Shown: positions 1-64,000 of the stretch, in pieces
Position numbering within the stretch: position 1 is the first letter of the stretch
Layout: the number at the start of each line of letters is the position of its first letter
Notes under the pieces: generated by a model
What the model was told of the DNA's origin: nothing
The model's database searches: none
What the model saw: only the letters and a program-made list of their open reading frames with translations
Assembly: GCF_913773725.1 (NCBI RefSeq)
Contig: NZ_CAJYGK010000053.1
Coordinates: 1-64,000 of the forward strand
Reading direction: 5' to 3'
DNA: 64,000 nucleotides
From: an uncultured Aquabacterium sp.
Lineage (GTDB): Bacteria; Pseudomonadota; Gammaproteobacteria; Burkholderiales; Burkholderiaceae_C
Made by a program: the position numbers and the translations under genes

Positions 1-208
1 CTCAGATCAGGCCAAAATGGGCTTGAAATGGGGTGTTTTGGCGTCGGAGTCGACCCGCATCATCGAAAAACGAGCCCTTGCGTCAGCAGCGAAGCTGCGC
101 CCGTTGGGTATTTCCGCAGCCTGCTAGCCGACCGATTGGCGGCGTTCTTGTCGGGCGTCGGAATTGATCTTGAAGCAATCGAAGTTGCGCGACAGAGGAA
201 ACGTGGAA

Positions 209-1300
209 ATGCATACACCGACTGTTGGCCAGATTCTTCAAAGCGGACTGAGCCAGCCATTTGAGCCGCTTACCTTGCGTCGCCCGATGAGGCTCTTCCC
301 GACCTCCCTGGGGCTCGAGCCCCTCAAAGCAGGACTTCCGAGTGATGACTTCCTAGCTAACTTTCTGACTGGTCGTCGAACGTACTTGGCATACATCCGG
401 AATGGCTTCGGGCGGGATTTCAAGAACTTCCAGAATTACGCACTGCAAAGAGTCGAGACGACACCTGCGGTTCGCAAGCGACTGCTGAACGCCGTGGGTG
501 GAAGCGAAGAAGTGCTGGCGCTTCTGGCGATCAAAATGAAAGAAGGCGTTTTGATCGCGGAACTTGCTCAGTACACAAGAGTGGCAGAGGGAGCGCTATT
601 CCAAGTTATGCGGACACTGTCATCTGGATCGCTAAAGTGTGTCCACTGTCAGGCCGAACTGATTTCCAAACCAGCGCTGTGGTGGTCTGAGCAGGTCTGC
701 GACCTGGGTGAGCCGGAATATCGTTTTGTCGATCGGATCCTGTACAGCGTACTGGCCACAACGTTACTGCCCCTTGTGTTCAGTTCGGACTGGGAACAAA
801 AGCGACACGCAGCCGCCCATTTAGCCAACTTGTGTAGCGGTGACTCCCACGTGTTCAGAAACTGGCTCGACTTGGTTCGACACAACTACCGAGCCAAGGA
901 CTTGGCGTCGCTTGCCACACGGGCTGGCATGTCTGGCCCCTCTCCTGACAGCCACCTGCAGCGTTGTGCCCGAGGCGAGATGCTTACGGTCGACACGATC
1001 AACGAGGTCACAGCAAGGCTGAAAGATCCTAAGCCCCTGCGAAACCTCGGCCTGCATGCTCGCGCTCTGGCATTTGCCGTTGACTTCCTCATTGCGTCAA
1101 ACAAAGGGGCTTCGTCCTTGGAATGGCTCGCCGCTCAGGCTGTCATCAAGGATCGCATCATTCAGTTGTTTCAGGACTTGAAGCTGGGCACCACAACGGG
1201 CGCACGGCGATTAACGACATCGGTCGAGACGCTCGCTGGATTGCCGCTCGAACGAAACTACGTCCTTCAACAGTCGGATCACGGTGTCGGTGATACTTGA
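209..1300 (+). CDS. Unrecognised 363-aa protein with an HTH-like segment
   Basis: I do not recognise a family. The frame opens at a TTG at 164, but the ATG at 209, preceded by AGAGGAA, is the better start and gives 363 residues. No signal peptide or membrane segment is visible. The middle holds a small Cys pair (CVHC, then a Trp pair), and residues around 255-300 (SLATRAGMSG...RCARGE) have the spacing of an Xre/TniQ-like helix-turn-helix. A role as DNA-binding accessory protein of the island is possible but not shown. It is followed by a 324-nt gap, so it is probably transcribed separately from the operon that starts at 1625. Confidence 0.55.
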   Translation: MHTPTVGQILQSGLSQPFEPLTLRRPMRLFPTSLGLEPLKAGLPSDDFLANFLTGRRTYLAYIRNGFGRDFKNFQNYALQRVETTPAVRKRLLNAVGGSEEVLALLAIKMKEGVLIAELAQYTRVAEGALFQVMRTLSSGSLKCVHCQAELISKPALWWSEQVCDLGEPEYRFVDRILYSVLATTLLPLVFSSDWEQKRHAAAHLANLCSGDSHVFRNWLDLVRHNYRAKDLASLATRAGMSGPSPDSHLQRCARGEMLTVDTINEVTARLKDPKPLRNLGLHARALAFAVDFLIASNKGASSLEWLAAQAVIKDRIIQLFQDLKLGTTTGARRLTTSVETLAGLPLERNYVLQQSDHGVGDT

Positions 1301-1550
1301 ACCAACTTGCAAGTTGGAGTCCACGTTGAAACCACAAAAGTTCAAATGCTGGCCATGGCTACACCGGTCACAGACTAATGTCGATGAGGGGCTGCAAGGC
1401 AGCGATTGCCGCCGCTTGCCACCCTCGGCTCCAGAGACAGCTCCCCGCCACTCGGAGGCCAGCGTCAGATCGAGGCGACAGCATTGGAGACAGCCCATCG
1501 CTCAATACGCGCCGCAACTACCAATCGTAGCCAAGCACTCCCTGTTGAGC

Positions 1551-1580
1551 TTGACGGGTAAGCGTTTCGTACGATATTCT
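1551..1580 (+). promoter_or_regulatory. Candidate sigma-70 promoter of the 1625-4797 operon
   Basis: The 1301-1624 gap contains no convincing gene. Within it TTGACG (1551-1556) and TATTCT (1575-1580) are 18 nt apart and lie about 45 nt before the TTG start of the acyl-carrier-like gene, a reasonable -35/-10 pair. The rest of the gap shows nothing I can name. Confidence 0.35.
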
Positions 1581-1624
1581 TACGGCACGGTGTTCGAAAA
1601 CAAAACGCGTCGCGGGGGTGTGGC

Positions 1625-1903
1625 TTGGTAGACGAAGGCTTGGTCAGACAGATCAGAGAGGCGCTCAAGAGCTTTTGGGACGAGCAATCCATCAGTGTCG
1701 ATGGCAGTTCCACATCGATCGACGACCTAGTTGCGGCGATGGACTCTATGACGGCTGTCGAAGCGCTGATAGCCGTCGAGAAGATTGTTGGGATGGAGCT
1801 GCCGTCGGGTCAGGTGATTCGGCGAGGCGGCTACAACGATCAAGAGCACTTCATCAGCGACCTCACCACCCGCGTGCTCACTTACGTCGAGGAGCACTCA
1901 TGA
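1625..1903 (+). CDS. Acyl-carrier-protein-like small protein
   Basis: This 92-aa acidic helical protein resembles an acyl carrier protein. Residues 40-42 read DSM, followed by TAVEALIAVEKIVGMELP, which matches the phosphopantetheine attachment helix (consensus DSL, then an acidic helix II); Ser41 would be the 4'-phosphopantetheine site. It starts at TTG 1625 after a G-rich stretch; the next ATG would delete the carrier helix. Its stop overlaps the next gene's start (ATGA), so it is translationally coupled to the Xre regulator. No fatty-acid or polyketide enzyme is near, so an acyl-transfer function is only inferred; it may instead be a recruited carrier in a signalling or conflict module. Confidence 0.6.
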   Translation: MVDEGLVRQIREALKSFWDEQSISVDGSSTSIDDLVAAMDSMTAVEALIAVEKIVGMELPSGQVIRRGGYNDQEHFISDLTTRVLTYVEEHS

Positions 1904-2265
1904 GCGATGAAGATCCCTCAGCACAACGAGCCGCCATGGCGGCTCGTTTGCGTGAAGCCCGAGAGTACCTAGGACTCTCACAAGATGAAGTGGCAGCGGC
2001 CCTGAAGGTGTCCAGGCCGGCCGTTACCAATATCGAATCTGGAACCCGCAAGGTCGAAGCTATCGAACTGGAGCAGCTGGCGCGGCTGTACGGCAAGCCA
2101 GCAGGCTTCTTCCTTAACGGCGAGCAAGCAAAGGTCGATAGCAAGGTGGCCTTCGCAGCCCGTGCGCTTCAAGGGCTCTCCAGTAAGGACCTGGAGGAAG
2201 TGGCTCGCTTTGCCGAGTTTTTGCGCGCCTCTGGAGGCAGCAAAGGATCACGGAGCAGGAAATGA
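1900..2265 (+). CDS. Xre-family HTH transcriptional regulator
   Basis: A 121-aa protein with an N-terminal lambda-repressor-like helix-turn-helix at about residues 13-66 (RLREAREYLGLSQDEVAAAL, then KVSRPAVTNIESGTRKV). The C-terminal half is helical, probably for dimerisation. The ATG at 1900 overlaps the stop of the carrier-like gene, and its own stop overlaps the start of the ImmA gene, so the three are coupled. Xre next to ImmA/IrrE is the classical repressor/anti-repressor-protease pairing, in which the metallopeptidase cleaves the Xre protein to derepress the operon. It is therefore likely to autoregulate this operon. Confidence 0.85.
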   Translation: MSDEDPSAQRAAMAARLREAREYLGLSQDEVAAALKVSRPAVTNIESGTRKVEAIELEQLARLYGKPAGFFLNGEQAKVDSKVAFAARALQGLSSKDLEEVARFAEFLRASGGSKGSRSRK

Positions 2266-3281
2266 ACTTGCGCGACCAGCTTCTACAGGCGGCCAAGCGG
2301 GCTGGCGAGGTACTTGAGGAGGCCGCCGCCAAGCGCCGAATCCTGGAAGATGGCTACACCAGGATCGACCCAATTGCCATCGCAGAGGGCGACGGAGTGC
2401 CGGTGATGGTACGGCCGCTGGAAAAGCTGCTCGGCGCATTCCTGAAGGAGGAGGAGTCACCCGGCATTCTGGTGAACTCTCAGCGCCCCATCGGCATGGT
2501 TCATCTGACTTGTGCTCACGAGCTTGGGCATTTCTTTCTGGGCCATGGCACCAAGACAGACGAGGATTTGGACTATGGAAATACGGCCTCACCGGAAGAG
2601 CGCGCGGCAAACGAGTTCGCCTACAAGTTACTCATGCCCAAGTGGCTGGTAGCCCACATGATGCGGCGCAAAGGTTGGGGGCGTGGGCATCTCCAACAAG
2701 CAGGCGTCGTGTACCAGCTCTCGTTGCGGCTTGGCGTCAGCTATGCAGCCATGGTTTGGTCGCTCAACAACCTTGCATTGCTGGATGCGGGCTCCGCGCA
2801 GGCTATGAGCCGTATCAGTCCCAAGTCGCTCAAGGAAGCGTCGCCCGGCGGACTCGCAGCTCCGCAGGGAGGCGACGTCTGGGTTCTTGATCCGAGCGAT
2901 CAGGACTGCATCATCGAGCCGCGTGCCAGTGATCGCTTCGTCGTAGAGTTACCAAACCACGCCAGCGCGGGCTATGTGTGGACGGCCGAGGAGGCATCAG
3001 CCGCCGGCTTCACGATCAGGCCTGTCCTCATCGATGCTAGCGCCGTGGCTAGGCCCAGCGTCCCAGTGATGGTCGGCGGAGCGCCGAACTCGGCCTACCT
3101 GCTTGAACCAAGCGCCGGGGCGATGAACACCGATGCGGTGCTACCAGTGCAGCTCGCCGAGAGGCAGCCGTGGGTAAGCGGTGAAGCGCGCGACAGGTTC
3201 GCATTGCGAGCCCAGTACGAGACCCTGTCCGAAGGACTAAGCCGCGGCACTCGTAGGCGTCTCGTTGAAGGGGCGGCGTGA
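2262..3281 (+). CDS. ImmA/IrrE metallopeptidase with C-terminal chagasin-like (I42) inhibitor domain
   Basis: A 339-aa two-part protein. Residues 1-170 are an ImmA/IrrE zinc peptidase: HELGH at 86-90 and a downstream NEFAYKLLMP with Glu118 as the likely third ligand. Residues about 205-322 look like a chagasin-type inhibitor of papain-like proteases: LPNHASAGYVW at 230-240 parallels the NPTTGYxW loop, and ERQPW at 300-304 parallels the RPW loop, followed by a final beta strand. The next gene, overlapping by four bases, encodes a papain-like peptidase, the known target class of chagasins. The inference is that one polypeptide carries both the repressor-cleaving protease and the inhibitor (antidote) of the neighbour. 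The I42 assignment rests on motif reading only. Confidence 0.75.
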   Translation: MNLRDQLLQAAKRAGEVLEEAAAKRRILEDGYTRIDPIAIAEGDGVPVMVRPLEKLLGAFLKEEESPGILVNSQRPIGMVHLTCAHELGHFFLGHGTKTDEDLDYGNTASPEERAANEFAYKLLMPKWLVAHMMRRKGWGRGHLQQAGVVYQLSLRLGVSYAAMVWSLNNLALLDAGSAQAMSRISPKSLKEASPGGLAAPQGGDVWVLDPSDQDCIIEPRASDRFVVELPNHASAGYVWTAEEASAAGFTIRPVLIDASAVARPSVPVMVGGAPNSAYLLEPSAGAMNTDAVLPVQLAERQPWVSGEARDRFALRAQYETLSEGLSRGTRRRLVEGAA

Positions 3282-3925
3282 CGATGGCCATACAGCCCAT
3301 TGTTGATCTGTCGGCGACGCTCGGACCAGCACGCGATCAGGGCCAGCGCAGCACCTGCATGGCGTTCGCTATGTCGGATTTGAATCGTGTCAGGGCCGAC
3401 GCACCCGATGTCCTGAGCGCCGAGTTCTTGTACCAATCCGCCGGCACGCTCATTCCCGGGTGGCAGCCTGGACAGGGTCTCCTCACCTCGGCTGCGATTC
3501 AAGCGGTCTCATCGCCTGGCCAGCCCTTTGAGACGGTATTCCCTTACCAACCCGGCGAGCCGACCGGAGTGGGCACGCCCGCAACACCGAATGGCGCGTG
3601 CCTGTTCAGCAGTAAAGTCCGCGTTCGCCAGACTGCAATGCAGTCCGTTATCGACGGCCTCTCGCAAGGTGCGCCTGTTGGCCTTGTGACTCGAGTAACA
3701 CCGGGGCTCTTTAATCCCATTGGCGGAGTTGTGGCCCACGAGACGCTGGCTATCCCCGACGCCTATCACGCGATCCTCGCGGTGGGCTGGGGGACTGAGC
3801 CAATATCGGGCTCTCGCTACCTGTTGATTAGGAACAGCTGGGGCTCAGCTTGGGCTCTTGCCGGTCATGCCTGGTTGCCGGAGCCGTTCATTAACCTACA
3901 TGTCCTGGAAGCCTTTGGGGGATAA
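3278..3925 (+). CDS. Papain-like C1 family cysteine peptidase
   Basis: A 215-aa compact C1-type peptidase with the complete active-site set. DQGQRSTCMAFA gives the oxyanion Gln and nucleophile Cys27, AYHAILAVGWG gives His164, and RNSWGSAW gives Asn186. It has no signal peptide and no long propeptide, so it should act in the cytoplasm unless held in check by another protein. It starts at GTG 3278 (or ATG 3284), overlapping the inhibitor-fused ImmA gene. The stop lies two bases before the thymidylate-synthase-like gene. An intracellular, prodomain-less papain next to a chagasin-like domain suggests a toxin or effector protease with its own inhibitor. Confidence 0.82.
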   Translation: MTMAIQPIVDLSATLGPARDQGQRSTCMAFAMSDLNRVRADAPDVLSAEFLYQSAGTLIPGWQPGQGLLTSAAIQAVSSPGQPFETVFPYQPGEPTGVGTPATPNGACLFSSKVRVRQTAMQSVIDGLSQGAPVGLVTRVTPGLFNPIGGVVAHETLAIPDAYHAILAVGWGTEPISGSRYLLIRNSWGSAWALAGHAWLPEPFINLHVLEAFGG

Positions 3926-3927
3926 AC

Positions 3928-4797
3928 ATGAGCGCTGTCATCGCGAAAGGTCGAATCTTGCCGACGTGGCTGGCTGCTGTTCAGCATCTAGAAGATCACA
4001 GGAGACGCGACCAGAACGTGCTTTTGGAGATTACCAATCCAACGACGCTTTCCGTCGGTGACCGGGCAGCGATTGCTGTCGTCGATGAGATGCTACGCAG
4101 GCACTGTGACCTGAGCGTGCAGACCGTGGCAGGGACGATCTTTCCTTACCGGCTGTATCTCAAGGTTGGCGCAGAAGAACTCCCGAGCCGATTCCTGGCC
4201 ATCATGGCGCGAGCCCAAGAGTCCGGCACCTGGGGAACCTACGCCATGCGACTGATGCAGCGTCCTGGAAAGAAGTCGGGCACCTTCATCAACCCACTCC
4301 AGCTCGTCATCGCAAAACTGCGCAAAGCAGCGGGAAGCGGCACCGGGTACCAATCGAACTATGAGCTCGGCGTCCATGCACCGTCCGACCTTGTCGACGA
4401 CAGCGCTTTTGGGGAAGTGCCGCTTTACTGCCCGACGCGTGACGGTCGCATGGTCTCAAACTACCCCTGCCTGAGCCATCTGACGTTCAAATTGGTGGGT
4501 AAGCGCACGCTCAATCTCACGGCAATCTACCGCTCCCATTACTACTTGCAGCGGGCACTGGGCAACCTGATCGGACTGAGCCACCTGATGCAGTTTGTGG
4601 CCAAGGAGGCCGGCGTGCAGGTAGGCCAGTTGACCTGTATCTCGACAGACGCGCACTTGGACTATTCTGAGAGCTGGGGTGGGGTGACCTCTGGCCGAGC
4701 CGCGCTTGCCAGGGTCATCCAAGCGAGCAAGCTGGATACGGAGGTGGCTCTAGGACAGACGCCAGCTCAGAGCAGCGAAGCCTGCATTGCTACCTGA
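3928..4797 (+). CDS. Thymidylate-synthase / dCMP-hydroxymethylase-like protein
   Basis: A 289-aa protein whose C-terminal half follows the thymidylate synthase fold. YPCLSHLTFKL places Cys181 at the catalytic-cysteine position, IYRSHYYLQRALGNLIGLSH (from Ile200) corresponds to the LYQRSxDxxLGxPFNI segment, and STDAHLD (239-245) to GDxHxY. The first 170 residues are less like ThyA. Family members methylate or hydroxymethylate deoxypyrimidine monophosphates using methylene-tetrahydrofolate. Substitutions in the substrate loops mean the substrate may not be dUMP. It is the last gene of the plus-strand operon, and its 3' end overlaps the convergent glycosylase gene by 31 bp. The fold assignment is fairly good; the reaction is inferred. 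Confidence 0.65.
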   Translation: MSAVIAKGRILPTWLAAVQHLEDHRRRDQNVLLEITNPTTLSVGDRAAIAVVDEMLRRHCDLSVQTVAGTIFPYRLYLKVGAEELPSRFLAIMARAQESGTWGTYAMRLMQRPGKKSGTFINPLQLVIAKLRKAAGSGTGYQSNYELGVHAPSDLVDDSAFGEVPLYCPTRDGRMVSNYPCLSHLTFKLVGKRTLNLTAIYRSHYYLQRALGNLIGLSHLMQFVAKEAGVQVGQLTCISTDAHLDYSESWGGVTSGRAALARVIQASKLDTEVALGQTPAQSSEACIAT

Positions 4798-5441
4798 GGA
4801 ACGAGCGGTTGCTTGAGGCCGTAAAGGCGACGGATACCATCTCGGAACTCCGTGACCCCGCCATAGCTCGGATGCCGGACGCATTCGACCTTGACGCCAA
4901 ACTGGCCAGCGTAGTGGGCTGCGTCCTGCCCGATAGCAATGATGCGGCGAATGCCCAGCCATGAGAGCAGCTGCCGATTGAGTTCGTCAGCGACCTTCAG
5001 TTCAGCTGCCGTGAACTTGCGGTTGGTGAACGGCTGACCCGGCTCATGCGGATGGAACGGGAACACGTTCCACAGCAGCGGCGGCAGATCGAGTTGCGCC
5101 AAGATAGCCCAGATCTCGGTAGCAGTTCGTTCAGCTACTGCGGGGCCAAGCGTTGACTTTGCCGCAGTTGCGCCGGGATAGACGTCCGAAAACCGCGCGA
5201 GGCGCACCTCGTCAGTCAACGCCAAGCCAGTGCGTCGCCCACCGCGGTAACCGAGATCGCGCCCCATCCAGACCGTGTCGATGCCCAGTTCCTGGGCAGC
5301 GCTCAGCAATGTTCTCAGGCTTCGACGCCGTACCAACACCGCATCCGCCCGATCGTGAACGGGGCAGGTGTCGGCGTAGGGATTGAACACATTAGGAAGT
5401 TGAATGGCGGCAAGCGCCTGGACAAAGCTAGTGGGCGTCAT
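4767..5441 (-). CDS. Uracil-DNA-glycosylase-superfamily protein
   Basis: A 224-aa member of the UDG fold. FNPYAD (about 19) leads the domain; motif 1 is WMGRDLGYRGGRRTG (58-72), WNVFPFHPHE (124-133) is the central motif, and VRHPSYGG (188-195) is the canonical HPS loop that contacts the minor groove. Such proteins recognise and excise or bind modified pyrimidines in DNA. The motif-1 residues (GRDLGY) differ from GQDPYH of family 1 and GEAPG of family 4, so activity and base specificity cannot be presumed. Its ATG overlaps the stop of the MazG-type gene (ATGA), so it is the third gene of a coupled operon running from 6971. Confidence 0.78.
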   Translation of the reverse strand: MTPTSFVQALAAIQLPNVFNPYADTCPVHDRADAVLVRRRSLRTLLSAAQELGIDTVWMGRDLGYRGGRRTGLALTDEVRLARFSDVYPGATAAKSTLGPAVAERTATEIWAILAQLDLPPLLWNVFPFHPHEPGQPFTNRKFTAAELKVADELNRQLLSWLGIRRIIAIGQDAAHYAGQFGVKVECVRHPSYGGVTEFRDGIRRLYGLKQPLVPQVAMQASLL

Positions 5442-6658
5442 TCCGCCACCCGGGGTTCGCTAGTTGGCCTGAAGGTCAGCGTGCGCTTCACCATGTCCAC
5501 GGACACGATGCCGCGCTTATGCTCCCGCAGTTCACGGAAAACCTCGAAACCGCGCAAGATCGCGAGTTCCCATTGCCACCAAGGGCACTGGTGAACCTCA
5601 TATCCTTGGACCATGGCGCGAACCTGCTTCAGCAGGCCAAACTCCAACTTGCCGATCTGGACGCCCTCAAAGTCACCTCGGGCATGTGCATGGTTGAAGA
5701 TCCAGGTCGCGATGCCCTCTTCGATAATGATGGCTCGCGCCCCATCTTCGTTCTCGTCGACCTGCGAGCGCGACTTGCGCTTGAGCTTCAGTAAGGCGCG
5801 GATGACTGGCGACCAGCCCAAGTGGGCAACGTAGGAGAGATGGAACACGTCGTGGTAGCTGTACCCGTCGGGTACGTGACTGTTGTCGGTGAGCGGATCG
5901 CCGATGTTGACTCCATTGAGCTGTTGCACGACGACCGTCCGATTTCCCACCTTGCGGGTGATGAACTCGATTTCAAACTGGCGTGGCAGCCGTTCATGCT
6001 CTTCGCAGCCTGAGGCGTCGAAGAGCCGGCAGAACTCCGGATTATCGCCCGGCCACCGATCCTTGATTTTATTCAGATTCTCCCGGGCGGCGGCGGCCAG
6101 CCCGAATTGGAAACATCGGGCCACCAAGGCGAGCTGGGCCATCAGCCCGCCTAACGTATCGGCAACCTTCTCGGGCGTCCAGCTCTTGAAGTTCTGTTGA
6201 GACGACGCGGTAAGCGCGCCAGCGGCCGCGGCTAGCTCGCGCAACAGATTCTCCCGTTGCCCTTCAAACTTGACTCGGTGCAACTCCGCCAAGCTGTCAA
6301 TCTCCTCAAAGGAGACTCCACCTTCTGGCCTGATCTCGGCTTCATTGAGCCTCCTCCGCAAGCCCAGTATGCAGGCTGCAGCCAGCAAGTCGGGCTCCAC
6401 ACCGCCGTGGTGGGCCAGGCTCACTAAGTACCAGAGCGCATCGCCAATTTCTTCCGCAGCGAAATGCGTTTCCGATTCCAACAACTTGTCGCGGCTAACC
6501 TTCTTCAGCGCCGCCAACAAGCTTCCGATCTCTCCGAACAGACCGAAGCACAGCTGAGTGACGCCGTCCGGCTCATCGCGAAATCGGTTCGTGTCCCCGG
6601 CCTTGGCAAAGTAGTCAGCGACCGACAGCGGCATCTCTTTCACACACAGCGCAGCCAT
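5438..6658 (-). CDS. MazG-type NTP pyrophosphohydrolase with extra C-terminal helical domain
   Basis: A 406-aa protein. Residues about 35-105 form an all-alpha NTP-pyrophosphohydrolase domain (FGEIGSLLAALKK, then EEIGDALWYLVSLAHHGG), the Mg2+-binding ExxE/ExxD pattern of MazG-like house-cleaning enzymes that hydrolyse NTP or dNTP to NMP and PPi. A second region (about 265-320) has YHDVFHLSYVAHLGWSP, then DENEDGARAIIIEEGI, a conserved His/Glu-rich helical domain seen in long MazG-like proteins. The ATG at 6658 lies one base past the preceding gene's stop; an open frame further upstream is ignored. Together with the glycosylase and the thymidylate-synthase-like protein it implies control of a particular deoxynucleotide. 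Confidence 0.75.
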   Translation of the reverse strand: MAALCVKEMPLSVADYFAKAGDTNRFRDEPDGVTQLCFGLFGEIGSLLAALKKVSRDKLLESETHFAAEEIGDALWYLVSLAHHGGVEPDLLAAACILGLRRRLNEAEIRPEGGVSFEEIDSLAELHRVKFEGQRENLLRELAAAAGALTASSQQNFKSWTPEKVADTLGGLMAQLALVARCFQFGLAAAARENLNKIKDRWPGDNPEFCRLFDASGCEEHERLPRQFEIEFITRKVGNRTVVVQQLNGVNIGDPLTDNSHVPDGYSYHDVFHLSYVAHLGWSPVIRALLKLKRKSRSQVDENEDGARAIIIEEGIATWIFNHAHARGDFEGVQIGKLEFGLLKQVRAMVQGYEVHQCPWWQWELAILRGFEVFRELREHKRGIVSVDMVKRTLTFRPTSEPRVAE

Positions 6659-6659
6659 C

Positions 6660-6971
6660 TTAGGCCATCCTCTGTAGCCTGTCGCCATTGCTGAGATGGG
6701 CGGGTGGGCTTGGACGCAACTCCTCACGAAGGCGCTTAGCGCAGGCAATGATCTGCACCTTGGAACCGGGCGTGGCACCTAGCTGCAATGCACGGTCGCG
6801 CACGGTCGTCGTCACGTCATAGTGTGGATAAGAGGCCTTGCCTTGGAACCAGCTTCGGCGCAAGCCAAGAGTCGCCGCGAACTCGTGCAGCTCTTCGAGC
6901 GAGTCTGCAACGAGATGGCACCAGAGCTTTCCGCGCCACTCAATGCGCTCGTTGTCCACGTAGATAGTCAT
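6660..6971 (-). CDS. DUF4031 domain protein
   Basis: A 103-aa protein beginning MTIYVDNERIEWRGKLWCHL with the rest of the DUF4031 signature: SLEELHEFAATLGLRRSWFQ, HYDVTTTVRDRALQLGA. The family is common in phages and bacteria and has no established activity; its conserved His, Asp and Trp residues suggest a small enzyme. The start at 6971 is preceded by GGAAAAAGAG. It is the promoter-proximal gene of the minus operon and is transcribed divergently from the Xre gene at 7016, with a palindrome between them. Confidence 0.75.
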   Translation of the reverse strand: MTIYVDNERIEWRGKLWCHLVADSLEELHEFAATLGLRRSWFQGKASYPHYDVTTTVRDRALQLGATPGSKVQIIACAKRLREELRPSPPAHLSNGDRLQRMA

Positions 6972-6988
6972 CGTCTCTTTTTCCAGTT

Positions 6989-7002
6989 TGCCAATATTGG
7001 CA
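6989..7002. promoter_or_regulatory. Perfect 14-bp palindromic operator candidate
   Basis: TGCCAATATTGGCA is a perfect palindrome in the 44-bp gap between the divergent DUF4031 and Xre genes. Its position over both promoter regions, beside a gene for an Xre-type DNA-binding protein, suggests it is the operator through which that protein controls both directions. CATAAT at 7002-7007 lies only 8 nt before the Xre ATG, so that transcript could be leaderless or nearly so. Confidence 0.6.
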
Positions 7003-7015
7003 CATAATTCACACA

Positions 7016-7390
7016 ATGCGCAACAAGCTCACACCAGCCGAAGCGATCGCCATAGGTGCGCTCATCAAGGCTGCCCGACTTCGCTCAAATAGGAGCTTGA
7101 TTGAGGTTGGACTCGCTACCGGACTTCACCACTCTCAGGTGAGCCGCTGTGAGCGAGGTGCCTTCAAAGTGGTTAGCAATAATGTGCGAACGCTGTGCGA
7201 ATACTTAGATGTCTCACATCCTCAACTGTCCAATGCAAGCCCCCCCGGACGCCTACTCAGTGCACGGTTCGACGCTTTGATTGAGGAGCTGCCAGGCAGC
7301 GCAACAGCCTTCGCTCGCCTATTCGACGTACTTGAGTCATCGGTCAGAGCAAGGCACGCGCGGAAGCGGTCGCCTCAGACGTCGAGCTAA
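7016..7390 (+). CDS. Xre-family HTH regulator divergent from the DUF4031-MazG-UDG operon
   Basis: A 124-aa protein with an Xre helix-turn-helix at about residues 13-68 (ALIKAARLRSNRSLIEVGLA, then HHSQVSRCERGAFKVVS). The C-terminal half is helical and ends in a basic tail. It lies head-to-head with the operon encoding DUF4031, MazG-type and UDG-like proteins, and the palindrome at 6989-7002 is 13 bp before its ATG. It probably represses that operon and itself. It is distinct from the Xre protein at 1900. Confidence 0.82.
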   Translation: MRNKLTPAEAIAIGALIKAARLRSNRSLIEVGLATGLHHSQVSRCERGAFKVVSNNVRTLCEYLDVSHPQLSNASPPGRLLSARFDALIEELPGSATAFARLFDVLESSVRARHARKRSPQTSS

Positions 7391-7964
7391 GACAAACAGC
7401 TAAGCTGCTTACGAACGAACTGCTGCTCGCTGAAAATGTCTCACGCACACCGCCGAGCGAACGGGTGGAGTGAATCCATAACCATGGTCGCGGAGACTCA
7501 GCCTGACAGTCCGCAATCAGCCTGAAATCGCCATGGCACCTGACAGCCGTGGAGGCCTTGCTCAGGGCTGAGGCCCACAACGCTGGGCTACGTCGGTCCG
7601 ATACAGTTCGAGAAAGCTCAAGAAGCTTAGGTCGGTGTCCACAGAACCGGCAGCAGCCCAAACGCTCACATCAGCCTTGAAAGGCCCCACGAGTGGCATG
7701 CGATTGGCTGCGGGGAAGCGACAAGTTGTAGTCAGTACATGCCGCCAATAGAGCGGGCAACAGAACCAGTTCGCCGCTTTCAGATGCCGTCATTGGACGC
7801 CGTACGCATGGCGGATCGACACGCCCGTATAAATCGCGCCCAATCAATGTCAGCTTGAGATCAGCGCAGACATCCTTTGGCCAATCGCATAAAGAGCAGC
7901 AGCCAGGCTAGCACTGACATTGATTGGCAAGCCGTGGCCATCCGCTGCTAGCCGGTTGCAAATC
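7391..7964. other. 574-bp gap without a convincing gene
   Basis: Between the Xre gene and the integrase I find no open frame with family features or a good start. A short frame on the minus strand (7344-7661) has serine/alanine-rich composition typical of chance translation. The segment may be a decayed piece of the island or hold a recombination-directionality site; nothing specific can be named. Confidence 0.4.
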
Positions 7965-9182
7965 TTAAGCCCTGCTAAAAATCGGCGTGACAGTTCCTGT
8001 GTGCATCTGAGCATCCACAAAGTCTGCCCAGGCTTGCAGAATCATTCGCCTCTGGTTGGCGTACTCAGCACGGTTGTACACACCTTTGATCCCGGAGATC
8101 TTGTGCGCCAGAGCCAGCTCAATGGCATCAGAGGAGTGTCCCATCTCGTGGAGGTGAGTCGAAGCCGTTCGCCGGAAATCGTGAAGAACAAAATGCTGCA
8201 CGTCCATCGACATCGCCCGGATTGCCTGGTTCAGCGTGCTGCTGTGGATGGGACGGTCCTCGCTCCCGTGAGTGCTCGGAAACACATAGGCTGAGCCATT
8301 GGAGAGTCGCTTGAGCTCCAGGAACATCGCCTTGGCCTGATCAGACAGATACACCCTGTGTGGCTTGTCCTTCTTCATGCGATCAGCATGGATGTCCCAG
8401 ATCCCCGCATCGAAGTCGAACTCAGTCCACGGCGCTTCGGTGAGTTCCGTTTTCCGAACCATCGTGATCAGCAGCAGGTGCAATGCCAGCTTCACACCTC
8501 GCCTGGCATCAGACGCGTAAATGCTGCGCATCACATCGCCAATCTCCTTCGCGCTCAAGGCCCGAGTTCGACTTTCGGCAGAGGCAATGAACCTTGCTAC
8601 GAGCGCAGTCGCTGGGTTGGTATCCACCATCTGGCGAGCAACAGCGAAGTCGTACATGCGTCTCAGTACGTTTCGCGTTAACAGCGCCATCTGGGGAGAG
8701 CCCCGTGACTTGATGCGGTCGCACAAGTTCAGGATGTCCGCAGGCTTGACTTCCGACAGTGGCATCTGACCCATCGTCGGAATGATGTCCTTCTCGAACA
8801 CGCGACGCATCGTCTTCACGTAGCTGTCCGACTTGCCTTTGAGTTGGTCGTCAAGCCAATCCAACCCAAAAACCTTGACGGTATTTTTGTGAGCAGCTTT
8901 GACCGCCTGAACAGCTCGCTTTGGAGACTCCCCCCGAGCAACCAAAGCAGCCCACTCATCCTTCTGCTTTCTGGCATCGGCCAGGCTGATCTCCGGGTAG
9001 TTGCCAATCGTCAATGTCGGTTGGCGAACACCATGAAGCTGGTAGCGATAGCGCCAGATCTTGGTGCCGCTGGGCATCACTTCGATCAGTAGTCCACCGA
9101 TATCACTGACACGGTAGCGATCCACCCTTGGCTTCAAAGAACGAATCTTGGTGTCTGTCAGTGGAGTGGCTTGTCGTGGCAT
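7965..9182 (-). CDS. int: Tyrosine recombinase / integrase (P4 type)
   Basis: A 405-aa site-specific recombinase. The N-terminus (TPLTDTKIRSLKPR, then YRVSDIGGLLIEVMPSGTKIW) is the DUF4102 arm-binding domain typical of P4-like island integrases. The core-binding domain follows at about 100-180. The catalytic domain carries Arg in TMVRKTELTEAPW, HDFRRTASTHLHEMGH (His-x-x-Arg) and HKISGIKGVYNR with the nucleophilic Tyr. Length matches the family. It reads away from mnmE, with 174 bp between its start and the mnmE stop. It should catalyse integration and excision at the 3' end of mnmE. Confidence 0.93.
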   Translation of the reverse strand: MPRQATPLTDTKIRSLKPRVDRYRVSDIGGLLIEVMPSGTKIWRYRYQLHGVRQPTLTIGNYPEISLADARKQKDEWAALVARGESPKRAVQAVKAAHKNTVKVFGLDWLDDQLKGKSDSYVKTMRRVFEKDIIPTMGQMPLSEVKPADILNLCDRIKSRGSPQMALLTRNVLRRMYDFAVARQMVDTNPATALVARFIASAESRTRALSAKEIGDVMRSIYASDARRGVKLALHLLLITMVRKTELTEAPWTEFDFDAGIWDIHADRMKKDKPHRVYLSDQAKAMFLELKRLSNGSAYVFPSTHGSEDRPIHSSTLNQAIRAMSMDVQHFVLHDFRRTASTHLHEMGHSSDAIELALAHKISGIKGVYNRAEYANQRRMILQAWADFVDAQMHTGTVTPIFSRA

Positions 9183-9270
9183 TCAAGAACCTTTTGGTAC
9201 ACGTCACACACGCACACCTCATGCGTGTACCAAATTGTGTACCTAAGAAGTCGAGATGTCCATAGATCCC

Positions 9271-9291
9271 TTCAGACAATCAAAGACAATC
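9271..9291. repeat. Short tandem repeat AGACAATCA beside the integrase
   Basis: AGACAATCA occurs twice, 11 bp apart, in the AT-rich gap between the integrase start and mnmE. Such short repeats near an attachment site are typical of integrase arm-type or Xis binding sites, but two copies are weak evidence. Confidence 0.3.
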
Positions 9292-9356
9292 AAGTCATTG
9301 ATTTAAAAGATATTTCTATGAATTCAAGATACCATTGAACGCCATTAGACAAAAAA

Positions 9357-9374
9357 CTACTTTCCGATGCAGAA
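9357..9374 (-). other. Candidate attachment-site core in the mnmE 3' end
   Basis: Read on the minus strand, the last 18 bp of mnmE are TTCTGCATCGGAAAGTAG, encoding FCIGK and the stop. Salmonella genomic island 1 recombines at the equivalent last 18 bp of mnmE (trmE/thdF). An integrase gene immediately downstream of this segment makes it the likely att core. The partner copy would be at the far left end of the island, outside the window. Confidence 0.55.
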
Positions 9375-10823
9375 GCGCGTGAAGATCTCGCCCAGCAGGT
9401 CATCGGCGGAAAAGGCGCCGGTGATGGCGCCCAGGGCATTGTGCGCCAGGCGAAGTTCTTCCGCCAGCAGATCCAGAGCCCCATCCTGCATCGTGGCATG
9501 CGCCTGCGCTTCGGCCAGATGCGCCCGCGCGACACGCAGGGCCTGCACGTGCCGCTGCCGGGCGATGAACACGTCCTCGCCACCCGCCTGCCAGCCCGCC
9601 AGCGAAAGCAGCGTGTCGCGCAAGGCATCCAGCCCTTCGCCGGTGCGGGCCGACAGGGCCAGTGCCTGGTCCCCTTGCGCCGCATGCGCCGCCAGCCAGG
9701 CCGGCATGCGCGCCGCCGCCTCGCCCGGAGCCTCAAAGGTGTCGGCCTTGTTGAACACGTGGACCACCGGCACACCGCGAGGCAGCCGCCCGCGGATCTC
9801 GCCATCGGCGGCGGCATAGGCCGGCTCGTCCACCCGGGTCAGGTCATGCAGGAACAGCACTGCATCGGCCTGGCCGATGGCCTCCCAGCTGCGTGCCATG
9901 CCGATGCGCTCGACCTCGTCGGCCGCCTCGTGCTCGGCCCGCAACCCGGCCGTGTCGATCACGTGCAGCGGCACCCCGCGGATCTGGATGGTCTCGCTGA
10001 CCTTGTCGCGCGTGGTGCCCGCAATCGGCGTGACGATGGCCAGCTCGGCACCGGCCAGTGCATTGAGCAGCGAGCTCTTGCCCGCATTGGGCTGGCCGGC
10101 CAGCACGACCTGCATGCCTTCGCGCAGCAGCGCGCCCTGGCGGGCCTGCGCCAGCACGGCATCGAGTGCCGCCGCCAGGCCATCGAGCTTGCCGCGGGCA
10201 TCGGCCTTTTCAAGGAAGTCGATCTCTTCTTCCGGGAAGTCCAGCGTGGCCTCGACCAGCATGCGCAGGTTGACCATGCGGTCGCGCAGCGCATTGACCT
10301 CGCGCGAGAACGCGCCCCCCAGCGAGCGGCTGGCCGAGCGGGCCGCCGCCTCGGTGCTGGCGTCGATCAGGTCGGCAATCGCCTCGGCCTGGGCCAGGTC
10401 GATCTTGTCGTTCAGGAAGGCGCGCTGCGTGAACTCGCCCGGCTCGGCCGGCCGCAGCCCGGGCAGGCAGGCGCGGCCCGTAGCAGGGTCGACCTCGGCC
10501 GCGGCTTCCAGGCAGCGCGCCAGCAGCAGCTGCATCACCACCGGGCCGCCGTGGCCCTGCAGCTCCAGCACGTCCTCACCGGTGTAGCTGTGCGGGGCCG
10601 GGAAGTACAAGGCAAGTCCGTGGTCGATGGCACCGCCCCGGGCGTCGCGAAACGGCCCGTAGGTGGCCATCCGGGGCACGAGGTCGCGGCCACACAGGGC
10701 ACGGGCCAGGCCGCCCAGCCCGCGTCCCGACACCCGCACGATCCCCACCGCCCCCCGGCCCGACGCCGTGGCCACCGCCACGATCGGGGGCTGCCCCTGC
10801 GTGTTCACCATCGTCTTGTTCAT
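9357..10823 (-). CDS. mnmE: tRNA-modification GTPase MnmE
   Basis: An approximately 488-aa protein that with MnmG installs the cmnm5 group on wobble U34 of tRNAs. The N-terminal tetrahydrofolate-binding domain begins [20 protein letters not shown]. The G domain has [16 protein letters not shown] (P-loop), TTRDKV (G2), DTAG (G3) and NKAD (G4). The C-terminus is the conserved FCIGK with its catalytic Cys. The start is taken at 10823 (GAGG directly upstream); ATG 10811 is an equally possible start, giving 484 aa. The gene is intact despite the island abutting its 3' end. It is divergent from the hydroxylase at 10951. Confidence 0.96.
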
Positions 10824-10950
10824 CCTCGTTGTCGCCTCACCATCCGCCATTGTCACCGCCCGGCCCCCCGAACCGAGGGCTGCGCCGCGCAAACCCGGAT
10901 GACGGGTCCAGGCCGGCCCTCCTACCCTGAGGGTGAATGGAGATCGTTGC

Positions 10951-11913
10951 ATGGTCCGTCAATTTCTCAGCTGGCTCTTTCTGTTCGGTTCGGTGGCGCT
11001 CGGTATCGCCACGGTGCTGCACTTCGACTTCGACCCCACCCCGATCGCAACCCATTTCCTCTTCCCGTACTACGCCGTCTGCACGGCCCTGCAGTACGTG
11101 TGGCCCGAAACCCCGAACCGCTTCGAACGCGGTGAGGTGCTGACCGACGTGCTGCACAACCTGATGCTGATCGCGGTCACCGGCTTCCAGAACTTCGTGA
11201 TCCATGCACTCGTGCCGCTCACGGGCACCGGCCTGCTCTTTCAGCAAGGCGTGCTGCCCGACGCCTGGGCCGCCCACCACCTGCCGTTGTGGGCACAGGT
11301 GCTGGTGGCCTGGCTGGTGTTCGACTTCATGTTCTACGTCACCCACCGCATCGGCCATGAGGTCGACTTCTTCTGGCGTCTGCACAGCGTGCACCATTGC
11401 GCCCACCGCCTGAGCGTGCTCAACGCGAGCCGCGCCCACCCGCTCGACCTGATCTGGCGACGCATCGTGCCCGTCTTCGTCACCTTCCAGACCGGGGTGA
11501 GCCAGGAGGCCTTCATCCTGAGCGGCGTGATCGGCAGCGTGCTGGCCACGATCACGCACATGAACGTGCGCTTCCGCTTCGGCTGGCTCAACTACCTGAT
11601 CGGCACCAACGAAATCCACCGTTGGCACCATTCCAACCGCATCGACGAGGCCAAGAACTACAGCATCGTGATGCTGTGGGACCACCTCTTCGGCACCTTC
11701 GTCTACCCCCGCGACCGACGCGCGCCAGACCAACTGGGGTTGTTCGACGAGCGGCACTACCCGCTGCACAGCTTTGCCGGGCAACAGACGGTACCGCTGG
11801 CCTGGGGGCGGATCAAGGCTCGCCGGGCTCAAGAAGATGCGGCTGCGGGCCTTGCATCGGCTGCCTCGGTGTCGCACCACGACGGCACAGGCCGGCCGGC
11901 CACCGCGCCCTGA
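10951..11913 (+). CDS. Sterol desaturase / fatty acid hydroxylase family membrane protein
   Basis: A 320-aa integral membrane di-iron protein. The eight-His signature is present as HRIGH, HSVHH and HRWHH, with NASRAHPLD between. Several hydrophobic segments precede and surround it ([27 protein letters not shown]). Family members hydroxylate or desaturate lipids, sterols or carotenoids; the substrate here is unknown. The start is ATG 10951 with GGAGA eight bases upstream; the GTG at 10933 is less likely. The C-terminal ~30 residues are low-complexity. Solitary, divergent from mnmE. Confidence 0.85.
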
Positions 11914-12034
11914 ACTGGCGCGGCGCCGCCACGTTGCGGTGCAGGTCGTGTCATCGGGGCGTCATTAAGGGTTTACACCATGGCATCATTGTTGCAATGC
12001 ACCAATTGCACTTGGTCTCACGGAGGAAACCACC

Positions 12035-12163
12035 ATGCTCGAACTGATCCAGGACTTTCTGCTGTTTCGCGGTCCTGACAACCAGGATCCCTCGTTCTGG
12101 GCCCTTGGCCTGGCTGGCGTGGCCGCTGCCATGCTGATGAGCCGCCGACACAAGCGCGACTGA
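12035..12163 (+). CDS. 42-aa single-pass membrane peptide
   Basis: A short gene with a very good ribosome site (GGAGGA, 8 bases before ATG). The peptide begins MLELIQDFLLFRGPDNQDPS, continues with a hydrophobic stretch FWALGLAGVAAAMLM and ends SRRHKRD. The basic tail after the helix predicts an N-out, C-in single-pass inner-membrane peptide. A strong terminator follows at 12209. Codon use matches the neighbours. I recognise no named family; it is likely real because of the RBS, membrane topology and terminator. Confidence 0.6.
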   Translation: MLELIQDFLLFRGPDNQDPSFWALGLAGVAAAMLMSRRHKRD

Positions 12164-12208
12164 ACGCCCTGCTCTCGCCCGCGCCGGCCTTTGCGGCCGA
12201 GCATGAAA

Positions 12209-12241
12209 AAAGCCGCCTGGCATCACTGCGCAGGCGGCTTT
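12209..12241. terminator. Bidirectional rho-independent terminator
   Basis: AAAGCCGCCTG (12209-12219) and CAGGCGGCTTT (12231-12241) are perfect complements around an 11-nt loop, with an A-run before and T-run after. It lies between the 42-aa peptide gene and the convergent yidC, so it can end both transcripts. Confidence 0.85.
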
Positions 12242-12260
12242 GTCATTCAGGCGGGGGTGT

Positions 12261-13949
12261 TCAGTTCTGCACACCCAGTTGCTTGTTGATCATCCACTGC
12301 TGGCCGATCGACAGGATGTTGTTGGTCAGCCAGTACAGCACCAGACCGGCCGGGAAGAAGAAGAACATCACGCTGAACAGCAGCGGCATGATCCACATCA
12401 TCTTGGCCTGGACGGGGTCCGGCGGCGTCGGGTTCAGCCAGGTCTGCAGCAGGGTCGAGGCCGTCATCAGCGCCGGCAGCACGAAGAACGGGTCCTTGAC
12501 CGACAGGTCGGTGATCCAGCCGATCCACGGGGCATTGCGGATCTCGACCGACGACGACAGCACCGAGTACAGCGCGATGAACACCGGGATCTGGATCAGG
12601 ATGGGCAGGCAGCCGCCGATCGGGTTGACCTTTTCCTCGCGGTAGATCTTCAGCATCTCCTGCTGCATCTGCTGCGGGTTGTCCTTGAGGTTTTCGCGCA
12701 GCTGCTGGATGCGGGGGTTCAGGGCCTTCATCTTGGCCATCGAGCGGTAGGCGCTCGCGTTCAGCCAGTAGAAAGCGGCCTTCAGCAGCACCACCAGTGC
12801 CACGATCGCCCAGCCCCAGTTGCCCAGGATGCCGTGCAGCTTGTCGAGCAGCCAGAACAGCGGCGCCGCCATGATGTGCGTCCAACCGTAGTCCTTGGTG
12901 TACTCCAGGCCTTCGGCCAGGGCCTTGAGCTTGTTTTCTTCCTGAGGACCGACAAACAGCGTCGATTCGAAGGCCTTGGTCTGGCCCGCCGCCACGTCAC
13001 CCAGATTGAACAGCATGCCCGTGGCATACAGGTTGGTGCCGATCTTCTTGCCAAAGAACTCGCGCTCGATCGGCTCGTTCTGCAGCCAGGCCGACGCGAA
13101 ATGGTGCTGCACCATGGCCACCCAGCCACTCTTGTCCGCCTTCTCGAAGGTCGCCTTGTCCTTGTCGAGGTCGTCGAACGACAGCTTCTGGTACTTGCCC
13201 TTCTCGTTGTAGACGGCCATGCCGGTGTAGGCGACCGGTCCGCCCAGGAATGCCGGGCCGGTTGCTGCTGCGGGATCACTGCGGTCGCGCGTCAGCTGCA
13301 GGTAGACCTGGGGCCGCACCGTGGCGCCCGAGCCGTTCACCACTTCCTGCTTCACGCCGATGGCGTAGTCGCCCCGCTTGAACGTGTAGGTCTTGACCAG
13401 CTTGACGCCATTGACCGGCTGCGACTCGAGCTTGAGCGTCAGCGCATCGGCGCCGTTCGCCAGCGTGCGTTCGCCGGGCAGCACCGTGTAAGGCGTGGTG
13501 TGGTTGGGCAGCGTCTCGCCAGCGCGCTGACCGATCAGACCGGACTCGGCCACATAGGTGTGGGTGGCCGTCTTGTCGAGCACGACCATGTTGCGGCCGG
13601 TTTCGTGCTGGTCCTGGTGCTTGAGCAACTCGACCTTGACCAGGCTGCCGCCATCGCTGTCGACCGTGGCTTTGACCACGTCGGTGGTGATGGTCACCAG
13701 TTCACGCGGCACGGCCGGCGCGGAGGCCGCACCCGACGCTGCGGTGGCCACCTGGGCTGCACCGCCCGGCAGGCTGGCCCCCGGTGCAGGCACCGCACCC
13801 TGGGCGGCCGCCGAGGCCGGTGCCGTCGCCACCGCAGGGGCAGGCGCGAACAAGGAGGGCTGGCCGGTGTGCCGCAGCCAGCCATCCCACAACATCAGCA
13901 GTGAGACGGCAAACACCGACCACAGCAGGGTGCGACGCAGATCATTCAT
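12261..13949 (-). CDS. yidC: Membrane protein insertase YidC
   Basis: A 562-aa inner-membrane insertase working with or without SecYEG. It has an N-terminal anchor (RTLLWSVFAVSLLMLWDGWL), a proline/alanine-rich linker, a large periplasmic beta-sandwich (about 65-345), then the five-helix 60KD_IMP core: WAIVALVVLLKAAFYWL, the cytoplasmic coiled loop KALNPRIQQLRENL, IGGCLPILIQIPVFIALY, and the last helices ending near KQLGVQN. The length is typical of beta-proteobacteria. The ATG at 13949 overlaps the yidD stop (ATGA), so the genes are coupled in the order rnpA-yidD-yidC. Confidence 0.96.
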   Translation of the reverse strand: MNDLRRTLLWSVFAVSLLMLWDGWLRHTGQPSLFAPAPAVATAPASAAAQGAVPAPGASLPGGAAQVATAASGAASAPAVPRELVTITTDVVKATVDSDGGSLVKVELLKHQDQHETGRNMVVLDKTATHTYVAESGLIGQRAGETLPNHTTPYTVLPGERTLANGADALTLKLESQPVNGVKLVKTYTFKRGDYAIGVKQEVVNGSGATVRPQVYLQLTRDRSDPAAATGPAFLGGPVAYTGMAVYNEKGKYQKLSFDDLDKDKATFEKADKSGWVAMVQHHFASAWLQNEPIEREFFGKKIGTNLYATGMLFNLGDVAAGQTKAFESTLFVGPQEENKLKALAEGLEYTKDYGWTHIMAAPLFWLLDKLHGILGNWGWAIVALVVLLKAAFYWLNASAYRSMAKMKALNPRIQQLRENLKDNPQQMQQEMLKIYREEKVNPIGGCLPILIQIPVFIALYSVLSSSVEIRNAPWIGWITDLSVKDPFFVLPALMTASTLLQTWLNPTPPDPVQAKMMWIMPLLFSVMFFFFPAGLVLYWLTNNILSIGQQWMINKQLGVQN

Positions 13950-14281
13950 GAGCGAGGTGAATCCGACGAAGGGTTGCAATGACGGGAAAACAGACCTGGT
14001 ACCCCTTCGGGCACCGGGTCGTGGCCACCGGCACAGGCCGGATGGCAACGCAGCAGACGGCGGGCAGCCAGGTAGCTGCCCGCCGCGGGTCCATGGCGTT
14101 CGAGAGCCTGCAGCGCGTACTGCGAACAGGTCGGTGTGAACCGGCAGGCCGATCCCAGCCACGGACTGAGGAAGAAGCGGTAGGCACGCACCACACCCAT
14201 GAGCACGGCGTTGACAGACCGGCCCGCCACGGCACACACGCGCCGAAGCCAGAGCCCGGGATGCGCACCGCCGGCCATCAT
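13946..14281 (-). CDS. yidD: Membrane protein insertion efficiency factor YidD
   Basis: A 111-aa member of the YidD family. It has an amphipathic N-terminal helix (VNAVLMGVVRAYRFFLSPWL), the signature CRFTPTCSQYALQALERHG, and LAARRLLRCHPACAGGHDPVP. It assists YidC-dependent insertion from the cytoplasmic face of the membrane. The ATG at 14281 overlaps the rnpA stop and its own stop overlaps the yidC start, giving a tight three-gene overlap. Confidence 0.93.
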   Translation of the reverse strand: MMAGGAHPGLWLRRVCAVAGRSVNAVLMGVVRAYRFFLSPWLGSACRFTPTCSQYALQALERHGPAAGSYLAARRLLRCHPACAGGHDPVPEGVPGLFSRHCNPSSDSPRS

Positions 14282-14829
14282 GCCGCAGCTCCGCGATCGC
14301 CAGAAGAGGCCATCACGGAAGACGATGAGGAAACGCGCCGGGGCCGCAGCACCTGGCGCCACAGTTCGTCCAGCTCGGTACGCACGGCGGCGCTGAGCGC
14401 CTCCGAGGCCGCGCTGGGAAACTGCTGGCGGTCGAACGGCGTCTTGAGCCGCAGCACCCAGCCGTCGACGCCTTCGGCATAAGCCGGACAGGCACACACT
14501 GCCTCCGCATGGCGGCGCAAGGCTTCACGGGCCTGATGACGAATCAATGAACGGGTGACGGAGCGGCGGGCCTGCTTCTTCGGCAGGACCAGCCCGAAGC
14601 GCCAGGCCGGCACCGCGGCGCCAGACCCGGCGTCTGCGACCGACGCACAGACGAGGTCTTCCACAGGCACAGTACCGGGGGCACTGCCTTCTGTTGACAA
14701 CCCGGGCTGTGGCGGGGTCTGCACGGCCATGACAGGCAGCACGTGCAGCACGAAGTGCGACGTGCGAGAGACCGGGCGGGAGCCCAAAGCCCTCTGGAAG
14801 TCAGTGGCTTTCAGGCTGGGTGCGCGCAC
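14278..14829 (-). CDS. rnpA: Ribonuclease P protein component
   Basis: The protein subunit of RNase P, which cleaves tRNA 5' leaders. The start is GTG 14829, giving 183 aa, longer than the usual 110-150. The N-terminal LKATDFQRAL and HFVLHVL strands, WRFGLVLPKKQARRSVTRSL with the basic RNR-type helix RHQAREALRR, and the C-terminal helix mark the family. The extra length comes from an insertion of about 35 residues after the second strand (around 37-70, Pro/Gly/Ala/Ser-rich) and an extended Arg/Ser-rich tail. Confidence 0.92.
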   Translation of the reverse strand: MRAPSLKATDFQRALGSRPVSRTSHFVLHVLPVMAVQTPPQPGLSTEGSAPGTVPVEDLVCASVADAGSGAAVPAWRFGLVLPKKQARRSVTRSLIRHQAREALRRHAEAVCACPAYAEGVDGWVLRLKTPFDRQQFPSAASEALSAAVRTELDELWRQVLRPRRVSSSSSVMASSGDRGAAA

Positions 14830-14858
14830 GGTATGGAGGAGGGTGAAGTCGCAACAAA

Positions 14859-14875
14859 GCCGGGCAGTGCCCGGC
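14859..14875 (-). terminator. Hairpin between rpmH and rnpA
   Basis: GCCGGGCA and TGCCCGGC form a perfect inverted repeat around one base. On the minus strand it is followed by TTTGTTG, so it could act as a partial terminator or attenuator that lowers rnpA expression relative to rpmH, as in many rpmH-rnpA operons. Confidence 0.5.
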
Positions 14876-14970
14876 CTCGTTCACGCCGCAGGGCTTGCGC
14901 CACCAGCGCAGGCCTCACGGCAGGCGGACCGGGCCACAGGCCGGCGCCGCTCGCTTGATCGCGTGGGCGA

Positions 14971-15105
14971 TCAGAGACCCAGGCGCTTGCGGCCCTTGGC
15001 GCGACGGGCGTTGATGACCTTGCGGCCGCCCTTGGTCTTCATGCGCACCAGGAAGCCGTGGGTACGGGCGCGGCGGGTCTTGGAAGGCTGGTAGGTACGT
15101 TTCAT
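14971..15105 (-). CDS. rpmH: 50S ribosomal protein L34
   Basis: A 44-aa ribosomal protein that begins [19 protein letters not shown] and ends [12 protein letters not shown], the universal L34 sequence. It heads the rpmH-rnpA-yidD-yidC cluster reading away from dnaA, the arrangement found at most bacterial origins. Confidence 0.98.
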
Positions 15106-15499
15106 GGTGGTCCTTCATCAGGCCTGAAAGCCCACACCGGCTGCTCCGGGCCATGTGCCCGGAAAAGCGAATGCAGGGCGCTGCGGCCCAGGTTTCTGTT
15201 GTTGACTGGATCCCCGCACGATGCAATTGCCGCGCGGTTGACGACCAGGGGCAAGCCGCCTGGCCGGAGGAACCCGCGATTACAGCAGCTTTCGGCCCCC
15301 AGGTCAACCGCCTTGGCCCGGGTCCGGGTCAACCCGTCCTCCGATGGCCTCGCGATTGCATGCGTCGTCCCTTGTGCCCCGGACTGTTTGCCGGCCGTCA
15401 AGCCCCTCTTTCGAACCACATGAAAAACTGTGGATAACCTGTCCGCAACCGGCTTCGGCGCGCTTAGAATTCGCTCCCCCTGAAGGACTTGTCCACAAC
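15106..15499. other. rpmH-dnaA intergenic region with DnaA boxes
   Basis: This 394-bp divergent region contains the rpmH and dnaA promoters. TGTGGATAA at 15429-15437 is a perfect DnaA box (TTATCCACA on the other strand). TTGTCCACA at 15489-15497 lies three bases before the dnaA ATG, a position suited to autorepression. TAGAAT at 15465-15470 is a good -10 element for dnaA. No gene is seen in the rest. Confidence 0.7.
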
Positions 15500-17065
15500 A
15501 TGAGTGCCGCTGACCTCCCTGCCCCCGCCCGCGATCTGGGGGCAGACGCGTCCCCTCCAGCCCTTGACGACCCGGCCACGCTCTGGGCCCGGACCTGCGC
15601 CCGGCTGGCCATGGAGCTGCCCGAACAGCAGTTCAATACCTGGATCCGTCCCCTGCCGCCGGCCGAGGTCAGCCAGGAAGCCGGTGTGACGCTGGTGGGC
15701 GTGCGCGTGCCCAACCGCTTCATGCTCGACTGGATCCGCACGCAGTACAGCGCCCGCATCGAAGCCATCCTCAGCGAACTGCAACCGGGCGAAGTCCGCA
15801 TGGACATCGCCCTGGCCCCTCGTGCGGCCATGCCCGCAGGGGGCACGGGGCTGCGCCCGGGCATGGCCCTGCCCACCCGCGTGCTGCCGCCCAATGCCAC
15901 CGCAACCCTGTCGCCCTCGCCCACCCCGGTGCAGGCCGGGCCCGCCATGCTGACGCCGCAGCAGGCCAGTGCGGTCAACGCCCAGCTGCAGCAGCACGCC
16001 GCCGAGTCCGCGGCCACAGGGCAGTCCGGTCGCGGCCACCCGCGCGTCATGGGCCTGAACCCGGCCCTCACCTTCGACAACCTCGTGCCCGGCCGCGCCA
16101 ACCAGATGGCGCGCACCGCCGCCCTGCACGTGGCCGGCGCGCCCGGCCAGATGTACAACCCGCTGTTCATCTACGGTGGCGTCGGCCTGGGCAAGACCCA
16201 CCTGATGAACGCGGTGGGCAACGCGCTGCTGGCCGACAAGCCCGACGCACGCATCCTCTACCTCCACGCCGAGCAGTTCATCTCCGACGTGGTGAAGAAC
16301 TACCAGCGCAAGACCTTCGACGAGCTCAAGGCCAAGTACCACCAGCTCGACCTGCTGCTGATCGACGACGTGCAGTTCTTCGCCGGCAAGGACCGAACCC
16401 AGGAAGAGTTCTTCAACGCGTTCGAGGCCCTGCTGGCCAAGAAGGCGCACATCATCATGACGAGCGACACCTATCCCAAGGGGCTCGCCAACATCGATGA
16501 ACGCCTGACCTCGCGCTTCGACTCGGGCCTGACGGTTGCCATCGAGCCGCCCGAGCTGGAAATGCGCGTGGCCATCCTGATCAAGAAGGCCGCCCAGGAA
16601 GCCATCGAGCTGCCCGAGGATGTCGCCTTCTTCGTCGCCAAGAACGTGCGTGCCAACGTGCGCGAGCTCGAAGGTGCGCTGCGCAAGGTGCTGGCTTTTG
16701 CCAAGTTCAGCCACAAGGAGATCACGATCAACCTGGCGCGCGAGGCCCTGAAGGACCTGCTGTCGATCCAGAACCGCCAGATCTCGGTCGAGAACATCCA
16801 GAAGACCGTGGCCGATTTCTACAAGATCAAGGTCGCGGACATGTATTCGAAGAAGCGCCCGGCCTCGATCGCCAAGCCGCGCCAGATCGCCATGTACCTG
16901 GCCAAAGAACTGACCCAGAAGAGCCTGCCCGAGATCGGCGAGCTGTTCGGCGGCCGCGACCACACCACCGTGCTGCACGCCGTGCGCAAGATCGCTGGCG
17001 ACCGCGCCAAGGACACGGAGCTCAACCAGCAGCTCCACGTGCTGGAGCAGACGCTCAAGGGCTGA
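15500..17065 (+). CDS. dnaA: Chromosomal replication initiator DnaA
   Basis: A 521-aa AAA+ initiator that binds DnaA boxes and melts oriC. Domain I ([20 protein letters not shown]) is followed by a long Pro/Gln/Ala-rich domain II (about 100-175). Domain III has Walker [15 protein letters not shown], Walker [11 protein letters not shown] and an arginine-finger helix (SRFDSGL). Domain IV carries the DNA-binding signature [15 protein letters not shown]. The start at 15500 is chosen because it begins the conserved domain I and lies three bases past a DnaA box. Confidence 0.98.
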
Positions 17066-17098
17066 GCGGCGCGCCTGGCATCCGTCCTGCATGGACCC

Positions 17099-17121
17099 AA
17101 GAGGCTTCGGCCTCTTTTTTT
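17099..17121 (+). terminator. dnaA rho-independent terminator
   Basis: AAGAGGC and GCCTCTT pair around a stable TTCG tetraloop, followed by eight T residues, about 33 bp after the dnaA stop. It separates dnaA from dnaN transcription. Confidence 0.88.
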
Positions 17122-17124
17122 TCG

Positions 17125-17209
17125 CCTGTCAAGCCAACAACGCTGTGGACAAGAAAAGGACAAGTACGGGCTTGTCCACAGGGTCAGCGGCTTTCGGCAG
17201 GTTGTTGTC
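17125..17209 (+). repeat. Origin repeat module, copy 1
   Basis: This 85-bp unit begins CCTGTCAAGCCAACAA, carries an inverted pair of DnaA boxes (TGTGGACAA ... TTGTCCACA) 19 bp apart and ends GTTGTTGTC. It pairs with copy 2 at 17495-17579; a hand count gives about 62 of 85 identical positions, concentrated at the boxes and the ends. Confidence 0.85.
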
Positions 17210-17494
17210 GTTCCATGCACGCACCAACCCGGGTGCCCTCCACACCGTTGTCATGATCCCAAGTTGTTGTTCTGACTTGCAAAACAAGGCTTGTGCACAG
17301 CTTCAGGCCCCCTCTACTACAACCACCACCTTTGAAACTGAAGTCATTGGTGTAGATAACACCGGGCTTCTTTTTCAGCCTGACAGCTTCACGCGGCCGG
17401 GAGACCGGCCCTGGCCCTTTCACGTTCGCCTTCTCTCCCGTCCTGCACCACAGTGAAACGCGCCGCGCGGTCGGTGCGGCATGGACAATCAGCA

Positions 17495-17579
17495 CCTGTC
17501 AAGCCAACAAGCCTGTGGACAGAAAAAGGACAACCGAGGCCTTGTCCACAGGGTGTCGCTTCCCAGCGAAGTTGTTGTC
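17495..17579 (+). repeat. Origin repeat module, copy 2
   Basis: The same length and layout as copy 1 at a 370-bp offset, with the inverted boxes TGTGGACAG and TTGTCCACA. Divergence lies mostly in the spacer and just after the second box, suggesting that the boxes and the outer motifs have been kept by selection. Confidence 0.85.
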
Positions 17580-17713
17580 TGTGAAGCACCCCTCGTTCCC
17601 GGGTAGGATGCACAGGTTTGTCCGCGCCTTAAGGGCTTGATCGGTCAGGACAAAATAGCGTTGTTCACAGAAAAAGTCGTCCTCTACTACAACGACCAAT
17701 TTGAAAGACTGAG

Positions 17714-18856
17714 ATGATTGTGTTGAAAGCAGCCCAGGAAAAAGTTCTCGCCGCCCTGCAGTCGGTGGCGGGCATCGTTGAGCGGCGCCACACGCTTCCC
17801 ATCTTGGCCAACGTGCTGATCCGCAAGCACGGTCCTGAACTCGAACTGATCACCAGCGATCTGGAAATCCAGATCCGCACCACCGCGCAGCTCGACGGCG
17901 ACGAAGGCGATTACGCCATCACCGTGGGCGCGAAGAAGCTGGGCGACATCCTCAAGAGCCTGCCCAGCGACCAGACCGTGTCGCTGACCGCCAACCAGAA
18001 CAAGCTGACGCTGCAGGGCGGCAAGAGCCGCTTCACGCTGCAGACCCTGCCGGCCGAAGATTTCCCGCTGGTGCAGGAAGCGGCCGACTTCGGCCCCGCC
18101 TTCAGCGTGCCGCAGAAGACCTTGAAGATGCTGATCGGTCAGGTGCACTTCGCGATGGCCGTGCACGACATCCGCTACTACCTCAACGGCATCCTCTTCG
18201 TGGCCGAAGGCAACAGCCTGACGTTGGTGGCCACCGACGGCCACCGCCTGGCGCTGGCCCAGGCCACGCTCGATGTCGACATGCCCAAGCAGGAGGTCAT
18301 CCTGCCGCGCAAGACCGTGCTGGAACTGCAGCGCCTGCTCAAGGACGACGGCAAGGGCAAGGAAGGCAGCAATGGGGACAGCGGCGAGCCGATGATCGAA
18401 ATGCGCTTTGCCGGCAACCAGGCGAAGTTCAGCTTCGGCGGACTGGAGTTCGTCACCAAGCTGGTCGAGGGCAAGTTCCCCGACTACAACCGCGTCATCC
18501 CCAAGAACCACAAGAACCACATCACGCTGGGCCGTGCCACGCTGCTGGCCTCGCTGCAGCGCGCGGCCATCCTGACGTCCGAGAAGTTCAAGGGCGTGCG
18601 CATGAACTTTGCGCCTGGCGTGCTGGGCATCGCCTCGAGCAACGCCGAGCAGGAAGAGGCCAAGGAAGAGCTCGAGATCGACTACGGCGGCGACAGCTTC
18701 GAGATCGGCTTCAACGTGGGCTACCTGATGGACGTGCTGGCCAACATGAGCCAGGACATGGTGACCGTGTCGCTGCAGGACGCTAACAGCTCGGCGCTGA
18801 TCACGAATCCGGAATTCGAGGGATTCAAGTACGTCGTGATGCCGATGCGGATCTGA
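17714..18856 (+). CDS. dnaN: DNA polymerase III beta sliding clamp
   Basis: A 380-aa clamp protein beginning MIVLKAAQEKVLAALQSVAG. It has three repeated clamp domains and the conserved C-terminus ending YVVMPMRI. A loop at about 213-225 (DGKGKEGSNGDSGE) is charged and slightly longer than in E. coli. It tethers the replicative polymerase to DNA. Its start lies at the end of the second origin repeat. Confidence 0.98.
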   Translation: MIVLKAAQEKVLAALQSVAGIVERRHTLPILANVLIRKHGPELELITSDLEIQIRTTAQLDGDEGDYAITVGAKKLGDILKSLPSDQTVSLTANQNKLTLQGGKSRFTLQTLPAEDFPLVQEAADFGPAFSVPQKTLKMLIGQVHFAMAVHDIRYYLNGILFVAEGNSLTLVATDGHRLALAQATLDVDMPKQEVILPRKTVLELQRLLKDDGKGKEGSNGDSGEPMIEMRFAGNQAKFSFGGLEFVTKLVEGKFPDYNRVIPKNHKNHITLGRATLLASLQRAAILTSEKFKGVRMNFAPGVLGIASSNAEQEEAKEELEIDYGGDSFEIGFNVGYLMDVLANMSQDMVTVSLQDANSSALITNPEFEGFKYVVMPMRI

Positions 18857-18940
18857 GCCCCAGCGGGCATCGCGCGACAGGCCGGCCGCACCGCTGAACG
18901 GGTGTGGCCGCCGCGCACCGGGCAACCCGGTGGCGCGGGC

Positions 18941-21556
<2,616 letters not shown>

Positions 21557-21576
21557 TGCGTTGAGGGGAGCGAACC

Positions 21577-22005
21577 ATGGCGGTACTCGACCTCACGGCC
21601 CTGCGCTCGGCGATCACCTCGCTGGACGATGGGCTGGCTGTGGTCAGTGATGCAGCCTGGTTCAATGGGCAAGATGCCAAGGTGCGCAATACCCTGGTTG
21701 CCGGCGTGATCCAGAACTTCGAGTTCGTCTACGAAATCAGCATGAAGATGCTGCGCCGACAACTGGAGCTCGAAGCCGACAGCCCGGTCGATGTCGATCA
21801 GGCCAGCTTTCGGAAGTTGCTGCGCATCGCGGCGGAAAAGGGGCTCATTGACGATGTCGAAGCTTGGTTCGGCTTTCGACAGATGCGAAACATCACGGCC
21901 CACACCTATGATCACGCCAAGGCTCAGCAGGTGTACGCCGCCACGCAAGGTTTTCTGACGCACGCGCGTGACTTGCTGGCGCGTCTTGAAGCGCGCCATG
22001 GCTGA
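21577..22005 (+). CDS. HEPN-type protein of a HEPN/MNT toxin-antitoxin pair
   Basis: A 142-aa helical protein of the nucleotidyltransferase-substrate-binding (HI0074-like) family. Residues 104-111 read RNITAHTY, matching the HEPN RNase motif Rx4HxY, whose Tyr is the AMPylation target in characterised pairs. In such pairs the HEPN protein is the toxic RNase and the adjacent minimal nucleotidyltransferase neutralises it by adding AMP. It lies 20 bp after gyrB and overlaps its partner by 8 bp. Confidence 0.85.
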   Translation: MAVLDLTALRSAITSLDDGLAVVSDAAWFNGQDAKVRNTLVAGVIQNFEFVYEISMKMLRRQLELEADSPVDVDQASFRKLLRIAAEKGLIDDVEAWFGFRQMRNITAHTYDHAKAQQVYAATQGFLTHARDLLARLEARHG

Positions 22006-22327
22006 TCAGCCTGAGGTGCCACGGGGGCTGAACGTCGAACCCCGCCACTGGAACATCATCCAGTCGATCCTGATGCAAGAGGTACCGGACCGGGAGGTCC
22101 GTGCTTTCGGGTCTCGGGTGAAGGCCTCGGCCAAGCCGCACTCCGATCTCGACCTGGTGGTGATGGGAGATGTCGCGCTCGACATTGCGACCCAGGCTCG
22201 GCTGAATGACGCGTTTGCCGAATCGGATCTGCCGTGGCGCGTGGATGTGGTCGATTGGGCGACCACGAGCGAGGCGTTCCGGGAATTGATCCAGCAGCAC
22301 ACAGTGGTGCTTCAGCAAGGGCGCTGA
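21998..22327 (+). CDS. Minimal nucleotidyltransferase (MNT) antitoxin
   Basis: A 109-aa MNT-fold protein. GSRVKASAKPHSDLD at 38-52 fits GSx10DxD exactly (Gly38, Ser39, Asp50, Asp52), and WRVDVVDW supplies the third acidic residue. Expected activity is AMPylation of the partner HEPN protein. The ATG at 21998 overlaps the HEPN stop codon region, indicating coupled translation. Confidence 0.85.
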   Translation: MADQPEVPRGLNVEPRHWNIIQSILMQEVPDREVRAFGSRVKASAKPHSDLDLVVMGDVALDIATQARLNDAFAESDLPWRVDVVDWATTSEAFRELIQQHTVVLQQGR

Positions 22328-22430
22328 GGTTTCTTTCCCGTCGGGATGGGAACGGTTTTGTCACCTCATTCCGGCGGTCATGTGCTGTGCTTGCCGCTGG
22401 GGCGGTCGCGCTACCTTTCGCTGTGATCCT

Positions 22431-24617
22431 TCAAGCGGGTGCCGTTCTGAAGCCCGGCACCACCCCCACCAACTCCCTCGCCACCCCGATCGCCAGCCCC
22501 AGCTGCGCCCGCACCAGCTGCTGCAACGGCGCCTCGGGTGCCACATCGAACCCCGGCGCTTCCACCGTGCCCAGCTCGAACCGCCAGTCGTCAGCCTTCT
22601 GTGACCGTGCGGCCTCAATGGCCGTGGCCAGCCGCTTCAAGGCGTCCTGCAGCGCGGCCGCGGTCTCCAGCGTGGCCTGATCCAGGTCCCGCGCCCCGGG
22701 CTCGCCGCGGTGCGCGCCCAGCGCCGAAAGGTAGTTCAGCAACGTGTGCGAGCGCACCAGGAAGCGCCCGCAGGCATCCGTGTTCAGGCGCACGCCGGCC
22801 GGCTCCTTCAGCATGGCCGCCAGCGAGTTCGACAGCGCCGCATCGGCCTTGTGCATGTTGCGGCGGGCTGTGCGGTAGGCCAGGTGGTCCTGCTTGCCGG
22901 CCTGATACTGGCGCAGCACCTCGTCCAGATACCGCGCCTGCGTGCGCAGCGTGGCTGCAGCCAGGCCGTGCCATTGCCGCGCCTGCCAGGTAGGCAGCAC
23001 CAGCCAGGCCGCGAGCGCGGCGATGGTGCCGCCGGCCACGGTGTCCAGCAGCCGGTTGGCCATCACACCCTCTGTCATGCCCAGCTGGTGGAAGGCCAGC
23101 AGCAGCAAGGTGGTGATGGCGGCCGTGCCCACGGTGTAATGCGTGCGGCGTGCGCCCAGAAACACGGCGCCGCTGACGGCAATCAGCACGCTGCCGGCCA
23201 GGTCACCGGGGAACAAGCGGGTCAGCGCCCAACCCAGTGCCAGGCCGATCAGCGTGCCGCTCAGGCGCTGGCTCAGGCGCTTGAGGGTGGCCGCGTAATG
23301 CGGCTGGCTGACGAAGGTGATGGTCAGGACGATCCAGTAGCCGTGCTGGTCGTTCGTGAGGGTCATCAGCCCGAAGCCCGCGAGCAGGGCCACAGCCAGG
23401 CGCACGGCATGCCGGAACAAGGGGGAGGCCACACGGGCCTGGGTCTTCACGCGGTGCCAGGCTTCCTTCAGCGTCGTAGGGTGGCTGTTGACCAGCGTGC
23501 GCTCGGTGGCGAGGGGGGCCGGGTCCTGCACCCGTGCCAGCACGGCGGCCTGCTCGGTGAGGTTGGCACCCAGCGCCTGCAGGGCCTGCAAGGCACGTCC
23601 GGGCGGCATGGTCTGCCGGGCCACCGCCATGGCGCCCTGCATGTCTTCGATGGCGCGCGTGGTGGCGCCCTGGTGCTTCGGTGGTTGCCGCCGCGCGATG
23701 GCTGCCGACAGCTTCAGGCACTGCTCGCCCTGCAGGGCCAGCACGCGCTGGCAGCGGTACAGCGCGTCCGAGCGGAAGAAGGCGTCGGACAGGGTCCTGT
23801 AGTTTTCGTGCGAGGACGAGGTGCGTTCGTGGATGTCCTGTGCCGACAGGTACTGGTGCAGCGCCTGCTGCAGCCAGCCCGGCGGCGTGCGCCGGCCCAG
23901 TCGGCAGAACAGGGCTTCCTTGGTCGTGTGCAGCGCGTCCACCACCAGGCCGTTGTACAGCGCCAGGGCCATGCGTCGCTGCTCGATGTCCACATCGTGG
24001 ATGGGCTCGAGCAGCTTGGACTTGAGTTTCAGGTACTCGCCCAGCAGCGCGTACAGCTGCGCCAGCCGGTGCCGCACGGGCGGCCGCGCCACCGCGCCAG
24101 CCCAGATCACCGACACCAGCCCATACCAGGCCACCCCGCCGAACAGATAGGGCGTGAGCTGGCGCGCGGCCATGCGGTTGGATTGCATGGACAGCGCCAC
24201 GTAGCTGAAGAACACCAGCGAGGCAAAGGCGATGGCGCGGTAGCGTTCCCCCACGGCCCCGGCCATGGTGAGCACGAAGGCACTCACGGCCAGGGCGCCG
24301 GCCAGCAGCGCAGGCCAGGGCTGGGTGAGGCTGACCAGCCCGGCGATCAAGGCGAACACCGCCATGGCGATGACCTGGGTGCGCAGACGGCCGCGCCAGT
24401 TGTCGTCGGTTTCCGTCAGGGCGCTGGCCACGACGCCCAGCAGCACCGGCATCACCTGCCACGACCAGTCTCGCTGCCAGCCCACCAGCAGCACCACGCT
24501 GAGCGCGAGCATGGCCCGCACGCCGTGCATCACGCCTTCATGTTGGCGGGCTTGTTTCCAGAGTTGGTTCCAGTCGGAGGTGAGGTGTTCGAGGCGCACG
24601 GATGAATCCTGCCACAC
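22431..24617 (-). CDS. FUSC/YccS-family inner-membrane protein
   Basis: A 728-aa protein with two blocks of hydrophobic helices (about 28-170 and about 400-540), each followed by a long soluble helical domain, the layout of the YccS/YhfK branch of the FUSC (aromatic-acid exporter-like) superfamily. The start is GTG 24617 or GTG 24599 (the latter preceded by CAGGA). The substrate is unknown. It is convergent with the HEPN/MNT pair and divergent from the Fur-box operon at 24743. Confidence 0.85.
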   Translation of the reverse strand: MWQDSSVRLEHLTSDWNQLWKQARQHEGVMHGVRAMLALSVVLLVGWQRDWSWQVMPVLLGVVASALTETDDNWRGRLRTQVIAMAVFALIAGLVSLTQPWPALLAGALAVSAFVLTMAGAVGERYRAIAFASLVFFSYVALSMQSNRMAARQLTPYLFGGVAWYGLVSVIWAGAVARPPVRHRLAQLYALLGEYLKLKSKLLEPIHDVDIEQRRMALALYNGLVVDALHTTKEALFCRLGRRTPPGWLQQALHQYLSAQDIHERTSSSHENYRTLSDAFFRSDALYRCQRVLALQGEQCLKLSAAIARRQPPKHQGATTRAIEDMQGAMAVARQTMPPGRALQALQALGANLTEQAAVLARVQDPAPLATERTLVNSHPTTLKEAWHRVKTQARVASPLFRHAVRLAVALLAGFGLMTLTNDQHGYWIVLTITFVSQPHYAATLKRLSQRLSGTLIGLALGWALTRLFPGDLAGSVLIAVSGAVFLGARRTHYTVGTAAITTLLLLAFHQLGMTEGVMANRLLDTVAGGTIAALAAWLVLPTWQARQWHGLAAATLRTQARYLDEVLRQYQAGKQDHLAYRTARRNMHKADAALSNSLAAMLKEPAGVRLNTDACGRFLVRSHTLLNYLSALGAHRGEPGARDLDQATLETAAALQDALKRLATAIEAARSQKADDWRFELGTVEAPGFDVAPEAPLQQLVRAQLGLAIGVARELVGVVPGFRTAPA

Positions 24618-24640
24618 GCGCTTTCTTGATCAAACTCAAT

Positions 24641-24660
24641 GAATGCTAATGGTTCTCATT
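24641..24660. promoter_or_regulatory. Probable Fur box
   Basis: GAATGCTAATGGTTCTCATT resembles the Fur operator pattern (AATGATAATnnTTCTCATT). It lies 83 bp before the outer-membrane protein gene and 24 bp from the FUSC start, so iron-dependent repression of the operon at 24743-27480 is likely. Confidence 0.65.
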
Positions 24661-24742
24661 TCAGAATTCAGCGTGCCGCGCACTTGCTGCTTTGCCACGC
24701 CGTGGGGCGTGGTGTGCAGGCACCTCATCACAGGGAGTTTCG

Positions 24743-25633
24743 ATGCGTCGTTTCATACACAAGGCCGCCTGCGCGGGCGCACTGCTGGCCACCATGGGTT
24801 CGCTGCATGCCGGTGAAGGCACGTTTGGCTGGCTGTACACCCTCGACCTGCAGCCCAAGGGCACGTGGGAATTCGAGCAACGCCTGCAGTACAACCGCGG
24901 CCAGGCCGGTGGCACCTACGACTTCTGGCAGGCGCGCACCGAGGTCGAGTACGGGGTCAATGAAAACTTCCAGCTCGCTGGCTACCTCAACACCAGCTTC
25001 ACCAACGCCTACCGCAACTATCCCGCCACGGACGAGTTCCCCAACGGGGAAACCGGCGGCTGGGGCGTGGCCTATCCTGGCGACGGCCATTACCGCAAGT
25101 GGCGGGTCGAGGGCGTGTCGCTCGAGGGCATCTACCGCCTGACCAACCCGGTGATCGACCCGGTGGGCGTGGGTCTGTATGGCGAGCTGACGCTGGGCAC
25201 CGTCAAGGACGAGTTCGAAGCGCGCCTGCTGCTGCAGTCCAACTTCCTGGACGACAAGCTGGTGCTGGCCAGCAACCTGGTCGCGGCGGTGGAAAAGGTG
25301 AAGTTCGTGAACGGCGAGACCGGCCCCGAGAGCATGTTCGACGTGCTGTTCGGCGCCACCTACCGCTTTGCCAACAACTGGACGGCGGGCATGGAGGCCC
25401 GCTATCACAACGACTACTACGGCTACCGCTACCAGACGCACACGCAGCGTGCCTGGTTCATCGGCCCGAACGTGCATTACGCCGAGAAGGACTGGTGGGT
25501 GACGGCCGCGTGGCGCTATCAGCCGACCGGCGGGAAATGCTGGGCGCCCAATGACGGCGAGTGCTCGGGCCGCCGCGTATGGGACAGCCACACCCGCAAC
25601 GAGTTCATCGTCAAGTTCGGCATGCCGTTCTGA
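24743..25633 (+). CDS. Outer-membrane beta-barrel protein (DUF6662-like)
   Basis: A 296-aa exported protein with a signal peptide (KAACAGALLATMGSLHA, cleavage near residue 22). The mature part is rich in alternating aromatic strands (YTLDLQPKGTWEFEQRLQYN; AYRNYPATDEFPN) and ends in Phe (FGMPF), as expected for a BAM-assembled barrel. It leads the operon with the FMN-binding, ApbE and cytochrome-like genes and has a Fur box upstream. Its function is unknown; a role in metal passage across the outer membrane is inferred from context. Confidence 0.75.
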   Translation: MRRFIHKAACAGALLATMGSLHAGEGTFGWLYTLDLQPKGTWEFEQRLQYNRGQAGGTYDFWQARTEVEYGVNENFQLAGYLNTSFTNAYRNYPATDEFPNGETGGWGVAYPGDGHYRKWRVEGVSLEGIYRLTNPVIDPVGVGLYGELTLGTVKDEFEARLLLQSNFLDDKLVLASNLVAAVEKVKFVNGETGPESMFDVLFGATYRFANNWTAGMEARYHNDYYGYRYQTHTQRAWFIGPNVHYAEKDWWVTAAWRYQPTGGKCWAPNDGECSGRRVWDSHTRNEFIVKFGMPF

Positions 25634-25641
25634 GGAGGCCC

Positions 25642-26184
25642 ATGATGCAATGGAAACCGGCTGCCACCCTGGCGCTGATCCCCGTGGCGGCGATCATCGC
25701 GCCGGCCATCGCCCACGCCAAGATCTACGTCAGTGTCGAGGACACGCAGAAGCGCCTCTTTCCCGGCGAGAAGCTGGTGCAGACGCCTGTGGCGCTGACC
25801 GAAGCCCAGCGCGAACGCATGCGCGAGCTCTCGTCGGTGCGCGAGCCCTTCCGCGGTGAGCGCGTATGGCGCACGGCCAAGGGCGACTGGTTCATCGTCG
25901 ATGAAGTGGTGGGCAAGCACGAGATGGTGAAGTACGCGCTGGCCATCCACGCCGACGGCACCATCAAGGGCATCGAGATCATGGAGTACGTCGAGTCCTA
26001 CGGCTACGAGGTGGGCGAGGCCAGCTGGCGCAACCAGTTCGTCGGCAAGACCGGCGCGTCGACCCTGAAGCTCAACAAGGACATCCAGAACATCTCGGGC
26101 GCAACACTGTCGTGCAAGCACCTGACCGATGGCGTCAAGCGCCTGATGGTCATGCACGATCTGGTGCTCAAGGGCCTGAAGTGA
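25642..26184 (+). CDS. Periplasmic FMN-binding domain protein
   Basis: A 180-aa protein with an N-terminal signal or anchor (ATLALIPVAAIIAPAIAHA) and an FMN_bind domain ending in ISGATLSCKHLTDGVKRL. The Thr in SGAT is the residue to which ApbE attaches FMN through a phosphoester bond. The gene for that transferase follows ten bases downstream. GAGGAG lies seven bases before the ATG at 25642. The protein should be a covalently flavinylated electron carrier in the periplasm. Confidence 0.9.
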   Translation: MMQWKPAATLALIPVAAIIAPAIAHAKIYVSVEDTQKRLFPGEKLVQTPVALTEAQRERMRELSSVREPFRGERVWRTAKGDWFIVDEVVGKHEMVKYALAIHADGTIKGIEIMEYVESYGYEVGEASWRNQFVGKTGASTLKLNKDIQNISGATLSCKHLTDGVKRLMVMHDLVLKGLK

Positions 26185-26194
26185 AGGGTTTGAT

Positions 26195-27034
26195 GTGAAA
26201 GCCTGCCGGCCTCATCTCGGCACCTATGTCGAGATCCGGCTCGCCGATCCGGGGCCGGAGCACGCCTTGTCGGCCGCGCTGTCCCAGGCCTTTGCGCGCA
26301 TCGAACAGGTCCACCGCCTGATGTCGGTGTTCGATGCCACCTCCGATGTTGGCCGCATCAACCGCATGCGGCCCGGTGACACGCTTGCGGTGCACCCGTG
26401 GACGCACGAGGTGCTGGCGCTGGCAAAGGAGATCCATGTCGCGTCGGGCGGGCTGTTCGACTGTGGCGTGGCCGCGCGACTGGCCAGCTGGGGGCTGTTG
26501 CCGCCCGCAGCGGTGGAGGTGCCCGCTTCCTCGCTGGCCAGCCTGATCCTGACCCCCGACGGCGGCGTGCGTTGTGACGCGCCGGTGCAGATCGACCTGG
26601 GCGGCATCGCCAAAGGGTATGCGGTGGACCAGGCGGTCGCCGCTCTGCGCGAAGCCGGCGTGGCCGGCGGGGTGGTCAACGCGGGGGGCGATCTGCGCGT
26701 GTTCGGCGATGCGGAGGAAGACATCTGGCTGCGTGACCCGGCCGATCCCGCACACCTGCGCCATGCGGGCACCCTGCGCGACGGCGCCTGCGCCACGTCG
26801 GCCACCTATTACTCCCGCCGCACGGTCGAGGGCGAGGAGGTGTCGGCCCTGGTGGACCCGCGTACCGGGGCCGCGCTTCGCACCCGCAGCAGCTACACCG
26901 TCGTCGCGCCGAGTTGCGCCGTGGCCGATGCACTCACCAAGGTGCTGGCGCTGGCGGGCGAGCCCGGCCATCCCTGTCTGGCGGCCTACGGCGCCGAGTC
27001 CGTCGTGCTGTCACCTGAACCCTGTTCGCCATGA
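26195..27034 (+). CDS. apbE: FAD:protein FMN transferase (ApbE family)
   Basis: A 279-aa flavin transferase. It has LGTYVEI, the acidic/Gly core DLGGIAKGYAVDQAV, VNAGGDLRVFG and TSATYYSRRTVEG, then LVDPRTG and ADALTKVLAL. It uses FAD and Mg2+ to flavinylate the SGAT threonine of the upstream protein. It starts at GTG 26195 with AAGGG upstream and lacks any signal peptide, whereas most ApbE proteins are exported lipoproteins. Its stop overlaps the next ATG (ATGA). Confidence 0.9.
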   Translation: MKACRPHLGTYVEIRLADPGPEHALSAALSQAFARIEQVHRLMSVFDATSDVGRINRMRPGDTLAVHPWTHEVLALAKEIHVASGGLFDCGVAARLASWGLLPPAAVEVPASSLASLILTPDGGVRCDAPVQIDLGGIAKGYAVDQAVAALREAGVAGGVVNAGGDLRVFGDAEEDIWLRDPADPAHLRHAGTLRDGACATSATYYSRRTVEGEEVSALVDPRTGAALRTRSSYTVVAPSCAVADALTKVLALAGEPGHPCLAAYGAESVVLSPEPCSP

Positions 27035-27480
27035 GCCATTCCAAACGCAGCCGCATCGGCTTGCTGCCCCGCTGGCAGCGCCTGTCTGCCCACCTGATCT
27101 TCACGGTGTGCGCCGTGTCCGGGCTGGGCTTTCTGCTGAAGCGCCAGGCGGGGTTGGACCTGGGTGAGGTGTCGGCCCACAGCCTGCTGGTCTGGCATGG
27201 CACGAGTTCGGCGCTGACGCTGGTGGTGCTCGGTTCAGTGCTGCCCGGCCATGTGCGGGGCGCCTGGAACGCCCGGCGCAACCGCGCCACCGGCGTGCTG
27301 ATGCTGGCCGTGATGGTGGCGCTCATGGCGACAGGCCTGCTGCTGTACTACGGCAGCGAGGAGGCCCGCGACACCACGGTGCTCGTGCACTGGGCGGTCG
27401 GGCTGGCCGCCGTGGCGGCCTTTCCCCTGCACCTGGTGGTCGGGCGTCAGTACTTGGCGAAGTTGGCGTTGACCCGCTGA
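27031..27480 (+). CDS. Small b-type-cytochrome-like membrane protein
   Basis: A 149-aa protein with four hydrophobic helices. Conserved His residues lie near the membrane faces (LSAHLIF, WHGTSS, GHVRGAW, VHWAVGL, PLHLVVGR), a pattern of diheme b561-like or ferric-reductase-like proteins. It probably passes electrons from the cytoplasmic or quinone side to the flavinylated periplasmic protein encoded two genes upstream. The heme assignment is inferred from His placement only. Its 3' end overlaps the convergent dioxygenase gene by 34 bp. Confidence 0.65.
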   Translation: MSHSKRSRIGLLPRWQRLSAHLIFTVCAVSGLGFLLKRQAGLDLGEVSAHSLLVWHGTSSALTLVVLGSVLPGHVRGAWNARRNRATGVLMLAVMVALMATGLLLYYGSEEARDTTVLVHWAVGLAAVAAFPLHLVVGRQYLAKLALTR

Positions 27481-28445
27481 TACAGGTAGTCCTCCGCCGT
27501 GATGGGCGGATGCGTGCCCTTCGGCCCCTGGATCACCACATCGCGGTTGGCCTGCGCGAAGAAGGCCACGCTGTACCGGGGGCCCTGGTATTCGTCGGGC
27601 CGGGGGTTGCGCACCCGGTGGAAGTTGGACGGCAGCACGTCGTCGCTCCAGCGCATCAGCATGTCGCCGATGTTGCACGTGATGACGCCGTCGGCGGGCT
27701 CCACCTCGGTCCACACCTGGCCATCGGCTTCCTTGCCGGGGCACACCTGCAGGCCGCCCTGCCCCGTTTGCTGGAACAGCAGGGTCAGGCAGTCGAAGTC
27801 GGTGTGGGCGCCGGCACGCCACAGGTCGAGCTTGTCCTTCAGTTCGGGCGCGATGGCGTAGTAGTGCAGCAGGCGCAGCGTACTCTGGTAGGCCGGCACC
27901 GACGGGTCATGGGCCTGCGTGAAGAAGGTGCGCTCGAAGCCCAGCTTGTCGGCAAAGCAGGACAGCACCTGCATGGCCAGCGTCCAGCACTGCTGCTCGA
28001 AGCCCAGCATGGTCTGCTGAAAGCCCGGCAGCTCGGCCTCGGTCGGCCACAGGTCGGCCATGTGCGGCCTCGTGATCTGGTAGCTCTCTTTCTGATCCGG
28101 TGTGCCGGTGGAAGGACGCACCTGCGCGCGGCTTTCCCAGCCCGCGTTGCAGCCCTTCTTCAGCGGATACCGGGCCTTCACGGCATCGGGCAGCGCAAAG
28201 AAGCGCTCGGCCGTGCGGAAAGCCTGCTGGATGTCATCCAGCGCGATCCCGTGGTTCACCAGCTGGAAAAAGCCCACCTCGATGGCGGCCGCCCACAGCT
28301 GTTCGGTGATCTCCTCGCGCCGCGCTTCGAAGTCGCTCACGTCGATGCGGCGCACCTCGCGCGCCCGCGTCTCGCCCAGGCCGCCCATGCGGGCTTCCAG
28401 TTTCAGTTCATCGAGGGTGTAGTCATTGAATCGAGGGTCGTTCAT
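27447..28445 (-). CDS. Isopenicillin-N-synthase-like 2OG-Fe(II) oxygenase
   Basis: A 332-aa non-heme iron oxygenase. The N-terminal DIOX_N domain has EVGFFQLVNHGIALDD. The jelly-roll core carries AGAHTDFDCLTLLF (His-x-Asp), SNFHRVRNP (distal His) and RYSVAFF (Arg-x-Ser binding 2-oxoglutarate). The substrate is unknown. Upstream is a long intergenic region shared with a divergent NMT1-like binding-protein gene. Confidence 0.88.
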   Translation of the reverse strand: MNDPRFNDYTLDELKLEARMGGLGETRAREVRRIDVSDFEARREEITEQLWAAAIEVGFFQLVNHGIALDDIQQAFRTAERFFALPDAVKARYPLKKGCNAGWESRAQVRPSTGTPDQKESYQITRPHMADLWPTEAELPGFQQTMLGFEQQCWTLAMQVLSCFADKLGFERTFFTQAHDPSVPAYQSTLRLLHYYAIAPELKDKLDLWRAGAHTDFDCLTLLFQQTGQGGLQVCPGKEADGQVWTEVEPADGVITCNIGDMLMRWSDDVLPSNFHRVRNPRPDEYQGPRYSVAFFAQANRDVVIQGPKGTHPPITAEDYLYQRVNANFAKY

Positions 28446-28933
28446 TTCGGTACTCCAAGCCTGAAAGGCCGATCAAGGCCATGAAAGACGAGGGACGATG
28501 CCGACCGGTTCAACCCAGGCTCATGGTTTGAGCCCGTTGCTGCGCCGACAGGCATGCATCGCCTCTTGAAGGACACGGCCGGCACCGCACGGGCACCCGC
28601 CACTTCAAGAGCAATGACCTGCCGGCCCGGGCCCGCGAAAGAACGGGCACTGCGCGGCTGAACGCTTCTACTCTCGCTGCATGCCAAGCAGGTTCTGCGC
28701 CACCCGATGGGCGGGCCCCGTGCGCCGAAATGAGGCTGGGGCGCGCCACGCTGGTGCGTGCCGTGCTGGCACGCAGGCTGCTTCAAGGGCGGCAAGAGTA
28801 GAAGCGTTCAGCGCACAGCCCTTGGTGGCAGGCGCCCGGAAATTGCTCTCGCATCCTGGCTGGTGCGCTCTGGCTTCAAAGAGCCTGGCGCGCCGGTCGG
28901 TGTCGACGAACCCTCATCCCGGAGCCCCTCGCC
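28446..28933. other. 488-bp divergent intergenic region with nested inverted repeats
   Basis: No gene is seen. It contains an 18-bp perfect inverted repeat (28657-28674 and 28795-28812) and a 9-bp perfect pair CTCTTGAAG / CTTCAAGAG (28564-28572 and 28604-28612). The two 18-bp arms each read AGAGTAGAAGCGTTCAGC toward the gene they face. Confidence 0.7.
28657..28812. repeat. 18-bp perfect inverted repeat between divergent genes
   Basis: GCTGAACGCTTCTACTCT at 28657-28674 is the exact complement of AGAGTAGAAGCGTTCAGC at 28795-28812, with weaker similarity extending outward (GGGC...TG...GC). The arms may be matched promoter or operator elements for the oxygenase (minus) and the binding protein (plus), or the ends of a small mobile repeat. 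Confidence 0.7.
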
Positions 28934-29965
28934 ATGCACCGTCGCCACGTGCTGTCGGCCCTTGCCGCCACCGCTGCCCTGCCCCTCGCCAGCCTGCCCT
29001 CGCGCGTTCGCGCCCAACCGGGCAAGCCGATCCCGCTGCGCTTCACGCTCGACTTCCGCGTCACCGGGCAGACCGCCCCCTTCTTCCTCGCCCTGAGCCA
29101 GGGCTACTACCGCGAGGAAGGGCTGGACGTCACCATCGACGCCGGTGCGGGCTCGGTGGCGTCCATCACCCGCATTGCGAGTGGCGCCTACGACCTGGGC
29201 CTGGGCGACATCAGCGCCCTGATCGAATTCCAGTCGCGCAACGGCGATGCCGTCAAGGCCGTCTACCAGTACTACAACCGGGCGCCGTTCGCCATCATCG
29301 GCCGCAAGGACCGCGGCATCACGGCCGACTTCCAGAGCCTCAAGGGCAAGCGCGTGGCCGCCGCCGCGGTCGAGTCCACCCGCCGCCTGTGGCCCATGGT
29401 GGAGCGCAAGCTCAAGCTGGGTACAGGCCACTTCGACTGGGTGACCACCGACTTCTCGGTGCGCGACAACGTCATGGTGCGCGGCGATGTGGACGCGGCC
29501 ACCTACTTCCACGACTCGGCCATCTCGCTGTTCGCCCGCATGCCGCAGGCCGAGCTGCAGGTGCTGCCCTATGCCAGTGCGGGGCTCGACCTGTACGGCA
29601 ACGCCATCCTGGCCAGCCGCAGGCTCCTGGCCGAGCAACCCGATGCGGTGCGCGGCTTCCTGCGCGCCACCCACCGTGCCTTGAAGGAGACGCTGGCCAA
29701 CCCCGAGCCGGCGCTGGCGGCCATCAAGGCACGCGAGCCCATCCTCGATCTGGCGGTCGAGCGCCAGCGCTGGGCCATCACCCGGCAGTACGTGGCCGGC
29801 GCCGAAACCCGCACGGAAGGACTGGGTGGCATCCACATGGCCCATGTCGGCCGCCAGATCGCCGGGGTCACCGAGGCCTTCGGTCTGAGCCAGGCGCCCA
29901 CGGGGGCCCAGCTCTACGATCTGGGTAAGCTCCCACCCCTGTCCGAGCGGCTGGTGAAGGTGTGA
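28934..29965 (+). CDS. ABC-transporter substrate-binding protein, NMT1/SsuA/ThiY type
   Basis: A 343-aa exported binding protein with a twin-Arg-like start (MHRRHVLSALAATAALPLA; cleavage after RVRA). The NMT1/SBP_bac fold is shown by LDFRVTGQTAPFFLALSQGY, EEGLDVTIDAGAG and LGLGDISALIEF. Ligands in this family include nitrate or sulfonate analogues, thiamine precursors and pyrimidines. No ATPase or permease gene is adjacent, so it may serve a transporter encoded elsewhere. It is divergent from the 2OG oxygenase. Confidence 0.85.
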   Translation: MHRRHVLSALAATAALPLASLPSRVRAQPGKPIPLRFTLDFRVTGQTAPFFLALSQGYYREEGLDVTIDAGAGSVASITRIASGAYDLGLGDISALIEFQSRNGDAVKAVYQYYNRAPFAIIGRKDRGITADFQSLKGKRVAAAAVESTRRLWPMVERKLKLGTGHFDWVTTDFSVRDNVMVRGDVDAATYFHDSAISLFARMPQAELQVLPYASAGLDLYGNAILASRRLLAEQPDAVRGFLRATHRALKETLANPEPALAAIKAREPILDLAVERQRWAITRQYVAGAETRTEGLGGIHMAHVGRQIAGVTEAFGLSQAPTGAQLYDLGKLPPLSERLVKV

Positions 29966-29996
29966 ACGACGGGCCTGCGTGGTAGGCTTTTCGACC

Positions 29997-32195
29997 ATGC
30001 TGTTGCCCAACAAGACACCCTCTCACACCTGGCGCTTCTTCCGCGCCAGCGGCTTCGATCAGGTCCGCCTCGACACCGGCGCCGACCTGTTGAACCTGGC
30101 CCGACTCGACCAGAAACTGTGGGTGGCGCTGTCATGCCCGACACAGGGCGTGGAGTTCGATCCGCGCACGCTGGCGCAGATCGACACCGATGGCGACGGC
30201 CATGTGCGCGCACCCGAGCTGATCGCGGCGATCGACTGGGCCGCCACGCGCCTGAAATCGGCCGACACGCTGATTCAGGGCGGTGCGCTGGCGCTGGCCG
30301 ACATCGACGACAGCCACGATGACGGCCGCAAGCTGCTGGCGTCTGCCCGCGGCATCCTGGCCAGCCTGGGCAAGGCCGATGCCCCTGCCCTGACGGTGGA
30401 GGACTGTGCCGATGTGGCCCGCATCTACGGGGGCATGGCCTTCAACGGCGATGGCGTGGTGACCGCAGCCGGCCAGGATGAGGCGTTGGCCGCGGCCATC
30501 GGCACCATCGTGGCGCAGCTTGGCGGCCAGCCCGACCGCAGCGGCGAGGCCGGTGTCAACCGCGACACCGTCACCCGCTTCTTCGACGAGGCCCGTGCGC
30601 TGGTGGCCTGGCGCGCGCAAGGTGCCCAGGCCGATCTGCTGCCCCTCGGGGCCGACACCGAGTCTGCGCACGCTGCACTGCAGGCCGTGCGCGCCAAGGT
30701 GGACGACTTCTTCACCCGCTGCCGCCTGGCCGCGTTCGACCCCCGCGCCGGTGGGCTGCTCAACGGCAGCGAAGACGACCTCAAGCGCATCGGCGCACAG
30801 GTGCTGGCCGGTGCCGGCGACGCCGATCTGGCCACGCTGCCGCTGGCCTATGTGCAAAGCGGTGCGGCCCTGTCGCTGACCACCGGGCTGAACCCGGCCT
30901 GGGCCGATGCGGTGGCCGCCTTGCGTGACCAGGTCGTGATCCCGCTGCTGGGCGCCCGCACCGAACTGACCGAAGCCGACTGGGCGCAGGTCAAGGCCCG
31001 CTTTGCCGCCCGCGATGCCTGGCTGGCCGCCAAACCGGCCACGGTGCTGGAGGCCATCGAGGCCGACACCCTGTCCGCCCTGGTGGCTGGCGACGCCCAT
31101 GCCCGCCTGAGCGTGCTGCTGGACCAGGACGAGGCCGCCGCCGAACAGGCTGCGCTGATCGCCGATGTCGAGCGTCTGGTGCGCTATGTGCGCGACCTGG
31201 CCCGCCTGGCCAACAACTTCGTTTCGTTCACCGATTTCTACACGCGTCGTGACAAGGCCAGCTTCCAGGCCGGCACGCTTTACATCGACGGCCGCAGCTG
31301 CGACCTGTGCGTGAAGGTGCTGGATCCGGCGCGCCACGCGACGCTGGCCACGCTGTCCGGCGTGTACCTGCTGTACGCGGACTGCACCCGGGCCGGCCAG
31401 AAGCTCACCATCGCTGCGGCCGTCACCGCGGGCGACTCGGACCAGCTCATGGTGGGCCGCAACGGCGTGTTCTACAACCGCGAGGGCCGCGACTGGGATG
31501 CCACCATCACCAAGATCGTCGACCATCCCATCAGCATCCGCCAGGCCTTCTGGTCGCCATACAAGAAGGCCGTGCGCCTGATGGCCGAGCAGGCCCAGAA
31601 GTTCGCGGCCGCCAAGGCCAAGGCGGCCGATGACCTGGCCACGCAGTCCGTCACCAAAGCCGGTGACAAGGTCACCACGGTGCCCGCCGCGGCGCCCGCG
31701 CCGAACCAGCCCCCGGCGGCCTTCGATGTGGCCAAGTTCGCCGGCATCTTCGCGGCCGTGGGCCTGGCGGTGGGCGCCATCGGCACGGCGCTCGCGTCGG
31801 CGGTGACGGGCTTCCTCGGTCTCAAGGCCTGGCAGATGCCCCTGGCGCTGTTCGGCCTGATGCTGCTGATTTCGGGCCCGGCCATGGCCATGGCCTACTT
31901 CAAGCTGCGCAACCGCAACCTCGGTCCCATCCTGGATGCCAATGGCTGGGCCATCAACACCCGCGCGCGCATCAACATCGCGTTCGGCACGGCGCTGACG
32001 CAGACGGCCCGGCTGCCGGAAGGCGCCGACCGCGCGCTGGTCGACCCGTATGCCGACAAGAAGACCCGCTGGCCGTGGATCGTGCTGGCCGTGCTGGTGC
32101 TCGCCTGGGTCACGGCCTATGTGGTCGCGCCCGAAAAGGTGCACGAGCTGCTGCAGCCCCTGAGCGCACCGGCCGCTTCGGCACCCCAGGGCTGA
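29997..32195 (+). CDS. Large membrane-anchored protein with an EF-hand loop
   Basis: A 732-aa protein of no family I recognise. Residues 63-74 (DTDGDGHVRAPE) form a perfect 12-residue EF-hand calcium loop, and FNGDGVVTA about 85 residues later is a degenerate second one. The long central part is helical and soluble. Two or three transmembrane helices lie near the C-terminus (FAGIFAAVGLAVGAIGTAL; MPLALFGLMLLISGPAMAMA; WPWIVLAVLVLAWVTAYVV). There is no signal peptide, so the bulk is probably cytoplasmic. Starts at ATG 29997. Confidence 0.75.
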   Translation: MLLPNKTPSHTWRFFRASGFDQVRLDTGADLLNLARLDQKLWVALSCPTQGVEFDPRTLAQIDTDGDGHVRAPELIAAIDWAATRLKSADTLIQGGALALADIDDSHDDGRKLLASARGILASLGKADAPALTVEDCADVARIYGGMAFNGDGVVTAAGQDEALAAAIGTIVAQLGGQPDRSGEAGVNRDTVTRFFDEARALVAWRAQGAQADLLPLGADTESAHAALQAVRAKVDDFFTRCRLAAFDPRAGGLLNGSEDDLKRIGAQVLAGAGDADLATLPLAYVQSGAALSLTTGLNPAWADAVAALRDQVVIPLLGARTELTEADWAQVKARFAARDAWLAAKPATVLEAIEADTLSALVAGDAHARLSVLLDQDEAAAEQAALIADVERLVRYVRDLARLANNFVSFTDFYTRRDKASFQAGTLYIDGRSCDLCVKVLDPARHATLATLSGVYLLYADCTRAGQKLTIAAAVTAGDSDQLMVGRNGVFYNREGRDWDATITKIVDHPISIRQAFWSPYKKAVRLMAEQAQKFAAAKAKAADDLATQSVTKAGDKVTTVPAAAPAPNQPPAAFDVAKFAGIFAAVGLAVGAIGTALASAVTGFLGLKAWQMPLALFGLMLLISGPAMAMAYFKLRNRNLGPILDANGWAINTRARINIAFGTALTQTARLPEGADRALVDPYADKKTRWPWIVLAVLVLAWVTAYVVAPEKVHELLQPLSAPAASAPQG

Positions 32196-32225
32196 GTGCC
32201 GGCTTCGGTCGCGCGCTTCCGCAGC

Positions 32226-32462
32226 TCAGCGGCCGGGATCGCTCGGCTCGCCCGGCACAACGCCGGGTGGGTCGGATGAGTCCGGCTGCATCAGGCGGTC
32301 GCGCTGCGCCGCCATGATGTGGTCCAGCGTGTCGTTGTTGCGCGTGAAGGCGCGGCATCGGTGGCACATCCATCGGTGTGCGCTTGCCTCCAGCCTGCTG
32401 GCCAGGGGCGCCTCGGTCAGCTGGCCCGAGCTCAGCAGGAACACATAGCGTTGGCATTTCAT
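32226..32462 (-). CDS. Zinc-finger anti-sigma factor-like protein
   Basis: A 78-aa protein beginning MKCQRYVFLLSSGQL with HRWMCHRCRAF (His-x3-Cys-x2-Cys), the zinc-binding anti-sigma (ZAS/zf-HC2) signature. There is no membrane anchor, so it should hold the sigma factor in the cytoplasm. Its ATG overlaps the sigma gene's stop codon, as usual for sigma/anti-sigma pairs. Confidence 0.82.
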   Translation of the reverse strand: MKCQRYVFLLSSGQLTEAPLASRLEASAHRWMCHRCRAFTRNNDTLDHIMAAQRDRLMQPDSSDPPGVVPGEPSDPGR

Positions 32463-33130
32463 CAAGGGCGGCCTCCGTCGAACCAGGTCTGGCTCAGGCA
32501 CAGCTGGATCTGCTTGCGGGCCCGGCTCATGTTCTGCCAGTAATCGGCCTTGCTCAGGCCCAGCGTGCTGCACACCTCGTCGGCATCGCACTCCAGCAGC
32601 TCTTTCATGCTGAACACGCGGGCGGCCTTGCTCGGCAGCTTGTCGATGCATAGGTCCACGACGGCGAAGAACTGTTCGGTCAGCAGATCGGCTTCCGGTG
32701 TGCGCCACGGGGTGGGCGCCATCTCGGCCACCCAATGCCCGTGTCCGTCGAACAGCAGGGCATCGAGTTCGTCGGGTTCGTCGCACACCACGTCCCGCGC
32801 TTCGCGCCGGTACTTCGCACGCAGCCGGTCGGTGATCTTGTGCTTGAGGATGCCGAAGAGGTAGCGTCGCGGGTCGGCCTGCTGCAGCTGATCGGCCGAC
32901 ACACCGAGCGCGGCCACCAGCGCATCCTGCACCGCGTCTTCCGCTTCTTCGCGTGGCTGCAGATGCAGTTGGGCGAAGCGCAGCATGGGGCCACGCCAGT
33001 CACGGGCCCACTGCGCCATCAGCTCGGGGTCGGGGCGAGCCGCGGAGGGCGCCGGCGCGCGCGCGGCGCCTGGCATCGGCAAGGATGCGGGAGCGGGCAT
33101 CGCGGGGTCAGGCCGATCGGGCAGGAGCAT
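32462..33130 (-). CDS. ECF-type sigma-70 factor
   Basis: A 222-aa sigma factor. Region 2 includes EEAEDAVQDALVAAL and DPRRYLFGILKHKITDRLR; region 4 includes LPSKAARVFSMKELLECDAD and CSTLGLSKADYWQNMSRARK. The start at 33130 leaves a 23-bp overlap with the DoxX gene; an ATG at 33184 would overlap more. Its place at the end of the metallopeptide operon suggests that it activates that operon in response to a metal or oxidative signal, kept inactive by the downstream zinc-finger protein. Confidence 0.88.
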   Translation of the reverse strand: MLLPDRPDPAMPAPASLPMPGAARAPAPSAARPDPELMAQWARDWRGPMLRFAQLHLQPREEAEDAVQDALVAALGVSADQLQQADPRRYLFGILKHKITDRLRAKYRREARDVVCDEPDELDALLFDGHGHWVAEMAPTPWRTPEADLLTEQFFAVVDLCIDKLPSKAARVFSMKELLECDADEVCSTLGLSKADYWQNMSRARKQIQLCLSQTWFDGGRP

Positions 33131-33623
33131 GGTGTGAAGGAAGCAGGAAGCGCCGAGCCAGTGGCGGCCAGGCGTCGAGAGCATAGCGTCCGGGGCCCTG
33201 CGTGAGCACGGCCAGCAGCATCAGCGCCAGCATCAGCGGCACCTTGAAGCCCAGCCCGTTCTCGGTCTCGATCTGGTTCCAACCGGCCCAGCCCAGGTCG
33301 AAGTGCACGGTGTAGACCGCCACCCAGGTGATGAAGAGCAGGCCCAGTGCGGCCAGGCGGCTGAACAGGCCCAGCGCGATGGCGGCGCCGAACACCACCT
33401 CGCCCACCCCGGCGGCCACCCAGTTGATCTGGACCGGCAACGCCGCGAGCACCGGCGGGAAGTCGAGTCCGGCAAACCAGTCGGGTGCAGCCCCGCCGCC
33501 GGACAGCTTGGTCAGCCCGGCCAGCACGAACTCCTGTGCGATCCACAGGCGCAGGCCGAGCAGGCCCAGATCGCGCACGGCCTCAAGCGCTTTCGCGCGC
33601 CAGGAAAGCAAGGAATTCATCAT
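33108..33623 (-). CDS. DoxX-family membrane protein
   Basis: A 171-aa four-helix membrane protein. LWIAQEFVLAGLTKLSGGG is the typical DoxX N-terminal segment with its Lys; VGEVVFGAAIALGLFSRLAAL and LLFITWVAVYTVHF follow. DoxX-family proteins are regular partners in bufferin/Hvf metallopeptide operons. It starts at 33623 (or ATG 33620), overlapping the DUF2063 gene by about 40 bp. Confidence 0.85.
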   Translation of the reverse strand: MMNSLLSWRAKALEAVRDLGLLGLRLWIAQEFVLAGLTKLSGGGAAPDWFAGLDFPPVLAALPVQINWVAAGVGEVVFGAAIALGLFSRLAALGLLFITWVAVYTVHFDLGWAGWNQIETENGLGFKVPLMLALMLLAVLTQGPGRYALDAWPPLARRFLLPSHHAPARSA

Positions 33624-33852
33624 GAAGGTCTCCGTAGTGGTGGGAGGTCCAGGCCGATTGCCGGATGAACGCGGTGATCAACTCATCCCATGCTTCGTCG
33701 CCCAGTTGGGTGCGCAGATCCGGGTGGTGGGCCTCGATCAGCTGCGTCACGCCCAGCCGCACGAGATGGCGGTACACGCGCATGCCGGCTTCGGTGTAGC
33801 CGGCCGGCACCGTGTCGCTCAGCCCCCTCACGTAGTCGTGGAACGCAGCCAT
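33583..33852 (-). CDS. Short DUF2063 (HvfC/BufC N-terminal) domain protein
   Basis: An 89-aa protein containing only the N-terminal DNA-binding-like DUF2063 domain: FHDYVRGLSDTVPAGYTEAG, YRHLVRLGVTQLIEAHHPDL, WDELITAFIRQSAWTSHHYG. Usual BufC/HvfC proteins run to about 250 residues and assist the MNIO enzyme in precursor recognition. The start at 33852 lies inside the MNIO gene's 3' end (25-bp overlap). The missing second half may be a real lineage variant rather than a sequencing error, because the downstream DoxX gene overlaps its end. Confidence 0.75.
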   Translation of the reverse strand: MAAFHDYVRGLSDTVPAGYTEAGMRVYRHLVRLGVTQLIEAHHPDLRTQLGDEAWDELITAFIRQSAWTSHHYGDLHDEFLAFLARESA

Positions 33853-34607
33853 GCCAGCTCCTGGTTGATCACGTCCAGCGAAGGCACATCGTTGTCCCAC
33901 TCCAGCAGCACGGGCAGCCCGGCCTCGGCCTGAAGGCGCTGCGCCATGGCCCGCGTGCCGGGCTCGACCGGCTGGCTGTGGGTGTCGATGTGCAGGCCGA
34001 AGCGGGCGTCGAACTCGTGGCCGGCCACGTGCAGGTAGCTCACGCGGCGCAGGTCCACCCGCTGCACGAAGGCATCGAGCGCCAGCCCGCCGTGGTTCTT
34101 GTGGTTGACGACGATGTTGTTGAGATCGAGCAGGACCTGGCAGTCGGCCCGCTCGGCCACGGCCGCCAGAAAGTCCGGCTCGGGGATCGGACCGATGTTG
34201 GTGTACCAGGTCGTGTTCTCGACCGCGATGCGCCGGCCCAGCACGTCCTGCGCGGCGCGGATGCGGTCGGCCACGCGCACCACCTCGTCGGCGGTGAAGG
34301 GGATGGGAAACAGGTCGTAAAGCTGGTGGGCATCCCCGCTGGCGGCGAGGTGGTCCGAGTAGTGCGGGGTGCCCAGCTCGTCCATCAGCCGGCCGACGTC
34401 ACGCAGAAAGGGCGTGTCGATGGGCGACTGCCCGCCCAGGTTCAGCGACACGCCGTGCAGGTGCACGGGCCGCCCGGTGGCCCGCAGCGCGTGCAGCGGG
34501 GCGCGGTCACGCCGCAGCCAGTTTTCTGGCACGACCTCGAAGAAATCGGCCTGCACCGCATGCCGATCCCAGTCCGCCATCTCGCGGCGCCAGCCCAGTC
34601 CGGTCAT
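33828..34607 (-). CDS. MNIO (DUF692) multinuclear iron oxidative enzyme, bufferin maturase
   Basis: A 259-aa TIM-barrel enzyme of the DUF692/MNIO family. It has DFFEVVPENWL near the N-terminus, VHLHGVSLNLGG, SDHLAASGD, ENTTWYTNIG, LLDLNNIVVNHKNHGG, HVAGHEFDARFGLHID and LEWDNDVPSLD, which supply the His/Asp/Glu iron ligands. Characterised members (BufB, HvfB, MbnB) oxidise cysteines of a precursor peptide to thiooxazole- or oxazolone-type copper-binding groups. The precursor gene lies 12 bp upstream. Confidence 0.92.
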   Translation of the reverse strand: MTGLGWRREMADWDRHAVQADFFEVVPENWLRRDRAPLHALRATGRPVHLHGVSLNLGGQSPIDTPFLRDVGRLMDELGTPHYSDHLAASGDAHQLYDLFPIPFTADEVVRVADRIRAAQDVLGRRIAVENTTWYTNIGPIPEPDFLAAVAERADCQVLLDLNNIVVNHKNHGGLALDAFVQRVDLRRVSYLHVAGHEFDARFGLHIDTHSQPVEPGTRAMAQRLQAEAGLPVLLEWDNDVPSLDVINQELAWLRSTTT

Positions 34608-34619
34608 GGCTGCCGCGCC

Positions 34620-34886
34620 TCACTTCTTGCTGCAGCCGCCGTCCTTCTTCGAGCAGCCCGCTTCCTTCTTGGAGCAGCCGGCGTCCTTGCCACCTTCCTT
34701 CTTGCTGCAAGCGGCTTCGGCCGGGCCGGACGCGCCGGATGCGCCAGATGCACGTGAGCCGGCCTTGGCCGAGCTTTCCTTCTTGCCACAGGTGCCGGCG
34801 CCGCACTTCTTGTCGGCGGGCGTACCGGCAAAGGCGCTCGAAGCAATCAGGGTGGTGGCCAGGGCGGCGATGGTCTTCAGGTTCAT
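34620..34886 (-). CDS. Cys-rich exported precursor peptide, bufferin/HvfA-like
   Basis: An 88-aa protein with a Sec signal (LKTIAALATTLIASSAFA, cleavage near residue 20). The mature low-complexity part has six Cys: CGAGTC, then four CSKK units (ACSKKEGG, GCSKKEAG, GCSKKDGG and a final GCSKK). It is the likely substrate of the adjacent MNIO enzyme, which would modify Cys residues for metal buffering in the periplasm. Characterised HvfA/BufA1 peptides use EGKCG-type motifs; here the repeat is CSKK[ED]. First gene of the six-gene operon ending at 32226. Confidence 0.82.
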   Translation of the reverse strand: MNLKTIAALATTLIASSAFAGTPADKKCGAGTCGKKESSAKAGSRASGASGASGPAEAACSKKEGGKDAGCSKKEAGCSKKDGGCSKK

Positions 34887-34906
34887 GGCGAGGTCCTCTC
34901 TGAGGG

Positions 34907-34925
34907 GTGCACACGGCGTGCACAC
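34907..34925. repeat. 11-bp-spaced direct repeat in the leader of the metallopeptide operon
   Basis: GTGCACAC occurs twice (34907-34914 and 34918-34925) separated by GGC, one helical turn apart, 21-39 bp before the precursor start. It may be a regulator site or part of the 5' leader. Confidence 0.35.
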
Positions 34926-35125
34926 CGTCTCAGTCGTGAGGACCATCCGATTCCTGACAGCCGCCTGAAAAAAACTTGCGGTGGTCGGTGAACGATGTCG
35001 CACCGGGGCGTTGCGCCGATGCGCCGACCCACCTTGTGGCCGATGACGTGGCGCGGGCGGCTGCCCTAGGATCCGGGATGGCCTGTGCAACCGCCGGGCC
35101 GGCAACGACAACACCGAGGGATGCG

Positions 35126-36424
35126 ATGAAGAAGCTGACGATGGTCCTGCTGTGCGCAGTGGCGGCCCATGGTGCCTGGGCCCAGAGCGTGACGGCCGAA
35201 GAGATGATGATGCTCGATGACATGCGGGCGAAGTACAAGGCCGCAGGCAAGGAGCTGAGTCCGGAGGACGAGGCCCGCATCCTGCAGCGCGTGCGGGCCA
35301 TCAAGGCCCTGGTGCCGGGCGGGGGTGGCCAGCCCATGGTCGCTCCGGCTTTGGCTCAGCCGGCTTCTCCGGTTGTGGCGCCGCCTGCCGCGGTGGCCGC
35401 GGTCAGCGAGTCCGACCTGCGCCAGCGCCTGCGTGGTGTCCAGCAGCATGACCGGGCTGTGGGCGAGGTCGTCTTCCTCAAGGATGGCATCACATTCGAC
35501 GGCCAGCGCTTCGCCGATCCCGAAGGCCGCACCTCCCGCTTCGTGGTGGACGCCCAACGAGGCCGTGTGGCCTACACCGTGGGTGCAGGCGAGCGGGTGG
35601 CGGTGAAGCTCGCCAACCTGCAGGCGCCGACCGAGGCGGTCACGCTCGGCCATGTCGTTCGACAACCCAACCAATGGGTGTTCACGTCCGTGACGGGCAA
35701 GACGCTGGCCGGGGAGTTGTTCTTTCCCCTGACAGACGGCGTCCTGGTCCTGCGCGACTCGGTTGGCTTCCGCTATGTGGCAGGTGACGGCGTGCAGCAG
35801 ATCAACATCCCCACAGGCTGGTACCCGACCCCACTCCAGCGCGGCAACATCAGCACCACGGGCTGGCTGCTGCTGGAGAAGGACACCGCTGAAGAGCGCA
35901 AATCGCCGCTGGGCGCACTGATCGGCCTGGGCAAGATCGTGGGTCTGGCCGACGCCAGCGACTACGCCCTGCTCAATGTGACGACGGGCAAGATGGTGCC
36001 GATCAACATCAACAGCAGTGGCAAGAACACCTACGCGTACTCGCAATGCCGACGCAAGAACGCCCTCGTGAACGTGTGCGACCAGTCGGTGTCGTATGAG
36101 TCGACCTTCCAGCCGGACGGCTCTCCCAACCCCACGCATTACTTCTGGCGGGCGGACTGGATGGCAACCTCGAACGGCCCGGTGCTGATTGCCAAAGAGG
36201 GCTCGATGGGTGCCCAGGTGAATGCCTGGGACCTCCAAACCGGCAAGAAGGTGACCCTGCTCGAGCGCACCCTGGGCGTGGGCCCGATGAATGCCCGCGT
36301 GCTGCCGGACGGGCGCATGCAACTCTCGGCGCAAATGGGATTCGGCCGCGAGGTCGTCGAAGACGTCGCAGCCGAACTGCAGAAGCGGCCGGATCTGATG
36401 GCCGAGGCCAAGCCGGCCAACTGA
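35126..36424 (+). CDS. Exported 432-aa protein of unknown function
   Basis: A 432-aa secreted protein with a clear signal peptide (KKLTMVLLCAVAAHGAWA, cleavage before QSV). A Glu/Lys-rich helical stretch follows (about 20-60), a Pro/Ala linker (about 64-90), then a long beta-rich region resembling a repeated-blade fold (WVFTSVTG, YALLNVTTGKMVPI, VNAWDLQTGKKVTLL). I cannot assign a family. The ATG at 35126 has GAGGG upstream. Divergent from the metallopeptide operon. Confidence 0.7.
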   Translation: MKKLTMVLLCAVAAHGAWAQSVTAEEMMMLDDMRAKYKAAGKELSPEDEARILQRVRAIKALVPGGGGQPMVAPALAQPASPVVAPPAAVAAVSESDLRQRLRGVQQHDRAVGEVVFLKDGITFDGQRFADPEGRTSRFVVDAQRGRVAYTVGAGERVAVKLANLQAPTEAVTLGHVVRQPNQWVFTSVTGKTLAGELFFPLTDGVLVLRDSVGFRYVAGDGVQQINIPTGWYPTPLQRGNISTTGWLLLEKDTAEERKSPLGALIGLGKIVGLADASDYALLNVTTGKMVPININSSGKNTYAYSQCRRKNALVNVCDQSVSYESTFQPDGSPNPTHYFWRADWMATSNGPVLIAKEGSMGAQVNAWDLQTGKKVTLLERTLGVGPMNARVLPDGRMQLSAQMGFGREVVEDVAAELQKRPDLMAEAKPAN

Positions 36425-36431
36425 GCGGACC

Positions 36432-38093
36432 TCAGCGCCGTGCGCGCCCCACCCCGTTGCACAGCGCCTGGATCGACGCCTTGGTGGTGTTGGCGTCCAC
36501 GCCGGCCCCGAAGGTCGAGCGGCCAGCCACCCCCACTTCGATGATGGCGCAGGCGCGGGCGCTGCCGTCGTCCTGGGCCGAGGCCATGGCGCGTTCCTCG
36601 AAGCCGTGCACCTCCACGTCGATGCCGGCCGACTTGAAGGCCTGCACCGCCGCGTGGATCGGGCCGTTGCCGTGGCCGGTCAGGCGCCGTTCCTGGCCGT
36701 CGATCTGCACGGTCAGCTCGATGGTCTCGCCGCCATCCTGCTCGGCCACGCGGTGGCCCACGTAGCGCACCGTGGGTGCGCCTTCACCGAGGTAGGTGCG
36801 GGCAAAGATCTGCCAGATGTCGGCCGAGCTCAGCTCGCCACCCTGCTGGTCGGCGACCTCCTGCACGACGGCCGAGAACTCGATCTGCATGCGGCGCGAC
36901 ATCACCACGCCATGGTCGGTTTCCAGCAGGTAGGCCACCCCACCCTTGCCCGATTGGCTGTTGACGCGGATCACCGAGTCGTAGCTGCGCCCGAGGTCGG
37001 CCGGGTCAATCGGGAGGTAAGGAACGTTCCACAACTCGCCAGCCTTTTGAGCGGCGAAGCCCTTCTTGATCGCGTCCTGGTGGGACCCCGAGAAGGCTGT
37101 GAAGACCAGGTCACCCGCGTAAGGGTGCCGTGGGTGAACGGGCAGCTGGGTACAGTGCTCTGCGGTGCGCACCACGGACTGGATGTCGGAGAAATCCAGC
37201 CCCGGGTGCACGCCCTGGGTGTAGAGGTTCAGGGCGAGGGTCACGAGGTCGACGTTGCCGGTGCGCTCGCCGTTGCCGAAGAGGCAACCTTCGACGCGGT
37301 CGGCGCCGGCCATCAGGCCGAGTTCGGCGGCGGCCACGGCGGTGCCGCGGTCGTTGTGCGGGTGCAGGCTCAGGATCACGCTGTCGCGGCGGGCCAGGTG
37401 GCGGTGCATCCACTCGATCTGGTCGGCGTAGACATTGGGCGTGGTGAGCTCCACCGTGGTCGGCAGGTTGAGGATCACCTTGCGAGCCGGTGTGGCGCCC
37501 CAGGCCTCGGTCACGGCGTCGCACACCTCGAGCGCGAAGTCGAGCTCGGTGCCGGTGAAGGTTTCGGGGCTGTACTCGAGCTGGATCTCGGTCTCGGGCA
37601 TGGTGGCCGCGATCTCGCGCACCAGCTTCACGCCGGCCACGGCCATCTCGCGCACCTCGTCGCGCGTCATGTTGAACACGATGTCGCGGAAGGGCTTGGA
37701 GGTGGCGTTGTAGACGTGGACGATGGCCTTCTTCGCGCCGCGCACCGACTCCATGGTGCGGCGGATCAGGTGCTCGCGCGCCTGGGTCAACACCTCGATG
37801 GTGACGTCTGCCGGGATGAGCTGCTCTTCGATGAGCTTGCGCACGAAGTTGAAATCGGTGTCCGAGGCCGAGGGGAAGGCCACCTCGATCTCCTTGAGGC
37901 CGATGGCGCACAAGGTCTGGAACATGCGCAGCTTCTTCTCGCCGTTCATGGGCTCGAAGAGCGACTGGTTGCCGTCGCGCAGGTCGGTGCTCATCCAGAT
38001 CGGCGGCTTGCTGATGACCTGGTTCGGCCAGGTGCGGTCGGTCAAGCCGACGGGCTTGAACGGGGTGTACTTGGTCTGCGGGTGGGCGAGCAT
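36432..38093 (-). CDS. leuA: 2-isopropylmalate synthase
   Basis: A 553-aa enzyme that condenses acetyl-CoA with 2-oxoisovalerate in leucine synthesis. The HMGL-like TIM barrel starts [20 protein letters not shown] and has [20 protein letters not shown] with metal-ligand His residues. A C-terminal LeuA regulatory domain (about 430-550) includes [18 protein letters not shown]. Length and N-terminus fit the longer (yeast/actinobacterial-type) LeuA branch. Divergent from an Lrp-type regulator gene. Confidence 0.95.
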
Positions 38094-38233
38094 GGCGGGG
38101 CCTTTGTTCTGATGCGAGGGGCGTTCGTCGATGGGAAGAATCTTATGTGGCCTGCCTTGGAATAGGCTGCCTATTTCGTGCCCTCTTCGCCCTGGTTTTG
38201 GCAGAAAATTGCGCCATCAAACGGAGAAACGGC

Positions 38234-38701
38234 ATGATCACCGAACTGACCCGCCACGACCGGCAGATCCTCGCCATCCTGCAGACGGAAGGGCGCATCA
38301 GCAACCAGGACCTGGCCGAGCGCATCGGCCTGTCGCCGTCGCCCTGCCTGCGGCGGGTGCGGATGCTGGAGGAAGCCGGGCTGATCACCGGCTACCGCGC
38401 CATGGTGGATGCGCGCAAGCTGGGCCTGACGCTGATGGCGCTGATCGGGATCTCGATGGACAAGCACACGCCCGAGCGATTCCAGTCGCTCGAAGCGGTG
38501 ATCCGAGACATCCCGGAGGTGCTGGAATGCCTGCTGATCACGGGCCAGCAGGCGGATTACCAGCTCAAGGTGGTGGTGCGCGACATGGACGCCTACCAGC
38601 ACCTGCTGCTCAACCAGATCACGCGCATCGAAGGCGTGACCGGGGTGCACACCAGCTTCGTGCTGCGGCGCGTGGTCGACCGCACCGCCGTGCCGGTGTA
38701 A
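38234..38701 (+). CDS. Lrp/AsnC-family transcriptional regulator
   Basis: A 155-aa regulator. The N-terminal HTH (LTRHDRQILAILQTEGRISN, then LAERIGLSPSPCLRRVRML) precedes a RAM effector domain (LIGISMDKHTPERFQSLEA; LLITGQQADYQLKVVV). The ATG at 38234 follows CGGAGAAAC. Transcribed away from leuA with 140 bp between, so it may sense an amino acid and influence leuA. Confidence 0.93.
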   Translation: MITELTRHDRQILAILQTEGRISNQDLAERIGLSPSPCLRRVRMLEEAGLITGYRAMVDARKLGLTLMALIGISMDKHTPERFQSLEAVIRDIPEVLECLLITGQQADYQLKVVVRDMDAYQHLLLNQITRIEGVTGVHTSFVLRRVVDRTAVPV

Positions 38702-38707
38702 GGCGCT

Positions 38708-39214
38708 TCAGTTGACCAGGCGACCCTGTTTGCGTGGCCCGTGGGCGTTCTTGGCCTCGCGCAGCGCCTTGCAGGCGTCGTGCGTGGTCATGCCCAGGGC
38801 GCGCAGGAAGTCGTCACGCAGTTGCAGCAGGCCGTCGATGTTGTCTTCCGACGCCTCGATGAGGTAGCCCTCGAGCCGCTGCAACTCGTCGATCTGGCTT
38901 TCGCTGAACGTGGGGGTGGCCCAGCCGGGCATGGTGGCGCAGGGCGACAGACCCCAGGCCGTGGGCTGGAAGTGCACCTCCTTGGCCACCATCTCGGCGG
39001 TGAGGTCTTCGAGGGCCGTGTTGCCCAGATCCTGGGGCAGGCTGTGTTCGATCACCTGGGCCGAAACCACCCGGGGTTCGGCGATGTCGAACACCACACG
39101 GCACAACAATTCGTCCCCGTAGGGATGCAGGCGAAAACGCCAGTGTCCCTGGTAGAGGCTGGCCGGGGCGATGGGCTGATCACAGTCCGTCGACACATTG
39201 CTGAACCGCTGCAT
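38708..39214 (-). CDS. Hypothetical 168-aa cytoplasmic protein
   Basis: A soluble protein that I do not recognise. It begins MQRFSNVSTDCDQPIAPASL with a beta-rich first half (WRFRLHPYGDELLCRVVFDI; VVSAQVIEHSLPQDL), followed by a helical second half (IDELQRLEGYLIEASEDNID, DDFLRALGMTTHDACKALRE). The 39214 start follows AAGGAAGG, better than the upstream 39238 start. Convergent with the Lrp gene. Confidence 0.65.
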   Translation of the reverse strand: MQRFSNVSTDCDQPIAPASLYQGHWRFRLHPYGDELLCRVVFDIAEPRVVSAQVIEHSLPQDLGNTALEDLTAEMVAKEVHFQPTAWGLSPCATMPGWATPTFSESQIDELQRLEGYLIEASEDNIDGLLQLRDDFLRALGMTTHDACKALREAKNAHGPRKQGRLVN

Positions 39215-39331
39215 GGCGCCTTCCTTTCGAGAAAACACAGCCCCATCATGCCCAAGCCCGCAGCTTTGTGCTGCGGTTTATTTGCGTCAGATGTCACCAG
39301 GGGGCTTTGCGCCGCTGTGATGATTTCTGCA

Positions 39332-40288
39332 TTAACCTGAAGGGCTGCTGTAGACGAGCACTTTCAGTGCCCGCTCGGGTTCGTCGTCGACAAAGGCGGC
39401 CGGGTTGGGCAGGCGGCCTTGGAAGACGAGATCGGGGGCCTCGGCGGCCACCAGGTCGTGCAGAAAGCCGGGGCCCAGCTTGGGGGAGTTCAGGCACAGC
39501 AGCGCGTGCCCGCCCGGGGTCAGCAGGCCTGGCAGGCGACGTACAAGGCGCGCGTAATCCTTCTCGGCCACGAAGCTGCCCTTCTGGTAGGTGGGCGGGT
39601 CGAGCACGATCAGGTCGTAAGGCCCCTCACGGCCGATCTTGCCCCACGAGCTGAAGATGTCGTGCGGCAGAAAGCTGGCGCCCTGGGTCAGGCCGTTGAG
39701 CTGGTGGTTCTGCTTGCCGGTGTTGAGTGCGCCGGCGGCCATGTCCACGTTGACCACCTTGGCCGCGCCGGCTTGCAGCGCCACCACCGAGAACGCGCAG
39801 GTGTAGGCAAAGAGGTTCAGCACCTTGAAACCGGGCCGGGTGGCGACGGCGCGGGTCACGTGTTCGCGCACCCAGCGGCGGCCCTCTGCCATGTCGAGGA
39901 ACAGGCCGTGGTTCATGGCGCGCATCAGGTGCACCTTGAAGCGTGCGCCCTGGGCCGTCACCACATGGGGGTCGGGCACGCTGCCGCACAGCAGCTGCGT
40001 GGTGGCGCGCACCTCGTCGCGGTGCTGGAAGACCAGGTTCAGGGGTTCGCCCGGCGCCAGCTCGGCCCAGCGGGCGGCCAGCGCCGACTGGATGGTGGCC
40101 AGGTCGTCGTCGGTGGCGGGCTGGTAGCTGGTCAGCAGGAAGACGGGCGGATAGGCATCGAGCGCCCATGGCTCGCAGCCGGGAAAGGCACCGCCGCGGC
40201 CGTGGAACAGGCGTTGCGCCTCGGTGGGGGCGGCGGGCAGGGCGGTGATGGCGTCCAGCAGGGGCTGCAGCGTGGGATGAGCGGGCAC
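39332..40288 (-). CDS. Class I SAM-dependent methyltransferase (RlmI-like)
   Basis: A 318-aa methyltransferase, start taken at GTG 40288. An N-terminal accessory part includes LNLVFQHRDEVRATTQLL and VHLMRAMNHGLFLDMAEGRR. The Rossmann core has VLNLFAYTCAFSVVALQAGA (motif I), VNVDMAAGAL, and the N-6/C-5-type active-site motif LDPPTYQKGSF. This layout resembles 23S rRNA cytosine-5 methyltransferases but lacks the PUA domain. It follows the radical SAM gene on the same strand with a 94-bp gap. Confidence 0.8.
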   Translation of the reverse strand: MPAHPTLQPLLDAITALPAAPTEAQRLFHGRGGAFPGCEPWALDAYPPVFLLTSYQPATDDDLATIQSALAARWAELAPGEPLNLVFQHRDEVRATTQLLCGSVPDPHVVTAQGARFKVHLMRAMNHGLFLDMAEGRRWVREHVTRAVATRPGFKVLNLFAYTCAFSVVALQAGAAKVVNVDMAAGALNTGKQNHQLNGLTQGASFLPHDIFSSWGKIGREGPYDLIVLDPPTYQKGSFVAEKDYARLVRRLPGLLTPGGHALLCLNSPKLGPGFLHDLVAAEAPDLVFQGRLPNPAAFVDDEPERALKVLVYSSPSG

Positions 40289-40382
40289 GGCGGGGTGGGG
40301 CGTTGGGGAGCGGCGAAGAAGCCGCCGATTGTGCCCAGAGAACCGCCGGAAACGCCCTGGCCGGCCGAGGCCCCCGCCGGAT

Positions 40383-41459
40383 CTAGAACGTGCCCCGGTA
40401 CAACGCGCACGACTGGCACACCGCCGGCGGCGTGTCGCTCTCCAGCGCGGTGCGGAAGGCCTGGGCGCGGGCGCCCGCCCACACGCCGGCCACGTCGGGC
40501 TTGGCGGGCTCAGCAGGGTCAGCAGGGTCAGCAGGGGCCTGGCGGGGGGCACCGTTCAGCACGTTGCCCAGGGTCGCGCGGTCGGCGGTGGCCACCATGC
40601 AGCAGGGCAGCATCTCGCCCGCGGCCGTGAGGTAGAGCTGCTCCGACGGCCAGTTGCAGCGCGGTGGGGGCCCCGTGGCCGCATCGGGGGTTGGGGTGGG
40701 CGCGGTGAGCCTGGGCAGGTGCAGCGTGAAGCGCAGGGCGGCGGCCTGCGCGCGCGCTTGCGCGAACACGGCCTCGGCGTGCCGCAGGTCGGCCGGGGTC
40801 AACTCGGCGGTGTCGCAGTAGCGCTGGATGGGGATGTAGCGTGCGGGCAGGTCAGGCTGCGTGAGGTCGCTGGACAGGCGCTGCACCAGCAGTTCGTGCA
40901 CACCGTGGTCGTGCAGCAGCCGGATCAGCGGGGGCAGCTCGCTCAGGTTGCGGCGCATCAGCACCATCACCCCGCGCACGTGCAGGGGGCTGTCGGCGGC
41001 AGTGCGGGCGGCCATGAGCCGGCCCAGGTTGCGCACCACCTTGTCGAACGAGGCGCCCACCCGGATCGATTCGTACACCGCGGCGCTGGCCCCGTCGAGC
41101 GACACCGACAGCGAGCGCAGGCCGCTGGTGACGCAGCGCCGCGCGCGGGCCTCGGTCAGCAGCGTCAGGTTGGTGTTGGTGGAGACGTCGATGCCCTGCC
41201 GGGCGGCCAGCGCCACCATGTCGAAAAAGCGAGGGTGCAGCATGGGCTCGCCCAGGCCCTGCAGGTGCAGCCGCTTGAGCTGGGGCAGCTGCGCGAGGAT
41301 GGCGGCGAACTGCTCGAACGGCAGCTCGCCGACCGTGTCGCCGCGGTCGTTGACGGTGCACATGCGGCACGCGAGGTTGCAGCGCCCGATGGGCTCGATC
41401 TGCGCGAAGTCGGGCAGGGCGGGTGCAACCGGGATGGGCGCGGGCCGGGACAGCGTCAT
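40383..41459 (-). CDS. Radical SAM protein with SPASM-like C-terminus
   Basis: A 358-aa enzyme. EPIGRCNLACRMCTVN carries the CxxxCxxC cluster for [4Fe-4S]/SAM, GLGEPMLHP is the GGE-type motif and LSVSLDGASAAVYE a SAM-site strand. C-terminal cysteines (RCNW, LPCCMV, VCQSCALY) indicate an auxiliary cluster domain. An ADP/AEP repeat stretch (ADPADPAEPA, DNA at about 40507-40536) is low-complexity. Next to a glycosyltransferase (12 bp) and a methyltransferase; the substrate is unknown. Confidence 0.85.
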   Translation of the reverse strand: MTLSRPAPIPVAPALPDFAQIEPIGRCNLACRMCTVNDRGDTVGELPFEQFAAILAQLPQLKRLHLQGLGEPMLHPRFFDMVALAARQGIDVSTNTNLTLLTEARARRCVTSGLRSLSVSLDGASAAVYESIRVGASFDKVVRNLGRLMAARTAADSPLHVRGVMVLMRRNLSELPPLIRLLHDHGVHELLVQRLSSDLTQPDLPARYIPIQRYCDTAELTPADLRHAEAVFAQARAQAAALRFTLHLPRLTAPTPTPDAATGPPPRCNWPSEQLYLTAAGEMLPCCMVATADRATLGNVLNGAPRQAPADPADPAEPAKPDVAGVWAGARAQAFRTALESDTPPAVCQSCALYRGTF

Positions 41460-41471
41460 TGGGCAGTGGCC

Positions 41472-42461
41472 TCAGCGAGGGCGGTTGTTGAGGGGGTGCG
41501 GCACCGGCCCGGCACCTGCGGCCGTGCCCGGGGCGTAGGCGGGGGCGGTGGGCGCGGGCGCGGCGTGCGGGCGGTAGACGGCCAGCCAGCGGCGCAGCAC
41601 CTCGCGCGGCACGGGCTGGCGCTGCGCCAGCACCCAGGGCAGGCCACCGAGCGCCGCCCGCAGTACCGGCCAGGCCATGCCCGCGGCCCGGGCCTGGCGC
41701 AGCACCACGCGGGATTCGTCCCACGCCCAGCGCAGCGGCAGGCGCAGCCAGGGAATCCACAGGCGGTTGCGCAGGGTGGTCAGCTGGCGCTGGACGGCAT
41801 CGCGGGCCACCGAGGGATGGTGGTGCGTGACGACCTGCGGCGCGTACACGATCCAGCCCCCGCGGGCGGCCATGTCGAAGGCCATCAGTACCTCTTCGGC
41901 GCCGAGGAACAGGCGCGGCTGGTAACCGCCCACGGCGCGGAAGGCCGCGGTGCGCATCACCACGGCGCCGGCCATGAAGCTGACGAGTGGCGGGCCGGGC
42001 AAGGGCACGCCGGGTGGCGGGGCGACGGGGCTGCGCGCCATCGCCTCGCAGGCCGGATCGAAGCGGTTGTCGGGCCCCACCAGCACGCGGGCCGACAAGG
42101 CCATCACGCGCGGGTCGGCATCCAGCAGGTCGGCGGCCGTGGCCAGTGACCCGGGCGACCACCACGTGTCGTCGTCGCAGAAGGCCACATAGGGCGTGTC
42201 CACCAGGGCCACGCCGCGGTTGCGGCCGGCGGCGCCTTCGTTGATCGGGCAGCGCACCAGGCGCGCATCGGCCAGGCCCGGTATGCCGCGAACCTGCTCC
42301 GGTGTGACGGGCGGGGTCGAGGCGTTGTCGACCACGATGACATGAGGCCGCTCAGGCAGTGCGGCCAGGTGCTGCAGGGTGCGGGCCAGCTCGGCCGGGC
42401 GGTTGTGGGTGAGCACGACGATGCTGATGCGATCGCGTGCGGGCTTGTCGGGGTGGTCCAT
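41472..42461 (-). CDS. Family 2 glycosyltransferase
   Basis: A 329-aa GT-A enzyme. It opens with ISIVVLTHNRPAELARTLQH, then PHVIVVDNASTPPV, NEGAAGRNRGVAL, FCDDDTWWSPGSL (the DxD metal site), FMAGAVVMRTAAFRAVGGY and FLGAEEVLMAFDMAARGG. It probably transfers a sugar to a lipid- or peptide-linked acceptor. CGAGGAG precedes the ATG at 42461. It starts a three-gene minus-strand run with the radical SAM and methyltransferase genes; the C-terminal ~30 residues are Pro/Ala-rich. Confidence 0.88.
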   Translation of the reverse strand: MDHPDKPARDRISIVVLTHNRPAELARTLQHLAALPERPHVIVVDNASTPPVTPEQVRGIPGLADARLVRCPINEGAAGRNRGVALVDTPYVAFCDDDTWWSPGSLATAADLLDADPRVMALSARVLVGPDNRFDPACEAMARSPVAPPPGVPLPGPPLVSFMAGAVVMRTAAFRAVGGYQPRLFLGAEEVLMAFDMAARGGWIVYAPQVVTHHHPSVARDAVQRQLTTLRNRLWIPWLRLPLRWAWDESRVVLRQARAAGMAWPVLRAALGGLPWVLAQRQPVPREVLRRWLAVYRPHAAPAPTAPAYAPGTAAGAGPVPHPLNNRPR

Positions 42462-42638
42462 GCGCGGCTCCTCGTGCGTGCGGCGGCCGACAGGGGTGGC
42501 AAGCGGTGTGCCGTCCTGGCCGGATGGCCGATGCCATGGGCCTTCCGGCCCAAGGTCTTGCCATCTTGGTGTCGTCATCAGGCCGACACACGGCCGGGGC
42601 ACCATCTGCGGTCGCTGTTGTCCCTTTTTGCAGAAACG

Positions 42639-44438
42639 ATGTTGTCTCCCTTCGGCGATCTCATGGCCTCGCCCACCGCCTGCTGTGCTGCCGATGCGCC
42701 TGGCGTGGTGTCGTCGCTGGTGGCGGGGCGGGCGCTGTCTGCGCACTTTCAGCCGCTGGTGCGCCTGGCCGACGGCGTGGTGTTCGCGCACGAGGCGCTG
42801 GTGCGAGGTCCCGTGGGCTCGCCGCTGCAACAGCCCGATGCGCTGTTCAAGGCCGCTGCGGCCGAAGCGCAGACGCTGCGCCTGGAGAATGCCTGCGTGG
42901 CCGTGGCACTGAAGTGCTGGTCTGCCCATGCGGTGGGCGGCAAGCTGTTTGTCAATGTCAGCGCCGACGCGCTGGTGAGCTGCCTGCAGCACACGGCCCT
43001 GCAGGAGCGGCTGGCTGCCATGCAGGTGCTGGGCGTGCCGGCTGCGGCGCTGGTGCTGGAGATCACCGAGCACGAACGCGTGTCGGACGTCGGCCGGCTG
43101 GTGGGCGCCGTGAACGACCTGCGCTCGCACGGTATCCAGATCGCGCTGGACGACTTCGGCGACGGACGTTCCAGCCTGCGCCTGTGGTCCGAGCTCCACC
43201 CCGACTACGTCAAGATCGACAAGTACTTCTCAAACGGCCTGTCACACCGTGCCGAGAAGGTGCAGACCATGCAGGCGCTGGCCCGCATCGCCGAGACCTT
43301 CGGAACGCAGCTGGTGGCAGAAGGCATCGAGACCGTGGACGATGCCCGCGTGGCGCGTGACCTGGGCATCCACCTGGGGCAAGGCTATTTCTTCGGGAGG
43401 CCGGCGGCGGAGCCGGTGGCCGTGGTGGCCGAGGAGGCCCAGCGCGATTTCGGGCGGGCCAGCGTGGCGGTGTTGCCGCACCGGCCGAGATCGGTGCGCA
43501 GCGACTTCACGGTCGAGCGCATCACGCTGCGGCAGCCTGCGCTGGACGTGAGCGCCACCCCCCTGGATGTAGAGCGCTGCTTCCGCGCCGACCCCACGTT
43601 GCAAAACCTGGCCATCGTGGAAGAGGAGCGGCCCGTGGGGCTGATTCACCGCAGCAACTTCATGGACCAGTACGGCAAGCCCTTCTTCAGGGAACTGTAC
43701 GGGCGCAAGTCGTGCATCGTGGTGGCCAACACGGCGCCGCTGGTGCTGGACAAACACACGGGCATCGCGCAGCTGACCGACGTGCTGACCTCGGAAGACC
43801 AGCGCTACCTGCGCGACGGTTTCATCGTGACCGAGCAAGGCCGCTACATTGGCGTGGGCACGGGCGACATGCTGGTGCGCTCGGTGACCGAGATCCGGGT
43901 GGAGGCCGCCCGGCATGCCAACCCGCTGACCTTCCTGCCGGGCAACATTCCCATCACCGAACACGTGGACCGCCTGCTGGCGCATGGTGTGGAGTTTGTG
44001 GCCGCCTATGTGGACCTGAACAACTTCAAGCCCTTCAACGACCAGTATGGCTACTGGCGCGGCGACGAGGTGATCCAGCTGGCGGCCCGCGCCGTGGTCG
44101 CGCACTGCGACCCGCGACGCGACTTTGTGGGCCATGTGGGCGGTGATGACTTTGTGGTGCTGTTCCAGAGCGAAGATTGGCTGCAGCGGTGCGACGGCAT
44201 CGTGGCGCAGTTCAACGAGACGGTGCAGACGCTGTACGACGAGGCGGACCTGCGCGCTGGCGGCTTCGAGGCGGAAGACCGCCATGGGGAGATGCGGTTC
44301 TTTCCGCTCACCACGATGTCGATCGGCGTGAAGCGCGTGCGGCGGAACCAGTTCGCACGGGCCGAGCAGGTGGCGTCGGCGGCGGCAGAGGCGAAGCGGG
44401 CGGCCAAGCGGGATGGGGTGGGGGTGTTGATTCAGTGA
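42639..44438 (+). CDS. EAL-CBS-GGDEF cyclic-di-GMP protein
   Basis: A 599-aa protein with the reverse of the usual domain order. The N-terminal EAL phosphodiesterase (about 20-265) has EALVRGP, NVSADALVSC, EITEHER, LDDFGDGRSS, YVKIDKYF and AEGIET, so the catalytic residues appear present. A CBS pair (about 295-425) has LQNLAIVEEERPVGLIHRS and RDGFIVTEQGRYIGVGT. The GGDEF domain (about 435-598) has DLNNFKPFNDQYGYWRGDEV and an intact HVGGDDFVVLF. There is no membrane segment. It could bind adenine nucleotides through the CBS pair and switch c-di-GMP turnover. Confidence 0.92.
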   Translation: MLSPFGDLMASPTACCAADAPGVVSSLVAGRALSAHFQPLVRLADGVVFAHEALVRGPVGSPLQQPDALFKAAAAEAQTLRLENACVAVALKCWSAHAVGGKLFVNVSADALVSCLQHTALQERLAAMQVLGVPAAALVLEITEHERVSDVGRLVGAVNDLRSHGIQIALDDFGDGRSSLRLWSELHPDYVKIDKYFSNGLSHRAEKVQTMQALARIAETFGTQLVAEGIETVDDARVARDLGIHLGQGYFFGRPAAEPVAVVAEEAQRDFGRASVAVLPHRPRSVRSDFTVERITLRQPALDVSATPLDVERCFRADPTLQNLAIVEEERPVGLIHRSNFMDQYGKPFFRELYGRKSCIVVANTAPLVLDKHTGIAQLTDVLTSEDQRYLRDGFIVTEQGRYIGVGTGDMLVRSVTEIRVEAARHANPLTFLPGNIPITEHVDRLLAHGVEFVAAYVDLNNFKPFNDQYGYWRGDEVIQLAARAVVAHCDPRRDFVGHVGGDDFVVLFQSEDWLQRCDGIVAQFNETVQTLYDEADLRAGGFEAEDRHGEMRFFPLTTMSIGVKRVRRNQFARAEQVASAAAEAKRAAKRDGVGVLIQ

Positions 44439-44598
44439 GGGGGGCGGAGTAGGGCCGGAACTCAGGCGCCACGCGAAGGCGCGATACCGCGGCTGCAGGC
44501 CGTCGGGCTTCATTTCTTGCGCATGTTGCCGATCAACGACTTGGACTTTGAACGTCTGGCCCTCGACGGCCGGACGACTGACAAGACAAGGGGCGAAC

Positions 44599-46413
44599 AT
44601 GGCCATATTGATTCCGGCTTTGACCACGTGTCTGCCGCGCATGACATCGGGTGAGAAGCGCACAGCGGAACGTCTGGAGCAGAAGCTTGAAGACGACTAC
44701 CTGATCTGGTACGACGTTCCCGTCGGTCCGAAGCAGGCCCATCCGGATTTCGTGCTGCTGCATCCCAGACGCGGACTCCTCGTTCTGGAGGTGAAGGACT
44801 GGCGCCTTGACACCATCAAGAAGGCGACACGGCAATACTGGGAGATCATGCCGGGCGGTGATGTGAAGGTCGTCATCAACCCGCTGGCCCAGGCGAGGCA
44901 CTGCGCCATCCAAGTTGTGAATGCTCTGGAGCGTGACAGGCAGCTTGTGCAGCCGTCAGGCAGCCATGCCGGCAAGCTCGCCTTTCCGTGGGGCTACGGC
45001 GTGGTCCTCTCCAACATCACTCGAAGACAGTTCGAGGCTTCGGGGCTCGATCAAGCCATCGAGTCTCACTTGGTCGTTTGCCGAGACGAGATGTTCGATA
45101 CGGTGGACGACGAGGTCTTCCAGCAAAGGTTGTGGGACATGTTCCCGCATTCCTTTGGCGGCGCGATGTCCTTGCCTCAGCTTGATCGGGTTCGCTGGAT
45201 CATGTTCCCGGAGGTGCGCGTGCAGACGCAGGCTGACCTGTTTGATGACCTGGACGAAGACGCTGAACTGCCAGACGTCATGAAGGTCATGGACCTTCAG
45301 CAGGAACAGCTGGCGCGCAGCCTGGGGGATGGGCACCGAGTCATCCACGGCGTGGCGGGATCTGGCAAGACCATGATCTTGGGCTATCGGGCCGAGTACC
45401 TGGCAAAGGCTCAGACCCTGCACGCAAAGCCCATCCTGGTTCTCTGCTTCAACGAGCCCTTGTCCATCAAGCTGGACACCGCTTTTCGAGCGAAGGGAAT
45501 CGCCGACCGGGTGCACGCAGTGCACTTTCACCGCTGGTGCCATCGCCAACTCACGGCGTATGGTCAGGCGCTCCCTCAGGGGAAAGACTTCTTCGATGAC
45601 ATGGTGGACGCCGTGATCCGAGCGGTGGACAGAAAGCAGATTCCATCGGGCCAGTACCAGGCCATCCTCATCGACGAAGGCCACGATTTCAGGCCCGAAT
45701 GGCTGAAACTCATCACGCACATGGTGGACCCGGCCACCAACAGCTTGCTGCTGCTTTACGACGACGCGCAAAGCATTTACCAGCGCGGCCGGTCCAAGCA
45801 GTTCAGTTTCAAGAGCGTGGGCATCCAGGCGCAAGGGCGCACCACCATCCTGAAGATCAACTACCGCAACACAAGGCAGATTCTGCAAACGGCGAACCTG
45901 ATCGCAGCCGATTTGCTCACACCCGAAGACAGGGACGACGATGGCATTCCCGTTGTCAAGCCCATCGGCTGTGGGCGCGAGGGCAGTGCGCCGATCGTGG
46001 TTCGTTTGCCCAGCTTGCGCGACGAAGCCTGGCGGATTGCCGAGCTACTGAAGGAAGAGCACGACAGCAGCGGCCACCCCTGGGGAGACATGGCGATCCT
46101 GTGCCGCGACCATGCAGCGATGAACGTCTGCGCACAGGCCCTGTCGCGCATGAAGCTACCGCATCAGGTCCGCAAGAACACCGGCGACTACCAGCCGGTG
46201 AGAGACGTTATTCGCGTGATGACGATGAAAGTTAGCAAAGGCCTGGAGTTCCCTGTGGTGGCGGTTCCGGGTGCCGGCTCGATGCCCGCGCCCGGCGAGG
46301 ATGAAAAAGAAGAAGCGCGGTTGTTTTATGTGGCGGCGACGCGCGCCACACACAAGCTCATCGTGACCGTCAGCGGGAACGGGCAGTTCGGAGAGAAGCT
46401 GATGGGCGCCTGA
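44599..46413 (+). CDS. NERD-domain UvrD-like helicase/nuclease
   Basis: A 604-aa protein. The N-terminal NERD nuclease-like domain (about 15-125) has HPDFVLLHPRRGLLVLEVKD, fitting the D...ExK active site. A superfamily 1 helicase core follows: VAGSGKTMILG (Walker A), ILIDEGHDF (Walker B), LLLYDDAQSIYQ, KINYRNTRQIL, MKVSKGLEFPVVAV and RLFYVAATRATHK. It lacks the large UvrD 2B insertion. It likely acts in DNA repair or defence. Solitary; the ATG at 44599 follows AGGGG. Confidence 0.85.
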   Translation: MAILIPALTTCLPRMTSGEKRTAERLEQKLEDDYLIWYDVPVGPKQAHPDFVLLHPRRGLLVLEVKDWRLDTIKKATRQYWEIMPGGDVKVVINPLAQARHCAIQVVNALERDRQLVQPSGSHAGKLAFPWGYGVVLSNITRRQFEASGLDQAIESHLVVCRDEMFDTVDDEVFQQRLWDMFPHSFGGAMSLPQLDRVRWIMFPEVRVQTQADLFDDLDEDAELPDVMKVMDLQQEQLARSLGDGHRVIHGVAGSGKTMILGYRAEYLAKAQTLHAKPILVLCFNEPLSIKLDTAFRAKGIADRVHAVHFHRWCHRQLTAYGQALPQGKDFFDDMVDAVIRAVDRKQIPSGQYQAILIDEGHDFRPEWLKLITHMVDPATNSLLLLYDDAQSIYQRGRSKQFSFKSVGIQAQGRTTILKINYRNTRQILQTANLIAADLLTPEDRDDDGIPVVKPIGCGREGSAPIVVRLPSLRDEAWRIAELLKEEHDSSGHPWGDMAILCRDHAAMNVCAQALSRMKLPHQVRKNTGDYQPVRDVIRVMTMKVSKGLEFPVVAVPGAGSMPAPGEDEKEEARLFYVAATRATHKLIVTVSGNGQFGEKLMGA

Positions 46414-46604
46414 TCACGGAGAGCGGAGCCCATGAACATGGCCGCCACGGCCATCCGGCGACCCGCAGTGGGCGGACCGGAGGCTGGCGCCGACCCCAGG
46501 CAAGTTCAGGTCGGTTTTCGACCACTCGCCCGCCGCCAGGGCTGCCAAAGTCGGACGCATGGGCAATCGGCCCTGCTTGTTCGCTTCGTCATCGCCTGTC
46601 TCAC

Positions 46605-47486
46605 ATGTCCGCCGATCTGAATGTCCGCCAGCGTCCCGACGCACCCTTGCTGTGGTTGAACCTCCAGTGCGATAGCCGCCAAGGGCAGGTTGCCGCGGTA
46701 ACCCGCATGCTGGACGCGCATGGTGCCTATGTGCAGTCCTTCGCGCTGTACGACGATGCCGACAGCGCGCGCTGCTTCTTGCGTGCCGTGTTCCGCTGCG
46801 AAGCCAGCCCCGAGGCGCTGCATTCGGCCTTGGCCGCCGACACCGGGCTGTTCCCCTCCGCTGAATGGCGGCTGGGGGAGCTGGACCGGCCGACCCGTGT
46901 GATGATCATGGTGTCCCGTCATGATCATTGTCTGCGCGAGCTGATCGCGGCCTGGCGCCGCGGCGAGTTGAACATGACGATCTCTGCGGTGGTGTCGAAT
47001 CACCCGGACGCCCGCGTGCTGGCCGAAGCCGAGGGCCTGCCCTTTCACCACCTGCCCATCACCCCGGACACCAAGCCTCAGCAGGAGGCGGAGTTGATGG
47101 CCCTCATCGAATCGACCGGCACGGAGCTGGTGGTGCTCGCGCGCTACATGCAGGTGCTGAGCGCAGACCTGTGCCAGCGGCTGATGGGCCGCGTGATCAA
47201 CATCCACCACTCCTTCTTGCCGGGCTTCAAGGGTGCGCGCCCCTACCACCAGGCGCACGAGCGGGGCGTCAAGCTGATTGGCGCGACGGCCCACTTCGCC
47301 ACGACCGACCTGGACGAAGGCCCCATCATCGAACAGGCGCTGGAGCGCGTGGACCACGCGGACTCCCCGGAGCAACTGCGCAACGCCGGGCGTCACATCG
47401 AGTGCCTGGTGTTGTCGCGGGCGCTGCGTTTCATGCTGGAACGTCGGGTGTTCATCAACGGCCTGCGAACGGTGGTTCTGCGATGA
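46605..47486 (+). CDS. purU: Formyltetrahydrofolate deformylase
   Basis: A 293-aa enzyme that hydrolyses 10-formyl-THF to formate and THF. The N-terminal ACT-like domain (about 14-90) precedes a formyltransferase-fold core with LNMTISAVVSNHPD, ARYMQVLSADLCQ, NIHHSFLPGFKGARPYHQA and ATAHFATTDLDEGPII. In betaine degraders PurU recycles folate loaded with one-carbon units by dimethylglycine and sarcosine oxidation. Its stop overlaps the folB start (ATGA). Confidence 0.95.
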   Translation: MSADLNVRQRPDAPLLWLNLQCDSRQGQVAAVTRMLDAHGAYVQSFALYDDADSARCFLRAVFRCEASPEALHSALAADTGLFPSAEWRLGELDRPTRVMIMVSRHDHCLRELIAAWRRGELNMTISAVVSNHPDARVLAEAEGLPFHHLPITPDTKPQQEAELMALIESTGTELVVLARYMQVLSADLCQRLMGRVINIHHSFLPGFKGARPYHQAHERGVKLIGATAHFATTDLDEGPIIEQALERVDHADSPEQLRNAGRHIECLVLSRALRFMLERRVFINGLRTVVLR

Positions 47487-47839
47487 GCCGCGCCATCGAC
47501 CGCATCGTCCTGCGCCGGCTTCACATGCCCGCCCGCATCGGCGTGTACGACTGGGAGCAAACCGCGCCGCAACCTGTCGTCCTCACGCTGAGCTTTGCCT
47601 TGCCACCGCATGAGGCCGCTCGTACGGACGCACTGAACGACACGGTGGACTACAGCCTGGTCGTGGCGCGCTTGCGCGAGCTCGCCATGGAGCCGCGCCA
47701 GTTGGTCGAAGCCATGGCCGAACGCATGGCGGAGACGGTGCTGCGCGAATTCGGCCTGAGCTGGCTGGAACTGGAGTTGATCAAGCTCGCACCCATTCCC
47801 GGCGCCGAGGTCGGCATTGTGATCGAGCGCACGCGCTAG
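47483..47839 (+). CDS. folB: Dihydroneopterin aldolase family protein
   Basis: A 118-aa T-fold enzyme. VLRRLHMPARIGVYDWEQTA is the FolB N-terminal signature, with NDTVDYSLVVARL and ELIKLAPIPGAEVGIVIER. It acts on 7,8-dihydroneopterin in folate synthesis. Overlap with purU suggests that it is expressed to support the THF demand of the adjacent methyl-oxidation pathway. Whether it is the sole FolB of the cell cannot be told. Confidence 0.88.
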   Translation: MSRAIDRIVLRRLHMPARIGVYDWEQTAPQPVVLTLSFALPPHEAARTDALNDTVDYSLVVARLRELAMEPRQLVEAMAERMAETVLREFGLSWLELELIKLAPIPGAEVGIVIERTR

Positions 47840-47969
47840 CCGCCGCCTGCCCTTTTTTTCGTGCGGGTCAGGGCCTTTGACGCCCGCCGCTCCACACAGA
47901 CGCATCCACGATCCGGCCGAATAGCGCCGGAGCGGGACGCGTCTTTTGACCATAGAAAGGATGCGTCTC

Positions 47970-49361
47970 ATGGCCGTCAGCGTGTTTGACATCTTCAAGA
48001 TTGGCATCGGGCCGTCGAGCTCGCACACCGTGGGGCCGATGCGCGCCGCGCGGCTCTACGTGGAGCGGCTACATCAGCAAGAGAAGCTGGCGCGATGCAA
48101 GAGGGTTCAGGTGAGCCTGTACGGCTCGCTTGGGGCCACCGGAAGGGGCCACGGCAGTGACAAGGCCGTGCTGCTGGGTCTGGCGGGTCACGACCCGGAG
48201 ACGGTGGACGTGGACGCCGTACCGGCGCTGCTCGCCGAGATCCGATCGCAGCGCCGCATCGGCCTGGGTGGCCGCCACACGGTGGCCTTCAACGAAAAGA
48301 CGGATCTGGTGTTCCACCGTCGCGAGACTCTGCCCTTCCACGCCAATGGCATGCGCTGCACCGCCTTCGACGACGAGGGCGGCACGTTGGACAGCCACTG
48401 CTACTACTCGGTCGGCGGGGGCTTTGTGGTGAGCGAGCAGGTGGCCGAGGACGGAACGCGGCACAAAACCGTGGCGCCCGACACCACCTTGCTGCCCTAT
48501 CCGTTTCACAGCGGGGCCGACCTCCTCAAGCTGACCGCACGGGAGCGCTGCAGCATTGCCGAGATCATGCGTCGCAACGAGCGGCACTGGCGAAGCGACG
48601 ACGACATCGACCGGGGGCTGCTCCGGATCTGGCAGGTGATGCAGGACTGCGTGCGTCGGGGGTGCAGCACCGAGGGCATCTTGCCTGGCGGCTTCAAGGT
48701 CAAGCGGCGCGCGGCCGAACTGCATCGGCAGTTGACCGCGCACCCCGAGTCGGCCCTGCGCGACCCGCTGCAGACCATGGACTGGATCAACCTTTATGCG
48801 TTGGCCGTCAATGAAGAAAACGCCGATGGCGGGCGGGTGGTGACTGCGCCGACCAATGGGGCAGCAGGCATTGTCCCGGCTGTGCTGCACTACTACAGCC
48901 GGTTCATCCCCGGTGCCAACGACCGCGGGGTGGTGGACTTCCTGCTGACGGCGGCGGCCATCGGCATTCTGTACAAGGAGAACGCCAGCATCAGCGGGGC
49001 CGAGGTGGGATGCCAGGGAGAAGTGGGCGTGGCCTGCTCCATGGCCGCCGGGGCTCTTTGCGCCGTCACAGGCGGCACACCCGAGCAGGTCGAGAACGCG
49101 GCGGAGATCGGCATGGAGCACCACCTGGGGCTCACCTGTGACCCGGTCGGCGGCCTGGTGCAGATTCCGTGCATCGAACGCAATGCCATTGCTTCGGTGA
49201 AGGCCATCAATGCCGCGCGCATGGCGCTGCGTGGCAATGGCACGCACCATGTCAGCCTCGACAAGGTCATCAAGACGATGCGCGAGACAGGGGCCGACAT
49301 GATGACGAAGTACAAGGAAACGGCGCGTGGTGGCCTGGCCGTGAACATCGTCGAATGCTGA
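47970..49361 (+). CDS. sdaA: L-serine ammonia-lyase, iron-sulfur type
   Basis: A 463-aa single-chain [4Fe-4S] enzyme that converts L-serine to pyruvate and ammonia. The beta-domain starts [20 protein letters not shown]. The alpha-domain has [37 protein letters not shown] and TAPTNGAAG-like residues, with the cluster Cys set complete. The start is ATG 47970, nine bases after GAAAGG (ATG 47961 is directly adjacent). It finishes the route from glycine betaine through GlyA-made serine. Confidence 0.95.
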
Positions 49362-49487
49362 GCGGCATGTGGCGGGACGCGTTGCCACGATGTCGGTTTT
49401 GGACAAGTGTGCGTCCGGGCGGGGCAAGGTGACAGAGGGTGAAGTTTCCACAATGGATTCACCTCTTGAGAACTCAGCGACCCTCAC

Positions 49488-50744
49488 ATGCCCGGCCAGA
49501 ATTACTCACTGTGGAGCCTGTTCAAGCATGGCTTGAACCATCACAAGACCTGGGAGCCCGCCTGGACGCGGGCCTCCTTGAAGCCCAGCTACGACGTTGT
49601 CATCGTCGGGGGTGGCGGCCACGGACTGGCCACCGCCTACTACCTGGCGAAGAACCACAAGGTGGGCCGCATTGCGGTGCTTGAAAAGGGCTATCTGGGC
49701 GGCGGCAACACGGCCCGCAACACCACCATCGTCCGCTCCAACTACCTGTGGGACGAAGCCGCGCTGCTGTACGAACACGGCATGAAGCTGTGGGAGGGCC
49801 TGAGCGAAGACCTGAACTTCAACGTGATGTTCAGCCAGCGCGGTGTGTTCAACCTGGGCCACACCTTGCAGGACATGCGTGACATCGAGCGCCGGGTGGC
49901 GGCCAATCACCTGCAAGGCGTGGACGCGCATGTGCTGACCGCCGCGGAGGTGAAGGAGAAGATCCCCCAGTTGGACACGGGCCGCAGTCGCCGCCTGCCG
50001 GTGCTGGGCGCCAGCTGGCAGCCACGAGCCGGTATTGCACACCATGACGCGGTGGCCCGAGGCTTTGCGCGCGCTGCCAGCCGCCTGGGCGTGGACCTGA
50101 TCGAGAACTGCGAGGTGCTGGGCTTTGACATCGAGGGCGGCCGCGTCAAGGGGCTGCAAACCTCGCAAGGCCCTGTGAAGGCCGACCGGGTGGGTTGCGT
50201 GGCGGCCGGGCATTCGTCGGTGCTGGCTGCCATGGCCGGTGTGCGCTTGCCGCTGGAAAGCCATCCCCTCCAGGCCTTTGTCAGCGAATCGATGCAACGG
50301 GTCATCGACACGGTGATCATGTCCAACGCGGTTCACGGTTACCTGAGTCAGTCAGACAAGGGCGAACTGGTGATCGGCGCTGGCATCGACAGCTACCTGG
50401 GTTATGGCCAGCGCGGCTCGCCGCACGTCATTGACCACACGGCCGCGGCCATCTTGGAACTGTTCCCTCAGTTCTCGCGCGTGCGCATGAACCGGCAGTG
50501 GGGCGGCATCGTGGACGTGTCTCCGGATGCCTGTCCGATCATCAGCAAGACGCCTGTGCAGGGCCTGTTCTTCAACTGCGGATGGGGTACCGGCGGCTTC
50601 AAGGCCACGCCGGGATCGGGCCACGTCTTCGCCCACACGATCGCCCACGATGCACCCCACCCCCTGGCTGCGCCATTCGCACTGGACCGGTTCTCCAACG
50701 GCCACCTGATCGACGAGCACGGCGCCGCTGCCGTTGCCCACTGA
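49488..50744 (+). CDS. soxB: Sarcosine oxidase subunit beta
   Basis: A 418-aa flavoprotein subunit of heterotetrameric sarcosine oxidase. The N-terminus ([20 protein letters not shown]) is typical; [18 protein letters not shown] is the FAD-binding loop and [12 protein letters not shown] contains the His that carries covalent FMN. It oxidises sarcosine at FAD and passes electrons to FMN at the alpha/beta interface, producing glycine with the methyl group as methylene-THF. First gene of soxBDAG. Confidence 0.97.
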
Positions 50745-50784
50745 TCCCTCCCCTCATCCGTTCCCACCCACCGCAGAGCAGCCC

Positions 50785-51132
50785 ATGTTCCAACTGCATT
50801 GCCCTCATTGCGACGCCTTGCGTGACGAGGAAGAGTTCAGCTATGCCGGCCAGGCTTACTTGGTCCGCCCCACCCACCCGGAAGCCGTCGACGACGAGGT
50901 CTGGGGTGACTACCTGTTCAAGCGCGCCAACCCCAAGGGCTGGTACTGGGAACAGTGGCAACACACCGCGGGCTGCCGCAAGGTCTTCGTGGTGAAACGC
51001 AACACCGCCAGCTACGAGGTCGCAGGCACTTGGACGCTGGAGGCTGGCAAGGCGCTGTACCTGGCCGACCCGGACGCCGCCGCACAGCGCGACGCGCAGC
51101 TTGTCGTTCAGCGCCAAGGAGCCGCAGCATGA
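50785..51132 (+). CDS. soxD: Sarcosine oxidase subunit delta
   Basis: A 115-aa zinc-binding subunit. MFQLHCPHCDALRDEEEFSY gives the first ligands, WGDYLFKRANPKGWYWEQW and AGCRKVFVVKRN complete the family pattern. Overlaps soxA by four bases (ATGA). Confidence 0.95.
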   Translation: MFQLHCPHCDALRDEEEFSYAGQAYLVRPTHPEAVDDEVWGDYLFKRANPKGWYWEQWQHTAGCRKVFVVKRNTASYEVAGTWTLEAGKALYLADPDAAAQRDAQLVVQRQGAAA

Positions 51133-54100
51133 CCGCGCGCCGCACGCAGACGCAGGGTACCCAGATCGACCCGGCGCGCACCCTGCGCTTCACCTTCGAT
51201 GGCCGCAGCTACACCGGCCATGCGGGAGACACGCTGGCCTCCGCGCTGCTGGCCAACGGTGTGCAGCTGATGGGGCGCAGCTTCAAGTATGGGCGTCCGC
51301 GCGGCATCATCGGATTTGGCCCGGAAGAGCCCAATGCCTTGGTGCAACTGGGCGAGGGCGCCTACACGGTCCCCAACATCAAGGCCACCCAAGCCGAGCT
51401 GTACGACGGTCTGGTCGCGACATCGACGTCGGGCTGGCCGCACCTCCGGTTCGACCTCAAGGCTGCGCTCGGTACCGCCTCGCGGTTCATGCCCGCCGGC
51501 TTTTACAGCAAGACCTTCAAGTGGCCGCGCGCCCTCTGGCCTGCCTACGAGGCGGTGATTCGCAAGTTCGCGGGCTTTGGCAGCGCACCCACCGAGCCGG
51601 ATCCTGAGCATTACGACCACCTTTACCACCATGTGGACGTGCTGGTGGTGGGAGGCGGGGCGGCGGGCTTGCTGGCTGCACTGCAAGCTGGGCAGGCCGG
51701 CCTCAAGACCGTGCTGCTAGACGAGCAGCCTCAGTTGGGCGGGTGGTTGCTTGCCGACACCACGGAGCGCATCGATGGCCGGGACGCTGCGGCATACATC
51801 CGCGCCATGGTCGGCGCCTTGCAGGCCTTGCCGAACGTGACGCTGCTGACGCGAACCACGGCCTTCGGCCTCTACGACCAGAACCTCGTGCAGGCGGTGG
51901 AGCTGTGTCAGGATCACCTGCGCGTCGAGCAGCGTCAGGCCGATCAGCCGCGCCAACGCCTGCACAAGATCCGGGCCCGCCACGTGGTGCTGGCCACCGG
52001 GGCCATCGAGCGTCCCCTGGTCTTTGGCAACAACGACCTGCCGGGGGTGATGCTTGCCTCGGCAGGCCAGGCTTATGCCCATCGCTATGGCGTGCTGGTG
52101 GGCCAGCGTGTGGTGATCTGTGGCACCAGCGACCTGATTTACGACGCCGCCCGTGCGCTGGTCGCAAAGGGCGCTCACGTCACGGTGGCCGATGTGCGCA
52201 CCGACGCGCAGCCCGTGGGACTACCCAAGGAGGTCACGGTGCTGCCGGGCCACGGCATCGCGGAGGCCCAAGGCCGTGGTCGCGTCACGGGGGTGCGCCT
52301 GGTCAAGCTGCATCCAGCGCGCGACGAAGTGGCTGGGGCAGGCCCCACACTGGCCTGTGACGCCGTGCTCTCTTCCGGCGGGTTGTCCCCGACGGTGCAC
52401 CTGTTCTGCCATGACGGCCGCCGTCCGACGTGGGACGAGTCCGTGGCCGCCTTTGTGGCGCCACGCGAGGGCCGTGCCGGCGTGGCCTGCGTGGGCGCGG
52501 TGACCGGCGCCTTCGCGCTGGATGCCTGCCTGTCACAGACCGCCACCGCCATGAGCGCCGTGCTGCGCGAGCAAGGCCGCCCGGTCAGTTCGACTCAGCC
52601 CCAAGTGTCGGCCCGCAAGGGGCAGCCCCCGCGCCCGATGTTCCGGCTGCCCGACGGCAAGCGGGAAGGCGAGGGCGCCAAGGCCTTCGTCGATTACCAG
52701 AACGACGTGACGGCAGCCGACATCGAACTGTCCATCCGCGAGAACTGGCAGCACATCGAGCATGTCAAGCGCTTCACCGCGCTAGGCTTTGGTACGGATC
52801 AGGGCAAGCTGTCGAATGTCAACGGCTTCGTGATTGCGGCGCGCACGTTGAAGCGCCCGGTGCAGGAGGTGAGCACGACCACGTATCGCCCCGCCTACAC
52901 CCCGGTCACGCTGGGCGCGCTGGCAGGCACCATGACCGACGACACGCTGGAGCCCAGCCGCTACACCGCCTGCCATGCTGCCCACGTGGCCCGTGGCGCT
53001 GAGCTGGAGCCGGTAGGTCAGTGGATGCGCCCCTGGTACTTCCCCAAGAAGGGTGAGGACCTGCATGCGGCCGTCAACCGCGAATGTCTGGCCGCCCGCA
53101 ACGGCGTGGCGGTGATGGACGCCTCCACCCTCGGCAAGATCCAGATCGACGGACCGGATGCCCGCGAGTTCCTCAACCGCGTCTACAGCAATGCCTGGAG
53201 CCAGCTGGCACCCGGCAAGTGCCGCTACGGCCTGATGCTGGACGAGAACGGCATGGTGATGGACGACGGTGTGACGGCCTGCATCCATGACACGCAGTTC
53301 TACATGACGACCACCACCGGTGGCGCCGCCAAGGTGCTGAACTGGCTGGAGCGCTGGCACCAGACCGAGTGGCCCGAGCTGAAGGTGTGGATGTCGTCGG
53401 TGACCGATCACTGGAGCACCGTGGCCCTGGTGGGCCCCAAGGCCCGCGCCGTGCTGGCCAAGCTGTGCAAGGACATCGACCTGTCGGCCGACACCTTCAA
53501 GTTCATGGACTGGCGCGCCGGCACCGTGGCGGGCCTTCCATGCCGCGTGTTCCGTGTCAGCTTCTCGGGCGAGTTGAGCTACGAACTGAATGTGGAAAGC
53601 GGATACGGGCACGACCTGTGGGAGGCCGTGATGGCCGCTGGCGCCGAGTTCGAGATCACGCCCTATGGCACCGAGACCATGCACGTCCTCCGTGCAGAGA
53701 AGGGTTTCATCATCGTGGGCCAGGACACCGACGGATCGGTCACGCCGGTGGATCTGGGCATGAGCTGGGCCTTGTCGATGAAGAAGCCCTTCAGCTTTCT
53801 GGGCAAGCGCTCGCTGGCCCGCACCGACACCGCGCGCAGCGATCGCAAGCAACTGGTGGGTCTCTTGCCCGTGGACCCGCACACCGTGCTGCCCGAGGGC
53901 GCGCAGCTGCTGGAAAACACCAGCACGACCGCACCTGCGCAGATGCTCGGCCACGTCACCTCCAGCTATCACAGCGCGTTCCTGGGCCGCTCCATCGCGA
54001 TGGCGGTGGTCAAGGGCGGCCAGCAGCGGAAAGACCAGACCCTCTACGCCTATGCCCGCGGCAAGGTGACCCCTGTGAAGGTCGCCCCCAGCGCCGTGTT

Positions 54101-54134
54101 CGTCGACCCCAAGGGAGACCGCCAGCATGTCTGA
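51129..54134 (+). CDS. soxA: Sarcosine oxidase subunit alpha
   Basis: A 1001-aa subunit. An N-terminal Fer2-like domain (FDGRSYTGHAGDTLASALLA, about 15-90) is followed by an NAD-binding Rossmann domain (VLVVGGGAAGLLAALQAGQA) with a second dinucleotide fold (RVVICGTSDLIYDAARALVA). A C-terminal GcvT-like tetrahydrofolate-binding domain (about 600-1000; RNGVAVMDASTLGKIQIDGP, GELSYELNVESGYGHDLW) accepts the formaldehyde equivalent. Overlaps soxG by eight bases. Confidence 0.97.
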   Translation: MTARRTQTQGTQIDPARTLRFTFDGRSYTGHAGDTLASALLANGVQLMGRSFKYGRPRGIIGFGPEEPNALVQLGEGAYTVPNIKATQAELYDGLVATSTSGWPHLRFDLKAALGTASRFMPAGFYSKTFKWPRALWPAYEAVIRKFAGFGSAPTEPDPEHYDHLYHHVDVLVVGGGAAGLLAALQAGQAGLKTVLLDEQPQLGGWLLADTTERIDGRDAAAYIRAMVGALQALPNVTLLTRTTAFGLYDQNLVQAVELCQDHLRVEQRQADQPRQRLHKIRARHVVLATGAIERPLVFGNNDLPGVMLASAGQAYAHRYGVLVGQRVVICGTSDLIYDAARALVAKGAHVTVADVRTDAQPVGLPKEVTVLPGHGIAEAQGRGRVTGVRLVKLHPARDEVAGAGPTLACDAVLSSGGLSPTVHLFCHDGRRPTWDESVAAFVAPREGRAGVACVGAVTGAFALDACLSQTATAMSAVLREQGRPVSSTQPQVSARKGQPPRPMFRLPDGKREGEGAKAFVDYQNDVTAADIELSIRENWQHIEHVKRFTALGFGTDQGKLSNVNGFVIAARTLKRPVQEVSTTTYRPAYTPVTLGALAGTMTDDTLEPSRYTACHAAHVARGAELEPVGQWMRPWYFPKKGEDLHAAVNRECLAARNGVAVMDASTLGKIQIDGPDAREFLNRVYSNAWSQLAPGKCRYGLMLDENGMVMDDGVTACIHDTQFYMTTTTGGAAKVLNWLERWHQTEWPELKVWMSSVTDHWSTVALVGPKARAVLAKLCKDIDLSADTFKFMDWRAGTVAGLPCRVFRVSFSGELSYELNVESGYGHDLWEAVMAAGAEFEITPYGTETMHVLRAEKGFIIVGQDTDGSVTPVDLGMSWALSMKKPFSFLGKRSLARTDTARSDRKQLVGLLPVDPHTVLPEGAQLLENTSTTAPAQMLGHVTSSYHSAFLGRSIAMAVVKGGQQRKDQTLYAYARGKVTPVKVAPSAVFVDPKGDRQHV

Positions 54135-54807
54135 CAACCACATTCCCGATGCCCTCAGCGCCCGCCTGCGCTCGCCCTTGCATGCCTTCGACCTTGCCCG
54201 ACAGACCCGCCCGCCGGTGACCGGTGACGGCATCCTGTTCAGTGAGTTGCCCAACCTGGGCTATCTGATCCTGCGCGGTCATGCGAGCGATGCCGATTTC
54301 ACTGGCGCGGTGGCCAGCGTCTTGGGGCAGCCTTTGCCGGTTGCGCCCTCGACCTGGGTGCGCACCCGGGTCGGTGTGGTGTTCTGGGTGTCGCCCGACG
54401 AATGGTGGCTGGTCTGCGCACGCGTCCAACGTGACGCCGTCTGCGCCGCACTGCAGGCGGCAACGCAGGGCCTGTTCGCCCAGGTGGTGGACAACAGCGG
54501 AGGCCATGCCGCGGTGCGTGTGAGCGGCGCGCGTCACCTGATGTTGCTGCGTCACCTCGGCCCCTATGACTTCGAGTCTCTGGAGCCAGGCCAGGCGATC
54601 GGCACCGTGATGGGCAAGGCGAACGTCACCGTGCTGCGCACCGACAGCCAGGGCGTGGTCCTGCTGTTCCGTCGCAGCTTCGCGGACTACTTCTGGCGCC
54701 TGCTGATCCGCACTGCGTCGCCCTACAAGCCCTGCGTGGCGCCGCTGTCGGTGCACGCCGACCCCGTGATCAGTCCGATGCTGGCCGCCAGCCAGGCCGG
54801 CCACTGA
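54127..54807 (+). CDS. soxG: Sarcosine oxidase subunit gamma
   Basis: A 226-aa small subunit with GcvT-like topology: LGYLILRGHASDADFTGAVA, VFWVSPDEWWLVC, ARHLMLLRHLGPYDFE, LLFRRSFADYFWRLL. It packs on the alpha subunit. Last of soxBDAG, 48 bp before glyA. Confidence 0.94.
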   Translation: MSDNHIPDALSARLRSPLHAFDLARQTRPPVTGDGILFSELPNLGYLILRGHASDADFTGAVASVLGQPLPVAPSTWVRTRVGVVFWVSPDEWWLVCARVQRDAVCAALQAATQGLFAQVVDNSGGHAAVRVSGARHLMLLRHLGPYDFESLEPGQAIGTVMGKANVTVLRTDSQGVVLLFRRSFADYFWRLLIRTASPYKPCVAPLSVHADPVISPMLAASQAGH

Positions 54808-54855
54808 TCCGCGTGTTCCTCCACGCCAACCTGAAGCTCACCCCTCAAGCCCACC

Positions 54856-56130
54856 ATGAACACCGCCTCCTTTTTCCAGCACTCCGTGGCCCAGGTTGAT
54901 CCTGCTGTGGCCGCCGCCCTTGGCGACGAATTGCAGCGTCAGCAAGGCCAGCTCGAACTGATCGCTTCCGAGAACATCGTCTCGCGTGCTGTGCTTGACG
55001 CACAAGGCAGCGTCTTCACCAACAAGTACGCAGAGGGCTACCCCGGCAAGCGCTACTACGGCGGCTGTCAACACGCCGACACCATTGAACAGCTGGCCAT
55101 CGACCGCCTGTGCGAGCTCTTTGGCGCGCGCTTCGCCAACGTGCAGCCACATTCCGGTGCACAGGCCAACACGGCCGTGATGCTGGCCCTGGTGCAGCCG
55201 GGCGACACCGTGCTGGGCATGGCCCTGTCGGCGGGCGGCCACCTCACGCACGGCGCCAAGCCCGCGCTGTCAGGCAAGTGGTTCAAGGCCGTCCAGTACG
55301 GCGTCCGGCGCGAAGACCTGCGCATCGATTACGACGAGGTCGAGCGCTTGGCTGTCGAGCACAGCCCGAAGCTCATCATCGCTGGCTTCTCGGCCTACCC
55401 CCGCGAAATCGATTGGGCCCGGTTTCGCGCCATCGCCGACCGCGTGGGCGCCTACCTGATGGTCGACATGGCCCACGTGGCCGGCCTGGTGGCCGCCGGC
55501 GTCTATCCCAGCCCGGTGCAGCATGCCCACATCACCACCAGCACGACGCACAAGACGTTGCGCGGCCCGCGCGGTGGCGTGATCCTCACCAACGACGAGG
55601 AACTGGCCAAGAAGATCAATTCGGCCGTGTTCCCTGGCGCACAGGGCGGTCCGCTGATGCACGTCATTGCCGCAAAGGCTGTGGCTTTCGGCGAAGCGCT
55701 GCAGCCGGAGTTCAAGGCTTACGCCCGGCAGGTGGTGGCCAACGCCCGGGCCATGGCCGAGGTGCTCAAAGCCGGTGGCCTGGACATCGTGACCGGCGGC
55801 ACCGACAACCACCTGCTGCTCGTCGATCTGCGGCCACTGGGCCTCAAGGGCAACCAGACCGAGCAGGCGTTGGAGCGCGCGGGCATCACCTGCAACAAGA
55901 ACGGCATCCCCTTCGACGACGAGAAGCCCACCGTGACCTCGGGCATCCGTGTGGGGGCCGCCGCCATCACCAGCCGCGGGCTGAAAGAGGACGACTGCCG
56001 CGAAGTCGCCCGCCTGATCCTCGACGTGATGCAGGCCTTGCGCCAGAACCCCGAAGGCGACGCCAGGGTGGAAGCCCTGGTGCGTGAGCAGGTGCAGTCG
56101 CTGACCTCCCGCTTCCCGATCTACCGCTGA
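54856..56130 (+). CDS. glyA: Serine hydroxymethyltransferase
   Basis: A 424-aa PLP enzyme joining glycine and methylene-THF to give serine. [35 protein letters not shown], the PLP-lysine region [15 protein letters not shown] and [18 protein letters not shown] are all standard. In this cluster it consumes both products of sarcosine oxidation. It may be a pathway-dedicated second copy, as in pseudomonads; another glyA is not visible in the window. Confidence 0.97.
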
Positions 56131-56155
56131 CCCTGGACACCGACGGAGCCTCGCC

Positions 56156-57139
56156 ATGTCTTTCGACGCCGCCGCCCTGCACCAGCAGTCCATCGTCATC
56201 GATGGCCTGATCATCGCCAACCTCGACCGCAGCGTCTTCGAAGACATGCGCAAAGGCGGTCTGACCGCCGCCAACTGCACCGTCTCGGTGTGGGAGGGCT
56301 TCGCCAAGACCGTCGACAACATCGCCAACCTCAAGCGCCTGATCCGCGACAACAGCGACCTCGTCATGCTGGCACGCAACGTGGCCGACATCGAGCTCGC
56401 CAAGGCGGAGGGCAAGACAGCGATCATCCTGGGCTTCCAGAACGGCTTCGCCTTCGAGGACAACCTGGGCTACATCGAGGCCTTCCATGACCTGGGCGTG
56501 CGCGTCGTCCAGCTTTGCTACAACACGCAGAACCTGATCGGCACCGGCTGCTACGAGCGCGATGGCGGCCTCTCGGGCTATGGCCGCGAAGTCATCGCCG
56601 AGATGAACCGCGTGGGCATCATGGTCGACCTGTCGCACGTGGGCAGCCAAACGTCTGAAGAGGCCATCCTGGCCTCGAAGAAGCCCGTGGCCTACACCCA
56701 CTGCCTGCCGCTGGGCCTGAAGGACCACCCGCGCAACAAGAGCGATGCCGAGCTGAAGTTCATCGCCGACCACGGCGGTTTCATCGGCGTGACCATGTTC
56801 TCGCCCTTCCTCAAGCGCGGCAATGAGTCCACTGTGCACGACTACGTCGAGGCCATCGACTACGTCATCAACGTGGCCGGCGAAGACTGCGTGGGTCTGG
56901 GCTCTGACTTCACCCAGGGCCATGGCCATGAGTTCTTCGAGTGGCTGACCCACGACAAGGGCCGCTGGCGCCGCCTCACCAACTTCGGGAAGGTCGTCAA
57001 CCCCGAAGGCATCCGCACGATCGGCGACTTCCCCAACCTGGCCGTGGCGATGGCGCAGGCCGGCTGGAGTGAGGCCCGCATCACCAAGGTGCTGGGCCGC
57101 AACTGGATGCGCTTTTTCCGCGACGTGTGGGGCGACTGA
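56156..57139 (+). CDS. Membrane-dipeptidase-family (peptidase M19) protein
   Basis: A 327-aa amidohydrolase-fold protein resembling renal dipeptidase. It has IVIDGLIIANLDRSVFEDM, KTAIILGFQNGFAFED, RVGIMVDLSHVGSQTSEEA, PVAYTHCLPLGLKDHPRNKS and LGSDFTQGHGHEF. The usual N-terminal metal motif HxD is altered to DGLIIAN, so a metal site may be incomplete. The equivalent gene sits in the betaine cluster of Pseudomonas aeruginosa. There is no signal peptide, so it is cytoplasmic; its substrate is unproven. Confidence 0.85.
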   Translation: MSFDAAALHQQSIVIDGLIIANLDRSVFEDMRKGGLTAANCTVSVWEGFAKTVDNIANLKRLIRDNSDLVMLARNVADIELAKAEGKTAIILGFQNGFAFEDNLGYIEAFHDLGVRVVQLCYNTQNLIGTGCYERDGGLSGYGREVIAEMNRVGIMVDLSHVGSQTSEEAILASKKPVAYTHCLPLGLKDHPRNKSDAELKFIADHGGFIGVTMFSPFLKRGNESTVHDYVEAIDYVINVAGEDCVGLGSDFTQGHGHEFFEWLTHDKGRWRRLTNFGKVVNPEGIRTIGDFPNLAVAMAQAGWSEARITKVLGRNWMRFFRDVWGD

Positions 57140-57201
57140 CCCCTCTCCGCGCCTCATGCCCAAGTCCTGCCCCTCATCCCCCACCTGATCCCTGCCCGAC
57201 C

Positions 57202-57744
57202 ATGCAACCGCAACTGCCCATTGACGTGCACCCCGAGACCGGCATCTGGACCACCGATGGTCTGCCGATGATCTATGTGCCCCGCCACTTCTTCGTGAAC
57301 AACCACGTCGAAGCCGAGGCCGCCATCGGCAAGGAAGCCTATGCCGCGAGCCTGTACAAGGCGGGATACCGCTCGGCCTACTTCTGGTGCAGCCAGGAGA
57401 GCAAGACCCACGGCCTCAAGGGGCTGGCTTGCTACGAGCACTATCTCAAGCGCTTGTCGCAACGGGGCTGGGGCCTGTTCAGCTTCCAGGAGGTGGATGC
57501 AGCCACTGGACACGCCCGCATCCGCCTGGACCACTCGGTCTTCGTGCTGGCCCAGGGCATCGCGGGTGTGCCGGTGAACAAGGACAAGCTTTGCTACCTG
57601 TTTGCCGGCTGGTTCTCGGGCGCCATGGACTGGGTCGCCGATGACACCGGTGCGGCCTACCGTACCGAGAGCACCGAAACACAGTGCGCCGCCGAAGGGC
57701 ATGACCACTGCGTCTTCACGGTGTGGCCAATCGCCGCGGGCTGA
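57202..57744 (+). CDS. V4R-domain protein of the betaine cluster (DUF5943-like)
   Basis: A 180-aa protein. The C-terminal part has YLFAGWFSGAMDWVADDTGA and CAAEGHDHCVFTVWPIA, matching the 4-vinyl-reductase (V4R) small-molecule-binding fold with its paired Cys. Upstream is SAYFWCSQESKTHGLKGLAC. A homologue regularly lies between the dipeptidase-like gene and dgcA in betaine clusters. Its role is not established; it may bind a pathway metabolite. Starts at 57202. Confidence 0.78.
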   Translation: MQPQLPIDVHPETGIWTTDGLPMIYVPRHFFVNNHVEAEAAIGKEAYAASLYKAGYRSAYFWCSQESKTHGLKGLACYEHYLKRLSQRGWGLFSFQEVDAATGHARIRLDHSVFVLAQGIAGVPVNKDKLCYLFAGWFSGAMDWVADDTGAAYRTESTETQCAAEGHDHCVFTVWPIAAG

Positions 57745-57755
57745 GGGACCGGGCC

Positions 57756-59816
57756 ATGCGATACCCCCATCTGTTCGAGCCGATTCAGCTCAACCAGCTG
57801 ACGATTCGCAACCGCATCGTCAGCACGGCCCACGCCGAGGTCTATGCCGAGAACGGCGCCCCGGGTGAGCGCTACATCCGCTACTACGAGGAGAAGGCGA
57901 AGGGCGGCGTGGGCCTGGCCATCTGCGGCGGCTCCAGCACCGTGTCGAAGGACAGCCCCTGGAGCTGGTGGGCCTCGGTCAACCTGGGCACCGATGCCGT
58001 CATCGAGCCGCTCAACCGCCTGGCCACGACCATGCACAAGCATGGCGCGAAGATCATGATCCAGGCCACGCACATGGGCCGCCGCAGTGCCTGGCATGGC
58101 GAATCCTGGCCGCACCTGGTCAGCCCCTCGGGCATCCGCGAGCCGGTGCACCGGGGCAATGCCAAGACCATCGAGGTCGAAGAAATCCGTCGCATCATCC
58201 GCGACTTCGCCCAGGCCGCACGCCGCGTGAAGGCCGCCGGCATGGACGGCATGGAAGTGTCGGCGGCGCACCAGCAGCTGATCGACCAGTTCTGGAGCCC
58301 GCGCGTCAACCACCGCACCGATGAATGGGGCGGCAGCCTGGAGAACCGCCTGCGCTTTGGCATCGAGGTGCTCAAGGCCATCCGCGCGGAAGTGGGCCGC
58401 GACTTCTGCATCGGCATGCGCATGTGCGGAGACGAGTTCCACGAAGACGGCATCTCGCACGAGCACGCCAAAGAGATCGCCCAGGCCATGACCGAGACGG
58501 GCCTGATCGACTTCCTGAGCGTGGTCGGTTCGGGCGCCGACACGCACAACACCCTGGCCAACTGCATGCCGCCGATGGCCCTGCCACCCGAGCCCTTCGT
58601 GCACCTGGCCGCTGGTATCAAGCAGGTGTCCAAGGTGCCGGTGATGCACGCGCAAAGCATCCGCGACGCCTCGCAGGCCGAGCGCCTGCTGGCCAGCGGC
58701 ATGGTTGACATGGTCGGCATGACCCGCGCCCAGATCGCCGACCCGCACATGGTCATCAAGATCCGCGACGGCAAGGAAGACCAGATCAAGCAGTGCGTGG
58801 GCGCCAACTACTGCATCGACCGCCAGTACAACGGCCTGGACGTGCTGTGTGTGCAGAACGCCGCCACCAGCCGCGAGCAGACCATGCCGCACACCATCAC
58901 CCCCACCACCGGCCCGAAGCGCAAGGTGGTGGTGGTGGGTGCCGGCCCCGCTGGCCTGGAGGCCGCCCGTGTGGCGCGCGAGCGGGGTCACGACGTGGTG
59001 CTGTTCGAGAAGCAGGCGAGCGTGGGTGGTCAGGTGAACCTGGCTGCCAAGGCCCCGAAGCGCGAACAGATGGCCGGCATCATCCGCTGGTTCGACCTCG
59101 AGACGCAGCGCCTGGGCGTGGACCGCCGCCTGGGCGTCGACGCCGATGTCGCCATGATCATGGACGAGCGGCCCGACATCGTGGTGCTGGCCACGGGCGG
59201 TGTGCCCTTCACCGACCAGGTGCCGGCCTGGGGTGAAGCAGACGGCCTCATCGTCAGCGGCTGGGACATCCTGAGCGGCAAGGTGGCCCCGAAGGACAAC
59301 GTGCTGGTCTACGACGGCATCAGCACCCATGCGGGCGCGGGCGTGGCGCACTACATCGCCGAGCGCGGCAAGCTGGTCGAGGTGGTCACGCCGGACGTGA
59401 AGGTCTCGGACGATGTGGGGGGCACCACCTTCCCCATCTTCTACCGCCAGATGTACGCCCAAGGCGTGATCCAGACGCCCAACTTCTGGCTGGACCGCGT
59501 CTACCGCGAAGGCGACAAGCTGATTGCCGTGCTGCGCAACGAGTACACCGAAGCCCAGGAAGAGCGGGCCGTCGACCAGGTCGTGGTGGAAAACGGCATC
59601 AAGCCCAACGATGGCCTGTACTGGCAACTCAAGGCCCGCTCAGCCAACCAGGGCCAGACCGACATCGACGCCCTGTTCGATGCCAAGCCGCAGCCGGCGC
59701 TGTCCCAGCCCCTGGGCTCGGGCCAGTTCCTCCTGTACCGCGTGGGCGACTGCATCTCGATGCACAACATCCATGCCGCCATCTACGACGCCCTGCGTCT
59801 GTGCAAGGACTTCTGA
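57756..59816 (+). CDS. dgcA: Dimethylglycine demethylase subunit DgcA
   Basis: A 686-aa flavoprotein. The N-terminal FMN-binding TIM barrel (old yellow enzyme type, about 1-345) includes ATHMGRRSAWHGESW and SAAHQQLIDQFWSPRVNHRT. A [4Fe-4S] site follows (CVGANYCIDR, LCVQN), then FAD/NAD domains starting RKVVVVGAGPAGLEAARVAR. It demethylates dimethylglycine to sarcosine with DgcB as electron partner. 11 bp after the V4R gene and 2 bp before dgcB. Confidence 0.95.
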   Translation: MRYPHLFEPIQLNQLTIRNRIVSTAHAEVYAENGAPGERYIRYYEEKAKGGVGLAICGGSSTVSKDSPWSWWASVNLGTDAVIEPLNRLATTMHKHGAKIMIQATHMGRRSAWHGESWPHLVSPSGIREPVHRGNAKTIEVEEIRRIIRDFAQAARRVKAAGMDGMEVSAAHQQLIDQFWSPRVNHRTDEWGGSLENRLRFGIEVLKAIRAEVGRDFCIGMRMCGDEFHEDGISHEHAKEIAQAMTETGLIDFLSVVGSGADTHNTLANCMPPMALPPEPFVHLAAGIKQVSKVPVMHAQSIRDASQAERLLASGMVDMVGMTRAQIADPHMVIKIRDGKEDQIKQCVGANYCIDRQYNGLDVLCVQNAATSREQTMPHTITPTTGPKRKVVVVGAGPAGLEAARVARERGHDVVLFEKQASVGGQVNLAAKAPKREQMAGIIRWFDLETQRLGVDRRLGVDADVAMIMDERPDIVVLATGGVPFTDQVPAWGEADGLIVSGWDILSGKVAPKDNVLVYDGISTHAGAGVAHYIAERGKLVEVVTPDVKVSDDVGGTTFPIFYRQMYAQGVIQTPNFWLDRVYREGDKLIAVLRNEYTEAQEERAVDQVVVENGIKPNDGLYWQLKARSANQGQTDIDALFDAKPQPALSQPLGSGQFLLYRVGDCISMHNIHAAIYDALRLCKDF

Positions 59817-59818
59817 TC

Positions 59819-61792
59819 ATGGGACTGCCTCAACTGGTCAGCGCCCTGTTCTGGGCCGCCGTGCTGGCCTTGGGACTGGGCCTGGCGAAACGCGCAACGC
59901 TGTGGCGCCAAGGCCGCCGGGCCGCAGTGAACTGGGCCGACTTGTTGCAGGTGCCCAAACGCTACTTCGTGGACCTGCACGACGTGGTGGCCAAGGAACC
60001 CTTTGTGGCGCGCGCGCACGTCTTCACTGCGGGCGGTGGCCTGGCCGCCCTGGCCCTGGTTGGACTGAACTACGGCCTGGGGCTGTACAGCCGTGTGCTG
60101 GACGTGGCCCTGCTGCTGGCCGGCCTGGCCATGCTGGTGGGCACAGCCATGATGGCGCAGCGCCGCCGCCAGGCGCCAACCCGCCTGTCCAAAGGACCAT
60201 GGCAGCGCCTGCCTTACAGCCTGATGCTGTTTGCCGCAGCAGCCGTGGCCATCGGCCTGCTGGGCGCGCAAGCCGCCACCTGGCTGGCTGCGCTGGTGGC
60301 CGCCGCCTTCGCCCTCGGCGCCGCCGAGCTGGCCCTGGGCATTGGCCTGGGCGGGCCCATGAAGCACGCGGTGGCCGGCCTGATCCACCTGGGTTTGCAT
60401 CCGCGCCCCGAGCGCTTCGCGCCGGCCGTGCCCACGGGCCAGGCCATTGGCGCCTCGGCCCTGCGCCGTACGCCGCTGCCCAAGGTGCCTCAGCCGCAGA
60501 CCGTGGCCCGCGGCGGTGCATCGGCACGCGTCATCCCCATCCGCGCCGAGCGCCCGATGGGCGTGCGCCGGCCCCGCGACTTTGCGTGGAACAAACTGCT
60601 GTCCTTCGATGCCTGCGTGCAATGCGGCAAGTGTGAAGCGGCCTGCCCGGCCAAGGCCGCAGGCCAGCCCTTGAACCCCAAGAAGCTCATCCAGGACATG
60701 GTGGTGGGCATGGCGGGTGGCAGCGATGCCGCCTACGCCGGCAGCCCCTATCCAGGCCAGGCCGTGGGCCAGCACCAGGGCGCGCCCGACCAGGCCATCG
60801 TGCCCGGCCTGGTCGGTGCCGAGACCCTGTGGTCCTGCACCACCTGCCGCGCCTGCGTGCAAGCCTGCCCCATGCTGATCGAGCACGTGGACACGGTGGT
60901 CGACATCCGCCGCGGCCTGACGCTGAACGATGGCGTGGTGCCCAACAAGGGCGCCGAAGCGCTGACCAACCTGCGTGAAACCGACACCATCGGCGGGCAC
61001 CCCTTGAGCGCCCGTGCCAACTGGGCCGTGGACCTGAACGTGCCCACGCTGCGCCCGCACGCCAGCAGCGGCGACAGCACCGACTGGCTGCTGCTGATCG
61101 GCGAAGGCGGCTTCGACATGCGCTACCAGCGCACGCTGCGCGCCCTGGTCAAGACGCTGAAGCATGCGGGCGTGCAAGTGGCCCTGCTCGGTGAGGCGGA
61201 GACCGACTGCGGCGACCTCGCCCGCCGCCTGGGCGACGAAGCCGGCTTCCAGCGTCTGGCCCAGCAGCTGATCGACACGCTCAAGCAGCACCGCTTTGCC
61301 CGCATCGTGACGGCCGATCCCCACGTGCTGCACACGGTCAAGAACGAGTACCCCGCCCTGGGCGCCAGCTTTGAGGTGTGGCACCACAGCCAGTTGCTGG
61401 CTGACCTGCTGGATAACGGCAGACTGAAGGCGGCTCCCGGTCAGCGTCTGCCCAGTGTCACGTACCACGACCCCTGCTACCTGGGCCGCTACAACCGGGA
61501 AGTGCAAGCGCCGCGTGACGCACTGAAGGCGATCGGCATTCAGCTCACCGAGATGGGGATGCACGCCCAGGCCGCCCGCTGCTGCGGCGGTGGCGGCGGC
61601 GCGCCGTGGACCGACATTCCCGGCGAGACCCGCATCCCGGATCTGCGCATGGCGGATGCCCGCGCCACCGGCGCTCAGGTGGTGGCCGTGGCCTGCCCGC
61701 AATGCACCGCCATGCTGGAGGGCGTCGTGGGGCCGCGCCCAGAGGTGCTCGACATCGCCGAGCTCGTGGCCCGCGCCGTGGAGGTGGCATGA
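59819..61792 (+). CDS. dgcB: Dimethylglycine demethylase iron-sulfur membrane subunit DgcB
   Basis: A 657-aa protein. Four N-terminal membrane helices are followed by two 4Fe-4S motifs (CVQCGKCEAACPAKA; CTTCRACVQACPMLIEH) and CCG heterodisulfide-reductase-like domains (YHDPCYLGRYN; RCCGGGGGAPW; VACPQCTAML). It carries electrons from DgcA toward the quinone pool, probably with the adjacent ETF-like proteins. Its stop overlaps the next start (ATGA). Confidence 0.93.
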   Translation: MGLPQLVSALFWAAVLALGLGLAKRATLWRQGRRAAVNWADLLQVPKRYFVDLHDVVAKEPFVARAHVFTAGGGLAALALVGLNYGLGLYSRVLDVALLLAGLAMLVGTAMMAQRRRQAPTRLSKGPWQRLPYSLMLFAAAAVAIGLLGAQAATWLAALVAAAFALGAAELALGIGLGGPMKHAVAGLIHLGLHPRPERFAPAVPTGQAIGASALRRTPLPKVPQPQTVARGGASARVIPIRAERPMGVRRPRDFAWNKLLSFDACVQCGKCEAACPAKAAGQPLNPKKLIQDMVVGMAGGSDAAYAGSPYPGQAVGQHQGAPDQAIVPGLVGAETLWSCTTCRACVQACPMLIEHVDTVVDIRRGLTLNDGVVPNKGAEALTNLRETDTIGGHPLSARANWAVDLNVPTLRPHASSGDSTDWLLLIGEGGFDMRYQRTLRALVKTLKHAGVQVALLGEAETDCGDLARRLGDEAGFQRLAQQLIDTLKQHRFARIVTADPHVLHTVKNEYPALGASFEVWHHSQLLADLLDNGRLKAAPGQRLPSVTYHDPCYLGRYNREVQAPRDALKAIGIQLTEMGMHAQAARCCGGGGGAPWTDIPGETRIPDLRMADARATGAQVVAVACPQCTAMLEGVVGPRPEVLDIAELVARAVEVA

Positions 61793-62961
61793 ACCATCTC
61801 GTCGACCCCGGCCTGCTGCAGGCCGCCCCCACCGGGCTGCCCCGTGTGGACCCACGCCGCCCCGCGGTGATCGCCCCATCTGGCTTGCGTCGCATCGTGT
61901 TGGGCAGCACCGAAGGCGAGCGCCTGACTGCCCGCACGGCACATGACGTGCAGGCCCGCGGCCTGCGCGCCGCCGGTCCCTTCCGCCATTGCGTGCTGGT
62001 GGTGTGCCACACCGACCGGGGTACGCTCGATGGTCACGCCCGCCAAGTGGTGGCGCTGGCCGCCATGCTGGCCACTGCCGACACCGAGGTGGTGCTGGCC
62101 ACCCTTGGCCCCTGCCACGACGACGTGGCCGACATGGGCGCCGACCGCCTGCTCTGCTTGCCGGACGCCGTGCGAGAGCAGCATGGCCTGGACGCGGCGG
62201 CGCAATGGCTCACCGACCTGCACCAGCAACTGCGCCCCACATTGACCTGTCTGCCGGATCACGATGCCGACGCCGACCTCGGTCGCCGCTTTGCAGCTGG
62301 CCGCCAGCTCACCTTGGCTGCCTCGGTGGTGGAGGTCCAGCGACATGGTGCGGGCCTGCATTGGCGGGTGCGTGTCAACGCCCGGGAAGATGCGCTGTGC
62401 AGTGCCCCGCAGGTGGCGCTGCTCGCGCCGGGCGTGGCCCGCACCGACCTGCCCTTCGTGGGGCTGGGACGCCGCTGGGATGCCGATGAACACGGCATGC
62501 CACCTCGCTGGCCCGCCCAGGAGGACGCTGGACTCGAAGACCTGGGCGTCGAGCCCGGTGATGCCCGCACGGTGGCGCTCGAAGAAGCCGACTTCATCCT
62601 CGCCGCGGGCAACGGTGTGACCGATCTCGCTTTGTTTCAGCAGTTGGCTGATGCGCTGGGCGCCGCCACCGGTGCCTCCCGTGTGGCCGTTGACGATGGC
62701 CGCTTTCCGCGCAGCAAGCAGATCGGCGCGACGGGCAAGACGGTCAAGGCGACGACCTACTTGGCCGTCGGCATCTCGGGTGCGGTGCAACACCTGCAAG
62801 GCATCAAGGACTGCCGCCACGTGATTGCCGTGAACACGGATGCCGCTGCCCCCATGGCCCGACGTGCCGCCTTGATGGCCGTCGAGGACAGCACCGCCTT
62901 GATGCGCGAACTGCTGGCCTTGGTGCAGGCCCACCGACAGGCCCGTAAGGAGACCCTCTGA
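61789..62961 (+). CDS. etfA: Electron transfer flavoprotein alpha subunit (betaine cluster type)
   Basis: A 390-aa ETF alpha-like protein. The C-terminal FAD domain has SRVAVDDGRFPRSKQIGATG, KTVKATTYLAVGISGAVQHL and KDCRHVIAVNTDAAAPM. The N-terminal 50 residues are an extra extension and the middle is more divergent than housekeeping EtfA. It probably takes electrons from DgcA/DgcB. The one-base overlap with etfB (TGATG) indicates coupling. Confidence 0.9.
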   Translation: MNHLVDPGLLQAAPTGLPRVDPRRPAVIAPSGLRRIVLGSTEGERLTARTAHDVQARGLRAAGPFRHCVLVVCHTDRGTLDGHARQVVALAAMLATADTEVVLATLGPCHDDVADMGADRLLCLPDAVREQHGLDAAAQWLTDLHQQLRPTLTCLPDHDADADLGRRFAAGRQLTLAASVVEVQRHGAGLHWRVRVNAREDALCSAPQVALLAPGVARTDLPFVGLGRRWDADEHGMPPRWPAQEDAGLEDLGVEPGDARTVALEEADFILAAGNGVTDLALFQQLADALGAATGASRVAVDDGRFPRSKQIGATGKTVKATTYLAVGISGAVQHLQGIKDCRHVIAVNTDAAAPMARRAALMAVEDSTALMRELLALVQAHRQARKETL

Positions 62962-63752
62962 TGCCCCACATCACCGTGTTGGTCGGCCAGCGACCTCATC
63001 CCGTCAGTGGTCGCATGGTGCGTGCGCCTGGCGATGCCGTGGCCGTGTCACTCGCGCTGCAGTGCGTGGGGGCCGAGCACGTGCGCCTGCTCAGTGCGGG
63101 AGCCCTCGACCTGGAGGTCGCACGCGCTTATCTGGCCCTGGGCGCCCGCACGATCGACGTGCTCAGCGTGGCGCCGGGTGAGGACGCGGCCTTCGTGCTG
63201 GCCGACGCCATCGCCTCGGGCAGCACGGACACGCAGGACCTCGTGTTCACCGGGCTGCGCGGCGAGGACGGGCTGGCTTCAGGCGCGTTGCCGTACACCC
63301 TGGCCCGGCACTTGCGTTGCCAGGTCATGCGCGATGTTGTGGGCCTTCAGACCGAAGGAGCCGCCTGGCGGGTGACCCAGGCCTTGCCCAAAGGGGCCAG
63401 ACGCCAGTGGCGCCTCTTGCGTCCGGCCGTGCTGGCCATCCATCCGTCGGCTGCGGTCACCCAGCGGCACGCGCATGCGGCCGTGCTGAGTGGCGAGGTG
63501 CGGCTCATCGATGCGCCGACGGCGTCGGCCTTGACCCAGCCCGCCGGGCCCACCTGGCAGCGCGTGCCTGCATCCCGGCGCCTGGTGCCGCTTGACGTCC
63601 CCCGAGCGCAAAGCGGGCACAGCCGGATGCTGGGTGCCATCGGCAGTGATGCCGCCGCGACGCCAGCGCAGGTGCTCAAGACTGGCACCGCGCAAGACAA
63701 GGCGCGTGCGGTCTTCGAGTACCTGCAAGCGAACGCCTTGCTGCCTTTCTGA
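62961..63752 (+). CDS. etfB: Electron transfer flavoprotein beta subunit (betaine cluster type)
   Basis: A 263-aa ETF beta-like protein: RMVRAPGDAVAVSLALQCVG, YLALGARTIDVLSVAPGEDA, DLVFTGLRGEDGLASGALPY, RPAVLAIHPSAAVT. It forms a heterodimer with the preceding gene product. Divergent from housekeeping EtfB but in the conserved dgcAB-etf order. 59 bp before gbcA. Confidence 0.88.
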   Translation: MPHITVLVGQRPHPVSGRMVRAPGDAVAVSLALQCVGAEHVRLLSAGALDLEVARAYLALGARTIDVLSVAPGEDAAFVLADAIASGSTDTQDLVFTGLRGEDGLASGALPYTLARHLRCQVMRDVVGLQTEGAAWRVTQALPKGARRQWRLLRPAVLAIHPSAAVTQRHAHAAVLSGEVRLIDAPTASALTQPAGPTWQRVPASRRLVPLDVPRAQSGHSRMLGAIGSDAAATPAQVLKTGTAQDKARAVFEYLQANALLPF

Positions 63753-63811
63753 CCTTGTTCACTTCCACCGCTTCTAGCCCATCTCACTTCCGACTCGCGA
63801 AAGACCCATCA

Positions 63812-64000
63812 TGTCCAACGCCCAGAACCATCTGCTCAACGACCTGCTCGAACGCCGCCGCCCCGGCTACAGCCTCGAGGCCCCGTTCTACCTGAGCCAC
63901 GAAGTCTTCCAGGCCGATGTGCAGCGCATCTTCGGTCAGCACTGGATCTTTGTGGCCGTCGAGCCTCAGATCCCGGAGGCGGGCGACTACCTGACCGTCG
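63812..64000 (+). CDS. gbcA: Glycine betaine monooxygenase oxygenase subunit (partial, 5' end)
   Basis: The first 63 codons of a Rieske non-heme iron oxygenase alpha subunit, cut by the window end. It begins MSNAQNHLLNDLLERRRPGY and has the family N-terminus (EAPFYLSHEVFQADVQRIFG, HWIFVAVEPQIPEAGDYLTV) just before the expected Rieske CxH motif. Position after dgcAB-etf supports GbcA, which with GbcB removes one methyl from glycine betaine to give dimethylglycine and formaldehyde. Confidence 0.85.

What the first reader, a model, noticed from the sequence alone, without database searches (positions are those of the whole stretch)
2262..3925. ImmA/IrrE-chagasin fusion coupled to a prodomain-less papain-like peptidase
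Seen: one protein combines a HELGH ImmA/IrrE domain with a C-terminal region bearing LPNHASAGYVW and RQPW, which match the two inhibitory loops (NPTTGYxW, RPW) of chagasin/I42 inhibitors. The next gene, overlapping by four bases, encodes a C1 peptidase with intact Cys27/His164/Asn186 and no signal or propeptide. Known: chagasins inhibit papain-family proteases, and ImmA proteases cleave Xre repressors. Inference: a protease toxin or effector held by an inhibitor built into the anti-repressor protease, so triggering could simultaneously derepress the operon and free the protease. I know of no described system with this architecture.
Basis: partly seen in the sequence, partly recalled or inferred. 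Interest (0 to 1): 0.9.

Follow-up and report, generated by a model that had tools for sequence, protein, structure and literature searches.

The report
Repressor-cutting protease carrying a papain inhibitor
A bacterial gene-switch protease carries a built-in inhibitor that matches the papain-like protease encoded right behind it, and the two are kept together across distant bacteria and an archaeon inside a mobile, probably repressor-controlled nucleotide-enzyme operon.

Summary
ORF 2262-3281 is an ImmA/IrrE (M78) peptidase with a complete C-terminal chagasin (I42) domain. The single-sequence Pfam hit is far below cut-off (13.7 of 27.2 bits), but a profile of 32 such domains matches nine PDB sequences at E<=0.01, all chagasin-type inhibitors (best 3.7e-13). 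ORF 3278-3925 is a papain-fold peptidase with intact active site and no propeptide. Of 51 loci with an Xre-ImmA-thymidylate-synthase-like core, 36 have both I42 and C1, 15 neither, none one alone; three further loci have neither. On a tree this is one joint change, weakly placed, so the link is long retention, not repeated gain. The pair is an add-on to a larger module (carrier protein, Xre, ImmA, TS-like, usually MazG and either a UDG-like or a 5-hmdU-kinase-family gene) of which I found no description in the papers I could search. A palindrome overlapping the predicted promoter recurs in 27 of 36 I42-type loci but few C1-less ones. Best reading: I42 holds the operon's own cytosolic papain, and Xre/ImmA is a CapH/CapP-like stress switch of a mobile, probably anti-phage module.

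The parts
1551..1580 (+). predicted sigma-70-like promoter (TTGACG, 18 nt, TATTCT)
   Evidence: consensus match only, 2 overlapping hits in 1300-1700 against 0.2 expected
1569..1583 (+). palindrome GTACGATATTCTTAC overlapping the predicted -10; probable Xre operator
   Evidence: only match to GTNNGANNNTCNNAC in 64 kb (43 of 100 shuffles had at least one, so not significant alone); site upstream of the same gene in 29 of 40 loci against 0.13 expected, 0 of 37 control stretches; pattern chosen after looking at these upstream stretches
1625..1903 (+). acyl-carrier-protein-like protein (92 aa, TTG start), invariant Asp-Ser
   Evidence: weak NCBIfam ACP matches (E 0.012 and 0.018); D40-S41 invariant in 14 of 14; profile matches mostly PDB carrier proteins, best E=1.7e-4
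1900..2265 (+). Xre-type repressor
   Evidence: Pfam HTH_31 5.1e-14; PADLOC RmrA 3.6e-12, capH 1.4e-11
2262..3281 (+). ImmA/IrrE metallopeptidase fused to chagasin (I42) domain
   Evidence: best PADLOC match capP 2.7e-16
2391..2753 (+). M78 (ImmA/IrrE) domain with HELGH
   Evidence: Pfam residues 44-164, E=2.8e-12
2874..3212 (+). I42 domain, about residues 205-317
   Evidence: profiles against PDB inhibitors
2955..2981 (+). L2-like loop NHASAGYVW (232-240)
   Evidence: G237 and W240 32 of 32; loop names from PMC2607524
3075..3080 (+). L4-like Gly-Gly (272-273)
   Evidence: Gly at 273 in 31 of 32; assignment to L4 is inference
3162..3173 (+). L6-like loop RQPW (301-304)
   Evidence: W304 31 of 32, P303 29 of 32
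3278..3925 (+). cytosolic-type papain-fold C1 peptidase (Q21, C27, H164, N186)
3928..4797 (+). thymidylate-synthase-like protein with conserved Cys181
   Evidence: TIGR03283 E=1.6e-14 but below its cut-off; Pfam 1.8e-4, below cut-off; Cys181 invariant in 12 of 12; no PDB profile hit at E<=0.01
4767..5441 (-). UDG-like protein, convergent operon
   Evidence: no Pfam match; orthologues named uracil-DNA glycosylase in annotated records; 62 invariant columns in 10 sequences
5438..6778 (-). MazG-like protein with MazG_C domain
   Evidence: Pfam MazG_C 9.6e-80; MazG domain itself below cut-off, 19 of 22 bits; PHROG MazG-like 1.4e-34
6660..7016 (-). DUF4031 protein
   Evidence: Pfam 1.2e-27; found in 4 of 51 core loci
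7965..9182 (-). tyrosine integrase of the carrying island, beside the mnmE 3' end
   Evidence: Pfam Arm-DNA-bind_3 9.6e-23, Phage_integrase 4.3e-18; mnmE by Pfam

Best explanation
An autoregulated operon on mobile DNA. Xre represses it from a palindrome overlapping the promoter. ImmA is an IrrE/CapP-type protease that, on stress such as single-stranded DNA, should cleave Xre and switch the operon on. In this branch the C-terminal position that holds the GAF-like domain in IrrE is taken by a chagasin domain that binds and blocks the papain peptidase made from the next gene, so inhibitor and target form one latch in the cytosol. When the operon is triggered the balance or conformation of the complex changes and active papain appears, as an effector inside a larger, probably anti-phage, nucleotide/DNA-base module. 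Shown by sequence: domains, intact active sites, conserved inhibitory loops, joint presence, recurrent palindrome. Inferred from families: Xre cleavage, ssDNA input, inhibition of C1, binding of Xre to the palindrome. Untested guess: release on triggering, toxicity, defence.
For: I42 by profile and conserved loops; intact C1. I42 and C1: 36 both, 15 neither, 0 discordant of 51 core loci, fused to ImmA in 36 of 36; L268, L269 and L271 neither. Of 398 genomes drawn across the phylum only the window's own and G668 have a strong C1 match (E<=3.4e-70; next 1.8e-24) and a strong I42 match (E<=7e-29; next 2.6e-10); in both genomes the two are adjacent. ImmA-to-C1 gap within 30 nt in 36 of 37 loci, overlap of 1 or 4 nt in 23 (start codons partly chosen by script). 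Palindrome in 27 of 36 I42-type loci. ImmA's best PADLOC match is capP; Xre matches RmrA and capH about equally. PprI activated by ssDNA, CapP reported likewise (passages of PMC10904395). Eight of 12 C1-bearing plasmid loci have defence- or TA-named neighbours (no background rate measured).
Against: The joint presence is one change on the tree, weakly supported (77). No complex model could be made. L003 has lost the L6 tryptophan, and its TS gene is split, yet it keeps C1. The Xre-ImmA core is found without C1 in 18 loci, so C1 is not essential to the switch. The exact palindrome is missing in 9 of the 36 I42-type loci and present in only 4 of the 17 C1-less loci scanned, and it was defined after inspection. 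Nothing shows toxicity or phage defence for this module. A TTG start and weak ACP scores leave the first gene less secure.
Confidence: 0.45

Rival explanations
1. C1 is the input, not the effector: docking of the papain on the I42 domain, which sits where IrrE has its GAF-like domain, controls ImmA activity, so loss or sequestration of C1 (for example by a phage inhibitor or substrate) starts Xre cleavage.
For: [quoted passage not shown] C1-less relatives have other C-terminal sequences there.
Against: No data on ImmA control by C1; fully conserved catalytic residues suggest catalysis matters, not mere docking.
Confidence: 0.22
2. Housekeeping guard: I42 only keeps a cytosolic processing protease from premature activity; C1 matures or turns over a module protein (ACP, TS-like, Xre) and is neither toxin nor trigger.
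For: Unfused cytosolic-looking C1 plus I42 pair in Priestia; a weak I42 hit (22.7 bits) beside another C1 in G704; ordinary inhibitor biology.
Against: Does not explain why the inhibitor is fused to ImmA in all 36 loci.
Confidence: 0.23
3. C1 is an acyl- or aminoacyl-transferase of papain fold that uses the carrier protein as donor for a base or nucleotide modification.
For: Carrier protein with invariant Asp-Ser; phosphopantetheinyl-transferase-like genes in 16 of 36 C1 loci, some hits weak; TS fused to an AcpS-like domain in L037 (33 bits).
Against: A carrier-protein match also occurs in 9 of 15 C1-less loci; a protease-inhibitor domain with conserved loops and a full papain active site point to proteolysis.
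Confidence: 0.06
4. The I42 fold is a structural leftover that no longer inhibits C1, and the two are neighbours only by operon inheritance.
For: Single joint change on the tree; single-sequence Pfam score far below cut-off.
Against: Peptidase-facing loop residues are among the most conserved positions of the domain.
Confidence: 0.04

Closest known systems
CapH/CapP regulators of CBASS and IrrE(PprI)/DdrO
   Same: Xre-type repressor followed by an IrrE-type peptidase; capP is ImmA's best PADLOC match (2.7e-16), capH the Xre's second (1.4e-11, after RmrA 3.6e-12); a recurrent palindrome upstream
   Different: C-terminal domain is chagasin, not GAF-like; no CD-NTase found; ssDNA response not tested
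Chagasin/ICP (MEROPS I42) and its C1 targets
   Same: domain by profile, counterparts of loops L2, L4, L6
   Different: fused to a metallopeptidase; presumed target in the same operon and cytosolic
Priestia megaterium plasmid C1 + stand-alone I42 pair (L012)
   Same: cytosolic-looking C1 followed by an I42 gene
   Different: unfused, inhibitor second, no ImmA, TS-like or carrier genes
Staphopain/staphostatin operons (recalled, not looked up)
   Same: operon-encoded inhibitor protecting the cytosol from a papain-like protease
   Different: secreted protease, different inhibitor fold, no ImmA
Nucleotide-modifying defence systems of DefensePredictor (PMC13092281; sections 5 and 8 and passages read)
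   Same: thymidylate synthase and 5-hydroxymethyluracil kinase domains newly validated in anti-phage units; MazG and MazG-C predicted; UDG named in a figure legend
   Different: main text has no hit for ImmA, papain or acyl carrier; identity with this module not established

Membership tests
Chagasin family I42 | whole-domain homology to chagasin/ICP | tested here: met
   profile A8 against PDB: 9 hits at E<=0.01, all I42-type inhibitors, best 3.7e-13; single sequences below the Pfam cut-off
Chagasin family I42 | L2 (NPTTG-type), L4 (GXGG) and L6 (RPW/F) loops | tested here: met
   GYxW and PW positions 29-32 of 32, Gly of L4 31 of 32; window reads NHASAG and RQPW, not the exact motifs
Chagasin family I42 | inhibits C1 peptidases | not testable with these tools
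   no assay; no complex model
Papain family C1A | Gln, Cys, His, Asn active site in order | tested here: met
   invariant in 25 of 25; Pfam 1.4e-10; PDB profile 3.4e-23
Papain family C1A | N-terminal propeptide and secretion, usual for the family (recalled) | tested here: not met
   profile position 6 aligns with residue 4 of mature ficin 3; the catalytic Cys is the only invariant one (next column 9 of 25 in A7, 7 of 13 in A2)
ImmA/IrrE (M78) | M78 domain with HExxH | tested here: met
   Pfam 2.8e-12, HELGH invariant
CapH/CapP-type switch | adjacent Xre repressor | tested here: met
   Xre directly upstream of ImmA in the window; in the 51 core loci Xre presence was a selection criterion
CapH/CapP-type switch | operator bound by the repressor | tested here: inconclusive
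   palindrome in 29 of 40 loci; binding not tested
CapH/CapP-type switch | ssDNA-stimulated cleavage of the repressor | not testable with these tools
   needs purified proteins
CBASS | CD-NTase and effector genes | tested here: not met
   no such match among the 10 proteins of 167-7387 scanned against PADLOC
Type II toxin-antitoxin system | toxic when expressed alone, neutralised by partner | not testable with these tools
   not assayed
Thymidylate synthase (ThyA) | curated family score | tested here: not met
   53.9 bits against a cut-off of 174.55 (TIGR03283) and 21.2 against 24.3 (Pfam): TS-like only

The most novel reading that the evidence does not exclude
A two-protease latch: one polypeptide is both the protease that destroys the operon's repressor and the inhibitor that holds the operon's papain effector, so a single event sets off transcription and proteolysis together. 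It would be a toxin-antidote arrangement in which the antidote is itself the anti-repressor, built into a carrier-protein-dependent nucleotide or DNA-base defence module.
Probability: 0.25. Interest if true: 0.9.

Novelty: new variant of a known kind. Interest (0 to 1): 0.72.

Why it matters
If true, it shows how a papain-type protease can serve as an intracellular bacterial effector and how repressor cleavage and effector release can be wired into one protein. It also brings to light a wider conserved module (carrier protein, Xre, ImmA, TS-like, UDG-like or HMUDK, MazG) on plasmids and islands. The form with the papain was seen in Proteobacteria, single planctomycete and Balneolia assemblies and a haloarchaeon, the form without it in Streptomyces, Micromonospora, cyanobacteria and others. 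Its chemistry is open and directly testable.

Tried and rejected
Pseudosubstrate idea: the ImmA tail (GLSR..RR..) resembles the Xre C-terminus by eye, but 3 of 36 loci reach p<=0.05 against shuffles, the same as the C1 control (3 of 36; TS control 0 of 36); rejected.

The I42 domain as kin of the C-terminal domain in C1-less relatives: profile comparison with the Streptomyces/Micromonospora domain was inconclusive (probability 20%), with the other C1-less group negative (0.1%); a PDB search with the first gave two chance-level hits, no inhibitor.

Related phage papains: the 80 viral C1 loci kept (L177-L256, of 365 confirmed matches in a capped scan) had no I42 or ImmA profile hit. One viral-collection contig, L097, found through ImmA, carries the C1-type core, and L098 and L102 the C1-less core. 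Only one phage, present as two records, had a C1 match. Three of the 19 plasmid C1 hits are unlike the rest: two Leptospira (one fetched: long C1, no ImmA named nearby) and Priestia.

The first genome-contig scan with the single sequence found no relative. No direct repeat marking island ends was found in 1-9600, where the contig begins; ARAGORN found no tRNA in the window.

The others, mostly generic ImmA genes, were left out. Among all left-out loci an I42 hit occurs only in L001 and L257 (the window itself), L036 (contig edge, no Xre; has I42 and C1), L019 (I42 cut off after GYLW, no C1, no TS) and L012 (Priestia); a C1 hit outside L177-L256 only in L001, L257, L036, L012 and L011. The E. 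coli record L267 has an ImmA hit and no other module gene, Burkholderia arboris L270 only a partial TS. Near-copies remain in the 51 (L004/L014, L009/L035, L023/L024, L010/L039/L041).

Palindrome: 27 of 36 I42-type loci (L019 included, L036 and L037 not scanned) and 2 of 4 C1-less loci; 2 of 14 C1-less loci within 700 nt upstream of Xre (L010 was in both; L258 skipped).

Literature: searches for chagasin+ImmA (1 paper, off topic), MazG/TS/ACP/UDG combinations (0, 1, 1 and 1 papers), papain-like plus phage defence terms (6 papers, off topic) and I42/M78 names (10 of 537 listed) showed no description of this architecture; listings (10 of 2,355; 12 of 28) showed none either. The eLife 2020 conflict-systems paper has no hit for chagasin, MazG or ImmA. 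Two likely relevant NAR papers (2013, recalled; 2015, cited in PMC13092281) are not held.
Full report
Observation. The ImmA part is a clear Pfam M78 match with HELGH; the I42 part is only a hint in the single sequence (E=0.076, 13.7 bits, cut-off 27.2). The decisive evidence is the family: two annotated records name the fused orthologue 'protease inhibitor I42 family protein', a profile of 25 sequences matches IrrE, CapP and, over the whole C-terminal domain, chagasin-type inhibitors, and the domain profile alone has nine PDB hits at E<=0.01, all of them such inhibitors. Residues at the loops that face the peptidase in chagasin (L2, L4, L6; passages of PMC2607524) are among the most conserved of the domain.

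The protease. The C1 gene overlaps ImmA by four bases, starts without signal or propeptide and keeps Q21, C27, H164 and N186 in 25 of 25 sequences. The catalytic Cys is the only invariant one (next best column 9 of 25 in A7, 7 of 13 in A2), as expected for a cytosolic enzyme; that expectation is general knowledge.

Association. On plasmids, 16 of 19 records with a C1 match also have the ImmA relative next to it. Among all loci held, 51 have Xre, M78 and TS-like genes: 36 with I42 and C1, 15 with neither, none discordant; I42 is fused to ImmA in 36 of 36. Two cyanobacterial plasmids and one further Streptomyces plasmid also have neither. Most loci were gathered with an ImmA-I42 profile, so proportions are biased, but the C1 gene was not in that query. 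In a draw of 398 genomes of the phylum only the window's genome and G668 have strong matches to either, and both have both, adjacent; the module is thus rare. On a tree of Xre, M78 and TS the pair changes once (SH-aLRT 77), and only one independent pair exists, so that test has no power. The claim rests on retention over a wide range (alpha-, beta-, gamma- and deltaproteobacterial, planctomycete, Balneolia and haloarchaeal records, some of them metagenome bins) and on loop conservation.

The wider module. First gene: carrier-protein-like with invariant Asp-Ser in 14 of 14, profile hits mostly to PDB carrier proteins, named acyl carrier protein in three annotated plasmids. Phosphopantetheinyl-transferase-like genes occur in 16 of 36 C1 loci (12 AcpS-like, 4 Sfp-like, some hits weak), and one is fused to the TS-like gene in L037. 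The TS-like protein is related to, but below the cut-offs of, thymidylate synthase families; PHROG thymidylate synthase models also match. Of the 36 C1 loci, 19 have the UDG-like gene, 14 a gene of the 5-hmdU DNA kinase helical-domain family (Pfam E<=2.2e-66 in the three tested), 3 neither, none both; they look like alternatives. MazG is found in 40 of the 51 and is fused to HMUDK in L028. A palindrome GTNNGANNNTCNNAC, defined after looking at the upstream stretches, stands before the first gene in 29 of 40 loci against 0.13 expected and 0 of 37 control stretches: 27 of 36 I42-type loci, but only 4 of the 17 C1-less loci scanned. In the window it overlaps the predicted -10 and is the only copy in 64 kb, which alone is not significant (43 of 100 shuffles).

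Setting. The stretch from 1 to about 9.2 kb (56-61% GC in 1.5-kb steps, the following 10 kb 60-69%) ends with a tyrosine integrase beside the 3' end of mnmE, near yidC, dnaA and gyrB: a probable island. Eight of the 12 C1-bearing plasmid loci have neighbours named as caspase-family, Shedu, restriction endonuclease, AbiEii or toxin-antitoxin genes; no background rate was measured.

Mechanism. Repressor cleavage on ssDNA is shown for PprI and reported for CapP (passages of PMC10904395). I infer the same for Xre and ImmA here. Fusion, adjacency, close gene spacing and loop conservation make binding and inhibition of C1 by I42 likely (my estimate 0.8 to 0.85). Whether C1 is an effector set free by the trigger, a regulator of ImmA, or a processing enzyme is open; I rank them 0.45, 0.22 and 0.23.

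Comparison and novelty. Parts are known; the fusion and the module were found in no listing or paper seen, but one search listed only 10 of 537 papers and two likely relevant papers are not held. The nearest printed support for function is that thymidylate synthase and 5-hydroxymethyluracil kinase domains occur in anti-phage units validated in E. coli (PMC13092281); identity with this module was not established.

Noticed in passing
window 1-9200: Probable genomic island with a tyrosine integrase next to the 3' end of mnmE and the dnaA/gyrB region; other end not found because the contig starts at 1.
   Followed up: partly
L042, L043, L098, L102 upstream of the Xre gene: Small ACP-like ORFs (..GL/GF.SDEG..) missed by the carrier-protein profile, read by eye; L042, L098 and L102 also carry a DUF1643-like ORF (name recalled) upstream.
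   Followed up: no
L037:2400-3782, L028:9417-11453: TS-like gene fused to an AcpS-like domain (33 bits), and HMUDK fused to MazG: hints that carrier protein, TS, HMUDK and MazG act together.
   Followed up: partly
C1-bearing loci: UDG-like (19) and HMUDK (14) genes never occur together in 36 loci: possible functional replacement.
   Followed up: partly
L012:4923-6117: Stand-alone cytosolic-looking C1 plus I42 gene pair on a Priestia megaterium plasmid.
   Followed up: partly
C-terminus of ImmA in L010, L039, L045, L051, L042-L044, L048, L098, L102, L258, L259: Different C-terminal sequences in C1-less relatives, possible sensor domains of unknown ligand.
   Followed up: partly
window 164-1300: 378-aa ORF upstream of the operon with a Cys-x2-Cys motif and no Pfam match of note.
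   Followed up: no
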